From positions 3,868,001-3,932,000 of the forward strand of contig NZ_CAJRAF010000002.1 in the NCBI RefSeq assembly GCF_907164905.1: 64,000 nt of DNA, in the 5' to 3' direction. Both the position numbers and the translations under genes were made by a program. Of this stretch, positions 1-64,000 are shown in pieces (position 1 is the stretch's first letter; the number at the start of each line of letters is the position of its first letter). A model generated the notes under the pieces. That model did no database searches. It was not told the DNA's origin and saw only the letters and a program-made list of their open reading frames with translations. Origin of the DNA: Dyadobacter sp. CECT 9275. Its GTDB lineage: Bacteria > Bacteroidota > Bacteroidia > Cytophagales > Spirosomataceae.

Positions 1-178
1 AGGTATCCCCCAGATTAACCCTGAACAAACCACAGCTCTGGAAATTGTCTGGCTGCCTGTTTCAGAACTTCATTCCCGTTTGTTATACCCCAATTTCGGA
101 AAGCACATCCAGCAGTACCTCTCCAATGCGGTGCTGCCAGGTTATGTGGGTGTAGCGGACCAGCCCTATATCTGCTAA
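1..178 (+). CDS. C-terminal fragment of a NUDIX-like hydrolase (5' end outside the window)
   Basis: An open frame enters from the left edge (first full codon at position 2) and stops with TAA at 176-178, giving 58 residues. The segment reading EIVWLPVSELHSRLLYPNF followed by a short helix resembles the end of NUDIX hydrolases, where a W-x-P-x-x-E-L stretch follows the NUDIX box. The NUDIX box itself would lie outside the window, so the catalytic glutamates cannot be checked. Family membership is inference from the tail only. Confidence 0.45.
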   Translation, partial: GIPQINPEQTTALEIVWLPVSELHSRLLYPNFGKHIQQYLSNAVLPGYVGVADQPYIC

Positions 179-236
179 ATCTTCTTTTTGTCGGTTATAA
201 TTCCCTCTCATATTTCTGAAAAACAGAAACATGCCG

Positions 237-244
237 TACTTTTG
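237..244 (+). promoter_or_regulatory. -7 promoter box for the SNF2 helicase gene
   Basis: TACTTTTG matches the Bacteroidota -7 consensus TAnnTTTG exactly and is followed by C, as is common. It lies 25 bases before the ATG at 269. A T-rich stretch near 213-216 (TTTC) is at the right distance for a weak -33 element. Confidence 0.6.
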
Positions 245-268
245 CATTTTTTAAAGGGAACTGTGTAA

Positions 269-3200
269 ATGGAAAACGAAAAGAAGGAAAAACTATCAAA
301 CTTCCTGATACGGCGAACGGAAAAGGATGTGTTGTCAAGAGGTCGTTCTATTTACAGCAGTGGAGGCCTGAAGGTTGCCAAACTGGAGTATCACGGGACC
401 GGAAGTGCAGAGTTCAAAGTCAAAAGCGACTATTCCATTCAGTATTACCAGATACACATCCGGGATTTTCTTACTCCACAGATCACCACTTCCTGTACCT
501 GCCCTTATAATGCCGGAGGCCTCTGCAAGCACCGGGTAGCCGCAATTTTGTATATTCTTGATAAAATGCCTACCATTAAACAGGTGGTTTATGAGATGCA
601 CAAAACCATCGTGGAGCTGCCTGAGTTAAAGGAATATCTTCTTAAAAACCTTGTTCTGGACGATACCTGGCGAAACCGGGAAAACATAACAGATATTGAA
701 GTGCGCTCTGCCAAAGAAGGCCAGGCTGAGTGTGTGGTGACGGTGAATCAGGTGAATTATACCGTAAACTTCAACCGCCTGAATGGTACAAGGCAGTTGC
801 AGACGGCCTGTTCCTGCGACCAGCGCCTTTGGGTACCTTTGTGCGAACACAAGCTTGCCGCACTTCTGAAACTCAGGAGTGAGCTGGGGGAGCGCGCTTT
901 TGAGGTTATGCGCGACTTTACTGCAGAAAAAGCAGGCTTACTGGCCGAGTTCGGTTATTCCCCGGAAGATGATATCAAGGAGAAATTTGATTTTCGTATA
1001 GACGAGGACGGTGAACTTCAGCTCCTGCGGCTGGACCCTACCATACAAAAAATCGGGCAGTTTCAGGACTGGCAAACCTTGCGCGAAAAAATTCTGCCAG
1101 CACAATCAGTTGCTTTTCAGGTTACCGGCACGGAGGCGGTTCAGGATGAGGACGACCGGGTTACTTTATTTTCGTTCTGGCCAAAGGGCGTTGAGAAATT
1201 AATGGACTTCGGATTTGGGGCATTTTCAGCAAAGTATAGTAACAAAACAGACAAGCTCACCAACATCCGTACCATCGCTGGTGGCTCAGGGCAATATTAT
1301 TCATCGGACGACGTGCCGGTACTTTCCGAGGCGGAGGCACGGCTGGTTCGTATTGCCAAGGGTCTGGAAGACGGCTTGCAAAAGTATATCAGGAAAAGGG
1401 GCTGGTCGTATAATGCCTACCTTAATTTTAATGATGTCACTCAGGACCAGAAACTGGAAGCCCGTACATACGTAGGAAGACAGGTGAATAAAATATTTCA
1501 GGACCTGGGCGATGAAAGAATTTTTATAACCGAAAACGATTTCGTAACCAGCAACAACCAGCTGGAGGCAGTTAAGCTGCATCGGAGTCCTGTTAAACTG
1601 TTTTTCTCTTTAACAGAGGACAAGGAGTTTGTAACACTTAATTCCTACGTTGAGCTAAAGCCGGGATCTCCCATGGACCTTCAGTCTGTAGCGGACTTTG
1701 ATAGTTTTTGGCTTGGGCTTTACAACAAGCAGGTACTTTTCCGGTGGGCAGGTATCAATGACGCCGAGATGGTGCATTTCCTGCGTCAGAATGGATTTAA
1801 AATCCGTGTCAAAAAGGAGTTTGCCGATGATTTCCTCGCCGAATGGGTAATACCTGTTACAGAGCAGTTTGACGTGCTTTTTCAGACACGCCATGCCATT
1901 CAGACCAAGGCGCTGGAATTTGAAAAAGTAAGAATATATCTCAGGGAAGACGAAGCAAATTTACTGATTGTCCCTACTTATATCTACAAAGGCGACGCAG
2001 AAGGAACAGAGATAGAGCTCAGCCATAATCTACGCAAAACGCAGGCAGGTTTTGAAGATGGCAAGATAACGGTACTGGAACGAGATCATCGCCAGGAAAA
2101 CGACTTTTGGGAATGGCTGAAAGCCTTAAACCCAGATTTTCAAAGTCAGACAAGCAATCCGTTTTTTCATATACCTTTTGACCAGGTGATGAAAGAGGGC
2201 TGGCTTTATCGGTTTGTTGAAGCAGTGCAGGAAAAGGGTTATGACCTGCTGGGCTTCAAGGACCTGAAAAAGATGCGGTTCAATCCCAACAGGGGGAAAG
2301 TCCAGGTGAGGGCTTCTTCCGGGATCGACTGGTTTGACATGCTGGTGGAAATCAGTTTTGGTGATCAGCGGGTATCCATTGCTGAGGCAAAAAAGGCCCT
2401 CCTTAAAAAGCAGAACTATGTTCAGCTGAAAGACGGAACACTGGGGGTATTGCCGGAGGAATGGATCAAAAAGCTGGAACCCATGATGAAGTTCGGGCGG
2501 ATCAACGGAGACGAAATTCATCTTTCCAAAATTCATTTTTCTTTGATTGATGAGCTTGTTGCTGAAATAGATGATGAAGATATTGCCAGGGAACTCTGGG
2601 AGAAAAAGCAAAAGCTGTTAAACTTTAAGGAAATTCCCAACGTGCCCCTGCCGCAAAATATCAGTGCGACACTCCGCAATTATCAGGAAGAGGGATATAA
2701 ATGGATAAATTTCCTGGATGAGTTCAGGTGGGGCGGCTGCCTTGCCGATGACATGGGTTTGGGGAAAACACTGCAGATGCTCACTTTTCTTCAGTACCAG
2801 AAAAATATAAAAGGAACAGTAGCCAATCTTGTTGTGGTACCTACCACGCTGATATTCAACTGGCAGGCCGAAGCAGAAAAGTTTACACCCGATCTGAAAC
2901 TTTATGTTCACAGGGGAATGACAAGGCGGAAGGATATCGATTTTTTTGCGGAATATGATATCATCCTCACTACCTATGGTACCATGCGCAGTGATGTGGA
3001 ACTGTTGCGCCGGTTTGAATTCAATTACATTATCCTGGATGAGGCTCAGGCTATTAAGAACCCTGAGTCGCTGACATCAAAAGCTTCCAGGTTGCTGATT
3101 GCCGGAAACCGGCTTACCATGACGGGTACACCGGTTGAAAATAATACCTTCGATCTGTATTCACAGTTTGAATTTCTTAACCCGGGAATGCTGGGTAATG

Positions 3201-4054
3201 CCGATTTTTTCAGGACCGAGTATGCCACACCCATAGATAAATACCAGGATAAGGAAAAAGCAGAGGAGTTGCGCAAGCTGGTGTATCCCTTCATGCTGAA
3301 ACGAACAAAGGAAGAGGTAGCAACGGACCTCCCCGACAAGACCGAAACGGTGCTGTTCTGCGAAATGGGCAAGAAGCAGCGCAAGGTATATGATGCTTTC
3401 AGAGAGAAATACCGGAACGAAATAGCCGAGAAGCTTGCTACCGAAGGACTTAACAAAAGCAGTTTCCTGATTCTGGAAGCATTGCTGAAATTACGTCAGA
3501 TATGTGATTCACCGGCGATTTTGTCCGGCGATGAGGATTATGGAGATGAGTCGGCTAAGCTGGAAGAAATCGTAAGGGAAATAGAAGAGAATGCGTCCAA
3601 CCATAAAATATTGATTTTTAGTCAGTTCCTGGGGATGCTGGACCTGATCCGCCAGCATCTTGAAAAAGTGCATATACCGTATGAGTATCTGGACGGTCAG
3701 ACGGTAGACAGAGCGAGCCGCGTGAATCGTTTTCAGAGCGACCAGACCTGCCGGGTATTTCTGATGAGCCTTAAAGCGGGAGGGGTGGGGTTAAATCTTA
3801 CGGAAGCGGATTATGTCTATCTGGTAGATCCCTGGTGGAACCCTGCCGTGGAGCGCCAGGCCATTGACCGTACGCACAGGATCGGGCAGGAGAAAAAAGT
3901 GTTTGCCTACAAAATGATATGCAAGGATACCATTGAGGAGAAGATACTTTTGCTGCAGCAACGTAAGCAGGATCTGGCAGAGGACCTGGTGGGAGGAGAG
4001 TCCGGATTTATCAAAAAACTGAGCTCAGACGATATCATGGCCTTATTCAGTTAG
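269..4054 (+). CDS. SNF2-family ATP-dependent helicase with two SWIM zinc fingers
   Basis: The 1261-residue protein carries two N-terminal SWIM-type zinc fingers of pattern CxC...CxH (C76, C78, C86, H88 and C181, C183, C192, H194). A long middle region of no recognised fold follows, then a C-terminal SNF2 motor. The motor shows motif I DDMGLGKT (about 827-834), motif II DEAQ (924-927), motif III MTGTPVENN, and the motif V/VI block GGVGLNLTEADYVYLVDPWW ending in DRTHRIGQ. SNF2/Rad54-type ATPases translocate on double-stranded DNA and remodel protein-DNA complexes; SWIM fingers bind DNA or protein. The nearest bacterial relatives are the SWIM-SNF2 proteins of the HepA/RapA-like group. The gene is monocistronic, with its own -7 box and a strong terminator directly after it. 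The precise role is not known from sequence. Confidence 0.9.
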   Translation: MENEKKEKLSNFLIRRTEKDVLSRGRSIYSSGGLKVAKLEYHGTGSAEFKVKSDYSIQYYQIHIRDFLTPQITTSCTCPYNAGGLCKHRVAAILYILDKMPTIKQVVYEMHKTIVELPELKEYLLKNLVLDDTWRNRENITDIEVRSAKEGQAECVVTVNQVNYTVNFNRLNGTRQLQTACSCDQRLWVPLCEHKLAALLKLRSELGERAFEVMRDFTAEKAGLLAEFGYSPEDDIKEKFDFRIDEDGELQLLRLDPTIQKIGQFQDWQTLREKILPAQSVAFQVTGTEAVQDEDDRVTLFSFWPKGVEKLMDFGFGAFSAKYSNKTDKLTNIRTIAGGSGQYYSSDDVPVLSEAEARLVRIAKGLEDGLQKYIRKRGWSYNAYLNFNDVTQDQKLEARTYVGRQVNKIFQDLGDERIFITENDFVTSNNQLEAVKLHRSPVKLFFSLTEDKEFVTLNSYVELKPGSPMDLQSVADFDSFWLGLYNKQVLFRWAGINDAEMVHFLRQNGFKIRVKKEFADDFLAEWVIPVTEQFDVLFQTRHAIQTKALEFEKVRIYLREDEANLLIVPTYIYKGDAEGTEIELSHNLRKTQAGFEDGKITVLERDHRQENDFWEWLKALNPDFQSQTSNPFFHIPFDQVMKEGWLYRFVEAVQEKGYDLLGFKDLKKMRFNPNRGKVQVRASSGIDWFDMLVEISFGDQRVSIAEAKKALLKKQNYVQLKDGTLGVLPEEWIKKLEPMMKFGRINGDEIHLSKIHFSLIDELVAEIDDEDIARELWEKKQKLLNFKEIPNVPLPQNISATLRNYQEEGYKWINFLDEFRWGGCLADDMGLGKTLQMLTFLQYQKNIKGTVANLVVVPTTLIFNWQAEAEKFTPDLKLYVHRGMTRRKDIDFFAEYDIILTTYGTMRSDVELLRRFEFNYIILDEAQAIKNPESLTSKASRLLIAGNRLTMTGTPVENNTFDLYSQFEFLNPGMLGNADFFRTEYATPIDKYQDKEKAEELRKLVYPFMLKRTKEEVATDLPDKTETVLFCEMGKKQRKVYDAFREKYRNEIAEKLATEGLNKSSFLILEALLKLRQICDSPAILSGDEDYGDESAKLEEIVREIEENASNHKILIFSQFLGMLDLIRQHLEKVHIPYEYLDGQTVDRASRVNRFQSDQTCRVFLMSLKAGGVGLNLTEADYVYLVDPWWNPAVERQAIDRTHRIGQEKKVFAYKMICKDTIEEKILLLQQRKQDLAEDLVGGESGFIKKLSSDDIMALFS

Positions 4055-4082
4055 CAGCTGAAATTCCCTTTGCTGATAAAGC

Positions 4083-4116
4083 AATAAACCTGCCGTGTTG
4101 CCGCGGCAGGTTTATT
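4083..4116. terminator. Bidirectional intrinsic terminator after the SNF2 gene
   Basis: A perfect 13-bp inverted repeat, AATAAACCTGCCG and CGGCAGGTTTATT, has an 8-base loop. The ends of the stem are A/T rich, so it can act on both strands. It sits between the convergent SNF2 gene and the small minus-strand gene at 4160-4414. Confidence 0.8.
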
Positions 4117-4159
4117 TATGTTCCAAAACAGAATGAAACCAACGGATTACATCCAGCGA

Positions 4160-4414
4160 TTAATTTTCTTTGACAGCAAGGCCGGAAGTAAAATTAAATA
4201 ATGATTTTTCAGCTTTCACATTGGTGAGAATCGTGGCTGAATCAGCCGTTGAAAAATCCTGCAAGGGGAATCTGCCCGCTATTTCCCGGTCCGACGAAAC
4301 CTGTAATCCAATTTGTCCTTTCTGTTGCTCAATTGCATTCTTCTTAGACTCTTTTTCTATCAGACACAGTCCAAAAAGGACCAGGGCGATGACGAGTATA
4401 GTAAAAGGCTTCAT
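4160..4414 (-). CDS. Small single-pass membrane or exported protein, function unknown
   Basis: The 84-residue product begins MKPFTILVIALVLFGLCLIEK, a short positive N-terminus and one hydrophobic segment, then a polar region without a recognised domain. The cysteine in the hydrophobic segment is not in a good lipobox context (FGLC). I start at 4414 rather than the upstream ATG at 4450. A perfect -7 box on the same strand (4438-4445) lies between the two, so transcripts from it cannot contain the upstream codon. It is convergent with the SNF2 gene and shares its terminator. It has no homologue I can name. Confidence 0.5.
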   Translation of the reverse strand: MKPFTILVIALVLFGLCLIEKESKKNAIEQQKGQIGLQVSSDREIAGRFPLQDFSTADSATILTNVKAEKSLFNFTSGLAVKEN

Positions 4415-4437
4415 AGCTAATTTTTGATTTACAGACG

Positions 4438-4445
4438 CAAACTTA
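4438..4445 (-). promoter_or_regulatory. -7 promoter box for the 4160-4414 gene
   Basis: The minus strand reads TAAGTTTG followed by C, an exact TAnnTTTG match, 23 bases before the ATG at 4414. No clear -33 TTTG is present at the usual distance. Confidence 0.5.
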
Positions 4446-4522
4446 GTCAAATCTTTATCAAAGAGTCATAGCTTGTGCAAAAGGTTGGAACAGATGTAGA
4501 AAAAAGTTGATATAGTGATAGA

Positions 4523-4574
4523 AAATCAGCCGGATTGTCAATTATTTGAAAATTGGATTTTAAATCAGCCGGAT
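4523..4574. repeat. Pair of 13-bp direct repeats
   Basis: AAATCAGCCGGAT occurs at 4523-4535 and again at 4562-4574. Start-to-start distance is 39 bases, close to four helical turns. The pair lies upstream of the promoter of the 4160-4414 gene and downstream of the lipocalin-like gene, so it could be a tandem protein-binding site. This is inference from position only. Confidence 0.35.
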
Positions 4575-4631
4575 CTTTGCCCGGTTCCGAATAAAGATCT
4601 TGCCGCTACCGGCCGTGATAGTTGGGCGGAA

Positions 4632-5054
4632 TTATTTTTTCACAAAAACCAAACGTATGGTAACGTCGTTGTCGGAAAAGGAAATAGTCATATTACTTCC
4701 GCTGATCTCCAGATCAAAAGTTTCTCTGTCAATTGTGATACTGTTTCCGTTCACTTCATAACTGACATCACCAGTGAAAATGCCATCTCCGTCGTCGCAG
4801 CCGGAAGAAGGCCTGAAACTAATGTATCCGTCTTCGTCGAAAATATAAGTGGAAGATTTGGTACAGGAGCTGAGTTCTTCTTCCTGTTCCCGTTCACCAT
4901 CTTCTTTGTAATAAAGACCTTTGAGTTTCCAGTTCCCCACGATCGCTTCTTCGGGGGTGAGATCTTTGTCTTTTTTACAATGAATGAGGCTGAAACTCAT
5001 CAGCAGGATAAGTAGTAAGGAGATGTTTCTGCGGATAGTAATTTGAGGTTTCAT
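4632..5054 (-). CDS. Lipocalin-like lipoprotein
   Basis: The 140-residue product has a basic N-terminus, a hydrophobic segment and a lipobox-like LIHC followed by KKDKD, so it is probably cleaved and lipidated at that cysteine. The mature part starts IVGNWKLKGLYYKEDG and continues as short beta strands (TYIFDEDGYISF, ISYEVNGNSITI-like, MTISFSDNDVTIRLVFVKK). This is the pattern of small lipocalin-like domains common in Bacteroidota periplasmic lipoproteins, which start with a GxW motif. Two cysteines in the mature part (CTKS and SGCDD) could form a disulfide. The ligand is unknown. Confidence 0.7.
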   Translation of the reverse strand: MKPQITIRRNISLLLILLMSFSLIHCKKDKDLTPEEAIVGNWKLKGLYYKEDGEREQEEELSSCTKSSTYIFDEDGYISFRPSSGCDDGDGIFTGDVSYEVNGNSITIDRETFDLEISGSNMTISFSDNDVTIRLVFVKK

Positions 5055-5452
5055 AAATAAAACGGTTGATAATGAATGGTTTAAATAAATTGAATTGTTT
5101 GAAAGAAAATATTGAAAAGTAACTTCTGATGCGGTTTGGAAGCAGGGGATTATACTGTTTTAGGTATACGTTACCAACTTGTGATCGCATGCAGCATTTG
5201 TTTTTTGGAAATGAATGAAGGTTTTATATTGTATTTGTAAACCTTAGTCGGCGAAGGAATTGCGAAGGGAAACAAAATTTATCCGGAATCGAAAACTTTT
5301 TAGAATATCGGCTGGCCAGAGTAGTGGAGGGTATGGCCAGCCGGGTTAGGACCAGCTATGAAAGGCAGGGTTGCTCCCCGTGAGCGGGATGATCAAAAGG
5401 GAAAAATAAGCAGAGAGCTGGAAGTACTTTACAAGTAGTACAGCCAAGGCAG
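5055..5452. other. 398-bp intergenic region with a strongly structured 3' half
   Basis: No gene is supported here. The first 240 bases are A/T rich. From about 5305 the base composition becomes G/C richer and several self-complementary stretches appear. These are a perfect 10-bp inverted repeat CGGCTGGCCA (5309-5318) and TGGCCAGCCG (5334-5343), a CCAGCT/AGCTGG pair further in, and a GTAC-ended repeat near 5425-5445. Neither strand has a T-run after the main hairpin. It could be a small structured RNA, but I cannot assign it to a known family. Confidence 0.35.
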
Positions 5453-6034
5453 CTAAATAAATCTGTGAATACCCAAAGGCGTTATACAATAATCCAGGGG
5501 GATATCAAATGGGTCAGTATCTGAAATGTCGTCGGTAGGCTCAAAGAAGGAAAGGCCAAGCTTTAGGGTATCTGTACGGCATAGCGCAAGGAACCGGTCG
5601 TAATACCCGCCGCCATACCCCACCCGATAGCCGGACCGGTCGAAGGCGAGTAATGGTACCAGAACAACATCAACAATTTCAGCCGAAACTTCTTGTGAGG
5701 TACTGGGAACAGGCTCCGGAATGCCCCATTTGTTTTCTGTAAGCGTAGTATCTGGCAGCAGAATGAAATGATGTAATTGCCGCGTTCCGGGTATAATCCG
5801 GGGAACGACAATCGTTAGAGGATCAACGTGAACGCGCAGCGCAGAGATGATCCGGAAGGTATCGATTTCCTTTTTATGCTGCTGAGGCAAAAAGGTATGA
5901 AGAGTCAGGGATTTCCATGTTTTTAGAAATTCCACGGTGTTCCGGGTGATGAGCGCATTTTTGTCAGCCACCTCACCTTGCGTCATCGTCATTCTTTTTT
6001 CAAGAAATATTGTCCGCAGGGAGGTTTTGTCCAT
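5453..6034 (-). CDS. 5-formyltetrahydrofolate cyclo-ligase
   Basis: The 193-residue protein shows the family's hallmarks: an N-terminal helix with basic residues (RTIFLEKRMTMTQ), the NKWGIPEP motif near the middle, and the C-terminal VLVPLLAFDRSGYRVGYGGG stretch followed by YYDRFL, which forms the nucleotide/folate pocket. It converts 5-formyl-THF to 5,10-methenyl-THF using ATP, in the cytoplasm. I start at the ATG at 6034, one base after the stop of the upstream gene, instead of the ATG at 6070, which would overlap that gene by 35 bases. It is co-oriented and probably co-transcribed with the 6036-6752 lipoprotein gene. Confidence 0.9.
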   Translation of the reverse strand: MDKTSLRTIFLEKRMTMTQGEVADKNALITRNTVEFLKTWKSLTLHTFLPQQHKKEIDTFRIISALRVHVDPLTIVVPRIIPGTRQLHHFILLPDTTLTENKWGIPEPVPSTSQEVSAEIVDVVLVPLLAFDRSGYRVGYGGGYYDRFLALCRTDTLKLGLSFFEPTDDISDTDPFDIPLDYCITPLGIHRFI

Positions 6035-6035
6035 G

Positions 6036-6752
6036 TTATTTTTTCGTCTGATACCAGTTGGCAATATCAAAAATTAACCCAACGCTACCAACACTTTCGT
6101 CCCGGTTAATATTGTTTTTTGACAGCTTAACCGACTGTCCGTATTGCACCTGCACTTTTACAAAACGATATCCACCTCTCAGAATGAGCGTAGGTTCAAG
6201 AAAGGAGTATGCTTTTTGATCAACAATATTAAAATAATTCGAAGCCTGCTCATCCGCATTATACCCGGTAATATCCGGCCTGGCATACTTTACAATGGAT
6301 AACCTGGGGCTGAAAGCAATTTCAAAAAACGGCCCGGCCCAGCCAACCGCCGGCTGCACGAAATATTTGACGGCATCAACGTCAAACACTTTGGTGTTAT
6401 TGGATTCTTTCATTTTAACATGATAAAGCCCGGCGCCGCCGTAGGCTTCATAAATAATGCGATGATCCGTCTGTCCAAAGTAACCAAGTCCGAGTTCTGC
6501 TCCTTTGCCATTGTTTTTGAAATTCTTATCGTCACTGGTAAAAGTATTCAGATACCCATTCACCATCACGCCAAAATGCTGTGTGATCGCCGTGGATACC
6601 TGAACGTTGTTGGTAAGTATGGCGGCTTTGAATTCACCCTTTTCCTGCAGAAGCGGAACGTTAACGGCATTAGGGGCATACACAGTGCGGCAGGATGTCA
6701 GCAGCGTAAATCCTGAAAGGAAAATGCCAAGATACTGGATAGTGGTTTTCAT
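6036..6752 (-). CDS. Outer-membrane-associated lipoprotein, predicted small beta-barrel
   Basis: The 238-residue product starts with a signal peptide ending in the lipobox LLTSC, so it is a predicted lipoprotein. The mature part has many alternating hydrophobic/polar strands typical of small outer-membrane barrels (FKAAILTNNVQVSTAITQHF, HFGVMVNGYLNTF, LILRGGYRFVKVQVQYGQS, GSVGLIFDIANWYQ). I do not recognise a named family. It lies one base upstream of the 5-formyl-THF cyclo-ligase gene. The two are functionally unrelated, so the link is probably only transcriptional. Confidence 0.6.
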   Translation of the reverse strand: MKTTIQYLGIFLSGFTLLTSCRTVYAPNAVNVPLLQEKGEFKAAILTNNVQVSTAITQHFGVMVNGYLNTFTSDDKNFKNNGKGAELGLGYFGQTDHRIIYEAYGGAGLYHVKMKESNNTKVFDVDAVKYFVQPAVGWAGPFFEIAFSPRLSIVKYARPDITGYNADEQASNYFNIVDQKAYSFLEPTLILRGGYRFVKVQVQYGQSVKLSKNNINRDESVGSVGLIFDIANWYQTKK

Positions 6753-6938
6753 GTTGATGTCGGATTAGGATAGTATAACGGAATTTTATCATTCTTGTTT
6801 TTGGATCATTGTATTATTCGTCGAAAAAACTGTGCGAGTCAAAGATTGTGTGAACGAGATTTTGATTTCCCTACAAAGCGACGGGCATCTGAGTCTGAAC
6901 ATTGTCTGGCCTTTTTTCGCCTTTTAAGCTATTGTTTG

Positions 6939-6946
6939 TACTTTCA
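6939..6946 (+). promoter_or_regulatory. Probable -7 box for icd
   Basis: TACTTTCA is a one-mismatch match to TAnnTTTG, 42 bases before the ATG at 6989. It also argues against the in-frame TTG start at 6902, which would be upstream of the transcript start. Confidence 0.4.
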
Positions 6947-6988
6947 CGGTCTGATTTCAAAATCTTTAACTATTGTATAGAAATAAAC

Positions 6989-8200
6989 ATGAGCAAGATT
7001 AAAGTTGCAAACCCGGTTGTAGAACTTGACGGGGACGAAATGACTCGTATCATCTGGAAGTTTATCAAGGAAAAGCTGATTTTACCTTATCTGGATGTGG
7101 ATATTAAATACTACGATCTGGGTGTGGAATACCGCGACGAAACCAACGACCAGGTTACCATTGATGCTGCTAATGCAATAAAAGAATATGGTGTAGGTAT
7201 CAAATGTGCGACCATCACGCCGGATGAGGACCGTGTTAAGGAATTCAACCTGAAACAAATGTGGAAGTCGCCAAATGGTACTATCCGTAACATCCTGGAT
7301 GGTACTGTTTTCCGTGAGCCAATCGTGATGAGCAATGTGCCACGTCTGGTAACCAACTGGAGCGCGCCTATTATTGTAGGACGTCATGCATTTGGTGATC
7401 AGTATAAGGCAACCGATTTTGTTGTTCCCGGAAAAGGAAAACTCACGATCAAATTTGAAGGAGAAGACGGGCAGGTGATTGAGCATGAGGTATATCAATT
7501 CAAAGGAGCAGGTGTGGCCATGGGTATGTACAACATCGATGAGTCGATCCGCGGTTTTGCACGTTCATGTTTCAATGTGGCTTTGGGCAAAGGATGGCCG
7601 TTGTATCTTTCCACAAAGAATACGATCCTTAAAAAATACGATGGCCGTTTCAAAGATATATTCCAGGAAGTATATGACACTGAATATGCAGGAAAGGTAC
7701 ACTACGAGCACCGTCTGATTGACGACATGGTTGCTTCTGCTCTGAAATGGGAAGGTAACTTTGTGTGGGCTTGTAAAAACTACGACGGAGACGTGCAGTC
7801 GGATACTGTTGCACAGGGTTTTGGTTCACTCGGACTGATGACGTCTGTATTGGTTACACCGGATGGCAAAACCATGGAAGCGGAAGCTGCGCACGGAACA
7901 GTAACACGTCACTACCGTGAGCACCAGAAGGGAAAACCAACTTCTACCAATCCGATAGCATCGATCTTTGCATGGACGCGTGGTCTGGAATTCCGCGGAA
8001 AACTGGATGAAAACCAGCCATTAATCGATTTCTGCCAGACATTGGAAAAAGTTTGTATTGAAACCGTTGAAAGCGGCAAAATGACAAAAGACTTGGCAGT
8101 GTGTATCCATGGTAACAAGGTGAACCACGGAGAGCACTATTTGTATACCGAGGAATTCCTCGAAGCCATCAACACCAACTTACAGGCTGCATTGGCTTAA
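6989..8200 (+). CDS. icd: NADP-dependent isocitrate dehydrogenase
   Basis: The 403-residue protein begins [20 protein letters not shown] and continues with blocks typical of the homodimeric eukaryote-like NADP-IDH subfamily: [23 protein letters not shown] [30 protein letters not shown] and [18 protein letters not shown]. It oxidatively decarboxylates isocitrate to 2-oxoglutarate and supplies NADPH in the TCA cycle. The length matches this subfamily (about 400-410). An in-frame TTG at 6902 would add 29 residues but sits before the probable promoter, so the ATG at 6989 is chosen. It is a single-gene unit with a strong terminator. Confidence 0.95.
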
Positions 8201-8227
8201 AGTTTTAAGGTTATATCATGATTTCTG

Positions 8228-8259
8228 CCGGCACTTCTTAATGAGGTGCCGGTTTTTTT
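8228..8259 (+). terminator. Intrinsic terminator after icd
   Basis: A 10-bp stem, CCGGCACTTC and GAGGTGCCGG (one G-T pair), has a TTAAT loop and is followed by seven T residues. It lies 27 bases after the icd stop codon. Confidence 0.9.
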
Positions 8260-8388
8260 ATAACTATATAATAATCAGTACTTGTCTTAGAAAATTGTTA
8301 GATTTAGCTGAAGGCCGATGATCCTGTTCAATTTGCATTAATTTTGAACCATTTAGAAGACCGATTTTTCAATTTTAAGGAACCACAA

Positions 8389-9639
8389 TTGTCCGGCAAA
8401 ACATTCTGCATATTATTCCTGTTATTTTATCAGGTAACTGTTTTTCGGGCAAACGCAGTGCCTGAGCTAACCGGTATCCATGAAACGGCTATGAACGGCA
8501 AATCGGATACGGTCCGGACTTCGGAACCGGTTCTGCAGAAGGATATTATGGACGTTATCCGTAATGTGCGTAAAAGAAAGAACGCTGACAGTACTAAAGT
8601 GAGTGAAGAGCCAATGCCGGGAAAAGTGCTTTATTCGGTTGTTCCGGCGGTGGGGTATACCTTGTCAACAGGCTTTACGGGAATAATCAGCGCCAATGCC
8701 GCTTTATACCTGAGCAATCCCGCTTCCACCAATATTTCCAGTATCAGTTCCAGTTTTAACTACACCCAGTATAACCAGATCATGGTGCCAGTACTGGCCA
8801 ATATCTGGACAAAAAATAACGGTTATAATATCGTAATCGACTGGAGGTTTTTCAAATATCCTCAAAATACCTATGGCCTGGGTGGTCATAGCGTGGAAAT
8901 CAATGCAGATAATATAGATTACCAGCACCTGAGGCTGCATCAATCCGTATTAAAAAGGGTTGGAAATGCATTCTATGCCGGTCTTGGGTATTTTATGGAT
9001 TACCGCTGGCGGATCAGTGAATACGACAGCAACAGCGACGTTACGCAATACGGTCTTACCAGAACTTCTATGTCGTCGGGAATGATAGCCACTTTATCCT
9101 ACGACAGCCGGAAAAATTCTATTAACCCGGAGAAAGGATTATTTGCCAACATCCAGTACCGGCCCAACATGACTTTGCTTGGAAGTAATACCAACTGGCA
9201 GTCGCTCACGGTTGACATCCGTAAGTATATACATTTTCCGGCGGGCAGCAGGAATGTACTGGCTCTTTGGAATTACAACTGGCTTACTTTATCGGGCAAA
9301 CCACCTTACCTGGATTTACCGAGCACAGGCTGGGATCCTTTTAATAATACAGGCAGGGGATATATTCAAGGGCGTTTCCGCAGCCCGAATATGCTGTATC
9401 TTGAAAGCGAGTATCGTTTTGAGCTAACCAGAAACGGCCTGCTAGGCGGTGTGGTTTTTGCCAACGCCCAAAGTTTTTCCAACTGGCCTGCTCTGAAATA
9501 TGACCGGATCGCGCCGGCTACGGGGCTGGGGCTCCGGATTAAGGTTAATAAAACCTCCAGAACCAACATCGCGGTGGACTATGGTTTTGGGCTGAATGGA
9601 TCCAGGGGGCTGTTTGTGAATCTGGGGGAGGTGTTTTAG
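8389..9639 (+). CDS. Omp85/BamA-type outer-membrane beta-barrel (surface antigen D15 domain)
   Basis: The C-terminal half has repeated amphipathic strands and the conserved end pattern of Bacteroidota Omp85-superfamily barrels: GLGLRIKVN, SRTNIAVDYGFG, GSRGLFVNLGEVF. No POTRA domain is evident in the short N-terminal part, so this is a barrel-only member of unknown cargo, 416 residues. No ATG fits the N-terminus. I chose the TTG at 8389 because AAGGA lies just upstream and the product then starts with a compact signal peptide (SGKTFCILFLLFYQ...). A TTG at 8344 would add 15 residues. It is transcribed alone, between icd and the aminotransferase. Confidence 0.8.
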   Translation: MSGKTFCILFLLFYQVTVFRANAVPELTGIHETAMNGKSDTVRTSEPVLQKDIMDVIRNVRKRKNADSTKVSEEPMPGKVLYSVVPAVGYTLSTGFTGIISANAALYLSNPASTNISSISSSFNYTQYNQIMVPVLANIWTKNNGYNIVIDWRFFKYPQNTYGLGGHSVEINADNIDYQHLRLHQSVLKRVGNAFYAGLGYFMDYRWRISEYDSNSDVTQYGLTRTSMSSGMIATLSYDSRKNSINPEKGLFANIQYRPNMTLLGSNTNWQSLTVDIRKYIHFPAGSRNVLALWNYNWLTLSGKPPYLDLPSTGWDPFNNTGRGYIQGRFRSPNMLYLESEYRFELTRNGLLGGVVFANAQSFSNWPALKYDRIAPATGLGLRIKVNKTSRTNIAVDYGFGLNGSRGLFVNLGEVF

Positions 9640-9759
9640 GAGGGTAGAAGATGTCTTTTGCTTTGAATAAAATAGGTTTCTTTATCGTATTAGTAACATT
9701 CTTGAAAGAAATTTTAACTTTCTGTTAAGATTTACTCCGCTGCTCTTCCAAATTTCCCG

Positions 9760-9767
9760 TACCTTTG
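9760..9767 (+). promoter_or_regulatory. -7 promoter box for the aspartate aminotransferase gene
   Basis: TACCTTTG followed by C is an exact match to TAnnTTTG, 58 bases before the ATG at 9825. Confidence 0.6.
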
Positions 9768-9824
9768 CGGGCAATTTGTTGATATAGATCGCAATATCTT
9801 TCTTAAACTTAATTTTTTGTTGCA

Positions 9825-11051
9825 ATGTCCGCAGTAGCAGAGCAAACCCAGGTTGTAACACGGTTGGCCGACCGCATCAACGCCCTCGAAGAATCTTCGA
9901 CGCTGGCGATGACTAAAATGGCGCGTGAATTGGCCGCCCAAGGCCACAAAGTAATTAGTCTGAGCGTGGGAGAGCCAGACTTCAAGACGCCTGCACATAT
10001 TTGTGAGGCTGCCAAAAAGGCTATAGATGACGGATTTCATGGTTATTCCCCGGTTGCCGGTTATCCGGACCTGCGTAAGGCCATTGCTGATAAATTAAAG
10101 CGTGATAATAATATAGATTGGAAACCAGAGAATATCGTGGTTTCTACCGGAGCTAAACATTCCCTAGCCAATGTGATCCAGGTTTTGATCAACCCTGGTG
10201 ATGAAGTGGTCATTTTCGCTCCGTACTGGGTGAGTTATTCTGAAATGGTGAAATTGGCGGAAGGTAAGTCGGTGATCGTTGACGGTGCTTTTGACAATGG
10301 ATTTAAAGTAACTGCTGAGCAGCTGGAAGCAGCAATTACACCTAAAACCAGGATTGTAATGTACGCTTCACCCAACAATCCGACAGGGGCGGTTTACTCA
10401 GAAAAGGAACTGCGTGAAATAGCTGCCGTGCTTGAAAAACACGAAGGAGTGTATGTCCTGGCTGATGAAATTTATGAATATATCAATTTCACTGAAGAAG
10501 GACATTTCAGTATCGGATCTATTCCGTCGCTTAAAGACCGGGTGATTACGGTGAATGGCGTTGCAAAAGGCTTTGCGATGACGGGCTGGAGAATCGGATT
10601 TATTGCCGCGGCCAAATGGATAGCAGATGGTGTTGAAAAATTGCAGGGACAGGTAACTTCTGGTACCAATTCTATTGCTCAGAAAGCGGCAACAGCTGCT
10701 TTTAATGGCTCTTTGGAAACTACGCATGAAATGACCAAGGCTTATGCACGCCGCAGAGACCTTGTGATTGGTTTACTGAAAGAGATTCCCGGGTTCAAAG
10801 TAAATGTTCCTGACGGGGCATTTTATGCATTCCCGGATGTTAGCTATTACTTCGGAAAATCCGACGGTACTACGCTGATCAAAGATTCAGACGATTTCTC
10901 AAACTGGTTGCTGAATAAATCATTTGTTTCAACCGTGGCTGGTTCAGGCTTCGGAGCACCCAATTGCATCCGTATTTCAACCGCTGCTGCGGATGAAGCG
11001 CTTGCAGAAGCTGTACAAAGAATCAAGGATGCTGTTGCAACCCTGAAATAG
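9825..11051 (+). CDS. aspC: Pyridoxal-phosphate aspartate aminotransferase (class I/II, Ib-type)
   Basis: The 408-residue protein has the aminotransferase blocks SLSVGEPDFKTP near the N-terminus, HGYSPVAGYPDLRKA, YASPNNPTG, the VLADEIYEYI segment, and the PLP-binding lysine K248 in NGVAKGFAMTGWRIGF. This matches prokaryotic type Ib aspartate aminotransferases, which move the amino group between aspartate and 2-oxoglutarate; some also accept prephenate or aromatic acids, so the substrate range is open. It has its own promoter and a 13-bp terminator, so it is a single-gene unit. Confidence 0.9.
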   Translation: MSAVAEQTQVVTRLADRINALEESSTLAMTKMARELAAQGHKVISLSVGEPDFKTPAHICEAAKKAIDDGFHGYSPVAGYPDLRKAIADKLKRDNNIDWKPENIVVSTGAKHSLANVIQVLINPGDEVVIFAPYWVSYSEMVKLAEGKSVIVDGAFDNGFKVTAEQLEAAITPKTRIVMYASPNNPTGAVYSEKELREIAAVLEKHEGVYVLADEIYEYINFTEEGHFSIGSIPSLKDRVITVNGVAKGFAMTGWRIGFIAAAKWIADGVEKLQGQVTSGTNSIAQKAATAAFNGSLETTHEMTKAYARRRDLVIGLLKEIPGFKVNVPDGAFYAFPDVSYYFGKSDGTTLIKDSDDFSNWLLNKSFVSTVAGSGFGAPNCIRISTAAADEALAEAVQRIKDAVATLK

Positions 11052-11070
11052 TTTTGGTTTAAAATTGTTG

Positions 11071-11105
11071 AAAAGCCTCATGGATTAAAGAACCATGAGG
11101 CTTTT
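11071..11105 (+). terminator. Intrinsic terminator after aspC
   Basis: A perfect 13-bp stem AAAAGCCTCATGG and CCATGAGGCTTTT with a 9-base loop, 20 bases after the aspC stop. The T-tract is within the stem end, followed by GTTAC. Confidence 0.8.
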
Positions 11106-11204
11106 GTTACTTTCTGCGAATTACCATGACAGGTTTCTTGTTCTTTGGGCAGACATTGTTGATCAGGATTACATAACAGAATAGCTTGAGACTGACGGCC
11201 AATT

Positions 11205-12278
11205 ATGAGTAAATATTATTTTCTTAAAGTGAAAGAAATAGAGCGGGAAACGGATGAGGCTACCACGATACATTTCTGGCATCCATTGAACGAAGTGGTT
11301 GCATATCGGCCGGGACAGTTTCTGACCATTTTACTTCCACAGGATGATAAAAAGATAAGGCGCTCCTATTCCATGTCCAGCTCTCCTTACACAGATGTAT
11401 CCCTTGCCATTACGATCAAGCGTGTTCCAGGTGGCTTTGCCTCCAATCATTTGCTTGATTCCCTTAAAGAAGGAGACTTTCTGGAGGTAATGGAACCGGC
11501 TGGGAATTTTTTTCCGAAACAGGCGGATAATCAGACGCGGCAAGTCGTTTTTATAGGTGCGGGTAGTGGCATTACTCCTCTCTTTTCTATTTTAAAGTCT
11601 ATATTAATTGTTGAACCCGAAAGCGAGGTTTTTCTTATTTATGGAAGCAGAAATGAGGAGAGCATCATTTTTAAAGATAAGATCCAGAACCTGAAAAATA
11701 AGTACCGGGAGCGCCTCCAGGTCATACACAGCCTGAGCCAGCCTTCAGAAAACTGGGAGGGAGAAGTGGGCAGGCTTAATAAAAGTCACATTCTCAAGAT
11801 GATGGAAAAACTACCCACCCTGAATAAAACAGAGGCGGAATATTTCATTTGCGGGCCGGAAGATATGATGGAAGAAGCACACCGTGCACTGGCTATCCTG
11901 GCCGTTCCTGAAAAAAAGATAAGAAGCGAGAGCTTCCTTACTGCAACTACTGCACAGCCTGGAGAAGTTACAATGACGGAGGAAGAAAATGATGATACAT
12001 TAAAAACAAGGGAAATTACGCTGATCTACGAAGGTGCCGAGTACAAGCTTCCCGTAAAACCCCATGAAACGGTACTGGAAGCGGCATTTAATATGGATAT
12101 TGATTTGCCCTATTCCTGTCAGGCGGGTATGTGCACTGCCTGTCTGGGAAGATGTGTTTCGGGCAAAGTGCAGATGGACGAGGAAGACGCGCTTTCCGAA
12201 GCAGAATTAAAAGAAGGATTTATATTGACGTGCGTCACGCATCCGATGAGCGATGACGTAATTATTGAGGTGGAATAG
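11205..12278 (+). CDS. PaaE-like ferredoxin reductase: FAD/NAD(P) domains fused to a 2Fe-2S ferredoxin
   Basis: The 357 residues show three parts in order. The first is an FAD-binding barrel with the RRSYSMSSSP motif. The second is an NAD(P)-binding domain with IGAGSGITPLFSILKS and ending CGPEDMMEEAH. The third is a C-terminal plant-type ferredoxin with cysteines spaced C-x4-C-x2-C (SCQAGMCTACLG) and a last cysteine in LTCVTHP. This is the layout of PaaE and related reductases that pass electrons from NADPH to a diiron oxygenase. No paaABCD genes are nearby, so the partner oxygenase is not shown. Phenylacetate metabolism is possible but unproven. Confidence 0.85.
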   Translation: MSKYYFLKVKEIERETDEATTIHFWHPLNEVVAYRPGQFLTILLPQDDKKIRRSYSMSSSPYTDVSLAITIKRVPGGFASNHLLDSLKEGDFLEVMEPAGNFFPKQADNQTRQVVFIGAGSGITPLFSILKSILIVEPESEVFLIYGSRNEESIIFKDKIQNLKNKYRERLQVIHSLSQPSENWEGEVGRLNKSHILKMMEKLPTLNKTEAEYFICGPEDMMEEAHRALAILAVPEKKIRSESFLTATTAQPGEVTMTEEENDDTLKTREITLIYEGAEYKLPVKPHETVLEAAFNMDIDLPYSCQAGMCTACLGRCVSGKVQMDEEDALSEAELKEGFILTCVTHPMSDDVIIEVE

Positions 12279-12295
12279 AGGGAGTCTCCAGTTTG

Positions 12296-12343
12296 AAGTA
12301 AGCAGTATACACATCGGGCAACGGCATACTGCTTACTTTTTTT
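12296..12343 (+). terminator. Intrinsic terminator after the PaaE-like gene
   Basis: A perfect 13-bp inverted repeat AAGTAAGCAGTAT (12296-12308) and ATACTGCTTACTT (12326-12338) is followed by a T-run. It separates this gene from the convergent M56 gene. The minus strand has no T-run, so it probably acts in one direction only. Confidence 0.8.
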
Positions 12344-12345
12344 AA

Positions 12346-14307
12346 CTATTTTCCTGGCGGAGTTGGTGGCGTTGGTGCTGCTTTTGGGTTCGGAACTGCC
12401 TTAGGCGCTGGTGGAGCGGGCTTTGTACTGATTTTGTCAGCCCGCGGTGCTTTCGGTGGACGCGGAACTTTTGCAGGACGAGGCGGAGGGCCCGGGTATA
12501 GTTTTTCAATCCCAAGGCTTGCCACTCCCATTTCGGCTCCTATTTTCTCCATTTTTATTCGAATTTCGTCTATTTCGCTTTTGATGCTTTTCACAGCCTC
12601 ACTTTCCTCATAGACCTCAGCCTGTTTCCGCGCACTAACGATCTTGGAATTGAATTCCGTAATCTGTTGTTCCTGCGCTTTTATTTGCTGCTCGAACGCT
12701 TCCACTTGCTTTTCCAGCTCACCCTCCGGAAATTTGGACTTACCGTTTTTCGAGTCTGCATCAAACAACGCAGACCGTTTTTCCATGATTTCCTCACGCG
12801 ACTCCATTAGCCGTTCCTTCTTCCATTCCAGTTTTTCTATTTCTCGCTGGTAACGCTCCATTTCGAAATTCTCTTTTTCCATTCTTAGATTTAAATCCTC
12901 CATGCGCCGCTGAAGAGGTTCCATTTCGTTCTGAAGCGCTTGCATCCGCTGATGGAACTCATTCCTTTTTTGTTGCGTACTGTCATCGCCCCAAGAGCTG
13001 GTGCTTGCGAAATCCCATAAATTCAAGTCAGACAGATTGGTGGACAGGCTGATGTTTCCTAGAGCAGGTATTGCCAGGTCGGGATTGGTTACTGCCAGGT
13101 CCAGAAGAGGTACTGCCGCATCAGGAGAAGGGGCTGTCAGGTCCATGGCAAGGCTAACCGGGTCTCCGTCCAGCTGGATCTGCTGCAAGGGCACCAGGTC
13201 CGCGTTTGCATTTCGGCGCTTGTTTGTTTTTTTCTCAATACGCTTATCTGCTTTTTTTCTTTTTGAAGGAGTTTTATCCTGGCCAATGGCATAAAGAGAC
13301 AGACCTATCAACATGGCAAGAAACAGAAATGAAGTCGGTTGTATGCCAAAAATTCCGGTGGATTTTGAGGAAACGCCCAAAACTCTGCGAATCCGTTGTA
13401 AAAGCAAAGGTTTCCTTGAGGCAAAGGCCATGGCCAGGGTGCCTGAGGTCTGCCATTCCGCAACTTTTACCAGTGCGTTCACCAAAGACATCTTATCGCC
13501 ACAAACGGATAACGCAATATCATCACAGCAGTTTTCACGTTCGGTTCTTATCTTTTCTGATAACCACCAAATGGCGGGATGGAAGAAGAAAATAACCTCG
13601 GCAACGGATTGCAGCAGATTAACGAGATAGTCGTTGCGGCGGATATGTGCCAGCTCGTGGGTGAGTATCGCTTCAATCTGCGAAACAGAAAAGCCGGTGA
13701 GTAAGCCCAGCGGAATAAGTACAGCAGGTTGCAAAACACCAATCACGATGGGTGAAGCTATCCTGGCAGACTCACGGAATTCAATTGACTTGGTAATGTT
13801 TAGTTTTGCTGTTAATACTCCAAAACGAGCCCGCCATTGCTGATCCATGACAATCCTCGAAGTATATTTCAACCTTTCTGTATAAATCCATCCACCAGCG
13901 AACCGAAGCATCAGCAAGGCGGCCCCAATCAGCCAGCATATTACCAGTTCTTGAATGTGGTTGTTGAGCCAGAATAATATCCTGGTGGCCATCGGTATTT
14001 GCTGGTTAGTGGGTTGCCAGTAGGCGTTTGCCGTAACATTACTTGCAGCTGGGACGTAATAATGCTGAACGGCCGATTGGGATACCAGATTGAGATAATA
14101 ACAGAATGTTGCGATTGAAGTGACTATCTGCACAGCTAACAGTGTAATGCCGGTATTATATCGCTGAGCGGCTGAACGGTTTCTTAAAATATGAAATAAG
14201 GCAAAAGCAATGACAGAAAGCAGACTGGCCTGCCATAATGAATGAACGAGCATCCAGCCAAAGGCTGTTGCCGCAGGGCTGGAAAGGAATTCGAAAATAA
14301 ATTTCAT
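12346..14307 (-). CDS. BlaR1/MecR1-like M56 membrane metallopeptidase with coiled-coil and proline-rich C-terminus
   Basis: The 653-residue protein has an N-terminal membrane region (helices near 12-40, 55-75 and 110-135). A cytoplasmic zinc-peptidase domain with HELAH (H217, E218, H221) and a downstream ERENCCDD block follows, then another membrane helix near 310-330. In BlaR1/MecR1 the protease is activated by an extracytoplasmic sensor and inactivates the BlaI repressor. Here the sensor part is not a penicillin-binding domain. It is a charged segment, a long coiled coil (about 440-600, rich in Glu/Lys/Arg/Met) and a proline/alanine tail. It starts 2 bases after the blaI-like gene stops, so the two are one operon. 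The signal sensed is unknown. Confidence 0.85.
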   Translation of the reverse strand: MKFIFEFLSSPAATAFGWMLVHSLWQASLLSVIAFALFHILRNRSAAQRYNTGITLLAVQIVTSIATFCYYLNLVSQSAVQHYYVPAASNVTANAYWQPTNQQIPMATRILFWLNNHIQELVICWLIGAALLMLRFAGGWIYTERLKYTSRIVMDQQWRARFGVLTAKLNITKSIEFRESARIASPIVIGVLQPAVLIPLGLLTGFSVSQIEAILTHELAHIRRNDYLVNLLQSVAEVIFFFHPAIWWLSEKIRTERENCCDDIALSVCGDKMSLVNALVKVAEWQTSGTLAMAFASRKPLLLQRIRRVLGVSSKSTGIFGIQPTSFLFLAMLIGLSLYAIGQDKTPSKRKKADKRIEKKTNKRRNANADLVPLQQIQLDGDPVSLAMDLTAPSPDAAVPLLDLAVTNPDLAIPALGNISLSTNLSDLNLWDFASTSSWGDDSTQQKRNEFHQRMQALQNEMEPLQRRMEDLNLRMEKENFEMERYQREIEKLEWKKERLMESREEIMEKRSALFDADSKNGKSKFPEGELEKQVEAFEQQIKAQEQQITEFNSKIVSARKQAEVYEESEAVKSIKSEIDEIRIKMEKIGAEMGVASLGIEKLYPGPPPRPAKVPRPPKAPRADKISTKPAPPAPKAVPNPKAAPTPPTPPGK

Positions 14308-14309
14308 GA

Positions 14310-14684
14310 CTAATGATTATTTTCAAGTGATTTGATAAGTTCACGAATTTCATCCAGTTCTTCTTTGGATGTTGTATGGTTGCCAAGCGCCTGCATGACC
14401 ATTTGTGCGGCAGAACCCTGAAATGCCGTTTCAACCAGACGGCCCAACAAATTTTGCTGTGTCTCTTCTTTTCCAAGCAATGCAACGTATACATGTGATC
14501 TGCCCGCCTCGGTCCGGTACAACAGACCTTTGTCATGCATTATCTGCATGAGCTTTAGCGTAGTGGTGTATCCCACCTCCTTGGTAGCAGCAAGGGCGTC
14601 ATGAACCTGGCGTACGGTCCCCGGACCGTGTTCCCATAAGAAGTTCAGGATTTCTAGTTCAGAATCTGTTGGCTTGATGTACAT
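14310..14684 (-). CDS. BlaI/MecI/CopY-family transcriptional repressor
   Basis: The 124-residue protein has the BlaI-type winged helix: PTDSELEILNFLWEHGPGTV, then VHDALAATKEVGYTTTLKLM and the wing LLYRTEAGRSHVY, followed by a helical dimerisation end. Members bind DNA as dimers at dyad operators and are removed by cleavage or by an M56 protease. The M56 gene follows directly, 2 bases downstream. Upstream lie three copies of a TACGA-N6-TCGTA dyad, fitting autoregulation. No beta-lactamase gene is in the window, so resistance is not implied. Confidence 0.9.
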   Translation of the reverse strand: MYIKPTDSELEILNFLWEHGPGTVRQVHDALAATKEVGYTTTLKLMQIMHDKGLLYRTEAGRSHVYVALLGKEETQQNLLGRLVETAFQGSAAQMVMQALGNHTTSKEELDEIRELIKSLENNH

Positions 14685-14705
14685 GTTAATTTAATTTTTT
14701 AATTG

Positions 14706-14777
14706 TACGACAATCTTCGTAGCAAAGAAATACGAAAAGAATCGTAGATGCAAGAGTTTAATACGAAATTTTTCGTA
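14706..14777. promoter_or_regulatory. Three operator-like dyads upstream of the BlaI-type repressor gene
   Basis: Three 16-bp elements of form TACGA-N6-TCGTA lie at 14706-14721 (TACGACAATCTTCGTA), 14731-14746 (TACGAAAAGAATCGTA) and 14762-14777 (TACGAAATTTTTCGTA). Centre-to-centre distances are 25 and 31 bases. The third has 7-bp perfect arms. BlaI-family repressors are known to bind short dyads in their own promoters, so self-repression is the likely role. The promoter boxes themselves are not clear. Confidence 0.75.
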
Positions 14778-14951
14778 ATTAATGTTAAACTGTTAATTAC
14801 CACATGAGTAATCAAGTATTTGGAATGGTTGAGTAGCAGATCGAGAGATAAAATTCCTGAACCAGCTTGCGGTTAACGGACTTTTAGCCAAGGATGAAAT
14901 TTTGCAAAGAAAAGTTGCTTGAGTTGGGAAGGAAGAATCACAAATAATGCA

Positions 14952-14993
14952 AACAGGCAAGCCCATTGCTGAGCCTGCCTGTTGTTTGAATGC
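14952..14993 (-). terminator. Hairpin after dnaN, probable weak terminator
   Basis: AACAGGCA (14952-14959) and TGCCTGTT (14986-14993) form an 8-bp stem, extended by a GC pair after one mismatch, 17 bases after the dnaN stop. On the minus strand it is followed by TGCATTATTTG, a poor T-run. The rest of the 14778-15010 gap shows nothing I can name. Confidence 0.45.
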
Positions 14994-15010
14994 TTTGAAA
15001 TAAGGATTGC

Positions 15011-16135
15011 CTACACGTAAGTATTCAGCATGACGGGCATGACGAGCATTAATATATCTTCATTTGCTTCCTGGTCAACCGGGATAATTAAGCCAGCGCG
15101 ATTTGGAGCGGACAGTTCAAAAGTAATGGTCTTGCTGGTAAGATTTCCCAATACCTCTATGAGGAATTTGGCATTGAAGCCGATCTCCATATCATCTCCG
15201 TTGTACTCGCACATCAGCCTTTCATTGGCTTCATTGGAGTAGTCGAGATCTTCTGCAGAAACTACCAGATTGTTCAGTGACATTTTCAGACGAACCTGGT
15301 GAGTAGTTCGGTTCGAATAGATGGATATCCTTCTGAGAGAGCTCAGGATTTCCATCCTGTTGATCGTTAGTGTGTTAGGGTTGTTGGCCGGGATAGCGTT
15401 TTCATAATCAGGAAAGCGCTCGTCAATCAGGCGGCATATCATTTTGATATTTCCAAAACTGAAAAATGCATTGGAGGCCGTGAACTCTGCTTTAACCGGA
15501 ACGTCATCAGAAGGCAGACATGATTTTAACAAATTCAACGCTTTACGCTGGATAATCATCGAAGTATCCATGTCCGACTTGATATCTACCCGTCGGTAAC
15601 GAACCAGCCGGTGGCCATCGGTTGCTACAAAAGTGGCATTTTCAGTACCCATCTGCACGAAAACACCTGTCATTGCCGGGCGGAGATCATCCGTACTGGT
15701 CGCAAAAAGGGTGTTCGCTATTGCGGCTGATAGTGCAGAAGACGAAAGGTCTACCGACTGGCCACGGTTTACGGATGGTGTTTTGGGGAAATCGATCGGA
15801 TTTTCTCCTGATAATTTATAGCGTCCGTTGTCCGAAATGATTTCGGTGCCAAAGGTTTCGCTGTTTACCTGAACGGTGATGGGCTGCTCGGGAAGGCCGC
15901 GCAGAGTATCTAGTAAAAGCTTGGCGGGAATAGCGATAGCTCCTTTTTCAACAGATTCTACTTCGATTTCCGTAATCATAACCGTCTGCAGATCAGACGC
16001 AGTAACGGTCAGCTGATTATTTTCCAGCGACAAAAGAAAATTCTCCAGGATAGGCACGATCGGGTTCGTAGAAACGACACCATTTATAGCGGATAGCTGC
16101 TTGAGTAGTACTGATGACGAAACGACAAACTTCAT
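15011..16135 (-). CDS. dnaN: DNA polymerase III sliding clamp (beta subunit)
   Basis: The 374-residue protein starts MKFVVSSSVLLKQLSAINGV and has the three-domain clamp pattern: NPIVPILENFLL, IPAKLLLDTLRGLPEQPI, ATDGHRLVRYR in domain 2, and the end LMLVMPVMLNTYV, where MPVM is the family's C-terminal pocket segment. The ring of two subunits holds the replicative polymerase and repair enzymes on DNA. The length matches the family. It has its own -7 box upstream, and there is no dnaA or recF beside it. Confidence 0.97.
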   Translation of the reverse strand: MKFVVSSSVLLKQLSAINGVVSTNPIVPILENFLLSLENNQLTVTASDLQTVMITEIEVESVEKGAIAIPAKLLLDTLRGLPEQPITVQVNSETFGTEIISDNGRYKLSGENPIDFPKTPSVNRGQSVDLSSSALSAAIANTLFATSTDDLRPAMTGVFVQMGTENATFVATDGHRLVRYRRVDIKSDMDTSMIIQRKALNLLKSCLPSDDVPVKAEFTASNAFFSFGNIKMICRLIDERFPDYENAIPANNPNTLTINRMEILSSLRRISIYSNRTTHQVRLKMSLNNLVVSAEDLDYSNEANERLMCEYNGDDMEIGFNAKFLIEVLGNLTSKTITFELSAPNRAGLIIPVDQEANEDILMLVMPVMLNTYV

Positions 16136-16209
16136 AATTCGTGACGTAAGTGTTTAGATATAAAAATATTAGGTAGTAACAGATACCTTAAAATCTGTTT
16201 TGTAGGGAA

Positions 16210-16217
16210 CAAAAGTA
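16210..16217 (-). promoter_or_regulatory. -7 promoter box for dnaN
   Basis: The minus strand reads TACTTTTG, an exact TAnnTTTG match, between the gldG stop codon and dnaN, 74 bases before the dnaN ATG. Confidence 0.5.
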
Positions 16218-16243
16218 TAAAAAATATGCGATAAGCACCCAGT

Positions 16244-17899
16244 TCAGGCGAATTTTCGGAGTCTAAAAAAATATCGTAACGCTCCAAAAATTCCGATCAG
16301 GGCAAGAGGTAGTGCAAGGTTCAGAAACTGCCAGAATTTCCGGTTTTCCTGCAGCGCTATTTTATCCAGAGACCTGATAGCGACTTGTTTGTTACGCGCG
16401 GTAATCAGCCCGTTGGCATCTGTAAGATAATCCAGTGCATGCAGGATAAAATCTTTATTGCCATAGGTACTGTTACTGATCCGGTCGTAGCCCAGTGGAA
16501 GCGGGGTGTTACGTTTGTAGTCGAAATCATTGACCGCAATGTCTCCGTCAGCGCAAATGATAATTTTTCCTTCGGCACCCTGGCTTTTAAAAGTTTTGGA
16601 CCTTGGATCTGACGGAAGTATCCGGTTTTCAAACAGGGATTTAAATGACCCTTCCAGCAGAACAGCGGCAAGTTTTGTTCCGCCGCGGTATTCACCAGGC
16701 CCAGGTTGCTTCCTGGCCTCATTGTAACCGACAAGCGCTGGAGTGTTCAAGATCTGGGTGTACTCCGAGGTCAGGAGCAAAGGGGTTTTTACAATGCCCG
16801 GGGTGCCACCTACGGTATCAACAGAACTTAAAAAACGTGTATAAACGGCATTGATGTTGCGGGTGACCGGATGCCGTCCGAAATGGTTCAGCAGAGGAAA
16901 AAATCGCCATGGCAGCGGTTCCAGCTGTGGTTTGTCCCCCATATTGCCCACATTCAGCAGAATCTGAGCACAATTGATATCCTTGACAAGATTATTATTT
17001 ACCCTGACACCCCATTTAAAAAACAGATCGTCGAGGTTGAGGTTCAGAGGCTGGGCAAAGGTACCCTCCAGGCTTACACTGTCTACCCGGGCGCCGTCTG
17101 TAAAGAATATGGCCTTTCCCCCGTTAACGATATATTGGTCAAACTTATATTTTTCTATTTCCGAAAAAGCACTGTCGGGTTTTAAAATCAGCAGGGCGTC
17201 AAGGCCATCATACGATTCCGGATTATTCATATCCAGAAACACGTCATAACTTTGCTGAATGGTTGCGATGATGTCACTGAGCCGCGCCGGTGGAATTTTG
17301 GTATGGCTTACAATCAGGCCCACTTTCTTTCTGTCCGGATTACTCAGTAGCCGGATAGCCGAGGCCAGCTCAAACTCCACGCCCTCATAGGATTGATTAA
17401 GCCGTTCATCAGGACCAGCGGCGGCTTTGTTGAATTTCAGAAGCTGAACCGGGACCGACAGGGTATCCGACTGAACAATTGCTCCGGGAAAAATTAATTT
17501 TTCTGTTCGTTTTCCGTCTTCATTGTCATACAAATTAGTTGGAGTAAGGCCTCTTTCTATCAGGTTGTTATATTGCTCCTGGCGCTGTTTTTCACTGGGT
17601 GCGGCGGAAGGGTCTGAAAACTGAAAGGATACCCTGCCGCCCGAGTAGGTTTTGAATTCCTCCAGGGTTTCTCTGGTTGCACTTTCCAGCCTTTCAAAAG
17701 CGGGGGGGAAATCTCCCGACAGATATACGTTCACCTGAACGTCCTGGTCCAGGTTTTCAAGCATTTGTTTTGTAGCGGCCGAAATCGAATAACGCTTATC
17801 TGCTGTGAGGTCCCACCGAAAAAAAAACAGGGAAGCCAGCCAGTTCAGGCATACCAGTGCGATTAACAGTATTACGAAGCGAGGTCCGGTTTTTTTCAT
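16244..17899 (-). CDS. gldG: Gliding motility-associated ABC transporter substrate-binding protein GldG
   Basis: The 551-residue protein starts with a membrane anchor (FVILLIALVCLNWLASLFFF) directly followed by RWDLTADKRYSISAATKQML, the signature start of GldG and related ABC-type proteins. A large periplasmic domain and a final membrane helix (LNLALPLALIGIFGALRYFF) complete it. GldG works with the permease GldF and ATPase GldA in gliding motility and linked secretion. gldF is usually next to gldG, but here the neighbours are dnaN and a DUF1080 gene, so gldF must be elsewhere or absent. Gliding itself cannot be inferred from this gene alone. Confidence 0.9.
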   Translation of the reverse strand: MKKTGPRFVILLIALVCLNWLASLFFFRWDLTADKRYSISAATKQMLENLDQDVQVNVYLSGDFPPAFERLESATRETLEEFKTYSGGRVSFQFSDPSAAPSEKQRQEQYNNLIERGLTPTNLYDNEDGKRTEKLIFPGAIVQSDTLSVPVQLLKFNKAAAGPDERLNQSYEGVEFELASAIRLLSNPDRKKVGLIVSHTKIPPARLSDIIATIQQSYDVFLDMNNPESYDGLDALLILKPDSAFSEIEKYKFDQYIVNGGKAIFFTDGARVDSVSLEGTFAQPLNLNLDDLFFKWGVRVNNNLVKDINCAQILLNVGNMGDKPQLEPLPWRFFPLLNHFGRHPVTRNINAVYTRFLSSVDTVGGTPGIVKTPLLLTSEYTQILNTPALVGYNEARKQPGPGEYRGGTKLAAVLLEGSFKSLFENRILPSDPRSKTFKSQGAEGKIIICADGDIAVNDFDYKRNTPLPLGYDRISNSTYGNKDFILHALDYLTDANGLITARNKQVAIRSLDKIALQENRKFWQFLNLALPLALIGIFGALRYFFRLRKFA

Positions 17900-17962
17900 A
17901 AAGCTTAAACGCCTGTTTTCTCACAAAAATATAAAAGAAAAAGGAGTTAAGGGTTCATCAGT

Positions 17963-18856
17963 CTATTTTCGGTACTTACAGGCTGCTTTGTCGTTTGCGA
18001 CGTAGTACGATTTGTAGTTAACAGCCTTGGGATCCATGCAGCCTTTGAGGTTAAGTACTTCAATGTTTCTGAAATCTATCGGATGACTTTCGGCCTGCAA
18101 TGCAATGTAACCGCTGCCGAGCAGGGTATTGTCTTTGGCCAGCCAGCCCGTTTCGTCACCTACTTTGCCATCTTTGAAAGTATGGTTCTTGCCCACATAT
18201 CCCCCGCCTATTTTAGGGTTTGTGAAAGTAAGTACGGTATCTCCTTCAATTAAATGATGTACAATGGAGTCACCCAGGACAACCGCTTCGGCCATTACCC
18301 ATTGATCTCTGTTATAGGTTTTAGAAGTGGAATTAATGCAATGCGCTTCCGCCACTTTCCCGTCAATTTCCACAATCGTGCCGGGCGTGCACAGGTTTCC
18401 GGTGGTTCTTTCTCCCGCGTTAAGCCCTCCCAAAAACTGCATTTCCAACGAAATAGGGAAGTCCTGATCAATCCCCATACTTGAGGCAGACTGTGAATGG
18501 AGCATGATACCACTGTTCCTGACATTCCATGAGGCTCCTCCCGGTACCTGGCTGCCGGTGAAGCGGTATTGCAGCCTGATTTTATAATAGGAATAAGGCT
18601 TTTTGTAATACATATGCCCGTACTCTGTGGTGAACCTGTCGTATTCTTTGTAGTTCACCCGAATCATGCCATCTTCAACAATGAAGGTGTTTTTATAATT
18701 GTCATTTAATTTTCGCTCCGCGATTTTTATATCCCAGCCTTGAAGGTCTTTACCATTAAAGAGGGGCTGCCATTCCTCTTTTGCCGTGTTTTTTTGGGCC
18801 AAAAGAGAATGAGACAAAAGAACTGACAGGATGAAAAATCTGAGGGTACTGCGCAT
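17963..18856 (-). CDS. Secreted DUF1080 (3-keto-disaccharide hydrolase/lyase-like) protein
   Basis: The 297-residue product has a signal peptide (FFILSVLLSHSLLAQ) and the DUF1080 start EEWQPLFNGKDLQGWDIK, with later family blocks IMLHSQSASSM, ISLEMQFLGG, GEMTGWLAKD-like DETGWLAKDN and SGYIALQAESHPIDFRNIEV. DUF1080 domains have a concanavalin-like beta sandwich; characterised members act on 3-keto-glucosides. A C-terminal cysteine-containing tail (KGCMDPKAVNY ... ACKYRK) follows, as in many Bacteroidota members. It is not next to other sugar genes. It is separated from gldG by 63 bases in the same direction. Confidence 0.85.
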   Translation of the reverse strand: MRSTLRFFILSVLLSHSLLAQKNTAKEEWQPLFNGKDLQGWDIKIAERKLNDNYKNTFIVEDGMIRVNYKEYDRFTTEYGHMYYKKPYSYYKIRLQYRFTGSQVPGGASWNVRNSGIMLHSQSASSMGIDQDFPISLEMQFLGGLNAGERTTGNLCTPGTIVEIDGKVAEAHCINSTSKTYNRDQWVMAEAVVLGDSIVHHLIEGDTVLTFTNPKIGGGYVGKNHTFKDGKVGDETGWLAKDNTLLGSGYIALQAESHPIDFRNIEVLNLKGCMDPKAVNYKSYYVANDKAACKYRK

Positions 18857-18935
18857 AATGTTTTATTGTTTTTCCTATAAGGAGCCTTAGGACAAAATCC
18901 TACTTTACTTTCATGGCAGACGCGGTATTACCGGC

Positions 18936-21281
18936 TTACCTTCTTCTCCTCCTGCCCTTTGGTTCAGGGCTTGACGATCTTCTGGGTTTAGAGGAGCGGC
19001 TTCCTTCCCGGTTTCGGGTACTTTCCTGCAAACCGCTTCCATTTCTGGAACGTGCTGAAAGAGTGGTTCCTGCCAGATACAGATCCATACTTCGGCGTGC
19101 CAGGTTTGTTTCTTTGATCTTTACTTTTACCTGATCACCGAAAGCATATATTTTCCTGGTGCGCTGCCCCACAATACGGTAATTATCCTTTTCAAGTTCG
19201 TAATAGTCGTCGCCCAGGTCCGTCATCCTGATGAGGCCTTCGGATGCAGTTTCGGTGATTTCCACAAAAATCCCAAATTCTGTAACGCCCGTGATAATCC
19301 CGTCCCATTCTTTATCCTTGTCCATCATACTCATGAACTCCACTTGTTTGTATTTGATGGATGCGCGTTCGGCTTCGGATGCCAGTCGTTCCCGGTCCGA
19401 GGAATGTTTGGATGCAGCTTCATAAGCTTCCGCATCAACAGAACCGCCACCGTCCAGATAGTGCTGAAGCAGGCGATGTGCCATCACATCCGGATAACGC
19501 CTGATCGGCGAAGTAAAGTGAGAGTATCTTTTGAAAGCCAGCCCAAAATGGCCGAGGTCTGCCACGCTGTACCTTGCCTTGGCCATGGTGCGCACGGCAA
19601 GTTGTTCAATGAGGTTTTGCTCGGGTTTTCCTTCCACTTCTTTGAGCATGCTGTTCATGGATTTGGCAATTTTATTTTCCTCTTCCACTTCCAGTTTATG
19701 GCCAAGTTTGGCAACAAATGTGGCAAAAGTTTTAAGCCTGTCAGGGTCCGGCGCTTCGTGAATACGGTATACCATGGTATTTTTCTTTTCCCCTTTTGAT
19801 AAACCATATACAAACTCAGCGACTCTTTTATTAGCCAGCAGCATAAATTCTTCTATCAGCTTATGGGAGTCATGCCGCTCTTTCTGATAAATACCCAGCG
19901 GTTTTCCCTGCTCATCAAGTTTAAACCTGACTTCGGGCGTTTCGAAATTGATGGCGCCGTTTTTGAACCTTTCCTTTCTGAAAACCTTGGCCAGTTTATT
20001 CAGGGCAGCAAGTTCGTTGGGATAATCGCCTTCTCCGGAATCCAGCACCTGCTGTGCTTCTTCGTATGAAAACCGGCGGTCCGAATGGATTACCGTCCTG
20101 CCAAACCATTCCTTGAGTATTTTTCCTTTCGGGCTTAATTCGAAAATTGCGGAAAATGCAAGGCGATCTTCATTTGGTCGCAGCGAGCACAGGTTATTGG
20201 AGAGTTTTTCGGGAAGCATGGGTACCGTTCTGTCCACCAGATAAACCGAAGTAGCACGGCGGTATGCCTCTTTTTCGAGTTCGGTGTCGGGCAATACATA
20301 ATGCGAAACATCGGCAATGTGAACACCTACTTCGATATTGCCTTCGTCCAGGTATTGTATGGACAGTGCGTCGTCAAAGTCCTTGGCGTCAACGGGGTCA
20401 ATGGTGAAAGTAAGTACTTTACGGATATCCTTTCTTTTGGCGATTTCCTTCTTGGCAATCTTGTTGGGGATCTTTTGCGCCTCCGCCTCAACCATCTCGG
20501 GGAACTGATAGGGAAGTCCAAACTCGGCGAGGATCGCATGCATTTCGACGTCATTGGTTCCTGCTTTCCCCAGTACCTGTATCAGTTCACCTTCTGCCTG
20601 GCTGCGGCGCGTGGGCCAGGCCGTCACTTTTACGATTACCTTGTCGCCGGTTTGCGCGTTCTGAACGGCTTCCGGTTCCAGGTATATGGGGTCAAACAGT
20701 TTTTTGTTATCTGGCTGGACAACCGCAAACCTGGGATTGACTTCAATAATGCCTACAATTTCCCCACTTTTCCTTTCCACGATCTCTGTGACACGCCCCT
20801 CGGTACGTTTTTTGCCGGAATCACCCTTGACAGACCGGTTTCCGAGGTTTTTGGTAAGCGGCTGGATCTGTACAATATCTCCGTCCCATGCCCCATTTAA
20901 AAGATCTGCATCCACATAGATATCATCCTCCCGTCCTTCGATTATTACAAAGGCAAAGGACTTATTAATTCTATCCACACGCCCTGTGGTGGCCGTTTCG
21001 ACAGTTTTTGCCAAACCCGCCGAGTATGTACCATCCTTGTTAAATATAATACGACCGGTTTCTTCCAGCTCTTGGAGTATTTCATTGAAGAGCTGCTTGA
21101 TTTTTCTGTCCTCCACACCAAACTGGTCGTGCACCTCGTATGGTCTGAACGAATGCTCGCTGTTAAGGTCAAAAAAGGCGGCTATGTCGGCTTTCAGTTC
21201 ATCAACGGAAGACAAAATATGATGCGGTTTTCTGGCCACAGTGGTATTTCGATTTTCCTTATTTATTTTTTTCTTTTTCAT
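18936..21281 (-). CDS. rnr: Ribonuclease R
   Basis: A 3'-5' processive exoribonuclease of the RNB family. The order is a cold-shock-like N-terminal part (TGRVDRINKSFAFVII), an RNB catalytic domain with the aspartate-rich DPVDAKDFDDALS, GVHIADVSHYV and FKRYSHFTSPIRRYPDVMAH, then an S1 domain (WDGIITGVTEFGIFVEI) and a basic tail ending in repeated arginines. It degrades structured RNA in the cytoplasm. I start at the ATG at 21281 (MKKKKINKEN, 781 residues). An ATG at 21329 would add 16 residues and cannot be excluded. Confidence 0.93.
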   Translation of the reverse strand: MKKKKINKENRNTTVARKPHHILSSVDELKADIAAFFDLNSEHSFRPYEVHDQFGVEDRKIKQLFNEILQELEETGRIIFNKDGTYSAGLAKTVETATTGRVDRINKSFAFVIIEGREDDIYVDADLLNGAWDGDIVQIQPLTKNLGNRSVKGDSGKKRTEGRVTEIVERKSGEIVGIIEVNPRFAVVQPDNKKLFDPIYLEPEAVQNAQTGDKVIVKVTAWPTRRSQAEGELIQVLGKAGTNDVEMHAILAEFGLPYQFPEMVEAEAQKIPNKIAKKEIAKRKDIRKVLTFTIDPVDAKDFDDALSIQYLDEGNIEVGVHIADVSHYVLPDTELEKEAYRRATSVYLVDRTVPMLPEKLSNNLCSLRPNEDRLAFSAIFELSPKGKILKEWFGRTVIHSDRRFSYEEAQQVLDSGEGDYPNELAALNKLAKVFRKERFKNGAINFETPEVRFKLDEQGKPLGIYQKERHDSHKLIEEFMLLANKRVAEFVYGLSKGEKKNTMVYRIHEAPDPDRLKTFATFVAKLGHKLEVEEENKIAKSMNSMLKEVEGKPEQNLIEQLAVRTMAKARYSVADLGHFGLAFKRYSHFTSPIRRYPDVMAHRLLQHYLDGGGSVDAEAYEAASKHSSDRERLASEAERASIKYKQVEFMSMMDKDKEWDGIITGVTEFGIFVEITETASEGLIRMTDLGDDYYELEKDNYRIVGQRTRKIYAFGDQVKVKIKETNLARRSMDLYLAGTTLSARSRNGSGLQESTRNREGSRSSKPRRSSSPEPKGRRRRR

Positions 21282-21439
21282 TTTTATAATCTTTTGCCGA
21301 AGAACAGCGTCGTCAGCTAAATATGGCATTTTAATGTGAGCCTGACAGCCAGGCTCCGCAAATTAATTTTTCGCAAGGAGTTTCTGTAACGGTAATTTCC
21401 CGGAAGTGTAAGACTTAAGTTGTTTTAAATACTCAAATT

Positions 21440-22174
21440 CTATTCCACACGGGTAACATTTTCTGGCAGGACGGTCTGCATACAGTTAAGTTTCAGGTAT
21501 AGCTGCCCCAGCACAACCACATCTTCCCGGCAGTAACGGCATATTTTTTCCAGGTCGTTCTCCTCATAGTATACCTTGGTAACCTGGTCTCCACTCATTT
21601 CGTTCTTGCTTCCGGGGATATCAAACACGGCGGCCAGCAGATCCAGCGAAGTATAACTTTTATAATCACCAAATTTCCAGAGATCCATCGTATCCTGATG
21701 CAGTATCTCCCAGGGTTTCTTACCGGTTACTTGCAAAGCTTTGGGGATTTCGATCCCGTGGATCAGCATGCGGCGGCACAAAAACGGGAAATCAAATTCT
21801 TTGCCGTTATGGGCGCAGAGGGTCAGTTCGCCGGGAGCATATCTTTCCAGAAGCGCTTTGAAATCCTGTAGCAATTTCGGTTCGTCGTTTCCCGAAAACG
21901 ATCTTACCTTGAAGGATATCTCCTCTTTTTCATTCCAGTAATAGGCTCCGAAGGCAATGCAGACGATCTTCCCGAATTCAGAATAAATGGCGCCTCTCTG
22001 ATAGAAAAAATCGGCGTTGGAAGTGGTATCGTCGGTTTTTCTTAAAGTGGCGGCTTTTTTGTCCCAGAGTTTCTGCATGCGCTCAGGCAGCTGCTCATAG
22101 GAAGCAAAGGACGAAACGGTTTCAATATCGAGTAGTAGGAAATTTTTGGCTTTCCTTCGGAATTCATCGGTCAT
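21440..22174 (-). CDS. DEDD-type 3'-5' exonuclease related to DNA polymerase B proofreading domains
   Basis: The 244-residue protein has an RNase-H-like exonuclease layout. The ExoI motif is LLLDIETVSSFASY, with the two metal-binding acidic residues. ExoII is LCAHNGKEFDFPFLCRR and ExoIII is a late C-R-E-D (ICRYCREDVVVLGQLYLKL). The EFD-type ExoII and the size fit the stand-alone PolB-like exonucleases (3'-5' exonuclease, PolB-type). It is in the same direction as lipB and the 137-residue gene, and is probably the end of that operon. The nucleic-acid substrate is unknown. Confidence 0.8.
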   Translation of the reverse strand: MTDEFRRKAKNFLLLDIETVSSFASYEQLPERMQKLWDKKAATLRKTDDTTSNADFFYQRGAIYSEFGKIVCIAFGAYYWNEKEEISFKVRSFSGNDEPKLLQDFKALLERYAPGELTLCAHNGKEFDFPFLCRRMLIHGIEIPKALQVTGKKPWEILHQDTMDLWKFGDYKSYTSLDLLAAVFDIPGSKNEMSGDQVTKVYYEENDLEKICRYCREDVVVLGQLYLKLNCMQTVLPENVTRVE

Positions 22175-22215
22175 AGCGTGTTTTAGAGATATTTATTTGG
22201 GCTGTTAAATCCTTT

Positions 22216-22629
22216 TCAGGGATGCAAAACGCCTTCAAGACCTAGGGAGGAAATTTCTATCAGGTTGGCCTCCACAATACTGTCGGGTACAAAAATGAAT
22301 TTCTTATCATAGATCTGGTTCCCCACAAAATAGCTGATCCAGTATTCATTGGTCAGGTGAAACACTTCAGGCATGATCGGTTCCACAACCACATGTTTTC
22401 CCGGATCAATTTCAGGAAAAAAATGCCTTAATGTTGAGGTCTTCTGGTCGGAAGGCGTCCCAGATTCCGAATTGCCATAACCTTTTGAAGTAACAAAAAC
22501 ACTTGTGATTTTTTCTTTTTTCCGGTTAAGCAACATGACCCGCCATTCGGCCACCTGGGATTCATTGATTTTCCTGACGATGGCTACCTGTACGCCTTCA
22601 ACGGGATGAAATATAATGTCTTTCTTCAT
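22216..22629 (-). CDS. Conserved hypothetical protein between lipB and an exonuclease gene
   Basis: 137 residues, no signal peptide and no membrane segment. The pattern is mixed alpha/beta with strands such as VQVAIVRKI, EWRVMLLNRKKEKITSVFVTSKGYG and YWISYFVGNQIYDKKFIFVPDSI. I do not recognise a family. It starts 4 bases after the lipB stop, so it is co-transcribed with lipB and probably translated from the same message. Tight linkage with lipB suggests a cytoplasmic housekeeping role, but nothing more can be said. Confidence 0.6.
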   Translation of the reverse strand: MKKDIIFHPVEGVQVAIVRKINESQVAEWRVMLLNRKKEKITSVFVTSKGYGNSESGTPSDQKTSTLRHFFPEIDPGKHVVVEPIMPEVFHLTNEYWISYFVGNQIYDKKFIFVPDSIVEANLIEISSLGLEGVLHP

Positions 22630-22633
22630 TATT

Positions 22634-23353
22634 CTAATTTTGCCATTCCATCAGGAACAGATCTGTCAGATGATTTTTTAATTTCAGGGATATTTCTTCC
22701 ATTGGTATTTCCCGCCCCAATTCCGCTGCGAGGGAGGTTACAGCCTTATCCTGAATACCACAAGGTACAATATTCCCGAAATAACTCAAATCTGTATTCA
22801 CATTCAGGGCAAATCCATGCATGGTAACCCAGCGGCTCGATTTGACACCCATGGCACATATTTTTCTTGGATTTTGCTGTTCTTCATAATCCAGCCAAAC
22901 GCCCGTCAGCCCGCTGATCCTGCCTGCTTTTACGCCATACTCCGCCAGGGAAAGGATCACTGCTTCCTCCAGCAGACGCATGTACTTATGGATATCGGTA
23001 AAAAAATTATCCAGATCCAGGATCGGATAACCCACTAGCTGCCCAGGCCCGTGGTAAGTGATATCTCCTCCCCGGTTGATCTTGTAAAAAGTGGCCTGTT
23101 TTGCACTCAGGTCCTCTTCCTGTAAAAGCAGGTGATCGGCCTTTCCGCTTTTTCCCAGGGTGTAAACATGCGGATGTTCACAGAAAATGAGGTGGTTGGG
23201 TGTTGGCTGCTGTTCCTCTTCTGACAGACTACGGTTTGTGGTTTTGACCAGAATGGTATCTGCAAAAAGTTTCTCCTGATAATCCCAGGCTTCCTGATAA
23301 TCGATCAGGCCAAGGTTATGAAAACTTACCTGTTTATTGATGAGGGTATTCAT
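22634..23353 (-). CDS. lipB: Lipoyl(octanoyl) transferase LipB
   Basis: The 239-residue protein shows the LipB blocks RGGDITYHGPGQLVGYPILD, RKICAMGVKSSRWVTMHGFA (containing the family lysine) and IVPCGI (the acyl-accepting cysteine). It moves octanoyl from acyl carrier protein to lipoyl domains such as those of pyruvate dehydrogenase, before LipA inserts sulfur. I start at 23353 (MNTLINKQVS) rather than the ATG at 23401, because an exact -7 box lies between them. It is the first gene of a probable three-gene operon (lipB, hypothetical, exonuclease). lipA is not in the window. Confidence 0.95.
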   Translation of the reverse strand: MNTLINKQVSFHNLGLIDYQEAWDYQEKLFADTILVKTTNRSLSEEEQQPTPNHLIFCEHPHVYTLGKSGKADHLLLQEEDLSAKQATFYKINRGGDITYHGPGQLVGYPILDLDNFFTDIHKYMRLLEEAVILSLAEYGVKAGRISGLTGVWLDYEEQQNPRKICAMGVKSSRWVTMHGFALNVNTDLSYFGNIVPCGIQDKAVTSLAAELGREIPMEEISLKLKNHLTDLFLMEWQN

Positions 23354-23389
23354 AATAATTGAAAAATAAAACGGGCACCAAAGAAAGAT

Positions 23390-23397
23390 CAAATATA
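23390..23397 (-). promoter_or_regulatory. -7 promoter box for the lipB operon
   Basis: The minus strand reads TATATTTG, an exact TAnnTTTG match, 36 bases before the lipB ATG at 23353. Confidence 0.55.
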
Positions 23398-23530
23398 GCA
23401 AGTAACATTTTCACAGGCATATAGTCTTAATCCAGGACGTGGTTCAAAGACAGCTTGATCCGAAATTTAAAATCGGCCCTGTACCTCTTTGACTTATGTA
23501 ACAACATTTCTTATAAAAATTGTTCGTAAA

Positions 23531-23887
23531 ATGGCCGCACACAATGAAACCGGAACCTGGGGCGAAGACAAAGCCTCGGCTTTTTTAACCGATCATGGAT
23601 TTGAGATCGTCGAGAAAAACTACAGATACAAACATGCGGAGATCGACCTGATCGCGAAGAAAAATAAAACGCTGGTGTTTATTGAGGTAAAGACGCGTAG
23701 TGGTACTGGGTTTGGTATGCCGGAAGAATTTGTGAATTATACCAAAGCAAAGCTTATCATGAAGGCCGCTGAAAATTATATTTATAGCGTCGACTGGCAT
23801 TTTGATGTTCGTTTTGATATTGTTTCCATACTTATTCTTCCCAACGGAAGCCTCAATATCAGGCACATAGAAGATGCATTTAGCTGA
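23531..23887 (+). CDS. YraN/UPF0102 family endonuclease-like protein
   Basis: 118 residues starting MAAHNETGTWGEDKASAFL. The PD-(D/E)XK-like core is visible: GE near the start, HAEIDLIAKKNKTLVFIEVKTRS with the D and ExK residues, then a helix with KLIMKAAENYI. This is the UPF0102 (YraN) family, a small nuclease fold whose role is unsettled. I use the ATG at 23531. An ATG at 23489 would add 14 residues without family similarity. Confidence 0.85.
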   Translation: MAAHNETGTWGEDKASAFLTDHGFEIVEKNYRYKHAEIDLIAKKNKTLVFIEVKTRSGTGFGMPEEFVNYTKAKLIMKAAENYIYSVDWHFDVRFDIVSILILPNGSLNIRHIEDAFS

Positions 23888-23934
23888 ATTGCAGGGCAGG
23901 CATAAGTAGAATTATTTATAATGGGAATTATACC

Positions 23935-24837
23935 ATGATAAAGGCTCTAAATTCCAAACCTGCTTCCATGAATCTTGAATTACTCAGTCGCCGGGAGGCC
24001 ATTCAGAGGAGCGCCATATTGATTGGTGCATTTGCTGCGGAAAAACTCACAGGGAAGAAATCTCCCCGGTTCAGGCTTGGGGCATGTGACTGGTCCGTCG
24101 GTAACAGCATGAACCCCAAAGCATTTGACATCGCCAGTCAAATAGGGCTGCAGGGAATTCAGGTGAGTTACAATACATCAAAAGATGAAAAGGGCCTTAC
24201 GGTACCCGAAACACTTTTGGCCATTAAGGAAGCTTCCAAACGTACAGGAGTTAAAATTTCAAGTCTGGCCATAGGAGAATTAAACAGGACGCCTTACAAG
24301 TCCGAAGCCAAAACCGAAGAATGGGTCTGGAACAGCGTTGATGCAGCGAAGGAGCTGAAAGCGCCGGTTATTTTGCTCGCTTTTTTTGGGCAGGGCGATC
24401 TGCGGAATGATGAACCAGGCAAGAAAGCCGTGATTCAGCGGTTGAAGAGCGTAGCCCCGCACGCGGAAAAACTGGGAATTACGCTGGGTATCGAATCCTA
24501 TCTTACAGCGCAGGAGCACATGGATATAATTGATGCGGTGGGTTCCAAGGCAGTGAAGGTATATTACGATTTTAGAAATGCCGTGGATGCCGGGAACGAT
24601 ATATTCAAGGAAATTCCAATGCTTGGCAAGGAGCTGATCTGTGAAATCCACATGAAAGAAAACGGCCAGCGCCTGGGCGAGGGAACGCTCGACTGGCCGC
24701 GGATAGCCAACGCATTAAAAGAAATTGATTACAGGGGGTGGATGCAGATAGAGTGGGCAAGCCCCAAGGGTGCGGATATTGTAGAATGCTACCGACACAA
24801 CCGTAAATACCTTGAGGGATTATTTTCTTTCGGGTAA
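23935..24837 (+). CDS. Exported sugar phosphate isomerase/epimerase-like TIM-barrel protein
   Basis: 300 residues. A double-arginine sequence (SRREAIQRSAILIGAFAAEK) near the start suggests Tat-dependent or similar export. The rest is a xylose-isomerase-like TIM barrel, with GIQVSYN, ESYLTAQEHMDII, VYYDFRNAVDAG, EIHMKENGQRLGEGTLDW and MQIEWAS supplying the usual Glu/Asp/His metal-site residues. Members isomerise or epimerise sugars, including 3-keto-sugars in some cases. It is 63 bases upstream of the PVC-type haem protein in the same direction, and a second such protein closes the locus at 43604-44527. The substrate is unknown. Confidence 0.8.
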   Translation: MIKALNSKPASMNLELLSRREAIQRSAILIGAFAAEKLTGKKSPRFRLGACDWSVGNSMNPKAFDIASQIGLQGIQVSYNTSKDEKGLTVPETLLAIKEASKRTGVKISSLAIGELNRTPYKSEAKTEEWVWNSVDAAKELKAPVILLAFFGQGDLRNDEPGKKAVIQRLKSVAPHAEKLGITLGIESYLTAQEHMDIIDAVGSKAVKVYYDFRNAVDAGNDIFKEIPMLGKELICEIHMKENGQRLGEGTLDWPRIANALKEIDYRGWMQIEWASPKGADIVECYRHNRKYLEGLFSFG

Positions 24838-24900
24838 CATCCGGCAATTTGGTTTCGGGCTTATATTATTTGTATACAAAATTCTTTCGATCAATACCTT

Positions 24901-27840
24901 ATGTCAGTTGGTGTCAAATTACAGTCGGTCAGTTTTTCGCCGGTCTATCAAATCTCTTCCCGCAAATTTCTCTGGAGCTGTTTGGGTGCAGCTTTATCCT
25001 GTTTTCTGATGTCGGGCAACGGACAGCAGGGCGGCAATGCGCGGCAATCGGGTATGCCTGTTATCACTGCTGACGACTCCTCCCGCTTGTATGTTCCGGA
25101 TGACCTGGAGGTAACCCTGTGGGCAGAAGCACCTATGTTTTACAACCCAACGAACATGGATATTGATAAGAAAGGAAGGGTGTGGGTAACAGAGGCAGTT
25201 AATTACAGGGATTTTAACACTAAACCTGCGGAACGGCTTAGCCACAAGCAAAAAGGTGACCGGGTGATGATCCTCGAAGACAAAGACGGCGACGGCAAAG
25301 CGGAAAGTTCAAAAGTATTTGTGGAAGACAGCCTGCTCACCGCCCCGCTGGGAATTGCTGTCATTGGCAACAAGGTCATCGTTTCCTGTGCACCAAACCT
25401 TATTGTTTATACTGATACGGACGGGGACGATAAACCGGACAAACGCGAGGTACTGCTCACCGGCTTCGGCGGGTTTGATCATGACCATTCGCTTCATTCT
25501 CTGGTTGCAGGGCCCGACGGCCGTTATTATTTCAATACCGGGAATGCAGGACCACATCATGTGACGGACAAAGGGGGCTGGAAACTGAACAGCGGCAGCC
25601 TGTATACCGGCGGAACACCGTACAATAAATCCAATGAGGGAAATCAGAGATCGGATGACGGCCGGGTTTGGGTTGGTGGAATGGCTTTGAGGATTAATCC
25701 TGACGGAACGGGTTTAAAAGTATTGGGGCATAATTTCCGTAACAGTTATGAGGTTTGTCTGGATAGCTATGGCAACATGTGGCAGAATGATAATGACGAC
25801 CAGGTGATTACCTGCCGGGTTTCATTTTTGCAGGAAAACGGAAATGCGGGATATTTTTCGGCAGATGGTACCAGGTTCTGGCAGGCCGACCGTCGTCCGG
25901 GACAGGATATCTTTACCACGCACTGGCACCAGGAGGATCCGGGGGTGATGCCAGCCGGAGATAACTCAGGGGCAGGGTCTCCCACGGGTATTGTGTTTTA
26001 CGAAGGCGATCAGCTCGGGAAAAAATACAGAGGTACCTTGTTGAGCTGTGAAGCAGGGCGTAATGTTATTTTTGCTTACCAGCCAGAGATACAGGGTGCA
26101 GGATTTCTACTCAAACGGAAAGATCTGATCAGTTCGTTTCCACAAACTTCGGAAAGATATGAATGGTACGAAACAGATGGGGATACCCGCAAATGGTTTC
26201 GCCCGTCTGACATTTCGGTCGGGCCTGATGGCGCACTTTATATTGCCGATTGGTATGATCCGATCGTGGGCGGACACGGAATGAAAGACAAGGCGGGTTA
26301 TGGAAGGATTTACAGAATTACACCGAAAGGAAAAAAATTAACAGTCCCGGAAACAGACCTTAGCAGTACTACGGGATTGGTGGAAGCATTGAAAAATCCG
26401 GCGGTAAATGTCAGAGCCCTCGCTTTTGAAGGACTGAGAAGCAAAGGAGATGCCGTAGTTAACGATGTTAAAACCTTGTTGTCTGCTGAAAACCCATATC
26501 ATCAGGCAAGGGCAATATGGCTTTTGGGACAGCTTGGTGAGAAGGGCAAAGCGGAGGTAGTGAAATTACTTCAGTCTGGCAATGCGGCGCAACGTCTTGC
26601 TGCTTTCCGTTCGCTCAGGGCGGTGTCGGCAGAAAAGCCCTATTTATTACAAATGTCCAAAGACACGGATGCGGCCGTTCGAAGGGAAGTAGGGATAGCA
26701 TTACGGGATGTTCCTTATGAAGAAGCCAAAGGCCCTGTACTTGAGTTGATTAAAAGGTACGACGGTAAAGATCCCTGGATGCTGGAAGCTATTGGAACGG
26801 CGTCGGACGGCAAGGAGGAAAAGGTATATGGTGATGTGAAGGAAACATTCAAGGCAGACCCTGCAAACTGGAATGCACAACGCGCAGGGTTGGCATGGAG
26901 GCTACATCCGGTTGCCGCCATCGGTGATCTGAAGATAAGGGCGGGCTCTGCAAAAGTACTTGATACGGAACGCAGAAAGGCATTAACAGCGATTGCTTTC
27001 ATCAAAAATAAACAAGCGGCGGAAGCAATGATCGCGCTTTCCAAATCGAACCTGCCTGACGTTGCCTCCACGGCTTCCTGGTGGGTGAATTTCAGGAAAA
27101 CCAATGATTGGGCAGATCTTATGAATTGGGAAGAAGCCGTTGCCAAGGCCATGACACCTGCTTACAATAAAATGCTCGGTCTCAAAAAAACGGTTGCGGA
27201 TAAAAACACGGCCATACCGGTAAGAATTGAAGCTGCCAGGAAAATGGCTGCCGATAAAGACGGCGGTAATATCCTGGTTGACATGCGGGTACAGGGCCAG
27301 CTGGCGGACACCATTGCCAGGGCAGTAAGTGGAATTATTTTCAAAAATCCTGACCAGAATGTCAGAGTGGTAGCCAGCCAGTTTTTCCCAAGAAACGGTA
27401 AGGTTTTAAAAACCGATTTTATTGCCCGCATGCAGGGGAATCCGCAAAAGGGGAAAATGGTATTTTTAAACAATTGCACTTCCTGCCATAAACTGGGCAC
27501 CCAGGGGGCAGACATAGGGCCCGACCTGACCCTCATCCATACCAAGTTTGACAAGCCTGGATTACTGGACGCCATTGTGAATCCCTCTGCGAGTATGGTA
27601 TTTGGTTATGAGGCCTACACCATCACTACCAAAAAGGGCCAAACCTATTTCGGCTTCCTGCTGAGTGATGGTGGGACTGTTGTTTTGAAAGACGTATCGG
27701 GGCAAAAGTACACGATCAAAAAGGACGACATCCGCAGCAGGGAGAAAATGGGACAGTCGCTTATGCCGGAGCCAACCACCCTGGGGTTAAATGAACAGGA
27801 CCTGGCCGACCTGACCACCTATTTATTGGGCATAAAATGA
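24901..27840 (+). CDS. PVC-type haem-binding dehydrogenase-like protein (propeller, HEAT repeats, CxxCH)
   Basis: 979 residues. An N-terminal signal-like segment is followed by a glucose/sorbosone-dehydrogenase-type beta-propeller (YVPDDLEVTLWAEAPMFYNP, ILEDKDGDGKAESSKVFVED, DPGVMPAGDNSGAGSPTG, ISVGPDGALYIADWYDPIVGG). HEAT-like helical repeats follow (about 490-800), then a C-terminal cytochrome c segment with CTSCH (C859, C862, H863) and GADIGPDLT. This matches the planctomycete/verrucomicrobial-type family of membrane-bound dehydrogenases with a CxxCH haem site. It would act in the periplasm, passing electrons from an oxidised sugar or alcohol to the respiratory chain. The substrate is not known. 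Confidence 0.88.
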   Translation: MSVGVKLQSVSFSPVYQISSRKFLWSCLGAALSCFLMSGNGQQGGNARQSGMPVITADDSSRLYVPDDLEVTLWAEAPMFYNPTNMDIDKKGRVWVTEAVNYRDFNTKPAERLSHKQKGDRVMILEDKDGDGKAESSKVFVEDSLLTAPLGIAVIGNKVIVSCAPNLIVYTDTDGDDKPDKREVLLTGFGGFDHDHSLHSLVAGPDGRYYFNTGNAGPHHVTDKGGWKLNSGSLYTGGTPYNKSNEGNQRSDDGRVWVGGMALRINPDGTGLKVLGHNFRNSYEVCLDSYGNMWQNDNDDQVITCRVSFLQENGNAGYFSADGTRFWQADRRPGQDIFTTHWHQEDPGVMPAGDNSGAGSPTGIVFYEGDQLGKKYRGTLLSCEAGRNVIFAYQPEIQGAGFLLKRKDLISSFPQTSERYEWYETDGDTRKWFRPSDISVGPDGALYIADWYDPIVGGHGMKDKAGYGRIYRITPKGKKLTVPETDLSSTTGLVEALKNPAVNVRALAFEGLRSKGDAVVNDVKTLLSAENPYHQARAIWLLGQLGEKGKAEVVKLLQSGNAAQRLAAFRSLRAVSAEKPYLLQMSKDTDAAVRREVGIALRDVPYEEAKGPVLELIKRYDGKDPWMLEAIGTASDGKEEKVYGDVKETFKADPANWNAQRAGLAWRLHPVAAIGDLKIRAGSAKVLDTERRKALTAIAFIKNKQAAEAMIALSKSNLPDVASTASWWVNFRKTNDWADLMNWEEAVAKAMTPAYNKMLGLKKTVADKNTAIPVRIEAARKMAADKDGGNILVDMRVQGQLADTIARAVSGIIFKNPDQNVRVVASQFFPRNGKVLKTDFIARMQGNPQKGKMVFLNNCTSCHKLGTQGADIGPDLTLIHTKFDKPGLLDAIVNPSASMVFGYEAYTITTKKGQTYFGFLLSDGGTVVLKDVSGQKYTIKKDDIRSREKMGQSLMPEPTTLGLNEQDLADLTTYLLGIK

Positions 27841-27887
27841 TAGGGTACCCGTTCACAGCGCCTGTGAGAATATTATAGTAATTCGTA

Positions 27888-27895
27888 TAACTTTG
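27888..27895 (+). promoter_or_regulatory. -7 promoter box for the ECF sigma factor gene
   Basis: TAACTTTG is an exact TAnnTTTG match, 55 bases before the ATG at 27951. A small hairpin TCACAG-cgc-CTGTGA (27853-27867) lies between it and the stop of the upstream gene. Confidence 0.5.
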
Positions 27896-27950
27896 TTGGG
27901 ATTGAATTCCATGATATGTCCTTAAAATTAAAGATATACTCTCTATAACC

Positions 27951-28535
27951 ATGGCAGAGAACGAGAAGATTTCGGACCAGGAGCTCATAGAGGCTTTGAA
28001 AGCGGGCAGTGACGCCGCATTTACGACGATATACAAGAAATATTGGTATAAAATGTTTCTGGTGGCAAACCGTAAGCTGCAGAACCGCGAAATGGCCGAA
28101 GAAGTGATTCAGGATATTTTTACCCGCCTTTGGAAGGAAAGGGGAAACCTCCGTATCCTCAATCTGGATTATTACCTTTTTTCGGCGGTAAGGTACGAAG
28201 TGGTGGATTTAATCAGAATTCACGGATCAAGAAACGAATACCTTTGTTATTATAAATCTTTCGCCACGTTTGAAGATCATACTACCGAAAATACGGTTGC
28301 TTTTAATGATCTTACCAGAACTATTGATGAAGGCTTAAACGAACTTCCGGAAAAGTCCAGAGAAATATTCAGGCTCAACAGACTTGAACACTGGCCTGTT
28401 TCCAAAATCGCGGAGCATTTTCATTTATCTGAAAAAGCCGTAGAATACCATCTCACCAAGGTTACAAAATCGATGCGCCACTTTTTGAAGCAAGCCACCA
28501 TATCCCTGGCGTTGTTTTACGAACAGATTTTTTGA
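27951..28535 (+). CDS. ECF-type RNA polymerase sigma factor
   Basis: 194 residues with sigma region 2 (DAAFTTIYKKYWYKMFLVAN, then EEVIQDIFTRLWKER and YLFSAVRYEVVDLIR) and region 4 (ELPEKSREIFRLNRLEHWPV, SKIAEHFHLSEKAVEYHLTK). This is the Bacteroidota ECF type that works with a FecR-like anti-sigma factor to control a SusC/SusD pair, and both follow directly. It probably activates the PUL genes downstream when the SusC signalling domain reports substrate. The gap to the FecR gene (228 bases) is longer than usual. Confidence 0.93.
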   Translation: MAENEKISDQELIEALKAGSDAAFTTIYKKYWYKMFLVANRKLQNREMAEEVIQDIFTRLWKERGNLRILNLDYYLFSAVRYEVVDLIRIHGSRNEYLCYYKSFATFEDHTTENTVAFNDLTRTIDEGLNELPEKSREIFRLNRLEHWPVSKIAEHFHLSEKAVEYHLTKVTKSMRHFLKQATISLALFYEQIF

Positions 28536-28763
28536 TACCCCCTTCACTTTGTCCGTCAATTTGACCACCCGTTCTCTCGGGCACAGGGAGAGCTATGCCC
28601 TCTGCGGTTGTACCCGCAATCAATAGAATATAAACATTAGAAGAAAGATAGCTTGCTTTTGATTATTTCATATAAATTTTTTGTGATTATTTAAAATAAT
28701 TTAGGGCTTTTCCCGCTTTTAACGGCTTATTAGAAACGATCGTACTGAAAATGTCCGGCCATA

Positions 28764-29828
28764 ATGAAAAGAACAATGGATAAAAAAGAAATTCAGGAAC
28801 TCCTGTACAGGTATCGTTACGGAGAATGCTCCCAGGACGAAGTGGACCGGATAAAATTGTGGTACGACAGTTTAAACGAGGATGTTTCAGCAGAACTTGA
28901 TGAGCAGGATAAACAACTGCTTGAAAACAGGCTTTTGCTCCGGATCCGTGAAAATATAACCGAAACAGAAAGTATTCATGCGGCTATAGAACGTAGGATT
29001 TGGTGGAAATCCCCGCTCTGGTATGCAGGAATTGCGGCCATGTTAATCATCTCTGTCACTTATTTTCTCTTTTTTGATAAAGGGACGAGGTATAGTTTAT
29101 TAGAAAATGAACAAGTATTTATCAACACGCCTGCGGATAAACTGATCATCAAAGAAAACAAAACGGACCAGGCCATAAGCTTGGTGCTGGACGACAAGAG
29201 TGTTGTTACACTTTCACCAGGAAGCCGCATAGTATACCCTGCGAAGTTCAACAGCAGTGTAAGGGATGTCCAGTTGACCGGTGACGCGTTTTTTGAAATT
29301 GCCAGAAATCCCCAGGTACCCTTTTATGTTTACAGCGGCAGGCTGATCACCAGAGTGTTAGGAACAAGCTTCAGAATAAAAACCAATACTCAGAACAAGG
29401 CGCTCGAAGTGGAAGTGGTTACCGGAAAAGTCTCTGTTTTTGAAAACAAAAGAGCGTTTAATAAAATGGATTCGGCGGCAATTGACCATGGTGTGGTACT
29501 GACGCCTAATCAAAGGGCGATTTATTTTTCGGAAAGCCGCCATTTAACCACAGGACTTGTTGCAACACCTGTCAAACTCCAGGTAAAGCAGGCTCAGCCC
29601 GTTCAGGTATTTAATAACATTTCACTGCTGGAAATTGCAGCTGCTCTGCAGGCTGAGTATGGTATTGAAATCGTTTTTGCCAATGAAGGAATGGAGAAAT
29701 GCACGTTTACCGGAGATTTATCGGATATGCCCTTATATGAAAAAATGGATTTGATATGTAAGTCAAATCTTGCGGAATATGAAGTGAAGGGAACAAGAAT
29801 CTTAATTAACGGACATGGCTGCGACTAA
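28764..29828 (+). CDS. FecR-family anti-sigma factor
   Basis: 354 residues. An N-terminal cytoplasmic helical part (anti-sigma region) is followed by one membrane helix (WYAGIAAMLIISVTYFLFF, about 90-110). The periplasmic FecR domain comes next (VVTLSPGSRIVYPAKF, REVQLTGDAFFEIA-like RDVQLTGDAFFEIARNPQVPF, GTSFRIKT), and a C-terminal DUF4974-type domain (VFNNISLLEIAAALQAEYGI) closes it. It transfers the signal from the SusC-type transducer to the ECF factor. The ATG at 28764 is used; MDKKEIQ at 28776 is an alternative. Confidence 0.92.
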   Translation: MKRTMDKKEIQELLYRYRYGECSQDEVDRIKLWYDSLNEDVSAELDEQDKQLLENRLLLRIRENITETESIHAAIERRIWWKSPLWYAGIAAMLIISVTYFLFFDKGTRYSLLENEQVFINTPADKLIIKENKTDQAISLVLDDKSVVTLSPGSRIVYPAKFNSSVRDVQLTGDAFFEIARNPQVPFYVYSGRLITRVLGTSFRIKTNTQNKALEVEVVTGKVSVFENKRAFNKMDSAAIDHGVVLTPNQRAIYFSESRHLTTGLVATPVKLQVKQAQPVQVFNNISLLEIAAALQAEYGIEIVFANEGMEKCTFTGDLSDMPLYEKMDLICKSNLAEYEVKGTRILINGHGCD

Positions 29829-29899
29829 ACGTCCCTGCCTTAACATCTAAAACAGCGCCTATGATCAAAACCACGACCTGAACTTAAATTTTTCTTGAA

Positions 29900-29927
29900 A
29901 GCCGATAGTGCGCTAACACCATCGGCT
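29900..29927 (+). other. Hairpin in the leader of the SusC gene
   Basis: AGCCGAT (29900-29906) and ATCGGCT (29921-29927) pair perfectly, and an inner GTG/CAC pair extends the stem after a single mismatch. It lies 52 bases before the SusC start. There is no T-run, so it is more likely a message-stability or regulatory structure than a terminator. Confidence 0.35.
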
Positions 29928-29979
29928 CAAATTGCCTCCCATTCCCCAAATTATCCGGCCAGATAATAGGTGAGAGGTC

Positions 29980-32900
29980 ATGTCCAGTTTTCACAAAAGA
30001 ACATTCAAAACTATGCAAAAAGTCCGACAGTTAAAATGGTGTGCAACACTCTGCATGATCATGAGAATTACACTTGCACAAATCAGCTTTGCTATTATCT
30101 GTACCAGCCTTGCCTCCGCTGCCCATGACGGCAGGGCGCAGGAAATTCTGGAACGGAGGGTAACGATCCATGCGCAGAATGCAGAACTCAGGAATGTCCT
30201 GAAGGACCTGGAAAAACAGGCAGATGTAAAGTTTGCGTATAGCCTTAAAACGATCAAAGCTGAAAGGGCTGTTGATATACATCTTTCGAGGCAAAAATTA
30301 TCAGATGCGCTCAATCTGATCCTGACTCCGATGAGTATTTCCTACCAGCTGGCCTCGGGAAGAATTCTGCTAACGATGAATCCCGAAGTTAAGTACAATC
30401 ACATTGTGTCGCCCCTTCAGTCTGTTGAAGAGGAAATCAGTAGCTTGGTGGGCGTGAACGGGCGGGTTACCGATGAGGCCGGGGAAGGCTTGCCGGGAGT
30501 GAGTGTTGTTTTAAAGGGTACCCAGCAGGGAACCATCACGGATACCAAAGGCAACTATTCCATCGAAGTGCCCAATCCGGAAGCTGTACTCATCTTTTCC
30601 TTTGTGGGTTATATGCCTCAGGAAGTGGTGATTGGCAGCAGAACTTCGGTGGACGTCCGCCTCAAAACAGACACGAAAGCGTTGGAGGAGGTAGTGGTTG
30701 TGGGTTATGGTACGCAGAAAAAAGCGAATCTTACAGGTTCGGTTTCCACTGTAGTCATTGAGGACATTCAAAACAGGCAGGTAAGCAATAGTCTTTCGGC
30801 GCTTCAGGGAAAAGTTACCGGCTTGCGTATATCGCAGGGAACCGGTATGCCTGGAAGAGAAAGTCTTTCGGTGCAGCTGAGGGGAGCGAGTTCATGGGGA
30901 ACCAACACAACGCCCCTTATACTGGTAGATGGCGTAGTGGGCTCGCTGGACGGGCTCCCGGTGACCGACATAGAGAGTATTTCGGTATTAAAAGATGCCG
31001 CTTCGGCTTCTATTTATGGAGCAAGGGCGGCCAATGGCGTCATACTGGTTACAACAAAACAAGGCAAAACCGGAAAGCCGGTGCTGTCCTACAACATGTC
31101 ACTGCGGTCGCAGTCTCCAACTGGCGTGCCTAACCAGATCTGGAACTCAAGGCAATACATGGAGCTTTTTAATAAGGCCGTGAGCCGCAATGCAGTAAGC
31201 GCGGTACCTTTTCCGCAGGCCATTATTGACAAATACAGCGATCCAAACCGCAACAAGGAGCAGTATCCCGACTTCAACTGGGCGGATGCTGTCTGGAGAA
31301 GTGCACCGATGAAAGAACATAACGTCGGGATTTCAGGCGGCACGCCCAATATCAAATACAATATGTCGGCAGGAATGATTGATCAGGACGGGGTGCTGAT
31401 GGGCCATGGTTACAAACGGTTCAACGGGCTCGTCAATTTATCGGCTGTGGTTAACAAGTTTATTTCCGCCGGTACCACCATCTCCTACCTGAAAGGCAAG
31501 TCCTCCTCCCCATATTACGAAAACCAGAGCTTTGTTTTGATGACTATGACACAGGCTCCCATGGTGAAACCGTTCCTGCCTGATGGAAGCGGCCGTTACA
31601 CCGACAAGGTGATTCCAACGGGCGTCGGAGGAGCACAGAACAACCGTAATCCCTACTGGATCGCCAATGAAACCTACCGGAATTATGAAGACTGGCAAGC
31701 CAACATCCAGGGCTGGGTGGATATCAATTTTATAAAAAAGGAAAATATGGGACTTAAGTGGAGTTCCAAATATGCCACAAGGTTTGTAGAGCAACTTCAG
31801 AGAATTTACCATTATGGGGCGGATGCCTATTATTATCTTCCCGAAAGTGATTACCTGGCGGGAGGAAGCCAGGTATATACCAAAGGAACCCCGTTTGGCC
31901 CAGAGGCGGTAGGTGTTTTTGACAGGAATTACAGAACCCTTTTGAACACGTTTTATTCTTCGCTGAACTGGAATTTCACAACCGGGAACCACGATATTAC
32001 TGCAATGGCGGGGTACAGCCAGGAGGCACAAAATTATCGCTGGCTAAAGGGCAGCCGTAACGTTTTTCCTGTCAAGAATATGTATGAGATTGATGGCCTT
32101 GGAACTTTAAATCAGGCGGTGGAAGGAGGGTTGACGGAATGGGCCTTCAGGTCCTGGTTCGGAAGAGCAACTTATGCCTTCAGGAGTAAGTATCTTCTTG
32201 AAGCCAATTTCAGGTATGACGGTACATCAAGGATTTATAAAGACAGCCGCTGGGGGATCTTCCCCTCTGCCTCTGCGGCCTGGCGTATTAGTGAGGAAGG
32301 ATTTATCAGAAACAGTGCGGTATGGCTTGATAATCTTAAATTAAGGGCTTCGTATGGTCTGTTGGGGAATGCAAACATAGGGGATTATCCCTGGCAGGAA
32401 ACCTACTCTACTACGTCGTACGCATTCAATGAGGCGCTTCAGCAAGGTGTTGTACAGCAGGCTTTTGCCAATAAAAGTATTGAATGGGAAAAAACAGCTA
32501 TTACGGATATTGGTATAGATTTCAACCTGAAGAACGATATTATTTATGGTACAATCGACTGGTACAATAAGTTTACCACAGGTATCCTGGCCGGAGCGAG
32601 TATCCCTGCCAGTTCGGGACTCAACCCGCCTACGGTGAATTATGGGGAATTCAAAAACTATGGCGTTGAAGTGGAGCTGGGACATCGCAAAAAAATAGGC
32701 GACCTGACATACACCCTCAGCGCACAGGCTTCCGTAAACCGAAACGAAGTAGTGAAATTTCCCGCACCGGTATACGGGAACCGTATTATCGAAGAGGGAA
32801 GACCATATAATGACTATTATCTGTATGAATACACGGGTATTTTTAAATCCCAGGAAGAGCTGGACGCAGTGGTTACTCCGGGGAATCCGCAATTGGGAGA

Positions 32901-33462
32901 CATTAAATTTAAGGACCAGAACAATGATGGCAAAATCGATGGGAAAGACCGTATTCCTGTAAAAGGAGCTTATCCCGGATTTATCTATTCCTTTGGAGGC
33001 AGTGTATCCTGGAAAAACTTTGATATCTCTCTTTTTATGCAGGGTGTTGAAGGCCAGAAAGTGCTGACTTATTTCTTTGGGGAAGATCCCTTTTCCCAGG
33101 GCTCTTCGCCGCATCCCAAATTCCTGAACGCCTACGACCCGGTCACCAACCCGAACTCGGATGTACCCTCGATATATGGCTGGGGATATGCACCTATGAC
33201 AGGTGGAACAGCACAAAATTCTACTTATTTTCTTAAAAACGCTTCTTATTTAAGACTCAAAAATCTGAACATCGCCTACAATGTTCCGTCTAAGCTGACA
33301 GGGAAAGTGGGTATCAGCCATCTCAGGATTTTTATTGCAGGGGACAACCTGATCACTTTCACAAAATATCCAGACCTGGACCCTGAGCGGGCCGGAGATG
33401 GCTGGCACGCACAGTATCCTCAGCTGAAAGTGTATTCCGTTGGTCTGAATGTAAAGTTTTAA
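29980..33462 (+). CDS. SusC/RagA-type TonB-dependent outer-membrane transporter with STN signalling domain
   Basis: 1160 residues. After the signal peptide comes a secretin/TonB N-terminal (STN) domain (VTIHAQNAELRNVLKDLEKQ, about 55-125), as expected for a transducer that signals to FecR. A carboxypeptidase-regulatory-like domain follows (VNGRVTDEAGEGLPGVSVVL), then the TonB box region EEVVVVGYGTQKKANLTGSV, a plug and a long barrel ending VYSVGLNVKF. It imports glycan oligomers with the SusD protein encoded 18 bases downstream. The substrate is not shown by sequence; the neighbouring GH95-like enzyme hints at fucose- or related deoxysugar-containing glycans. The ATG at 30013 is an alternative start. 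Confidence 0.95.
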   Translation: MSSFHKRTFKTMQKVRQLKWCATLCMIMRITLAQISFAIICTSLASAAHDGRAQEILERRVTIHAQNAELRNVLKDLEKQADVKFAYSLKTIKAERAVDIHLSRQKLSDALNLILTPMSISYQLASGRILLTMNPEVKYNHIVSPLQSVEEEISSLVGVNGRVTDEAGEGLPGVSVVLKGTQQGTITDTKGNYSIEVPNPEAVLIFSFVGYMPQEVVIGSRTSVDVRLKTDTKALEEVVVVGYGTQKKANLTGSVSTVVIEDIQNRQVSNSLSALQGKVTGLRISQGTGMPGRESLSVQLRGASSWGTNTTPLILVDGVVGSLDGLPVTDIESISVLKDAASASIYGARAANGVILVTTKQGKTGKPVLSYNMSLRSQSPTGVPNQIWNSRQYMELFNKAVSRNAVSAVPFPQAIIDKYSDPNRNKEQYPDFNWADAVWRSAPMKEHNVGISGGTPNIKYNMSAGMIDQDGVLMGHGYKRFNGLVNLSAVVNKFISAGTTISYLKGKSSSPYYENQSFVLMTMTQAPMVKPFLPDGSGRYTDKVIPTGVGGAQNNRNPYWIANETYRNYEDWQANIQGWVDINFIKKENMGLKWSSKYATRFVEQLQRIYHYGADAYYYLPESDYLAGGSQVYTKGTPFGPEAVGVFDRNYRTLLNTFYSSLNWNFTTGNHDITAMAGYSQEAQNYRWLKGSRNVFPVKNMYEIDGLGTLNQAVEGGLTEWAFRSWFGRATYAFRSKYLLEANFRYDGTSRIYKDSRWGIFPSASAAWRISEEGFIRNSAVWLDNLKLRASYGLLGNANIGDYPWQETYSTTSYAFNEALQQGVVQQAFANKSIEWEKTAITDIGIDFNLKNDIIYGTIDWYNKFTTGILAGASIPASSGLNPPTVNYGEFKNYGVEVELGHRKKIGDLTYTLSAQASVNRNEVVKFPAPVYGNRIIEEGRPYNDYYLYEYTGIFKSQEELDAVVTPGNPQLGDIKFKDQNNDGKIDGKDRIPVKGAYPGFIYSFGGSVSWKNFDISLFMQGVEGQKVLTYFFGEDPFSQGSSPHPKFLNAYDPVTNPNSDVPSIYGWGYAPMTGGTAQNSTYFLKNASYLRLKNLNIAYNVPSKLTGKVGISHLRIFIAGDNLITFTKYPDLDPERAGDGWHAQYPQLKVYSVGLNVKF

Positions 33463-33480
33463 GTCTTAAACAAATCTGAC

Positions 33481-34938
33481 ATGAAAACGAAAATAATATT
33501 AATCATACTATTGACGGTCTCCGTAGCATTCTTTTCTGCCTGCAATGAAGACTTTTTAGAAAAGAACCCTCCTCAGCAAATTGCTGCCGGAACATTCTGG
33601 ACTTCGGAGGGGGATGTGGAGATGGGACTTGCTGGCTGTTACACCAAGCTTAAGGGGAGTTATCTTCAATGGCAAAGGAGTTATTTTGATGCAGCAGTTG
33701 ACAACGGTTGGGCGCAGCATTACAGTGATATAAGGAACATTCAGTCCGGAACACTGGATGCCGCTAATGCGGGTGCTCCCAATGGGCTTTATAAAGCTTG
33801 TTATGAAGGAATTGCCACAACCAATATTTTTCTTGCTAATTTTAAAAGAGCGAACCTTTCTGATGCTTCTAATAAAGTTTACGAAGCCGAAGCCCGGTTT
33901 CTGAGGGCCTATTTTTATTTTGAACTGGTACAGCGCTGGGGAGGGGTTGTCATTTACAAGGAAGTCCCCGCTGATGTAGAGGCACTAAAAATACCCAAAT
34001 CTACAACCGAGGAGGTGTATAAATTTATACAGGAGGATCTGGATTTCGCGGCATCTAATTTGCCGGATATAGCCTATAAGTCGGGACATGCAGTAAAAAC
34101 TACAGTACAAGCTTTACAAGCCCGGATCGCTTTGTTCCAGAACAGGTGGGATGACGTTGTTACACTTACCAATTCTATTATTTCGTCAACCCGGTACAGT
34201 TTGGCACCAGATCTGGAATCGCAGTTTATCAAAGGGAAAGGGCAGGCAAATTGTCCGGAAATTATTTTCTCGGTTAAGTTCATTGAAACCCGTGACGGTC
34301 GCCAATCGGCGGACGGTGGCCAGGAGGTCGAGTTTTTCCGATGGGGAGGCCTTGCTCCGACCAAGGACCTGATCGATGAATATGATCCCAAAGATTTGCG
34401 GCTTGAAACCTGGTATTATGCTGCGCCTAATAAAACAAGCTATATTCGGAAGGATGGATTTACTTTTCAAACCGAATTTGTGGCTACGGGATACGGGCTT
34501 ACCAAATTTGCAGCGGTATGGGACCCAACAAGGTTTATGCCGAGTGAAAGGGATATAATAACCGGTCATGATGTGGTACTGTTCCGCTTGGCAGAGGTTT
34601 ATCTGATGTATGCAGAAGCGCAGGTGGAAAAATCGGGAGGAAATACGACCGATGCCAACGCACTTAAATTTGTAAATGAGATACGAAAAAGAGCAGGAAT
34701 CGAAGCCATTACTACCCTTAGCCGGGACATATTAAGAAAGGAACGCAGGAAGGAGCTCGCCTTTGAAGGTTTGCGCTATTTTGACGTAGTCAGATGGAAA
34801 ATAGGAAAAGATATCAACGGTAAGCTGATTCACAGTAATATTAATCTGAAGTGGGACGACAAGTTTTATCTTTGGCCTTTCTCTCAGAGCGAGTTAGACA
34901 TTAACAATAAACTATTGCAAAATCAAGGATATCAGTAA
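33481..34938 (+). CDS. SusD/RagB-type surface glycan-binding lipoprotein
   Basis: 485 residues. The lipobox FFSAC after a hydrophobic signal segment gives a lipoprotein. The SusD pattern follows: FLEKNPPQQIAAGTFWTSEG near the N-terminus, TPR-like helices with AEARFLRAYFYFELVQRWGG, and the C-terminal RKERRKELAFEGLRYFDVVRWK. SusD proteins sit on the cell surface as the lid of the SusC transporter. It is 18 bases after the SusC gene and 24 bases before the GH95-like gene, one transcription unit. Confidence 0.95.
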   Translation: MKTKIILIILLTVSVAFFSACNEDFLEKNPPQQIAAGTFWTSEGDVEMGLAGCYTKLKGSYLQWQRSYFDAAVDNGWAQHYSDIRNIQSGTLDAANAGAPNGLYKACYEGIATTNIFLANFKRANLSDASNKVYEAEARFLRAYFYFELVQRWGGVVIYKEVPADVEALKIPKSTTEEVYKFIQEDLDFAASNLPDIAYKSGHAVKTTVQALQARIALFQNRWDDVVTLTNSIISSTRYSLAPDLESQFIKGKGQANCPEIIFSVKFIETRDGRQSADGGQEVEFFRWGGLAPTKDLIDEYDPKDLRLETWYYAAPNKTSYIRKDGFTFQTEFVATGYGLTKFAAVWDPTRFMPSERDIITGHDVVLFRLAEVYLMYAEAQVEKSGGNTTDANALKFVNEIRKRAGIEAITTLSRDILRKERRKELAFEGLRYFDVVRWKIGKDINGKLIHSNINLKWDDKFYLWPFSQSELDINNKLLQNQGYQ

Positions 34939-34962
34939 ACATAGCTCCCAACCTTCAGTGAA

Positions 34963-37254
34963 ATGATAAGAAGATTTTTGATGATTACCATGGTGCTGGC
35001 TTCGGTCAGCACCATTCATGCGCAGCCTTCACGTAAGCACGACTTGGAGTTCCCTGCCCTTTCAAGTGTTTGGGATGAGGCCATTCCGCTGGGTAACGGG
35101 ATGGTGGGAGCACTGGTCTGGCAAAAGGAGAGCAAGCTCCGTTTTTCCCTTGACCGGGCTGATATCTGGGATATGCGCCCAATGGCTGGCCTGCACCGGG
35201 AGGAGTTCAGTTACAAATGGGTGCAGGGACAGGTTGAAAAGAAGGACTATAAGCCAGTTCAGCAGTATCTGGATGGCCCCTATGACAAGGAACCGGCCCC
35301 ATCCAAAATTCCTGCCGGAGCATTGGAATTTGACGTTCCGGCGTCTTTAAAAGTCAGGTCGGTACACCTCTCCCTGGAAAGTGCCCTGTCATCCGTAGTT
35401 TGGGATAATGGCATGGTACTCAAAACCTTCGTCCATGCCACAGAACCCGTTGGCTGGTTCAGGTTTGAGAATGTGGCGGACAACTTTGTTCCGGATCTGA
35501 TCGCTCCCAAATACCAGGGCGTTGTCAAAGAAGGAGAAAGGGCGAGCTCAGTAGTAGGCAATGACCTGGCCCGGCTGGGGTATAAGCAGGGAACCATTAA
35601 CCGGGGAGATAATACGATCACCTATCTGCAAGAGGGTTGGGGAGGTTTTAAATACGAGATCACCGTGCAGTGGAAAACGGGTAAGAAGGGAACCCTCGAA
35701 GGAGTCTGGAGTATCTCATCACAGTATCCGGACAAAGCCGCTTCGGTACCTTCGGCTACGCTGGTAAAAAATGCAGTTTCCAGAGGATATGATAAGGATT
35801 TTGCAAGCCATGTGACCTGGTGGAAGAATTTCTGGAGTAAGTCTGCCCTGCATGTTCCGGATGAGCGGCTGGAAAAGCAATGGTATCTTGAGCAGTATAA
35901 GTTTGGTGCAGCGGCCCGCAGGGGAGCTCCACCGATATCCCTTCAGGCCGTTTGGACCGCAGATCATGGCAGAATTCCGCCGTGGAAGGGAGATTTTCAC
36001 CATGATTTGAATACCCAGCTGAGTTACTGGCCTGCTTACAGCGGGAACCATCTGGAAGAGGCCCTCGGATACCTTGATCATCTTGACGAGAATCTGGAGA
36101 ATTATAAAAGGTATACCAAAATGTATTTTGGAACCGAAGGCCTGGCTGTGCCCGGGGTAACCACTCTGGACGGTACCGAAATGGGTGGCTGGATTCAGTA
36201 TTCACTTTCTCCAACGGTTTCTTCCTGGCTTGCGCATCATTATTATCTTCAGTGGAGGTATAGCATGGACAGAGACTTGCTGAAAAAACGGTCCTATCCC
36301 TGGGTAAAGGAAGTATGTACTTTTCTGGAGAAAATAACAGCAATAGGAGCAGACGGGAAGCGGAAGTTGCCGATTAGTTCGAGCCCCGAAATAAACGATA
36401 ACAGGCTGGAAGCATGGTTTCCGCAGAATACCAATTATGATCTTTCGCTTATGAAATTTGCTTTTGCAGCAGGAGCAGAATTGGCGATCGAACTAGGTGA
36501 AAAGGAGGAGGCAGCACATTGGAATGAGATACTCGGGCAGTTCGGAGATTACGCGGTCAGCGAAAACAATGAACTGATGTTCTCTCCATCGATGCCTTAT
36601 AATCAATCACACAGGCATTTCTCTCACCTGATGGCCATTCATCCGTTGGGTCTTATCAAATGGGAAGATGGCCCAAAAGCGCAGACCCTCATTACGAATA
36701 GCCTGGCCCTGCTGGACAAAATCGGGCCGGATTGGTGGTGCGGATATTCATATTCATGGCTTGGAAATATGAAAGCGCGTGCAAAGGACGGAAAAGGGGC
36801 GGCCGAAGCGCTGACAACATTTGCGAGAGCTTTTTGTCTGCCCAACAGTTTTCATGTAAACGGAGACCAGACGAAATCAGGGCTTTCCAAATTCACTTAT
36901 CGTCCATTCACCCTGGAGGGGAATTTCGCATTTGCTGCCGGATTACAGGAAATGCTCATCCAGAGTTATGCAGGTTTTATAGAAATTATGCCGGCCATTC
37001 CGGAGAACTGGCAAAATGTTTCGTTTGACCAGCTGCGCACCGAAGGGGCGTTTCTTGTCAGTGCAAAAAGAACGGGTGGCAAAATTACAGAAGTGAAAAT
37101 CAAGGCCGATAAGGACGGAGTAACGACCATTAAATTGCCTTTTAAGAAATGGGAGGCGAAGGCTGCAAAAAACATCACTACGCGTGTTTCCGAACAAGGA
37201 TTTTTAGAATTAAAATGTAAACAGGGAGGTACCATCACACTTTTGGGTATTTAA
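34963..37254 (+). CDS. GH95-like glycoside hydrolase (alpha-L-fucosidase/galactosidase superfamily)
   Basis: 763 residues with a signal peptide (MVLASVSTIHAQ). GH95-type blocks are visible: IPLGNGMVGALVW, then RIPPWKGDFHHDLNTQLSYW (about 340-355), SSSPEINDNR (E476 is at the position expected for the general acid), and HRHFSHL (550-556). GH95 enzymes are inverting alpha-L-fucosidases or alpha-L-galactosidases with an (alpha/alpha)6 barrel. In characterised fucosidases two asparagines of an N-x-N motif act on the water; here the motif is D348-L-N350. The fold assignment is fairly secure but the substrate is not. It is 24 bases after SusD. Confidence 0.8.
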   Translation: MIRRFLMITMVLASVSTIHAQPSRKHDLEFPALSSVWDEAIPLGNGMVGALVWQKESKLRFSLDRADIWDMRPMAGLHREEFSYKWVQGQVEKKDYKPVQQYLDGPYDKEPAPSKIPAGALEFDVPASLKVRSVHLSLESALSSVVWDNGMVLKTFVHATEPVGWFRFENVADNFVPDLIAPKYQGVVKEGERASSVVGNDLARLGYKQGTINRGDNTITYLQEGWGGFKYEITVQWKTGKKGTLEGVWSISSQYPDKAASVPSATLVKNAVSRGYDKDFASHVTWWKNFWSKSALHVPDERLEKQWYLEQYKFGAAARRGAPPISLQAVWTADHGRIPPWKGDFHHDLNTQLSYWPAYSGNHLEEALGYLDHLDENLENYKRYTKMYFGTEGLAVPGVTTLDGTEMGGWIQYSLSPTVSSWLAHHYYLQWRYSMDRDLLKKRSYPWVKEVCTFLEKITAIGADGKRKLPISSSPEINDNRLEAWFPQNTNYDLSLMKFAFAAGAELAIELGEKEEAAHWNEILGQFGDYAVSENNELMFSPSMPYNQSHRHFSHLMAIHPLGLIKWEDGPKAQTLITNSLALLDKIGPDWWCGYSYSWLGNMKARAKDGKGAAEALTTFARAFCLPNSFHVNGDQTKSGLSKFTYRPFTLEGNFAFAAGLQEMLIQSYAGFIEIMPAIPENWQNVSFDQLRTEGAFLVSAKRTGGKITEVKIKADKDGVTTIKLPFKKWEAKAAKNITTRVSEQGFLELKCKQGGTITLLGI

Positions 37255-37260
37255 AGTTGC

Positions 37261-37348
37261 TAAAGAAGGATGATAACTATAACTTACAGGTACTGAGCTT
37301 ACAGTATTTTTCATAACTGGTTGGCTTTAGTTATCATCGGGTTCTTTA
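37261..37348. repeat. Large imperfect inverted repeat between the GH95-like and DUF1553 genes
   Basis: Left arm TAAAGAA-G-GATGATAACTA (37261-37279) pairs with right arm TAGTTATCATC-GGG-TTCTTTA (37328-37348): 11 bp plus 7 bp with a small internal bulge. The 48-base spacer holds a small TACTG/CAGTA hairpin followed by ATTTTT (37291-37311). It starts right after the GH95-like stop codon and ends before the next gene. It may be a partial terminator or a message-processing site dividing the operon. Confidence 0.6.
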
Positions 37349-37380
37349 AAAGCTGAAAAAACAGATTACATTTTAATGGG

Positions 37381-40131
37381 ATGAAAAAGTCCGTTTTCAT
37401 AGGTATCGGGATAGGCGTTTTAATGTTGTCGGCATGGTCGTGGCGGGGCTGGTTAGGACATAAGGTAGATTACAATACCGAAGTCAAGCCCATCCTGAAC
37501 AAACATTGTATGGGTTGCCATGGTGGTGTCAAGAAAGCTGGGGATGTCAGTTTCCTTTTTGAACACGAAATGCTGGAGCCTGGGAAATCCGGTAAGATTC
37601 CGGTGGTGAGAGGAAATGCGGAAGCCAGTGAAATGATCCGTCGCATAGAAAGCAAGGATCCTGATGAAAGAATGCCAAAAAATGGCGTACCACTGACTGA
37701 CGAAGAAGTATCCATACTGAAAAAGTGGATCAATGAAGGTGCAGAATGGAAGCAGCACTGGTCATACACGCGTATTGAAAAGCCAGAAGTACCTTCGGCG
37801 GGGAATATCTGGAACCTGTATGGTTTGCTGGATGCGGGCAATAGCAAATGGGCAAAAAACGAGATCGATCATTTTGTCCTAGACAGATTAAAAAAGGAAG
37901 ATCTTTCGCCATCACCCGAAGCGGACCGCGCAACCCTGATCCGAAGGGTTAGCCTTGATATCACAGGCTTGCCCCCAACGCAGAAGGAAGTTACCGATTT
38001 TGAAAAGGATAAGTCGGCCAATGCTTATGAAAAGGTAGTGGATCGGCTATTACAATCACCTGCTTATGGTGAAAGGTGGACATCTATGTGGATGGATCTT
38101 GCGCGTTATGCCGATACCAAAGGTTATGAGAGTGACGGCGGGCGGACCATGTGGCGATACCGCGACTATGTTGTCAAATCATTTAACGAAGATAAACCGT
38201 TTGACAAGTTTACCATTGAACAGCTTGCCGGTGACCTGATACCCGGTGATAAAGACGGATTCCCTACACGCGAAAACATCATTGCTACGGGTTTCCACCG
38301 TAATACCATGACCAACAATGAGGGAGGTACCGATGACGAGGAGTTCCGGACTGCCGCCTTGATTGACCGCGTTAATACTACCTGGGAAGTATGGCAGGGG
38401 ACCACATTTGGCTGTGTGCAGTGCCATAGCCATCCTTATGATCCTATTCGTCACGAGGATTATTATAAATACATGGCCTTTTTCAACAACACCCGGGATG
38501 AGGATGTGTGGGACGAATGGCCTAAAATGCGTTTTTACAAAGGAGAGGATTCTGCCAAGGTAGAGAGAGTAAAACAATGGATCAGCGCACATGACAGTAA
38601 GCTAACCGGCGAGTTTGCCCAGTTTATGCATGTGATGGAGCCCAAAATCAATGCGCATAATTTCGAAAAAGGAGACCAGTCTACCGTTTTGCTCATATCC
38701 TATTATGGTGTGAAAGACAAAGGAAATGCAAGGATTCCAAAAGTGGATCTTTCGGGAGCAGGGCAGTTGGTAATGAATGTGTCTACGGGTGCAGAAAATG
38801 CGGTTCTTTCTTTCCATCTGGATAAAATTGATGGGCCGTTGCTGGCCAAAGTGGCCGTTCCTAAAAGAGATACCGTGGTGGTGGCCCCTATACCTGCAGT
38901 AAATGGGAGCCATGATGTTTTCCTGAAATTATCCAGCCCCACAAAACCTGAAGATTGGGTGAGGATCACATGGCTGGCTTTCCAGAAATTGTTACCTGGT
39001 GCGGGAGAAAAAGATTATGTCAAAATTGTGGAGGATTATGCCAGCGTGCTTTCAAAGTACCCGGAAAGCATGCCGGTATTATGGGAGGGAAAAAAGGATT
39101 TTGCGCGGAAAACGCAGGTATTTGTAAGAGGAAATTGGATGGTGAAAGGAGCTGAAGTAAAAGCAGACGTGCCCAAGCTTCTGGCTCCCATACCAAAGGA
39201 GTATTCAAGGGACCGGCTTGGTCTTGCCAAGTGGATGGTGAACAGAGATAATGCTCTTACTTCCCGGGTAATTGTCAACCGGTTCTGGGAGCAGTTGTTT
39301 GGAAGAGGTATCGTAGAGACGGTAGAGGATTTTGGCTCACAAGGCAGCGAACCTACGCATCGTGAACTGCTGGACTGGCTGGCAGTTTCTTTTATGGAGG
39401 ACTATCAATGGAGCGTAAAAAAACTCCTGAAGGAAATAGTGATGTCGGCTACTTACCGGCAAAGCTCAAAAACAGATCAGGAACGTATTGAGAAAGATCC
39501 TTATAATATCTGGATATCCCGCGGGCCGCGGGTTCGTTTAAGTGCGGAGCAGGTTCGGGATCAGGCACTTGCGTGCAGCGGTCTTTTGTCCAAAAAAATG
39601 TATGGCCCCAGTGTCATGCCACCTCAGCCGGATAAGATCTGGCAGTCGCCGTACAGTGGTGAGAAATGGGTTTTAAGTGAAGGAGAAGACAGGTATCGTC
39701 GTGGAGTTTATACCTACTGGAAACGTACGGCTCCTTATCCCTCCATGACCACTTTTGACGCACCGAGCAGGGAATTTTGCCAGTCCAGACGTATTCTTAC
39801 CAATACTCCCTTGCAGGCGCTTGTAACTTTGAATGACCCCGTTTACCTGGAAGCAGCCCAAAATCTGGCCACAAAAATGTTGAAAAGCGGAAAAACACCA
39901 GACCAGCAGCTGAAGGAAGGGTATCGTCTGCTGACCTACCAGCCAATAGAGGAGAAAAGCCTGAAAGTACTGGTAAAAGTTTATAACGAAGCCTTACAGG
40001 CCTATAAGCGAAAACCTGGAGAAGTGGATAGCATATTGGTTTACAGAAAAGAACGGTCGCCGGAACTTGCTGCATTGACGGTTTCGGCCAACGTCCTGCT
40101 GAACCTGGATAATGTCGTGACCAAGGAGTAG
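37381..40131 (+). CDS. Planctomycete-type cytochrome c protein with DUF1549 and DUF1553 domains
   Basis: 916 residues. A membrane anchor or signal is followed by a PSCyt1-type haem segment with CMGCH (C43, C46, H47) and ERMPKNGVPLTDEEVSILKKW. A DUF1549 domain comes next (about 155-370: FVLDRLKKEDLSPSPEADR, ARYADTKGYESDGG, TTFGCVQCHSHPYDP with a second CxxCH), then a C-terminal DUF1553 domain (NRFWEQLFGRGIVETVEDFG, PSREFCQSRRILTNTPLQAL). The family is abundant in Planctomycetes and in some Bacteroidota and is linked to complex glycan breakdown. Its reaction is not established. It probably forms a functional pair with the DUF1501 protein downstream. Confidence 0.9.
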   Translation: MKKSVFIGIGIGVLMLSAWSWRGWLGHKVDYNTEVKPILNKHCMGCHGGVKKAGDVSFLFEHEMLEPGKSGKIPVVRGNAEASEMIRRIESKDPDERMPKNGVPLTDEEVSILKKWINEGAEWKQHWSYTRIEKPEVPSAGNIWNLYGLLDAGNSKWAKNEIDHFVLDRLKKEDLSPSPEADRATLIRRVSLDITGLPPTQKEVTDFEKDKSANAYEKVVDRLLQSPAYGERWTSMWMDLARYADTKGYESDGGRTMWRYRDYVVKSFNEDKPFDKFTIEQLAGDLIPGDKDGFPTRENIIATGFHRNTMTNNEGGTDDEEFRTAALIDRVNTTWEVWQGTTFGCVQCHSHPYDPIRHEDYYKYMAFFNNTRDEDVWDEWPKMRFYKGEDSAKVERVKQWISAHDSKLTGEFAQFMHVMEPKINAHNFEKGDQSTVLLISYYGVKDKGNARIPKVDLSGAGQLVMNVSTGAENAVLSFHLDKIDGPLLAKVAVPKRDTVVVAPIPAVNGSHDVFLKLSSPTKPEDWVRITWLAFQKLLPGAGEKDYVKIVEDYASVLSKYPESMPVLWEGKKDFARKTQVFVRGNWMVKGAEVKADVPKLLAPIPKEYSRDRLGLAKWMVNRDNALTSRVIVNRFWEQLFGRGIVETVEDFGSQGSEPTHRELLDWLAVSFMEDYQWSVKKLLKEIVMSATYRQSSKTDQERIEKDPYNIWISRGPRVRLSAEQVRDQALACSGLLSKKMYGPSVMPPQPDKIWQSPYSGEKWVLSEGEDRYRRGVYTYWKRTAPYPSMTTFDAPSREFCQSRRILTNTPLQALVTLNDPVYLEAAQNLATKMLKSGKTPDQQLKEGYRLLTYQPIEEKSLKVLVKVYNEALQAYKRKPGEVDSILVYRKERSPELAALTVSANVLLNLDNVVTKE

Positions 40132-40214
40132 GGAATGGAGAAGTAGCTATCCTAAAATAGGTAACAGTTCCAAAGCGTTATGCAGTCGATGGATGTGGAT
40201 AAAAACATATTAAA

Positions 40215-41684
40215 ATGGAAAAATTATTAAAAGAATTACAACATGCAGAACTGCAGCGTCAGACGAGGCGGCATTTTTTGCAATCCTGTGGATTTGGACT
40301 AGGGGCGCTCGGGCTGGGAACGATGTTGAATTCCTGTGGTACCTCCAATGCGGAAGCGGCAGGGGCGGCGGCGCAGGCCAAAATACCACAATTTGCACCA
40401 AAGGCTAAAAGAGTAATATACATTCACATGGCCGGAGCGCCGTCCCAGCTGGAGTTGTTCGACTACAAGCCGGAGCTTCTCAAATACCATGGTAAAGACT
40501 GTCCTGCGGAATTTTTGGAAGGTAAAAAATTTGCCTTCATACAAGGTGTACCTAAAATGCTTGGTCCGCAGGGGAAATTTAAACAATATGGGCAATCCGG
40601 GGCCTGGATGTCCGACTATGTGCCCTACCTGCAGACCGTTGCTGACGAAATTACTTTTTTCAAAGCCATGCATACGGACCAGTTCAACCACGCCCCTGCA
40701 CAGCTGCTGATGCATACCGGCAGTGCGCGACTGGGGCGGCCAAGTCTGGGTGCATGGACGGTATACGGATTAGGTTCCGAGAATCATAATTTGCCGGGGT
40801 TCATTGTACTTGCCTCTGGTGGACAGCAGCCTGATGCTGGAAAAAGTGTATTTGGAAGCGGCTTTTTACCCTCTGTTTATCAGGGCGTTCAATGCCGGAC
40901 TGGCGGAGATCCGGTACTTTATGTTTCGGACCCCAACGGGATGAACAGGAATATGCGCAAGCAAACGATTGAAGCCATCAATGAAATTAACAGGCAGACT
41001 TACGAGGATGTCCGTGATCCCGAAATCCTGACGCGTATAAGCCAGTATGAAATGGCCTTTCGTATGCAGATGTCGGTACCGGAGGTAATGGATGTTTCCA
41101 AAGAACCACCTTTCATACTGGATATGTATGGCGTAAAACCCGGAGACGGGACTTTCGCCATGAATTGTCTGCTGGCTCGCAAGCTGGTTGAGAATGATGT
41201 AAGGTTCGTGCAGCTTTTCGACTGGGGCTGGGATGGACACGGTACTTCTGCAAACCATAACGTGGAGGGAGGTCTACGGCAAAAATGCCGGGAATCGGAT
41301 CAGGCAATTACCGCTCTTCTTCAGGATCTTAAAATGAGGGGTTTACTGGAAGAAACACTGGTGATTTGGGGAGCGGAATTTGGCCGTACGCCCATGCAGG
41401 AAAACCGTAACGGGCTGGTGATGCCCTATATGGGCCGTGATCACCACCTGGAAGCATTCACGATGTGGATGGCCGGTGGCGGCGTAAAGAAAGGATATTC
41501 ACACGGTGAAACGGACGAGCTGGGGTATTATGGAGTAAAAGACAGGACACATGTACATGATCTGCAGGCAACCATTCTTCACCTGATGGGCTTCGACCAT
41601 GAGAAATTTACGTATCCGTTTCAGGGAAGAAATTTCCGGTTGACAGATACGGAGGGAAAAGTAGTAAACCAGGTTTTGGCTTAA
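40215..41684 (+). CDS. DUF1501 (sulfatase-fold) exported protein
   Basis: 489 residues with a Tat-type signal (QTRRHFLQSCGFGLGALGLG) and a possible lipobox LNSC. The DUF1501 pattern includes KRVIYIHMAGAPSQLELFDYKP, ALHTDQFNHAP-like AMHTDQFNHAPAQLLMHTG, FDWGWDGHG, VIWGAEFGRTP and MGRDHHLEAFTMWMAGGG. The fold belongs to the alkaline phosphatase/sulfatase superfamily and is almost always encoded next to DUF1549/DUF1553 proteins, as here. The enzymatic role is unknown. It is 83 bases after the DUF1553 gene and 21 bases before the mutarotase gene. Confidence 0.9.
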   Translation: MEKLLKELQHAELQRQTRRHFLQSCGFGLGALGLGTMLNSCGTSNAEAAGAAAQAKIPQFAPKAKRVIYIHMAGAPSQLELFDYKPELLKYHGKDCPAEFLEGKKFAFIQGVPKMLGPQGKFKQYGQSGAWMSDYVPYLQTVADEITFFKAMHTDQFNHAPAQLLMHTGSARLGRPSLGAWTVYGLGSENHNLPGFIVLASGGQQPDAGKSVFGSGFLPSVYQGVQCRTGGDPVLYVSDPNGMNRNMRKQTIEAINEINRQTYEDVRDPEILTRISQYEMAFRMQMSVPEVMDVSKEPPFILDMYGVKPGDGTFAMNCLLARKLVENDVRFVQLFDWGWDGHGTSANHNVEGGLRQKCRESDQAITALLQDLKMRGLLEETLVIWGAEFGRTPMQENRNGLVMPYMGRDHHLEAFTMWMAGGGVKKGYSHGETDELGYYGVKDRTHVHDLQATILHLMGFDHEKFTYPFQGRNFRLTDTEGKVVNQVLA

Positions 41685-41705
41685 ATTTAAAATATTGCAA
41701 TTTTC

Positions 41706-42026
41706 ATGCAGGGAAATCAGGTACTCGCATTCCGGATGCAGCTTAAACCGGGCTTTGAAGCAGAATATAGAAAACGGCATGATGAGATATGGCCAGAACT
41801 CGCCAGTCTGCTGAGAGACGCAGGTATTCTGGAATACTATATTTTTTTGGACGAAGTAACCCTTGCACTTTTTGCATTTCAAAAATTAGGAGAAAACCCT
41901 CAAACAGGACAGCTTTCTTCCCTCCCGATCATGAAAAAATGGTGGGACCACATGGCTGATATCATGGAAGTAAATGAAGATAATTCTCCAAAAGTAATAT
42001 CTTGTCCTGAGGTATTCCGGCTATGA
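41706..42026 (+). CDS. L-rhamnose mutarotase (RhaM/DUF718 family)
   Basis: 106 residues, the usual family length. The pattern FRMQLKPGFEAEYRKRHDEIWPEL holds the proposed catalytic histidine in KRHDEIWPEL. KKWWDHMADIMEVNEDNSP closes the active site. The enzyme interconverts alpha and beta anomers of L-rhamnose; close homologues handle other 6-deoxy sugars such as L-fucose. Its location in the operon points to a deoxysugar as the released monomer, consistent with the GH95-like enzyme. No rhaA/B/D or fuc kinase/aldolase genes lie in the window. Confidence 0.9.
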   Translation: MQGNQVLAFRMQLKPGFEAEYRKRHDEIWPELASLLRDAGILEYYIFLDEVTLALFAFQKLGENPQTGQLSSLPIMKKWWDHMADIMEVNEDNSPKVISCPEVFRL

Positions 42027-42070
42027 GTTCTTCTCTCACAATTTTATACCTGACCCTTTAAAAATAAAAA

Positions 42071-43561
42071 ATGGATTACCCGCTTCTTCAAGCTTCCGGC
42101 TGGGCTCTTTTCATCGGAAGATTTCACCCTGTACTGGTACATTTGCCTATAGGTTTTTTGCTGATAGCTGCCCTTCTGGAAATCGGCAGACGCACCGGAC
42201 GTATCGGTGTAAGCGAATCTGCAATGTCTTTTATTCTGTTTTGGTCGGCCGTTGGTGCCACGCTGGCTTGTGTGGCGGGCTATTTGCTTTCGTTGGGAGG
42301 AGGATATGAAGCCGAATTGCTGGACGACCACATGTGGCAGGGAATTGGCGTAGCTGCTTTTGCCTGGATTGCCTGGCTCGTCAAGTCGGATGCTTTCGGG
42401 GATAAAATTCCTTTTGGACCGGCGTTTTATTTACCCGCTTTTTGCCTGGCAACAATTCTGACCTTCACTGCGGGCCATGAAGGAGGTTCACTTACCCACG
42501 GAGAGGAATATCTGACCCAGTACACCCCTGAACCTTTCAGGAGTATAGCTGGAATGCCGCCGTTGCAGGAGAAAGCCATAGAGGCCAAGCCGATTACAAA
42601 TGTCCAGGAGGCGGTAGTGTATAAGGATATTGTCCAGCCGATACTCGAAACCCGGTGCACGCAGTGCCACAATGCTTCCAAGAAAAAGGGTGACTTGCGG
42701 ATGGATGAGCTGGCTTTATTATTAAAAGGAGGCAAAGGCGGGCCCGCTTTTGTGTCTGGCAAAAGTGCGGAAAGTGATATGATCCGCCGTTGCCTGTTAC
42801 CGGAGGGAGACGACGATCACATGCCGCCAAAAGGCAAACCGCAGCTGAGTACCCAGCAGATTGCGCTGTTGTCGTGGTGGATAGACCAGGGAGCGCCTGC
42901 TGACAAAAAGGTCTCCGAGTTAACTGTTTCCGAACAAATGAAACCCGTTCTGGCAAGTCTGGGATCTGGTTTGGCTGGTTCGGTATCGCAAATGCAGGTA
43001 TCAGCTATTGAAGGGCTGAAAGTTGCAAAGGCAGACCCGAAAGCAATTGAAAACCTGGAAAAAGCCGGGCTCATTGTACATCCCCTGGCAAATGATCAAA
43101 ACCTTATTGAGGTGAGTGCCGTGAATGCGGCTGATTTCGGGGATGAACAACTTGGATTGCTGATACCTTTGGCAGATCAGATCGCCTGGCTGAAATTGGG
43201 CAGAACCAAAATTTCTGACAATGGCCTGAAAGAGCTATCTAAACTGAAAAACCTGAACAAACTTCATTTGGAACATACCGCTGTCACGGACGCGGGCCTC
43301 GTACATCTGAAGGATCTGTCAAAGCTGGAATATATCAACCTGGTGGATACGAAAGTGACCGACTCAGGCCTTAAAAGTGTGATGCAGGTCAAAAATCTGA
43401 AATCGGTATATGTATGGCGTTCTGCGGTGACAGATAGCGGGGTGGTACAAATTGCAAGATCATACCCCAAAATCCAGATCGTAAATGGGTTTAACGAAGC
43501 CACTGTTGCGCAGTTTGTAAAGACGGGAGATACCACCAGGGCAGAAACGAAAGTAAAATAA
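42071..43561 (+). CDS. Membrane protein: DUF2231 domain, planctomycete-type cytochrome c, leucine-rich repeats
   Basis: 496 residues in three parts. An N-terminal four-helix membrane domain (about 10-140) starts RFHPVLVHLPIGFLLIAALL, with histidines typical of DUF2231. Next is a PSCyt1 haem segment with CTQCH (C196, C199, H200) and the block DDDHMPPKGKPQLS. The C-terminal LRR region (about 380-480) has repeats such as LKELSKLKNLNKLHLEHTAV and DLSKLEYINLVDTKV. It could pass electrons from the periplasmic cytochromes to a membrane carrier. The LRR part may bind a partner protein. The function is inferred from domain layout only. Confidence 0.88.
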   Translation: MDYPLLQASGWALFIGRFHPVLVHLPIGFLLIAALLEIGRRTGRIGVSESAMSFILFWSAVGATLACVAGYLLSLGGGYEAELLDDHMWQGIGVAAFAWIAWLVKSDAFGDKIPFGPAFYLPAFCLATILTFTAGHEGGSLTHGEEYLTQYTPEPFRSIAGMPPLQEKAIEAKPITNVQEAVVYKDIVQPILETRCTQCHNASKKKGDLRMDELALLLKGGKGGPAFVSGKSAESDMIRRCLLPEGDDDHMPPKGKPQLSTQQIALLSWWIDQGAPADKKVSELTVSEQMKPVLASLGSGLAGSVSQMQVSAIEGLKVAKADPKAIENLEKAGLIVHPLANDQNLIEVSAVNAADFGDEQLGLLIPLADQIAWLKLGRTKISDNGLKELSKLKNLNKLHLEHTAVTDAGLVHLKDLSKLEYINLVDTKVTDSGLKSVMQVKNLKSVYVWRSAVTDSGVVQIARSYPKIQIVNGFNEATVAQFVKTGDTTRAETKVK

Positions 43562-43603
43562 CCATTAAACAACAGATCGGGATTTTATACCCGTAATACA
43601 TAA

Positions 43604-44527
43604 ATGGATCGTAGAAATTTCATGAGTTCGGCCATAGGCGGTACAGGACTACTTGCCGGATTAGATAGTATAATGTCACAGACAGGTGCGCCGGCTCAAT
43701 TTGCCGATAAGTTTGCGCTCAAGATACTGGGGACCAACTGGGGGTTTTCGGGTACTACGGATCAGTTTTGCGCCGCAGTAAAAAAAGAGGGTTACGACGG
43801 GATTGAAATATGGTGGCAGGGTAATAAGGAAAAGAGGGAAGAACTCTTCGCGGCACTGAAAAAGTATGACCTGGAAGTAGGATTTTTATGCGGAGCGGGT
43901 GATACTGAATATAATGCACACCTGGCATCTTTTAAGAATTCGATCAACGCCGCTACTTCTCAGTTTGATCGCAAACCATTGTATATCAATTGTCATAGTG
44001 GAAGGGATTTTTTTACCTATGATCAAAACAGGGCCATCATTGATCATACCACCGAAGCAACTGCCAAAACCGGCATTCCTATTTATCATGAAACGCACAG
44101 GGGCCGCATGCTTTTTGCGGCGCACATAACGCGAAATTTCATTGAAAAAAATCCGGCACTGCGCCTTACCCTGGATATCTCGCACTGGTGTAATGTTCAT
44201 GAAAGCCTATTGGAGAACCAGCAGGAAACGGTCAAACTCGCTCTTTCCCGCGTGGGACATATTCACTCCCGCATTGGGCATGCAGAAGGCCCGCAGGTTA
44301 GTGACCCGCGTGCTCCGGAATGGGAAGCGGAGGTGAAAGCACATTTCACCTGGTGGGATACTGTGGTAGAACAAAAGGTGAAAAATGGAGAAACGCTGAC
44401 ATTCTTAACGGAATTCGGTCCGCCCAATTATTTACCTACACTGCCTTATACCGCGCAACCAGTAGCTGACCAGTGGGCTATTAATGTGCACATGATGAAA
44501 TTACTGAGGAAGCGCTATCTAAAATAG
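43604..44527 (+). CDS. Exported sugar phosphate isomerase/epimerase-like TIM-barrel protein
   Basis: 307 residues, start MDRRNFMSSAIGGTGLLAGL, a twin-arginine-like export signal. The xylose-isomerase-type TIM barrel is seen in EGYDGIEIWWQG, YINCHSGRDFFTYDQ, IYHETHRGRMLFA, LTLDISHWCNVHES, GHIHSRIGHAEGPQ and FLTEFGPPNY, with His/Glu/Asp residues placed to hold a metal. It is the last gene of the carbohydrate locus, 42 bases after the cytochrome/LRR gene, and mirrors the similar gene at 23935-24837. The substrate is unknown. Confidence 0.82.
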   Translation: MDRRNFMSSAIGGTGLLAGLDSIMSQTGAPAQFADKFALKILGTNWGFSGTTDQFCAAVKKEGYDGIEIWWQGNKEKREELFAALKKYDLEVGFLCGAGDTEYNAHLASFKNSINAATSQFDRKPLYINCHSGRDFFTYDQNRAIIDHTTEATAKTGIPIYHETHRGRMLFAAHITRNFIEKNPALRLTLDISHWCNVHESLLENQQETVKLALSRVGHIHSRIGHAEGPQVSDPRAPEWEAEVKAHFTWWDTVVEQKVKNGETLTFLTEFGPPNYLPTLPYTAQPVADQWAINVHMMKLLRKRYLK

Positions 44528-44546
44528 GCGATGTTCAGATAAGAAC

Positions 44547-45032
44547 TCATAACTTTTTTTCCACCAGTTTCACAATCCGTTTTAATCCTTCGGTATCGGT
44601 TTCGTCAAAGTCATCCAGCTGGTCGCTATCCACATCCAGGACCATCGCTACGGTACCATTACGGTGCAGAACCGGTAAAACAATCTCAGATCTGGAAGCC
44701 GAGCTGCATGCTATGTGACCGGGAAATTTGTCAACGTCGGGAACGACAATGGTTTCTTTCCTGGTATAGGAGGCACCACATACGCCCTTATTAAAAGGGA
44801 TGCGGGTGCAGGCCAGAGGGCCCTGAAATGGACCCAGAACAAGCTGGCCTTCTTTAACCACATAAAATCCTACCCAAAAAAAGCCAAAAGCCTCTTTAAG
44901 AACCGCTGTAATATTTGCCAGATTGGCCGTCAGATCACTCTCCGAACCAATAACTGACTCGATCTGGGGGAGAAGAGTGGCATATATTTCGCTCCGGTCC
45001 GTTGTTTTTGGAATGATAAGTTCTTCCGCCAT
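44547..45032 (-). CDS. msrC: Free methionine-(R)-sulfoxide reductase (GAF-domain MsrC)
   Basis: 161 residues, a single GAF domain. The three functional cysteines are present with family spacing: C75 in LACTRIPF, C85 in GVCGAS and C109 in HIACSS. The block FPGHIACSSASRSEIVLPV is diagnostic. The enzyme reduces free L-methionine-(R)-sulfoxide using thioredoxin. It is convergent with the carbohydrate locus (19 bases between the stops) and divergent from purU, so it is a single-gene unit. Confidence 0.92.
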   Translation of the reverse strand: MAEELIIPKTTDRSEIYATLLPQIESVIGSESDLTANLANITAVLKEAFGFFWVGFYVVKEGQLVLGPFQGPLACTRIPFNKGVCGASYTRKETIVVPDVDKFPGHIACSSASRSEIVLPVLHRNGTVAMVLDVDSDQLDDFDETDTEGLKRIVKLVEKKL

Positions 45033-45216
45033 AATTTTAAATATTTAATACTATCCCCAACAGGAACAAAGGCTGAAAAGTTACTTTGAAATATAGAATT
45101 CTTATTTTTCCTCTTCCCGGTCGCTCCAGGAAGGAATGTAGCAAGACATAGCAGAATTGGGTTGAAAATATGTTTATTTAGTACTCTGGTATTTTACAGG
45201 AAATTACAAGGTTAAA

Positions 45217-46050
45217 ATGATGCAACGCCACATATTATTAATGGACGGCCCGGATCACAAAGGGCTGATCTACCAGGTAACACGCATACTTTTTGAACAC
45301 AATCAGAATATTATCCGGAATGATGAATATGTAAGCCCTTCGGGATATTTTTTCATGCGGACGGAGTTTGATGGCGAGGCCGATGTTTCTGAATTGCTTT
45401 ATGCGCTGCAAAAGGAGCTACCGATCGGACTTAACCTGAGGATTAATCCCAGGAAGAAAAAGGATGTAGTACTTTTTGTTACCAAAGAACATCATTGTCT
45501 GGGTGAGTTGCTGATCCGTTATGCGTTTGACGAGCTGGATGCTACCATACTGGCGGTGATAAGCAATTACAATACACTCCAGCCGCTGGTGGGAAAATTT
45601 GGCATTCCGTTCCACTTTATTTCGCACGAAAATAAAAGCCGGGAGGAACATGAAGAAGCTATTTTAAGAACGCTGGATGTATATCGTCCTGAATTCCTGG
45701 TACTGGCAAAATATATGCGCATTATCACTCCGGAGTTTGTGAGTCATTTCCCCAATCGGATCATTAACATTCATCACTCGTTTTTGCCTGCATTCATAGG
45801 TGCTAATCCTTACAGGCAGGCTTACGAAAGAGGGGTTAAAATCATTGGAGCTACGGCGCATTTCGTCAATAACGATCTGGATGAAGGGCCGATCATTGCA
45901 CAGGATGTGAAGGCGGTAAATCACAGTCAGACGGCATCAGATATGGCCACTTTGGGAAGAGATACCGAGAAAGCAGTACTGTCGAAAGCGTTAAAACTGG
46001 TTTTCAATGACCGCGTTTTTATTCACCATAACAGAACAATTATTTTGTAG
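45217..46050 (+). CDS. purU: Formyltetrahydrofolate deformylase
   Basis: 277 residues. An N-terminal ACT-type domain (LLMDGPDHKGLIYQVTRILF) is followed by a formyltransferase-fold domain with NIHHSFLPAFIGANPY and FVNNDLDEGPIIAQD, which supply the Asn/His/Asp catalytic set. It hydrolyses 10-formyl-THF to THF and formate, in balance with glycine and purine synthesis. The length is normal. The gene stands alone and ends with a shared terminator against leuA. Confidence 0.93.
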   Translation: MMQRHILLMDGPDHKGLIYQVTRILFEHNQNIIRNDEYVSPSGYFFMRTEFDGEADVSELLYALQKELPIGLNLRINPRKKKDVVLFVTKEHHCLGELLIRYAFDELDATILAVISNYNTLQPLVGKFGIPFHFISHENKSREEHEEAILRTLDVYRPEFLVLAKYMRIITPEFVSHFPNRIINIHHSFLPAFIGANPYRQAYERGVKIIGATAHFVNNDLDEGPIIAQDVKAVNHSQTASDMATLGRDTEKAVLSKALKLVFNDRVFIHHNRTIIL

Positions 46051-46059
46051 TAAAACAAG

Positions 46060-46094
46060 AAAAAGCCCTTAGTCAGAATCACCGAGGGCTTTTT
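46060..46094. terminator. Bidirectional terminator between purU and leuA
   Basis: AAAAAGCCCT (46060-46069) and AGGGCTTTTT (46085-46094) form a 10-bp stem with a 15-base loop. A/T tracts on both sides allow termination of purU (plus) and leuA (minus). Confidence 0.85.
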
Positions 46095-46193
46095 ATAATC
46101 TGATGGATGTTATTGAATATGTAATGTTACAAAAAATTCTTTAAAACATCAAATTCATTTTCAGATGGTTAACCAATTCTAATGGGATTCTAA

Positions 46194-47348
46194 TCAGACC
46201 GTCGCGAAAGCACGGGTGAGCTCCACCAAATCAGCATCGTTCACTTCTTTTTTCAGGTCGGCAACTTCCAAAAACCGGGTGTACAATTCATCTACGGCCG
46301 GTTTATCGTAAGAAAAGCCCAAAAGCTCCAGCCTGTGTTTAAGGGCATGGCGTCCGCTTCTGGCCGTAAGTACGATGTCCGACTTATCGACACCTACATC
46401 ATGCGGGTTCATGATCTCGTAATTGAGATTATTTTTCAGGAAACCATCCTGATGTATACCCGATGAATGTGCAAAAGCATTACGGCCGACAATGGCCTTG
46501 TTGGCTTGTACCTGCATCCGCATCATTTTGGACACCAGCTGGCTGGTTGGATAAATATACTGCGTGTTCACACCGGTTTCCAGGCCAAGTTCCTTGTGCA
46601 CGTTTAGCGCCATCACAACCTCTTCCAAAGAGGTGTTTCCGGCTCTTTCGCCTATTCCGTTAATGGTTACCTCCACTTGCCGGGCTCCCTGCGTAATCCC
46701 CGCGATGGAGTTTGCCGTAGCCAGCCCCAGGTCATTATGGCAATGTATGGAGATCGTAGCTTTGTGAACATTTTTCACATTTTCGAAGATGTACCGGATT
46801 TTTCCGCCGTATTCGTCGGGGAGGCAGTAGCCTGTGGTGTCCGGGATATTTACAACCGTGGCACCGGCGCCAATGACTGCCTCTACCAATTGAGCAAGAA
46901 AAACCAGGTCTGCACGACCTGCATCTTCGCAGTAAAACTCCACGTCTTCTACTTTGGTGCGGGCGTATTTGGTTGCAGAAACAGCACGCTCGATAATTTT
47001 TTCGCGGGTGGTATTGAATTTATGCTGAATATGAATATCCGACGAGCCGATTCCGGTATGAATGCGTCCTCTTTGCGCATATTGCAGGGCTTCGGCAGCC
47101 GCATCAATATCTCCCACAACAGCACGGGAAAGGGCACATATTATAGGTTCACGAACGGCTTTGGATATTTCAACAACGGACCGGAAATCGCCGGGGCTAG
47201 AAACCGGGAAACCTGCTTCTATCACATCTACCCCCAACTTTTCGAGTTGCCTGGCAACAATAATCTTTTCCTCAGTGGTTAATTGGCTGCCTGGAACTTG
47301 CTCGCCATCTCGTAAAGTGGTATCGAAGATCTGAACTCTTTGACTCAT
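46194..47348 (-). CDS. leuA: 2-isopropylmalate synthase, short form without the leucine-binding domain
   Basis: 384 residues. The HMGL-type TIM barrel is clear: [50 protein letters not shown] and [19 protein letters not shown]. It condenses acetyl-CoA and 2-oxoisovalerate, the first leucine-specific step. The protein ends shortly after the barrel (ELTRAFATV), so the C-terminal LeuA dimer/allosteric domain of about 130 residues found in long forms is missing. Short forms occur in related bacteria. It is preceded by a leader peptide and attenuator. The family also includes homocitrate and citramalate synthases, but the location favours LeuA. Confidence 0.88.
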
Positions 47349-47405
47349 CGGTGGGTATGGTGAAATTGTAATTGGGTCACTAATTTACAAATATTCAAGA
47401 AATAT

Positions 47406-47437
47406 AAAACCCTTTCTTTGTCAGGAGAAAGGGTTTT
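47406..47437 (-). terminator. leuA attenuator terminator hairpin
   Basis: AAAACCCTTTCT and AGAAAGGGTTTT form a perfect 12-bp stem with an 8-base loop. On the minus strand the stem end continues TTTTATATTT. It lies 58 bases before the leuA ATG and well after the leuB stop, so in its location it controls entry into leuA. Confidence 0.8.
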
Positions 47438-47503
47438 TTTGATCGTTTCAAAACTTTACCTTTCCCGTTTCAGGACAACTTCGTGAGCAGGAGAATAAAG
47501 GTA
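47425..47503 (-). promoter_or_regulatory. leuA attenuator: alternative leader structures
   Basis: On the minus strand, segment 2 (GGGAAAGGTA, 47466-47457) can pair in two ways. It pairs with segment 1, TACCTTT (47503-47497, inside the leader frame), 7 bp. Or it pairs with segment 3, CCTTTCTC (47432-47425), 8 pairs including one G-T, which uses the 5' arm of the terminator. A ribosome stalled on the Leu codons would cover segment 1 and free segment 2 to disrupt the terminator. A ribosome at the stop codon would cover segment 2 and let the terminator form. Confidence 0.75.
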
Positions 47504-47520
47504 TGATTGTGGTATTTCAT
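47470..47520 (-). CDS. Leucine-rich leader peptide of the leuA attenuator
   Basis: ATG at 47520-47518 to TGA at 47472-47470 encodes 16 residues: MKYHNHTFILLLTKLS. Four leucine codons (CTC CTG CTC and TTG) and one isoleucine lie in the middle and end. The stop codon is 33 bases before the terminator stem. Such short peptides with clustered codons for the end-product amino acid are the sensing part of ribosome-mediated attenuators. Confidence 0.75.
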   Translation of the reverse strand: MKYHNHTFILLLTKLS

Positions 47521-47534
47521 GTCAAAACTTATTT

Positions 47535-47546
47535 GCGAAATTTCGC
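47535..47546. promoter_or_regulatory. Palindrome upstream of the leuA leader, shared with ilvD
   Basis: GCGAAATTTCGC is a perfect 12-bp palindrome, preceded on the minus strand by A to give AGCGAAATTTCGC. The same 13-mer stands upstream of the ilvD leader at 61196-61208. It ends 15 bases before the leader ATG. A TAAGTTTT element follows it on the minus strand (47531-47524) and could be a -7 box, which would put the palindrome over the core promoter. Confidence 0.6.
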
Positions 47547-47622
47547 TGATTGCGATTTTCTTCTGCAAAGAAAATATAAGTTTTGCTTGAAACAAATATT
47601 ATTTGGTAAAACTTGCTAAAAA

Positions 47623-48693
47623 TCAGATTCTTTTCAGCAATTCCTCACCCGCGGCTTCCGTATTCAGGATTTTTTCTGAAGGTGTGGAAGCATCTGCAAT
47701 GTCCCGCGTTCTGAAACCATCTTTAAGCAGTTTGTCCACTGCGGCAATGACGGTATCGGCTTCTTCTTTTAATCCAAAAGATATATCGAGCAGCAGGGCC
47801 ACTGAAAGTACCGATGCAAGCGGATTAGCAACACCCTTTCCGGTAATGTCGTGAGCAGAGCCGTGGATCGGTTCATAAACTCCTGTGCTGTCTCCCACCG
47901 AGGCAGATGCGAGCATACCCATGGATCCTGCTATCTGGCTGGCTTCGTCGGTAAGGATATCTCCAAAAAGGTTAGCAGTTACCACTACATCAAAACGTTT
48001 GGGATCTTTGATCAGCATCATCGCAGCCGAATCAACAAACTGGTGTTCCACTTCGATATCCGGATATTCAGGGGCAATAGCCTGTACCACTTCTCTCCAT
48101 AAACGGCTTGTTTCCAAAACATTGGCTTTGTCTACAGAGCATAATTTTTTACGGCGGGTTCCCGCGGCTTCAAAGGCTTTACGCGCAATGCGTTCCACTT
48201 CGTAGCGGCTGTATTCTGCAATATCGTAGGCGGTATCTCCCTCATTTTTCCGGCCTTTTTCTCCGAAGTAAATATCTCCGGTAAGTTCGCGGAAGAAAAG
48301 GATATCCGAGCCCTTCAGTATCTCAGGCTTGATAGAGGAAGCACCCAGAAGCTCATCAAATAATTTAATAGGTCTTAAGTTGGCATACAGGCCCAGTTCT
48401 TTACGCATTTTCAGCAATCCTTGTTCAGGACGTACCTGTGCGGAAGGGTCATTGTCGTATTTCGGATGACCCACAGCACCAAAAAGGACTGCATCCGATG
48501 CCTTCATTTTTTCCAGCGTTTCCTCAGGAAGGGGATTTCCGGTCGCTTCAATAGCCACGTGCCCTATGAGCGCCTCGTCATAAGTGAATTCGTGTCCGAA
48601 TTTTTCTGCAATTTTTTCCAGGACTTTTTTTCCGACAGCCGTTACTTCCTGTCCGATCCCGTCACCCGGTACTACTAAAATGTGTTTTTTCAT
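47623..48693 (-). CDS. leuB: 3-isopropylmalate dehydrogenase
   Basis: 356 residues starting MKKHILVVPGDGIGQEVTAV. The family blocks are GAVGHPKYD, LRPIKLF, RELTGDIYFG, SVDKANVLETSRLWREVV, VDSAAMMLIKDP, TANLFGDILTDEASQIAGSM and EPIHGSAHDITGKG. The NAD-dependent oxidative decarboxylation gives 2-oxoisocaproate. I use the ATG at 48693; an ATG at 48738 would add 15 residues without family similarity. It follows the citramalate-synthase-like gene by 92 bases and precedes leuA. Confidence 0.95.
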   Translation of the reverse strand: MKKHILVVPGDGIGQEVTAVGKKVLEKIAEKFGHEFTYDEALIGHVAIEATGNPLPEETLEKMKASDAVLFGAVGHPKYDNDPSAQVRPEQGLLKMRKELGLYANLRPIKLFDELLGASSIKPEILKGSDILFFRELTGDIYFGEKGRKNEGDTAYDIAEYSRYEVERIARKAFEAAGTRRKKLCSVDKANVLETSRLWREVVQAIAPEYPDIEVEHQFVDSAAMMLIKDPKRFDVVVTANLFGDILTDEASQIAGSMGMLASASVGDSTGVYEPIHGSAHDITGKGVANPLASVLSVALLLDISFGLKEEADTVIAAVDKLLKDGFRTRDIADASTPSEKILNTEAAGEELLKRI

Positions 48694-48728
48694 TATTGAA
48701 TCTATTAATTTAAAGCGTTCGTTCAGAC

Positions 48729-48774
48729 AGGAATCCAAGCAATCCGGGAGTACTTAACAGATATCCGGATTCCT
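48729..48774. repeat. Alternative inverted repeats between the cimA-like gene and leuB
   Basis: The segment at 48765-48774 (CCGGATTCCT) can pair with AGGAATCC at 48729-48736 (8 bp) or with AATCCGG at 48741-48747 (7 bp). The two pairings share the same arm and so exclude each other. No T-run follows on the minus strand. Confidence 0.35.
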
Positions 48775-48785
48775 ATTTATTCTAT

Positions 48786-50306
48786 TCAACCTATCAAATT
48801 TAACATCTTCTGAGTTGCTTTGATGGCAGACACAGCCTGGTCGGAATCAAGCCCGCGGGTTTTAATTTCCTTGCTGTTGATATTCCAGGTAATAATTGTT
48901 TCGCAAAGCGCATCGGTATTTCCACCCGGCGGAATACGTACGGCGTAATCAGTCAGCATCGGAAGAATAATGCCTTTTTTTACATATATCTTTTTGAGCG
49001 CATTCATGAAGGCGTCGTACTGGCCATCTCCCTGAGCGCTTTCTTCAAAAACCTCTTCCCCAAACCGGATCTGTAAAGTCGCCGACGGTTTCAGGTTTTT
49101 GGAATGCGTCAGTACATAGTTGACCATCTCAACTTTTTCTTCAATGGCGCTGCTATCCAGTACATCAGAAATAATATATGGCAAATCTTCCGGGGTTACC
49201 ATCTCTTTGCGGTCACCGAGCTCAATGATCCGCTGGGTAACTTTCTTCAGATCGGTATCCGAAAGCGTAATGCCCAGATCTTTGAGGTTGTTTTCAATAT
49301 TGGCCTTGCCGGAAGTCTTCCCAAGCGCATACAATCTCTGGCGTCCGAAGCGCTGAGGCATTAACTTGCTGAAATAGAGATTGTTTTTTTTATCTCCATC
49401 GGCATGGATTCCTGCGGTTTGGGTAAAAACACTTTCCCCGGTGATCGGCTTATTGGAGGGGATCCTGATACCCGAGAAGGTTTCAATCAGCTTGCTGATC
49501 GAATACAGGGATTTTTCAACAACGGAAGTTTCAATTTCCGGCATGAAGTCTTTAATCACCGCAATGGTACTGGCAAGCGGGGCGTTCCCGGCTCTCTCTC
49601 CCATACCATTTACGGTAAGGTGCAGGCCATGCGCACCGGCGCGGATGGCCTCCATTACATTAGCAATGCTCAGGTCGTAGTCGTTGTGGGCATGAAACTC
49701 AAAATGCTGCCCGGGATAACGGTCTACGATTAACTTGGTAAAAGTATAAGACTCCGCCGGGGTCAGGATTCCCAGGGTATCCGGCAGGAGGATACGCCTG
49801 ACGGGCAGAGTGGTCAGGAAGTCCAGTGAGGCAAACACATAATCCGGAGAAGAACGCATGCCGTTGCTCCAGTCTTCAAGGTAAACGTTACAGTCAATGT
49901 CATGAGACTGTGCGAGCTCAATTACGTTTTTGATATCGGCAAAATGCTCTTCAGGCGTTTTTTTGAGCTGGTGCGTGAGGTGATTCATAGAACCCTTCGT
50001 GAGCAGGTTCATCACTCTGGCACCAGACTGGAGCATCCAGTTGATAGACTGATCTCCGTCAACAAAGGTGAGTACCTCAATTTTATCCAGAAAACCGTTG
50101 GTCCTGGCCCAGTCGGTTATTTTCTTAACCGCCTGAAACTCACCTTCGGATACCCGTGCGGAGGCAACCTCGATACGGTCGACCTTTACTTCCTGTAACA
50201 GAAGCTGAGCGATTGTTAATTTTTCGGAAGAGGAAAACGACACTCCGCTGGTTTGCTCACCATCGCGCAGTGTCGTGTCCATTATTTCAATATAGCGGCT
50301 GTTCAT
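48786..50306 (-). CDS. Citramalate/2-isopropylmalate synthase-like enzyme with regulatory domain
   Basis: 506 residues. The HMGL-type barrel ([77 protein letters not shown]) is followed by a C-terminal LeuA-dimer type regulatory domain (about 380-500: KPSATLQIRFGEEVFEESAQ, GDGQYDAFMNAL, DYAVRIPPGGNTDALCETII). In Bacteroidota this long paralogue beside leuCD is often considered an (R)-citramalate synthase, making 2-oxobutyrate for isoleucine from pyruvate. It lies between leuD and leuB. A second 2-isopropylmalate synthase remains possible, so I give no symbol. Confidence 0.85.
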   Translation of the reverse strand: MNSRYIEIMDTTLRDGEQTSGVSFSSSEKLTIAQLLLQEVKVDRIEVASARVSEGEFQAVKKITDWARTNGFLDKIEVLTFVDGDQSINWMLQSGARVMNLLTKGSMNHLTHQLKKTPEEHFADIKNVIELAQSHDIDCNVYLEDWSNGMRSSPDYVFASLDFLTTLPVRRILLPDTLGILTPAESYTFTKLIVDRYPGQHFEFHAHNDYDLSIANVMEAIRAGAHGLHLTVNGMGERAGNAPLASTIAVIKDFMPEIETSVVEKSLYSISKLIETFSGIRIPSNKPITGESVFTQTAGIHADGDKKNNLYFSKLMPQRFGRQRLYALGKTSGKANIENNLKDLGITLSDTDLKKVTQRIIELGDRKEMVTPEDLPYIISDVLDSSAIEEKVEMVNYVLTHSKNLKPSATLQIRFGEEVFEESAQGDGQYDAFMNALKKIYVKKGIILPMLTDYAVRIPPGGNTDALCETIITWNINSKEIKTRGLDSDQAVSAIKATQKMLNLIG

Positions 50307-50331
50307 AGATAGGGCAGTCGGCCTTGGCTGT

Positions 50332-50383
50332 GGGCCATCGGCCCGGCAGGAGGCCGGTAACCAAAAGCAGTGGCCAGGCGCCT
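50332..50383. repeat. Cluster of small G/C-rich hairpins between leuD and the cimA-like gene
   Basis: Three self-complementary elements lie in 52 bases: GGGCC-ATC-GGCCC (50332-50344), CCGGC-AGGAG-GCCGG (50343-50357) and the palindrome AGGCGCCT (50376-50383). The composition is very different from the flanking genes. It could be a dispersed intergenic repeat or an RNA-stability element. Confidence 0.4.
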
Positions 50384-50384
50384 G

Positions 50385-50981
50385 TTAGTAAATTCTTTCG
50401 GCTTCGAATTTTTTGATATCCTCCTTCATCGCCTGAAGATAGTCGATATCATCAAAGCCATTTGTAAGGTTATGTTTTTTATAACCGTTGATATCAAACG
50501 ATTCTTTTTCACCTGTTGCAAGAATGGTGATCGTTTGCTCCGGAAGATTAACTTCCAGTTCTGTCTTTGGGTCGGCTTCTATTGCCAGGAAAATCTTATC
50601 CAGGAACTCAGGGCTGACCTGTACGGGCAAGATACCAATGTTGAGGGAGTTACCTTTGAAGATATCCGCAAAAAAGCTGGACACCACACAGCGGAAGCCA
50701 TAGTCGTAAATGGCCCATGCAGCATGCTCACGGCTGGATCCGCTTCCAAAATTATGCCCCCCTACCAGGATTTTTCCTGAATAAATGGGATTGTTAAGGA
50801 CGAAATCTTCTTTGGGCGTATCGTCGCCGTTGTAACGCCAGTCTCTGAAAAGATTGTCCCCGAATCCTTCGCGTTTGGTCGCTTTCAAAAAGCGCGCTGG
50901 GATAATCTGATCTGTATCCACATTCTCAATCGGAAGGGGAACAGCAGTGCTTTTTAATATGGTGAATTTGTCGTAAGCCAT
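50385..50981 (-). CDS. leuD: 3-isopropylmalate dehydratase small subunit
   Basis: 198 residues, the usual length. The swivelling domain is marked by [34 protein letters not shown] and [17 protein letters not shown]. With LeuC it isomerises 2-isopropylmalate to 3-isopropylmalate and can also hydrate citraconate in the citramalate route. It follows leuC by 94 bases. Confidence 0.95.
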
Positions 50982-50988
50982 TTCTAGG

Positions 50989-51020
50989 TAGCTGTCGGCT
51001 TTTAGCTATTAGCTCTTGGC
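50989..51020. repeat. TAGCTNTTNGC-type short repeat between leuC and leuD
   Basis: TAGCTGTCGGCTTTTAGC followed by TATTAGCTCTTGGC is a degenerate tandem repeat of a GC-TTTTAGC unit. Similar AGCT-rich stretches are seen in intergenic regions of other Bacteroidota (general knowledge, not checked). No function is known. Confidence 0.35.
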
Positions 51021-51075
51021 GTAATAGTAATTGCTTTCAGGGTTAATTGTAAAAATAATATTAGAAAAGAGTGCG

Positions 51076-52479
51076 TTACAAAAGATCTCTGGGATCCGTC
51101 ACTACGCCGGTTACCGCAGCCGCAGCCGCCACAAGCGGGCTGGCCAGAAGCGTTCTTGCACCAGGGCCCTGTCTTCCTTCAAAGTTCCGGTTGGAAGTAC
51201 TTACGGCATATTTGCCAGCGGGTATCTTATCATCGTTCATTGCCAGACAAGCTGAACAACCCGGCTGGCGGAGTTCGAAACCGGCTTCTGTCAGGATATC
51301 GAGTATCCCTTCTTCTCTGATCTGCGCTTCAACGATATGTGAGCCAGGAACCACCCATGCTGTAACATTAGGCGCCTTTTTACGGCCTTTGATGATGGAG
51401 GCAAAAGCTCGAAAATCTTCAATGCGGCCATTGGTGCAGCTTCCTATGAAAACGTAGTCGATTTTCTTTCCGAGCATTGATTCATTTTCATGAAAACCCA
51501 TATAGTTCAGCGACTTGTCGTAAGTAGCCTTGCCGCCTTCCACTTCTTCCGCAGTGGGGATGTTCAGAGAAATTCCCTGGCCCATTCCCGGATTGGTACC
51601 GTAAGTGATCATCGGTTCAATATCGGTGGCGTCAAAGGTATATTCTTTGTCAAAAACAGCACCTTCGTCCGTTTTTAAGGTTTTCCAATAAGCCAGAGCC
51701 TTATCCCATTTTTCTCCTTTTGGAGCTTGCTCGCGGCCATAGATGTAATCAAAAGTAGTTTGGTCCGGCGCGATCATTCCACCGCGGGCTCCCATTTCGA
51801 TACTCATGTTACAGACCGTCATACGACCTTCCATGGTCATATTTTCAAAAACATCTCCTGCATATTCTACGAAATAACCCGTAGCACCTGCCGTTGTCAG
51901 TTTTGAAATGATATACAACGTTACGTCTTTTGGTGTAACTGCTTTGCCTAACGTACCATTTACGTTCACACGCATTTTCTTTGGTTTTGGCTGCATGATA
52001 CATTGAGAGGACAAAACCATCTCAACCTCGGAAGTTCCGATACCAAATGCAATAGCACCAAATGCACCATGTGTGGATGTATGCGAGTCACCACAAACGA
52101 TGGTCATACCGGGTAATGTAATTCCGTTTTCGGGACCTACAACGTGCACGATACCGTTCCGGGCATTGCCTAAACCCCAGTGAGAAATGCCATATTTAGC
52201 AGAGTTTTCCTCCAGTGCTTTGAGCTGGTTAGCCGAAAGCGGATCCTGTACCGGAAGATGCTGGTTAATAGTGGGAGTGTTGTGGTCGGCGGTGGCAAAG
52301 GTACGCTCAGGATAGATAACACCTATATTTCTGGTTTCAAGACCAAGAAAGGCAACCGGGCTGGTTACTTCATGTATGAAATGACGGTCGATGAAAAAGA
52401 CATCCGGGCCATCTTCAATTTTGCGTACAACGTGTGCATCCCACACTTTGTCGAACAGGGTACTCGCTTGATTACTCAT
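51076..52479 (-). CDS. leuC: 3-isopropylmalate dehydratase large subunit
   Basis: 467 residues starting [18 protein letters not shown]. Aconitase-family blocks are [35 protein letters not shown] (first iron-sulfur cysteine) and [12 protein letters not shown] (the other two), so the 4Fe-4S cluster ligands are present. The ATG at 52479 fits the family start; an ATG at 52530 would add 17 unrelated residues. It follows the AraC-type gene by about 220 bases and probably starts its own leu transcript. No leader peptide or terminator is seen upstream. Confidence 0.95.
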
Positions 52480-52701
52480 AATTAACAAGATAAATTTTCG
52501 CCATTTTTCATTTCCGGTCATCAGGAACAAGCCCCAAACGCGGTACTACCTCTGAGGCGGGAAATGAGGATACAAATTACCATATAATAAAGGGAAGTTG
52601 TATAACGTAAAACGTTCAAAAAATAGCGATTTTGGTTTTGAGGGTGGGTTTGGGCGGGAATTGGCATTTGCTGGCATTCTTTGTGAAATTTATTGCCGCT
52701 C

Positions 52702-53550
52702 TTATCCCTGCCTTTTCGGTGTTACTCCAAATCTCTCCTTATAACTTTTAATAAAATGTGAAACACTTTCATAACCAATTTCGGTACTGATTTCAGATAC
52801 ATTCCTGGTGCTGTTCCGGAGCAAAAAATCGGCATAATCCAGCCTTTTGTTTTTGAGCCAGTAGGCAGGTGAAGTCTTGAATTCATCCTGGAAATCACGT
52901 TTGAAAACAGATAGGCTCCTGCCCGAAAGCCGGGCCAATTCGTTTAATGTCAATGGTTTAAGATAGTAGCTGTTCATGAGAAAGGGAAGGTCTACCTTTT
53001 CTCCTTTATAAAGGCTGTATAAGATAGCCCTGAGTTGTTTGGATCCGTCCAATTCCAGCAGGTGCAAAAGCAGTTCCTGAAACTTGAGCCTTAAAAAGTG
53101 ATTTTTCAGTTCTGCCCGTGAACGGAAATAGGGAAAAACGGACTGGATGAACTTTTCAAAATTCTCGTCTGATTTTAACAGCAGTATCGGATACTGCGCC
53201 TGGATACCATTTTCTTCGCTGTTGAATAGTTCGGGATGCAGACTTACGAACTCTTTCAGAAGCTTTTCGTCAAAAAAGAAAACCAGGCTTTTATAGGATT
53301 CATTGATTGATTCGGACATTAAATAAAAACCTCGCTGAATGAAGAGAATATCGCCCTTTTCCACATGGACCTCCTGTGTGGGGCTTGTAAATTTTTTCTC
53401 TCCTTCCAGCACTACGATGACGGCGTGTTCTTCAAAAAAAACGTCGTATTTGGAAGGGTATACCTCGTTACGATAAGCAACAAAAGTCATATCCTGAATC
53501 TTGAGAGATTCAAATTCCTGAGAGCTGATATCTGATGGAACGCGTAGCAT
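52702..53550 (-). CDS. AraC-family transcriptional regulator (ExsA-like N-terminus)
   Basis: 282 residues. The N-terminal half is a cupin-like sensing domain (EEHAVIVVLEGEKKFTS, VEKGDILFIQRGFYLM). The C-terminal half has two helix-turn-helix motifs: LTLNELARLSGRSLSVFKRD, then NVSEISTEIGYESVSHFIKS ending RFGVTPKRQG. It starts 5 bases after the ilvA stop and is followed by leuC, so it may be translated from the ilvA message. A role in control of this amino acid cluster is likely from position, but the ligand and targets are not known. Confidence 0.85.
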   Translation of the reverse strand: MLRVPSDISSQEFESLKIQDMTFVAYRNEVYPSKYDVFFEEHAVIVVLEGEKKFTSPTQEVHVEKGDILFIQRGFYLMSESINESYKSLVFFFDEKLLKEFVSLHPELFNSEENGIQAQYPILLLKSDENFEKFIQSVFPYFRSRAELKNHFLRLKFQELLLHLLELDGSKQLRAILYSLYKGEKVDLPFLMNSYYLKPLTLNELARLSGRSLSVFKRDFQDEFKTSPAYWLKNKRLDYADFLLRNSTRNVSEISTEIGYESVSHFIKSYKERFGVTPKRQG

Positions 53551-53555
53551 TACTC

Positions 53556-54803
53556 CTATACTAAAAACTGAAACAGATCGGGCTGATCGTTCAGGTATTC
53601 ATACGTGATCCGGCCTTCATCCATGCGCTGGATGAGGGGTTCGAAATCTTCGCGGTTTTTCAGCTCAATACCTACCAGTGCGGGGCCTTGCTCACGGCTG
53701 GTTTTTTTTACATATTCGAATCTTGCGATATCGTCATTGGGACCCAGTACGTTCAAAAATTCTCTGAAAGCACCAGACCGTTGTGGAAAACGAATGATGA
53801 AGTAGTGTTTCAAGCCTTCATAAAGCAGCGAACGCTCTTTGATTTCTTCGGTGCGGGTGATGTCGTTGTTCCCTCCGCTGATGAGCAGTACCACATTTTT
53901 GCCTTTTATCTCTTCTCTGATCTCGTCCAGTGCTGCAACGGTGAGGGCACCCGCTGGCTCAGCCACGATGGCTTCTTCATTGTAGAGCTGAAGAATGGAT
54001 GAACAAACCTTCCCTTCCGGAATGAGTAAAATTTTGTCCAGACTTTTGCTGCAGATTTCGTAGGTAATATCCCCGGCCCGCCTGACGGCCGCTCCATCCA
54101 CAAATTTGTCGATGTGATCAAGCGTTACTACATGCCCCTGCCGGATGGCCTCATGCATGGTCGGGGAACCCTGAGGCTCAACTCCTATGAGTTTCGTTTT
54201 GGGAGAAAGCTGCTGGAAAACGGTAGATATACCCGAAGCCAACCCGCCGCCGCCAATGGCCATTAACAAATAATCGATCTTGAAATGGGCATCTTTGAAA
54301 ATCTCTAGGCCCACGGTTCCCTGGCCTTCAATAACCTGCAGATCGTCAAACGGGTGAACAAAAATGGCGTTTGTGATATCCCGGTATTGTATTGAGGCGT
54401 GATAGGCATCGTCGTAGGTATCTCCAACCAAGTGAATTTCAATCCATTCTTTACCGAATAAGCGGACCTGTTTAACCTTCTGGGCCGGTGTGGTGGTTGG
54501 CATAAAGATAGCACCTTTCACCTCCATTTTGCGGCAGGCATAGGCAACACCCTGTGCATGATTGCCTGCACTGGCGCAAACCACACCGCCAGCTAGCTCG
54601 GCAGCACTCAGGCTTGCCATTTTATTATAAGCTCCTCTGATTTTGTACGACCGGACGGTTTGCAGATCTTCCCTTTTCAGATAAATATTGGCCTCATACT
54701 GTTCCGACAAATGCAGGTTGTGCATCAGAGGGGTATGGTTAATCACGCCGCGGAGCCTTTCAGCTGCCAGGAATATGTTGTCTAATGAGAGCTGCGAATC
54801 CAA
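53556..54803 (-). CDS. ilvA: Threonine ammonia-lyase (threonine dehydratase)
   Basis: 415 residues. The PLP lysine is in SYKIRGAYN, and the glycine-rich phosphate loop is GGGGLASG. CASAGNHAQGVAYAC and ISGGNNDI are also typical. A single C-terminal ACT-like domain (HYFIIRFPQRSGAFREFL ... GIELKNREDFEPLI) allows allosteric control, as in short-type biosynthetic enzymes. It forms 2-oxobutyrate for isoleucine. It lies behind the ilvC terminator and the nucleotidyltransferase-like pair, so its transcription may not simply follow ilvC. Confidence 0.93.
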   Translation of the reverse strand: MDSQLSLDNIFLAAERLRGVINHTPLMHNLHLSEQYEANIYLKREDLQTVRSYKIRGAYNKMASLSAAELAGGVVCASAGNHAQGVAYACRKMEVKGAIFMPTTTPAQKVKQVRLFGKEWIEIHLVGDTYDDAYHASIQYRDITNAIFVHPFDDLQVIEGQGTVGLEIFKDAHFKIDYLLMAIGGGGLASGISTVFQQLSPKTKLIGVEPQGSPTMHEAIRQGHVVTLDHIDKFVDGAAVRRAGDITYEICSKSLDKILLIPEGKVCSSILQLYNEEAIVAEPAGALTVAALDEIREEIKGKNVVLLISGGNNDITRTEEIKERSLLYEGLKHYFIIRFPQRSGAFREFLNVLGPNDDIARFEYVKKTSREQGPALVGIELKNREDFEPLIQRMDEGRITYEYLNDQPDLFQFLV

Positions 54804-54821
54804 GAGGTAACTTATTTATGA

Positions 54822-55028
54822 TCATGCTGCAATCTGAATTTTTGCATTGATCGCGTTTGAAAGTAATTCGGCTAATTGTTGAGACAATTCTGTTTTCAAA
54901 GCCTGATACTGATTGATAATAATTTCTTCTGTTCCGGCATTGACATGTGCCCGGATCATTTCTTCTGTCCGTCGAATTTTCTCAAGTGTATGGAAAATTT
55001 CAATTTCAAGCTCATCGTGTATTTCCAT
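54822..55028 (-). CDS. Small helical protein paired with a nucleotidyltransferase-like gene
   Basis: 68 residues, predicted all-helical, acidic, with heptad-like spacing (EIEIFHTLEKIRRTEEMI, LKTELSQQLAELLSNAI). It starts 4 bases after the stop of the nucleotidyltransferase-like gene and ends 18 bases before ilvA. I do not recognise the family. The tight pairing suggests a partner protein, possibly of a toxin-antitoxin-like module. That is inference from arrangement alone. Confidence 0.5.
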   Translation of the reverse strand: MEIHDELEIEIFHTLEKIRRTEEMIRAHVNAGTEEIIINQYQALKTELSQQLAELLSNAINAKIQIAA

Positions 55029-55032
55029 GATA

Positions 55033-55470
55033 TCAGAAGTTTAATTCCAGAAATCCTTTCTTTTTGTTTTTTCTATTACTTGAAAAGAAATGAAGCCAAT
55101 ACAACTGGTCGAACCAGGTAAGCTGATGGCTGGTATGTTCTTCTGGAAACTTTTTTATGTAATACAAATCTACAAATTCCGTCTTGCGTTTTAGCTTAGA
55201 AAGCTGATTCTCTTTTAACCTGAAAATTTCGAAAGGAATAAATGCTACTACGTCAATATCTCTGGGATCAATTTTTTTTGTGGCGAAACTTCCATCTATC
55301 CAAAGAGTAACTGGGCTACCGACGATATCTCTTAATTCGTTTAAGACAGAATAAAAGTGAACCAGCAAAGATTTTCTGTGGTCGTTATTGCAAAAGACCT
55401 CTTCAAATTCACTTAAAGAGATAGGGATAGTGGTGTATGGGAATATATTCCCTTGACTGTCAAATTGCAT
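55033..55470 (-). CDS. Small nucleotidyltransferase-like protein (resembles DUF6932 type)
   Basis: 145 residues from the ATG at 55470. The pattern LWIDGSFATKKIDPRDIDVV is a GS-x9-DxD arrangement as in Pol-beta-type nucleotidyltransferases. The start QFDSQGNIFPYTTIPISLSEF and the end KKGFLEL fit small stand-alone members. The ATG at 55497 is rejected because it lies in the loop of the ilvC terminator hairpin. The gene sits between ilvC and ilvA, unrelated to branched-chain synthesis, and is probably an inserted module with the 68-residue gene after it. The target, if any, is unknown. Confidence 0.6.
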   Translation of the reverse strand: MQFDSQGNIFPYTTIPISLSEFEEVFCNNDHRKSLLVHFYSVLNELRDIVGSPVTLWIDGSFATKKIDPRDIDVVAFIPFEIFRLKENQLSKLKRKTEFVDLYYIKKFPEEHTSHQLTWFDQLYWLHFFSSNRKNKKKGFLELNF

Positions 55471-55474
55471 AGTT

Positions 55475-55508
55475 AAAAAATTACCCCTGGATATCATTCC
55501 AGGGGTAA
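55475..55508 (-). terminator. Intrinsic terminator after ilvC
   Basis: On the minus strand TTACCCCTGG and CCAGGGGTAA form a perfect 10-bp stem (55508-55499 with 55490-55481) with an 8-base loop, followed by six T residues. It lies 33 bases after the ilvC stop and separates ilvDBNC from the downstream genes. Confidence 0.85.
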
Positions 55509-55541
55509 GCTCATTAAAGGATTCAATTCTGATAATCCAAA

Positions 55542-56588
55542 TTAATTACGTTCCGGACGTAAGCTACGTACGGTAGCGCCTGCGCGCCACATTTCCGACT
55601 CACGAAGTTCAGCAAGCTCTTCTTCCAGTTTCACACGGTAGTCGGGCTGTGAATTGCGGGTGATGGAAATGGATGCTTGCTCGCCACTTTTTACAGAGTT
55701 GTAAAGTTGTTCGAAAACAGGCTTGGTGGCATCACGGAAAGGTTTCCACCAGTCAAGTGCACCGCGTTGTGCCGTTGTTGAACAGTTGGCATACATCCAG
55801 TCCATTCCGTTTTCGGCAACAAGCGGCATCAATGATTGTGTCAGCTCTTCTACTGTTTCATTGAATGCTTCTGAAGGAGAGTGTCCGTTTGAACGCAGTA
55901 CTTCATACTGAGCAGCGAATATTCCCTGAATAGCACCCATTAAAGTTCCGCGCTCACCGGTAAGGTCAGACGTTACTTCACGGTAGAAATCAGTTTCAAA
56001 CAAATATCCTGATCCAACACCGATACCCATTGCAATACATTTCTCACGTGCTTTTCCGGTTGCATCCTGGAAAACAGCGAAAGAAGAATTTAACCCTTTT
56101 CCTTCAACGAACATACGGCGAAGTGAAGTACCTGATCCTTTAGGAGCTACCAGATATACATCCACATCAGCAGGAGGAACGATTCCGGTCTGATCTTTAT
56201 ATGTTACACCGAAACCATGGGAGAAATACAGGGATTTTCCGGCCGTAAGATTTGCTTTAACCGTAGGCCACAGCTCAATTTGAGCGGCGTCAGAAAGCAG
56301 GTAACAGATGATCGTTCCTTTTGCAAGTGCTTCTTCAATTTCGAAAAGCGTTTCGCCAGGTACCCATCCGTCTGCGATTGCCTTATCCCAGGATTTACCA
56401 CCTTTACGTTGCCCAACAATTACATTAAATCCATTGTCGCGCATATTCAAACTTTGGCCAGGGCCTTGTACGCCGTATCCGATTACAGCAATAGTCTCAG
56501 TAGAAAGTACTTCACGCGCTTTTTCAAGTGGAAACTCTTCACGGGTTACTACTTCTTCTTCGAGCCCGCCGAAATTTAATTTTGCCAT
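55542..56588 (-). CDS. ilvC: Ketol-acid reductoisomerase
   Basis: 348 residues. The Rossmann fingerprint is in IAVIGYGVQGPGQSLNMRDNG. The catalytic domain shows FSHGFGVTY, VAPKGSGTSLRRMF, DLTGERGTLMGAIQGIFAAQ and ETVEELTQSLMPLV, with the metal-binding acidic residues. It converts acetolactate or acetohydroxybutyrate to the dihydroxy acids. It follows ilvN by 60 bases. A strong terminator marks the 3' end of this part of the operon. Confidence 0.96.
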   Translation of the reverse strand: MAKLNFGGLEEEVVTREEFPLEKAREVLSTETIAVIGYGVQGPGQSLNMRDNGFNVIVGQRKGGKSWDKAIADGWVPGETLFEIEEALAKGTIICYLLSDAAQIELWPTVKANLTAGKSLYFSHGFGVTYKDQTGIVPPADVDVYLVAPKGSGTSLRRMFVEGKGLNSSFAVFQDATGKAREKCIAMGIGVGSGYLFETDFYREVTSDLTGERGTLMGAIQGIFAAQYEVLRSNGHSPSEAFNETVEELTQSLMPLVAENGMDWMYANCSTTAQRGALDWWKPFRDATKPVFEQLYNSVKSGEQASISITRNSQPDYRVKLEEELAELRESEMWRAGATVRSLRPERN

Positions 56589-56648
56589 TGATTATTGATT
56601 GGATGATTGATTACTGATAAATAAAAAGCAATACTACTAAAAATTGAA

Positions 56649-57182
56649 TTACTGATAATACTCCCATTCTGCTTCCGGCAGATAATCTACCAGAGTCTGA
56701 GGCGATTTGCTCACCGCAACCCGTCCCGAACGAACAAATTCCAGTATGCCATGTGGCTTGATATAGTCAAAGAATTCAAAGATTTCTTCTTCCGTACCCG
56801 TCTTCTGGATGATCACATAGGTGAGATGCCAGTAAACTACCCAGGCTTTATGTACCTTGTTAATGGTTTCAATGTCAAGCGGTTTCGCACCAATTGGGGT
56901 TGAAATCTTAAACATGGCAATTTCATTGAAAGCAATGTCATCATTCAGATATCCGAATACTGCCAATACTTCTATCACCTTGCGAATCTGGCGCACCAGC
57001 TTTTCAACTGCCTCCCGGGAATCATGACGAATGACGATCGTGAAGCGGGATATACCCTTACGTTCCGTTTCCGAAACCGTCAGACTTTCAATATTGATGC
57101 GCCGGCGGGTCAGGATCGTAGTTATTTTGTTGAGTATCCCAATCGTATTTTCCGTGAAGACACAAATGGTGTATGTGGTCAT
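56649..57182 (-). CDS. ilvN: Acetolactate synthase small (regulatory) subunit
   Basis: 177 residues. An N-terminal ACT domain (TICVFTENTIGILNKITTIL, RRINIESLTVSETERKGISR) binds valine in the family. A C-terminal domain (KPLDIETINKVHKAWVVYW) completes the subunit. It gives feedback control to IlvB. It is 62 bases after ilvB in the same direction. Confidence 0.93.
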   Translation of the reverse strand: MTTYTICVFTENTIGILNKITTILTRRRINIESLTVSETERKGISRFTIVIRHDSREAVEKLVRQIRKVIEVLAVFGYLNDDIAFNEIAMFKISTPIGAKPLDIETINKVHKAWVVYWHLTYVIIQKTGTEEEIFEFFDYIKPHGILEFVRSGRVAVSKSPQTLVDYLPEAEWEYYQ

Positions 57183-57244
57183 GGTTATAATTTTTTAGTT
57201 TAATCTGTAAAATGGTACAATCAGCAGGAGAAACTCATTTTACA

Positions 57245-59005
57245 TTATTCCAGTCTGATATCTGCCACACAAGCGCCTGTTGGCACCATCGGGAATACGT
57301 TTTCTTCTTTTTCAACCAGCACTTCCAGCAGATAAGGTTTGTCAGAAGCGAGCATTTTGTCCAGCGAGTCGTTCAGATTTTCCCGGGCCGCGCAGGTATG
57401 GCCTTGAATGCCGAAACCCTTGGCAATGGTTATAAAATCAGGGTTCTGGAGTTCCACAAACGAATAGCGTTTTTGATGAAACAGCTGTTGCCACTGGCGT
57501 ACCATACCCAGGAAGTTGTTATTGAGGATAATGATTTTAACAGGCAGACCGCTTTGCGCAATGGTACCTAATTCCTGAATCGTCATTTGAAAACAGCCGT
57601 CACCAATAATTGCTACTACTTCCCGGTCAGGCGCGCCAACCTTGGCGCCAAAGGATGCGGGAAGTGCAAACCCCATGGTACCCAGGCCGCCCGAAGTAAT
57701 GAAGGAGTTGGATTTTTTGAACTGATAGTAACGTGCCGTCATCATCTGGTGCTGGCCTACATCTGCTACCACGACCGCTTCTCCCTTTGTTTTATCGGAA
57801 AGCGTGCGGATCACCTCCGCCATTTTTATTTTTTCCGTAGTGGGGGCCAGTTCCGGCTGGGTGATTTTCTGATCTTCTATTTCGTCGTATTTTTTAAATT
57901 CGTTCCTCCATGTTTCATGATTATTTTCATTTACAAGAGGCAACAACATCTCCAGAACCTTTTTTGCATCACCTACTACCGGAGCTTCTGCCTTGACGAT
58001 CTTGTCAATTTCGGCGGGGTCAATCTCAATATGTACTACCTTGGCCTGTTTTGCATATCTGCTCAGGTCGCCGGTTACGCGGTCATCAAACCGCATACCC
58101 ACTGCAATGATCACATCGCATTGGTTCGTCAGTACGTTGGTGCCATAATTGCCGTGCATCCCCAGCCATCCTACGTAATTGGGGTGGTCAACGGATACGG
58201 AAGAAAGGCCCAGCAAGGTAGATGCCGCAGGGATATCCGTTTTTTCAATAAATTTCAATAGCTCCTGCTCGGCACCCGCAATCTGCACGCCGTGCCCAAA
58301 AAACAGAAATGGGCGTTTGGCTTCATTGATCAGCTTGGCCGCTGCCGCAACCTGCTCTTCCTTGGGAGACAGGCGTGGATGGTAGCTGATCAGTTTTTCA
58401 CATTTTTTATACGAAAAGGATTTCGTCATCAATTTTTGCTGCGCATCCTTTGTGATATCGATCAAGACAGGGCCGGGGCGGCCAGACTTCGCGATGTAAA
58501 AGGCTTTGGCAATGATCTCCGGAATCTCGTCCGCATTGGTGATCTGGTAATTCCATTTGGTAATGGGGATAGTAACTCCCATCACATCCGTTTCCTGGAA
58601 GGCATCGGTACCCAGTAAATGAGAGGCTACCTGCCCTATGATACAAACCATCGGTGTTGAGTCAATTATAGCATCCGCGATACCTGTAACAAGGTTGGTA
58701 GCACCGGGGCCGGAAGTAACCAGACAAACACCAACATCCCCTGTTATCCTCGCAAAACCCTCTGCCGCGTGTGCTGCGCCCTGCTCGTGACGGACCAGTA
58801 TATGATTGACTTTGTCTTGATAGTCATATATGGCATCATAAACGGGCATAATTGCTCCTCCCGGATAACCAAAGATCGTTTCCACACCTTCTTCAATCAA
58901 TGACTGGATCACGGCATGTGAGCCATTGATTAATTGAGGTTCCGCTGCAACGGCTGCTTGTTGCTCCAATTCGGCGGTTGCTGTTTGTTTTTCGTTAAAT
59001 TCCAT
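57245..59005 (-). CDS. ilvB: Acetolactate synthase large (catalytic) subunit
   Basis: 586 residues, a thiamine-diphosphate enzyme. EGVETIFGYPGGAIMPVYDA is followed by the catalytic-glutamate region VRHEQGAAHAAEGFARITG. The ThDP motif GDGCFQMTIQELGTI ends with ILNNNFLGMVRQWQ. A central FAD-binding type domain completes it. It makes 2-acetolactate from two pyruvates, or acetohydroxybutyrate with 2-oxobutyrate. It is separated from ilvD by a small gene and a nucleotidyltransferase remnant. Confidence 0.96.
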   Translation of the reverse strand: MEFNEKQTATAELEQQAAVAAEPQLINGSHAVIQSLIEEGVETIFGYPGGAIMPVYDAIYDYQDKVNHILVRHEQGAAHAAEGFARITGDVGVCLVTSGPGATNLVTGIADAIIDSTPMVCIIGQVASHLLGTDAFQETDVMGVTIPITKWNYQITNADEIPEIIAKAFYIAKSGRPGPVLIDITKDAQQKLMTKSFSYKKCEKLISYHPRLSPKEEQVAAAAKLINEAKRPFLFFGHGVQIAGAEQELLKFIEKTDIPAASTLLGLSSVSVDHPNYVGWLGMHGNYGTNVLTNQCDVIIAVGMRFDDRVTGDLSRYAKQAKVVHIEIDPAEIDKIVKAEAPVVGDAKKVLEMLLPLVNENNHETWRNEFKKYDEIEDQKITQPELAPTTEKIKMAEVIRTLSDKTKGEAVVVADVGQHQMMTARYYQFKKSNSFITSGGLGTMGFALPASFGAKVGAPDREVVAIIGDGCFQMTIQELGTIAQSGLPVKIIILNNNFLGMVRQWQQLFHQKRYSFVELQNPDFITIAKGFGIQGHTCAARENLNDSLDKMLASDKPYLLEVLVEKEENVFPMVPTGACVADIRLE

Positions 59006-59022
59006 GACTCTTTTTTTATTTA

Positions 59023-59136
59023 TTAGTCGGATGAATTCTCAAGATTTTCAATATCATTAATATCTCTGGGTCTTCCGGCGGCTTTTTTTGCTGCAATCAG
59101 GTCGTTATAATTTATTAGTCTAATCCCATTAGAACT
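59023..59136 (-). pseudogene. C-terminal remnant of a nucleotidyltransferase gene
   Basis: An open frame on the minus strand ending at TAA 59025-59023 encodes SNGIRLINYNDLIAAKKAA then GRPRDINDIENLENSSD. The pattern I-x-x-DLI-x-x-KKAAGRPRD-x-x-DIE is the usual C-terminal end of small nucleotidyltransferases encoded next to genes like the one at 59129-59341. No start codon or upstream domain is present. The rest of the gene seems to have been deleted, with the junction at the end of the 70-residue gene. Confidence 0.6.
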
Positions 59137-59341
59137 TGTGTTTTCCCATTGAAAAAGCACTTCTATCCATTTTTGGGGGATTGTTTAAATCAAATTGGAA
59201 TGCAACACTATTTAGATAATTAGCCGCTTTCAACCTCTCGTAGGATGATCTAGGCTGATTTTTTGAATAATACTTTTCAGTTTCTTCATGCGTCCCTGCA
59301 TGGAAAGCTGTTCTGTCCAATTTGAATTCCCCTTTCTCCAT
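59129..59341 (-). CDS. Small protein of a nucleotidyltransferase-linked family
   Basis: 70 residues. The pattern LDRTAFHAGTHEETEKYYSK, then YERLKAANYLNSVAFQFD and MDRSAFSMGKHKF contains two copies of a DR[TS]AF motif framing a helix. Proteins with this layout are often encoded directly before a nucleotidyltransferase gene in Bacteroidota (recalled, not searched). Here only that partner's tail remains. It lies 12 bases after the ilvD stop, so it is transcribed with the ilv operon. Function unknown. Confidence 0.6.
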   Translation of the reverse strand: MEKGEFKLDRTAFHAGTHEETEKYYSKNQPRSSYERLKAANYLNSVAFQFDLNNPPKMDRSAFSMGKHKF

Positions 59342-59353
59342 ATTCTTCTTATA

Positions 59354-61039
59354 TTACGGCTCGTCAGTCACACAACCTTCACTGGCTGACTTTACGGTGC
59401 GGATATATCTGCCGAGCATGCCTTTTGTAAAACGCGGTGCTGGTTGTACCCATGCTGCCTTGCGTGCTGCCATTTCTTCGTCGGAGATATGTAAAATGAG
59501 CTGACGGGTATTGGCGTCAATCGTTATTCTGTCCCCATCTTTAACAAGGGCAATGGGCCCGCCGTCGAAAGCTTCTGGGGTGATGTGGCCTACTACAAAG
59601 CCATGCGTTCCGCCAGAGAAACGACCGTCGGTAATCAAAGCGATTTTGTCGCCCAATCCTGCGCCCATGACCGCAGAAGTTGGTTTTAACATTTCTGACA
59701 TACCCGGACCGCCTTTTGGTCCCGAATTACGGATCACAACTACATGGCCGGCTTTAATTTCGCCTTTAGCGAGCATCGTGATAATTTCCGTTTCGTGCTC
59801 ACAGATTTTTGCTTCGCCGTCGAACGTCAGGCCTTCTTTCCCTGTGATTTTGGCAACCGAACCGGTTGGAGCTAAATTCCCATACAATACCTGAATATGC
59901 CCGGATGATTTAATAGGGTTTTCCAGAGGGAAGATAATTTTTTGTGTTTCAAAGTTAAGGTCCGCAGCTTCTGCCAGATCTTCTGCCAGCGTTCTTCCGG
60001 TTACGGTGGGGCAATCTCCGTGGATCAATCCTTTTGAATACAAATATTTCATTACCGCCGGAACGCCACCAATTTCCAGGATGTCTTCCATGAAGTATTT
60101 GCCGCTTGGTTTGAGGTCCGCAATAAAAGGAACTTTGTTAGAAATTTCCTGAATATCATCCAGTGTCAAAGGAACGTTTGCCGAACGGGCTATGGCCAGG
60201 AAGTGTAACGCAGCGTTGGTGGAACCTCCCAAGGCCATCACCAGGGTCAAGGCGTTTTCCAGCGATTTTTTGGTAATAATATCTTTTGGTGTGATGTTCA
60301 GTTCCAGCAATTTTTTCATTGCCGCACCTATCTTTTTACACTCCTCTTGTTTCCCTTCGTGCGTGGCAGGATAGGAACTGCTGAAAGGCAGGCTCAGCCC
60401 CATTGCTTCTATGGATGCAGCCATGGTATTGGCTGTATACATTCCGCCGCAGGCGCCCTGGCCAGGGATGGAGTTCTGAATAACACCCTTATAATCTTCG
60501 TCAGAAATATTATTCGCGAATTTTTTACCCAGTGCTTCAAAAGCGGAAACAATATCCAGCTTTTGTCCCTTATAATGTCCGGAACGGATGGTTCCGCCAT
60601 AAACCATGATAGCCGGACGATCCAGGCGCGCCATGGCCATTACTGCTCCGGGCATATTTTTGTCACAACCCACAACGGCAATCACGCCGTCATACCATTG
60701 CGCCGAAACCACGGTTTCAATCGAATCGGCGATAATATCCCGGCTTGGAAGTGAATAACGCATCCCATCGTTACCGTTGGTCATGCCGTCCGACACGCCT
60801 ATCGTATTGAAAATCAGGCCTACCATGTCATTTGCGGTCACGCCCTGTTTTACATAAACCGATAATCCGTTCAGGTGCATGTTACAGGGGTTTCCCTCGT
60901 ATCCTGTGCTTGCAATCCCGATTTGCGGCTTAGCCATGTCTTCTTCTTTCAGACCGATGCCATACAACATAGCCTGTGCCGCAGGATTGGTAATTTCCTG
61001 GGTAAGGGTTTTGGAAAATTTGTTCAGTTCTGTCGCCAT
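59354..61039 (-). CDS. ilvD: Dihydroxy-acid dehydratase
   Basis: 561 residues. Cysteines expected to bind the Fe-S cluster are in [27 protein letters not shown] and [15 protein letters not shown]. Other family blocks are [45 protein letters not shown] and [16 protein letters not shown]. It forms 2-oxoisovalerate and 2-oxo-3-methylvalerate. It is the first structural gene of the ilv operon, preceded by the leader peptide and attenuator at 61063-61170. Confidence 0.96.
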
Positions 61040-61053
61040 TGGTGAATTATTGT

Positions 61054-61090
61054 AAAATAAAACACCTCACTCAGTGCGGTGAGTGAGGTG
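61054..61090 (-). terminator. ilvD attenuator terminator hairpin
   Basis: On the minus strand CACCTCACTCA and TGAGTGAGGTG (61090-61080 with 61073-61063) form a perfect 11-bp stem with a 6-base loop, followed by TTTTATTTT. It lies 23 bases before the ilvD start codon, so it can only regulate ilvD rather than end an upstream gene. Confidence 0.9.
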
Positions 61091-61133
61091 CAAGTATATT
61101 GACTATATCATCCCACTCACGCTTCACGCGTGA
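61063..61133 (-). promoter_or_regulatory. ilvD attenuator: alternative leader structures
   Basis: On the minus strand there is a 1:2 hairpin TCACGC-GTGAA-GCGTGA (61133-61117), which includes the leader stop codon. Segment 2 (GTGAGTGGG, 61120-61112) can instead pair with segment 3 (CCTCACTCAC read at 61087-61079): 9 pairs, one of them G-T. Segment 3 overlaps the 5' arm of the terminator, so antiterminator and terminator exclude each other. Stalling on the Val/Leu/Ile codons would cover the 5' arm of 1:2 and favour antitermination. Confidence 0.85.
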
Positions 61134-61170
61134 CTACAAGCAGCACAGGAATGACAATTGTCGTTTTCAT
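61117..61170 (-). CDS. Branched-chain-amino-acid-rich leader peptide of the ilvD attenuator
   Basis: ATG at 61170-61168 to TGA at 61119-61117 encodes 17 residues, MKTTIVIPVLLVVTREA. Eight of the residues are Ile, Val or Leu, all between positions 5 and 13. The stop codon is inside the first hairpin. This is the expected design of an Ile/Val/Leu-sensing leader peptide, as in enterobacterial ilv leaders, but the sequence is unrelated. Confidence 0.85.
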   Translation of the reverse strand: MKTTIVIPVLLVVTREA

Positions 61171-61195
61171 GATTAAAAGCGGAAACTAATTTGGC

Positions 61196-61209
61196 AGCGA
61201 AATTTCGCT
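61196..61209. promoter_or_regulatory. Palindrome upstream of the ilvD leader, shared with leuA
   Basis: AGCGAAATTTCGCT is a perfect 14-bp palindrome 26 bases upstream of the leader ATG. Thirteen of its bases recur upstream of the leuA leader (core 47535-47546). A TTAGTTTC element follows on the minus strand (61189-61182), a poor but similarly placed -7 candidate. The rest of the 61210-61338 gap is A/T rich and shows nothing else I can name. Confidence 0.6.
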
Positions 61210-61338
61210 AATTATTAATTGATGTTACAAATTAGAAGGGTATCTTTTTATTTTCCAAATATTACAGCAACTATTTGCAAATAATCTTCGATTAATACCA
61301 AATCTTTAGGAATAGAATGAAGGTTAAGGGAAAAGAAT

Positions 61339-61346
61339 TAATTTTG
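61339..61346 (+). promoter_or_regulatory. -7 promoter box for murQ
   Basis: TAATTTTG is an exact TAnnTTTG match. It lies 23 bases before the ATG at 61369 and only 11 bases before the ATG at 61357, which favours the later start. Confidence 0.55.
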
Positions 61347-61368
61347 GAATCGAAAAATGACCATATCT

Positions 61369-62175
61369 ATGCTTACAACAGAGTCCGCATCCAATTATAA
61401 TGATCTTGAGAAAATGAGTGTCGCCGACATTCTGTTTTCTATCAATCAGGAAGATCAGACAGTCCCATTGGCGGTTCGCAAGTCTCTGCCACAGGTTGAG
61501 GCCCTGGTAGAACAAATAGTACCGCGTATGCAGAAAGGCGGTCGGCTCTTTTATATAGGAGCGGGTACCAGCGGCCGCCTCGGCGTTGTGGATGCTTCCG
61601 AATGCCCGCCGACTTTTGGCGTACCGTTTGATCTGGTGGTGGGTATTATAGCGGGAGGTGATACCGCCATTCGCAAGGCTGTTGAAAATGCGGAGGACGA
61701 CTGGAACCAGGCTTGGATCGACTTGATGCCTTTTGAACCCAATGCCAATGATATCCTGGTGGGTATAGCTGCTTCCGGCAGGACGCCCTACGTGATCGGG
61801 GGGCTGAATGAAGCAAAAAAGGCCGGTCTGCTGACTGGCTGTGTGGTTTGCAATGATGGTTCTGCGGTGGCGGCAGCGGCAGAATTTCCCGTCGAAGTGG
61901 TAGTGGGTCCGGAATTCCTGACCGGAAGTACCAGAATGAAATCAGGAACGGCCCAGAAACTGGTGCTCAATATGATCTCAACAGCAGTAATGATCCGGCT
62001 GGGGAAAGTAAAGGGAAACAAGATGGTGGATATGCAAATGACCAATGAAAAACTGGTTGGTCGTGCCATTAGGATGATTATTGAAGAACTGGGAGTTTCT
62101 CCTGACGAAGCAGAGTCACTTCTGGAGGAACATGGCAGTGTCCGCGGAGCGATTGAAGCGATAAAAAAATCATAG
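61369..62175 (+). CDS. murQ: N-acetylmuramic acid 6-phosphate etherase
   Basis: 268 residues from the chosen ATG (MLTTESASNYNDLEKMSV). The SIS fold shows FYIGAGTSGRLGVVDASECP, then IIAGGDTAIRKAVENAEDD, IAASGRTPYVIGGLNEAK, and EFLTGSTRMKSGTAQKLVLN, with the catalytic glutamates of the family. It cleaves the lactyl ether of MurNAc-6-phosphate in cell-wall recycling, giving GlcNAc-6-phosphate. The alternative ATG at 61357 adds four residues. It is divergent from ilvD and convergent with the MDR gene. Confidence 0.94.
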   Translation: MLTTESASNYNDLEKMSVADILFSINQEDQTVPLAVRKSLPQVEALVEQIVPRMQKGGRLFYIGAGTSGRLGVVDASECPPTFGVPFDLVVGIIAGGDTAIRKAVENAEDDWNQAWIDLMPFEPNANDILVGIAASGRTPYVIGGLNEAKKAGLLTGCVVCNDGSAVAAAAEFPVEVVVGPEFLTGSTRMKSGTAQKLVLNMISTAVMIRLGKVKGNKMVDMQMTNEKLVGRAIRMIIEELGVSPDEAESLLEEHGSVRGAIEAIKKS

Positions 62176-62221
62176 GTTCGGCTGACAGTCTGATATCCGG
62201 GGTATGTCCCCGTACGGTTCA

Positions 62222-63232
62222 TCAAATACTTAAAACGACTTTCCCAAACTGCTGGCCGGAATCCAGGTACCTCAATGCTTCTTCGGCGCTGGCAAGCGGA
62301 TAAATCTTATCGATTACAGGTACGATCTGTTTTTCTTTTACAAAATCTGTCATCGCTCTGAATTCTTCTTCGGTTCCCATGGTAGTTCCGAGGATGTTCA
62401 GTTGCTTAAAAAATACCTTGGCCGGAACAATACCGCTGATGTTGCCGGCTCCGCCGCCATAAAAGCAAAGCCGTGCACCCGGGGCCGCAATGTCAATCAG
62501 CCGGGGGAAACCTGGTCCGCCGGCGCTGTCGATGATTACATTAAAAAAGCCTGTTTTGGGGCCCTTGGCCTTCACCAGCAGATCCCGGAACCAGGTGGGA
62601 TTGTTGTAGTTAATTCCTCCCTGTGCGCCCAGCCCGATGGCCTTGCTGATTTTCTCGTCCGACCCCGAAGTAACCCATACCTGTGCACCTGCGGCAACCG
62701 TAAGCTGCAAGGCCAAAAGTGCAACGCCTCCTCCAACGCCGGTTATTAGTACTTTGTCACTTTTTGATAACCCGCATCTGGTAAACAACGCCCGCCAGGC
62801 CGTTATTCCACCCATAGGCAGGGCAGCAGCTTGCTCTGCGGCCAGGTGCGCAGGTTTTTCGGCAAGGTATCGGGCATCCACTTTAACATATTCTGCAAAA
62901 GTACCCTGGTCTGGCATTCCCAGAATTTTATAGTTTCCGCCATAAAAAGCCGGGTTATCCCCCCAGTTATGCGAGGGGTTGATGATTACTTCCCGGCCAG
63001 CCCATTGCGGGGAAACCCCTTCTCCCAGTTCTGAAACAGTTCCGCAGCCGTCGGAGCCCACAATCAGCGGCGTGATAATTCCCGGGTAAAGTCCCTGCTG
63101 AATCCATACGTCCCTGTGGTTGAGTGCGGCAGCTTTCAGCCGAACCACCACCTCACCGGTGCCTGGTGTAGGTTGCTCCGTCTCCCGAATTTCCAGTGCC
63201 TGATGCAAGGCTTGTAATACTGCCGCTTTCAT
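62222..63232 (-). CDS. Zinc-binding-type alcohol dehydrogenase/quinone oxidoreductase (MDR family)
   Basis: 336 residues. The GroES-like N-terminal domain shows VRLKAAALNHRDVWIQQGLY and GSDGCGTVSELGEGV, and the nucleotide domain VLITGVGGGVALLALQLTVA. The cysteine cluster for a structural zinc is lacking, so it may be a zinc-free quinone-reductase-like member. The substrate is not known. Its ATG overlaps the stop of the NIPSNAP gene (ATGA at 63232-63229), so the two are translationally coupled. Confidence 0.85.
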   Translation of the reverse strand: MKAAVLQALHQALEIRETEQPTPGTGEVVVRLKAAALNHRDVWIQQGLYPGIITPLIVGSDGCGTVSELGEGVSPQWAGREVIINPSHNWGDNPAFYGGNYKILGMPDQGTFAEYVKVDARYLAEKPAHLAAEQAAALPMGGITAWRALFTRCGLSKSDKVLITGVGGGVALLALQLTVAAGAQVWVTSGSDEKISKAIGLGAQGGINYNNPTWFRDLLVKAKGPKTGFFNVIIDSAGGPGFPRLIDIAAPGARLCFYGGGAGNISGIVPAKVFFKQLNILGTTMGTEEEFRAMTDFVKEKQIVPVIDKIYPLASAEEALRYLDSGQQFGKVVLSI

Positions 63233-64000
63233 ATATCTGAGTATTCAGTCGGAAAAAGAAAATAAGCTGTGTTTTTGGACACATTGTTCTGGTATTCAGG
63301 CATCACTTTAACTTTATTCCATTCCGCATCGTCCGTAAAGGATTTCCAGTGTGCATCGCGTGAAGCTTTATTGGCAAAAGTGGTAAGGTACATCAGGTTA
63401 GGCATTGACTTACCTGCAATTACTTCACCATAAAATACGGGGTTGAAACCAAGCCGGTCAAAGATTCCCACTTCATTTCCGTCATTAAACATTCTGACCT
63501 TGTTGACATGTATCTTCTCCGTGTGTCCTTCATAACTTCTCAGCTCATAGATACGCTCACTTTTAGGAGAACTTAGGGATGTATTTTTGATAAAAGGACG
63601 GTCCTCGAATGCTCTCAGTACAGTGGATTCAATTCGTGAATAAGGAGGATTACTGTAAACTGCATCCAGATAATCCTTTCCATCTGTCTGATATTGCTGA
63701 TCCTTCCCTAAAGTCTTGGGCAGGGATACCAGCATATCCAGGGATTTAAGAGGAATGAGTACATAAATGAGTTTTCCGGCCGAGGTGTCTGTCAGTATCG
63801 GTTTGAAAACCCCCACCATTTTAATGCCTGCACGGTGCAGGGCAGGAAGATAAGCGTCTTTAAGGAATTTATCCATACGGGCTTCCTGTTCGCTGTTCTT
63901 CAGACGGTACATTTTAATTTCGTAGTATTCTCTCTTCGGAGCGGCAGAAACATGCAGGGTAATCAGGATCAGCAGTATACTGATAAAAGGTTTTGTAAGG
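63229..64000 (-). CDS. Exported NIPSNAP-family protein (start beyond the right edge)
   Basis: The frame is open through the right edge. The residues before the internal methionine at 63912 read LTKPFISILLILITLHVSAA and then PKREYYEIKMYRL, which is the hydrophobic core and cleavage region of a signal peptide. The true start is therefore just outside the window. Two NIPSNAP-like ferredoxin-fold repeats follow: EARMDKFLKDAYLPALHRAG ... LIYVLIPLKSLDML, and ERIYELRSYEGHTEKIHVNK ... PNLMYLTTFANKASRDAHWKSF. NIPSNAP proteins are small dimeric barrels of uncertain function. The gene is coupled to the MDR gene by a 4-base overlap. Confidence 0.88.
   Translation of the reverse strand, partial: LTKPFISILLILITLHVSAAPKREYYEIKMYRLKNSEQEARMDKFLKDAYLPALHRAGIKMVGVFKPILTDTSAGKLIYVLIPLKSLDMLVSLPKTLGKDQQYQTDGKDYLDAVYSNPPYSRIESTVLRAFEDRPFIKNTSLSSPKSERIYELRSYEGHTEKIHVNKVRMFNDGNEVGIFDRLGFNPVFYGEVIAGKSMPNLMYLTTFANKASRDAHWKSFTDDAEWNKVKVMPEYQNNVSKNTAYFLFPTEYSDI

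Follow-up and report, generated by a model that had tools for sequence, protein, structure and literature searches.

A probable ribosome-mediated attenuator in front of ilvD in Dyadobacter, with comparable ilv and trp leaders in Bacteroidota

The leader of ilvD in Dyadobacter sp. CECT 9275 is read, with a probability of about 90%, as a classical ribosome-mediated transcription attenuator that would make expression of the ilv and leu genes depend on how much charged Ile-, Val- and Leu-tRNA is available. The window, i.e. the whole stretch of DNA that was analysed, comprises 64,000 nt (contig NZ_CAJRAF010000002.1, positions 3,868,001 to 3,932,000). All parts of such a device, their conservation, the selection of codons and the mutually exclusive pairings can be read from the DNA itself.

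The attenuator is located on the minus strand between ilvD and the divergent murQ. Coordinates of its parts and of the adjoining genes are listed in Table 1; those of the earlier note were rechecked on the minus strand and are right to the base. The leader frame, MKTTIVIPVLLVVTREA, consists of 17 codons; Ile, Val and Leu account for 8, as the earlier note had counted. The 1:2 structure is composed of an outer helix and an inner hairpin, and its stop codon lies, as had been proposed, in the 3' arm (inner arm 61122-61117). The alternative 2:3 helix of 9 pairs is present as described, one of the pairs being G-U. The terminator has the 11 perfect pairs ascribed to it, a loop at 61079-61074 and, directly downstream, the tail TTTTATTTT. 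Positions 61087-61080 belong to both the 2:3 and the 3:4 helix, and the two pairings are therefore mutually exclusive; the claim that 2:3 uses up the 5' arm of the terminator holds. The intrinsic terminator (11-bp stem and T tail, 61090-61054) sits between the motif-predicted promoter and the first structural gene. Since murQ is divergent, it is unable to serve murQ.

Table 1. Parts of the ilvD leader and neighbouring genes, in window positions.
Feature	Positions	Strand	Remarks
Leader peptide frame MKTTIVIPVLLVVTREA	61117..61170	-	Stop included; ATG at 61170, TGA at 61119-61117
Segment 1, outer arm	61148..61156	-	Partner 61114-61106; absent from the RNAalifold consensus
Segment 1, inner arm	61128..61133	-	Partner 61122-61117, with the stop codon in that 3' arm
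Segment 2	61106..61122	-	Portion 61120-61112 is the antiterminator pairing with segment 3
Segment 3	61079..61090	-	Terminator 5' arm 61090-61080; antiterminator partner 61087-61079
Segment 4, terminator 3' arm	61063..61073	-	Pairs with 61090-61080
T-rich tail TTTTATTTT of the intrinsic terminator	61054..61062	-	Directly after segment 4
-33-like promoter element TTTG	61256..61259	-	Part of TTTGGAAAATA-N13-CTA(A/T/C)TTTG
-7-like promoter element TAATTTG	61228..61234	-	Assigned by motif; one base short of textbook TAnnTTTG
Perfect palindrome AGCGAAATTTCGCT, 14 bp	61196..61209		Between promoter and leader
ilvD, dihydroxy-acid dehydratase	59354..61039	-	First regulated gene (predicted); TIGR00110 above cut-off
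ilvB, acetolactate synthase large subunit	57245..59005	-	TIGR00118 above cut-off
ilvN, acetolactate synthase small subunit	56649..57182	-	TIGR00119 above cut-off
ilvC, ketol-acid reductoisomerase	55542..56588	-	TIGR00465 above cut-off
ilvA, threonine ammonia-lyase	53556..54803	-	TIGR02079 above cut-off
leuC, leuD, leuA, leuB	47623..52530	-	Pfam Aconitase, Aconitase_C, HMGL-like and LeuA_dimer, Iso_dh
murQ, N-acetylmuramic acid 6-phosphate etherase	61357..62175	Divergent from ilvD	Upstream neighbour

The order of genes on the same strand is ilvD, ilvB, ilvN, ilvC, a DUF6932 gene, ilvA, a gene for an AraC-type regulator, leuC, leuD, leuA and leuB. Names of the leu genes were assigned from Pfam families and gene order. 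The genes from ilvD to leuB presumably share one transcript. The cluster makes Ile, Val and Leu, which fits the mixed I/V/L codons of the leader. The gap between ilvD and ilvB (59006-59353, 348 nt) holds small frames; a 70-aa frame at 59341-59129 has no Pfam match and looks similar, by eye, to one that follows ilvD at several Dyadobacter loci. No second attenuator was detected on scanning between ilvD and ilvB. The DUF6932 gene (55033-55497, between ilvC and ilvA) is nucleotidyltransferase-like by eye. The AraC-type regulator (52702-53550, ExsA_N domain, between ilvA and leuC) is a candidate for a second regulator of the cluster.

The 131-nt leader fold has a z of -3.6 and is equalled by 1 of 200 shuffles. 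An automated scan of the window, on both strands, gave 37 terminator-like sites, five of which are preceded by a short I/V/L-rich frame (at least 6 of 10 codons). Among these five candidates the ilvD leader alone reaches 8 of 10 I/V/L codons, and its 2:3 score is the highest (9.0; the next is 6.5).

Upstream DNA of ilvD was taken from all 48 Dyadobacter genomes searched, each of which possesses ilvD. Leader frame and terminator are present in 46 of the 48 (detector threshold at least 3 I/V/L in 10 codons); a terminator without the leader frame was seen in none of the 48. The leader is 15-17 codons long in 41 of the 46. Starts were assigned by the rule ATG first, then highest I/V/L share, which biases the choice slightly; for the analyses of codon position and start context, four starts were assigned manually. 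Read in frame, 66% of codons 2-13 of the 46 leaders specify I, V or L; the two remaining frames give 14% and 7%. The proportion is 85-89% at codons 9-13, where the three residues swap for one another, as a sensor of any of the three amino acids would need. The weakest Dyadobacter leader (L011) has 4 I/V/L codons left. The 46 leaders encode 43 distinct peptides, in which mainly the amino-acid class is kept, at certain positions. This speaks against a small protein acting in trans, a role with a precedent in the trp leader peptide of Sinorhizobium meliloti (passage in PMC7298713); such a role is given almost no credence here.

The genus alignment was made of 52 sequences minus 4 without attenuator and 2 duplicates. 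Pairs of 1:2 and 3:4 are formed in 90.7% of alignment cells versus 26-56% with the partners slid by 1-3 columns. The inner 1:2 hairpin is paired in 97% of cells, the six outer pairs in 84% and the two outermost in 62%. Of the 1:2 structure, RNAalifold keeps only the inner hairpin in its consensus, alongside the terminator; the outer helix is missing. The earlier note had named absence of the frame or the pairings from close relatives as grounds against attenuation; both were found to be conserved. The covariation it had looked to is modest for 1:2 and 3:4: the covariation score and the count of cells altered on both sides lie above every one of 500 shuffles (which ignore relatedness), but doubly changed pairs (6 versus 5.8 in shuffles) and further pair types (21 versus 22.4) are not in excess. 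Two-sided changes occur in 5 of 13 pairs of 1:2 and in 1 of 10 pairs of 3:4. For 2:3 within Dyadobacter no covariation signal was obtained, because both arms are nearly invariant.

Upstream of the leader, TTTGGAAAATA-N13-CTAATTTG recurs with unchanged spacing in all 52 Dyadobacter upstream sequences, with minor variants of the second block (CTTATTTG in one species). The assignment as a promoter is based on the Bacteroidota consensus TAnnTTTG and places the transcription start tentatively near 61222. Counted from this motif-inferred start, the terminated leader would be approximately 165-170 nt long instead of the approximately 110 nt expected in the earlier note.

Allowing up to 2 mismatches, the palindrome precedes ilvD in all 48 Dyadobacter genomes. 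It was found at 29 of 68 non-Dyadobacter ilvD loci versus 0 of 68 shuffled upstream regions, and is present at ilvD loci of Spirosoma, Fibrella, Larkinella and Lacihabitans at which no attenuator was detected. It is probably a protein operator, and its conservation suggests a second, protein-based control. AGCGAAWWTTCGCT has a single exact match genome-wide, the ilvD site; a search by exact matches gave no further member of a regulon. In two Dyadobacter genomes (L112 and L126) leader and terminator are both gone, with promoter and palindrome kept. These two are placed in different attenuator-bearing clades of an IlvD gene tree (support 0.98 and 0.93), in which part of the 48 genomes is represented by 36 Dyadobacter ilvD records, with 3 outgroups added; given their separate placement, these are two independent losses.

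A repressor or activator at the palindrome could be the main control, with the attenuator as a minor or decaying layer. The palindrome is the wider spread of the two elements, occurring throughout Dyadobacter and in the four genera named, and it persists in both Dyadobacter genomes devoid of the attenuator. Frame-specific I/V/L codons and pairings kept in 46 of 48 genomes are, however, not expected of a decaying relic, and control at the palindrome is able to coexist with attenuation. Dominance of the palindrome is regarded as unlikely.

Attenuation, the preferred reading, presumes that the promoter is active, that the leader is translated, that ribosomes stall on it and polymerase reads through, and that the ilv and leu genes further down are co-transcribed. 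RNA polymerase would start near 61222 and a ribosome would begin on the leader frame. With any branched-chain aminoacyl-tRNA scarce, the ribosome would stall at codons 9-13, cover segment 1 and leave segment 2 free, so that 2:3 would form before segment 4 exists; once 2:3 is formed, transcription would read through into ilvD. With all three charged tRNAs plentiful, the ribosome would cover segment 2 from the stop codon and the 3:4 terminator would form.

Stalling was modelled by folding the RNA left free by a ribosome with an assumed 13-nt downstream footprint. The 2:3 helix is predicted in 46 of 46 Dyadobacter leaders if 4-6 codons separate the A site from the stop, in 42 at 7-8 codons, in 34 at 9, in 14 at 3 and in 11 at 2. 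It is predicted in 0 of 46 with the ribosome at the last codon or at the stop. In the window leader 2:3 forms for stalls at codons 9-14, in keeping with the earlier suggestion that the geometry fits stalling at the Val/Leu codons. The complete window leader folds to 1:2 and 3:4. Free of ribosomes and before segment 4 is made, 2:3 folds in 22 of 46 leaders, and also in the window leader folded from its predicted start. Shut-off without translation of the leader is therefore not clearly predicted.

A Shine-Dalgarno-like motif precedes the leader frame in 1 of 46 cases. A is present at -3, -6, -12 and -13 in 13, 18, 13 and 13 of the 46, respectively. Flavobacterium johnsoniae is described, in a passage of PMC6847099, as lacking Shine-Dalgarno sequences and using A at -3, -6, -12 and -13. 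The start context of the leaders is poor by this rule.

Outside Dyadobacter, 30 of 68 ilvD loci were flagged by a detector set at 7 of 10 codons and run without reverse-strand control; with the same detector no attenuator was found at 38 of the 68. The class-wide sample comprised 34 upstream regions of up to 9 kb from 33 genomes, several of them ended by contig ends. It gave 16 sense-strand matches in 15 regions versus 2 on the opposite strand; no attenuator was detected in 19 of the 34 regions. Six other amino-acid sets were used in the same scan: the five without I, L and V gave 0 matches, and K/E/L gave 3. The next frame resembles ilvD or ilvE in 15 of the 16 sense-strand matches; ilvE was confirmed by NCBIfam in 7 of 9 ilvE cases and at two Flavobacterium loci. 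True leaders are considered credible in 13 of the 34 regions.

Pairing was compared in 38 ilv leaders, i.e. the window leader and 37 from outside Dyadobacter. Excluded from the 30 flagged loci were L064 (a near copy of L063) and the doubtful L077, L087, L090, L103 and L109; from the 16 matches, L196 and L198 (probably a membrane mini-protein that has a terminator to itself) and the second match at L187. Where several matches occurred at one locus, the best was chosen with codon score ranked ahead of 2:3 score, with a slight bias to pairing. At L059 the true terminator may lie in front of the hairpin used, which would then be a second one. In 34 of the 38, the 2:3 duplex scores better than 300 shuffles (p<0.05). 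The cognate segment 2 is best against all 37 foreign segments 2 in just 7 of 38 leaders; it is matched by at most 5 of the 37 in 29 leaders and by more in 9. Segments 2, 3 and 4 differ across taxa yet stay complementary, as in L111 (segments GAGAATGGT/GCCATTCTC, 3' arm GAGGATGGC) and L063 (segments GTGGAGAAGG/CCTTCTTCAC, 3' arm GTGAATAAGG). Such diverged but complementary segments of distant Bacteroidota lend support to the predicted 2:3 pairing. Antiterminators of 12 bp are present in 2 (L206 and L207) of 5 further ilvD-family loci, all five unmatched in the class-wide search.

In Flavobacterium psychrophilum (L094) the leader MTTNTIIIIISIIIRSFE and a terminator are located before ilvE. Ile codons are the sole branched-chain codons of this leader and of MKTNMNIIIISIIIRSFE, likewise upstream of ilvE in Flavobacterium (L085), which suggests that flavobacteria may sense isoleucine alone.

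A frame of approximately 20 codons with WWW (WW in one genome), together with a terminator, precedes trpE in 9 of 9 Dyadobacter genomes, the source genome included. The Trp leader of the source genome, MTYSLNTIWWWRARLSKMDE, and its terminator lie upstream of trpE outside the window (C2, approximately 3593950-3594080; L227). The top of the Dyadobacter trpE terminator, TTCATCT, is complementary to the end of the leader frame, and 2:3 is significant (p<0.05) in 9 of 9. Beyond the genus, a frame with two or three Trp codons and a terminator is present at 17 of 21 trpE loci (20 genomes), versus 2 of the 21 loci with a match in the reverse-strand control. Fifteen of these 17 leaders have WW or WWW, one has WRW and one WCW. 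Of the four loci without such a leader, two offer little upstream sequence. A crude 2:3 test is significant in 7 of the 17. No His leader was found directly before hisG at any of 12 Dyadobacter loci (13 genomes searched); by eye, hisG lies closely behind another gene in most of the 12, so that a leader may be located farther upstream. No Thr/Ile/Met leader was found before thrA at any of 9 Dyadobacter loci.

The strength of a terminator could by itself set expression. The hairpin would then be a constitutive partial terminator, and the short frame would be incidental or would merely protect the RNA; but the frame-specific enrichment in I/V/L, the 2:3 pairing across taxa and the cognate Trp codons at trpE make this very unlikely.

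No Rfam family reaches the gathering score in the window, and lax matches within the leader are to unrelated families, far under the cut-offs. Eighteen of 19 related ilvD loci are free of Rfam matches; the sole match is a minus-strand SAM-II elsewhere. The position of the leader upstream of an amino acid biosynthesis gene would suit a T-box, a riboswitch or another curated RNA element, but in view of these scans such an identity is extremely improbable. A SAM-II riboswitch (RF01726) was recorded at 958-1017 of L105, minus strand, near the ilvD locus of a Bacteroidia metagenome genome. T-boxes, riboswitches and leader families of Rfam 15 matched no leader in any locus scanned, including 10 trpE loci, and Rfam-based annotation would therefore miss such leaders.

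Slightly better than even odds are given to a wider reading, in which attenuation by leader peptides has long served trp and branched-chain operons throughout the class Bacteroidia. It would work with ribosomes that initiate without Shine-Dalgarno pairing and hence need tight ribosome-polymerase coupling by other means; in the family of Dyadobacter it would be a cassette, placed downstream of a more ancient protein-operator control, that can be acquired or lost whole. Attenuation needs a ribosome close enough behind RNA polymerase to choose between two RNA folds. The passages concerned in the literature searched do not settle whether Bacteroidota, whose mRNAs are described as devoid of Shine-Dalgarno sequences (PMC6847099), couple translation to transcription in this way. 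As natural reporters of ribosome-polymerase coupling in Bacteroidota, the leaders at ilv and trp operons make it directly testable there. Codon content hints at the target: mixed I/V/L where ilv and leu genes adjoin (Dyadobacter), nearly pure Ile before ilvE (Flavobacterium) and Trp before trpE.

The ilvGMEDA (ilvL) and ilvBN attenuators of Escherichia coli possess a multivalent leader peptide with branched-chain codons, a 1:2/2:3/3:4 architecture and a cognate operon. The Dyadobacter leader, likened to them by description, agrees in branched-chain leader codons, in architecture and in the cognate operon. It differs in having no curated Rfam match, no Shine-Dalgarno-like motif in 45 of 46 leaders, and a 14-bp palindrome between promoter and leader. 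Like enterobacterial trpL, the trpE leaders found here combine two or three Trp codons with a terminator behind them; they differ from it in the absence of Rfam matches at the 10 trpE loci scanned here. The abstract of a comparative paper by Vitreschak of 2004 reportedly mentions attenuators in Bacteroidetes/Chlorobi.

As stated in a passage of PMC2965389 (2010), no leader peptide system was known to its authors outside Proteobacteria and Actinobacteria, bar the atypical ermC and their own Firmicutes case. The uORF/attenuator of Corynebacterium ilvBNC, as outlined in parts of PMC10272879 and PMC11857589 and likened here by description, shares with the present leader a uORF-controlled ilv operon outside Proteobacteria, in another phylum. 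Short frames in 5' UTRs of Bacteroides thetaiotaomicron are termed 'reminiscent of leader peptides' in a passage of PMC7366714. A Bacteroidota leader of the present type is not named in the relevant passages of PMC4833913, PMC2864571, PMC8305728 and PMC6429828, and no description of these ilv or trp leaders was found in the open-access literature searched. The closest report is of the same phylum: one sentence on Flavobacterium psychrophilum (Guerin et al. 2021, PMC9723704) speaks of 'strong clues' for attenuation by leader peptides ahead of operons for amino acid biosynthesis, in a passage that names no operon, sequence, structure or Cytophagales. The statement of the earlier note that the mechanism is rarely described in Bacteroidota is fair in view of this single sentence. 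The probable attenuator is of a kind already known, in a phylum not wholly new to it, and the ilvD leader belongs to a pattern of ilv and trp leaders across the class.
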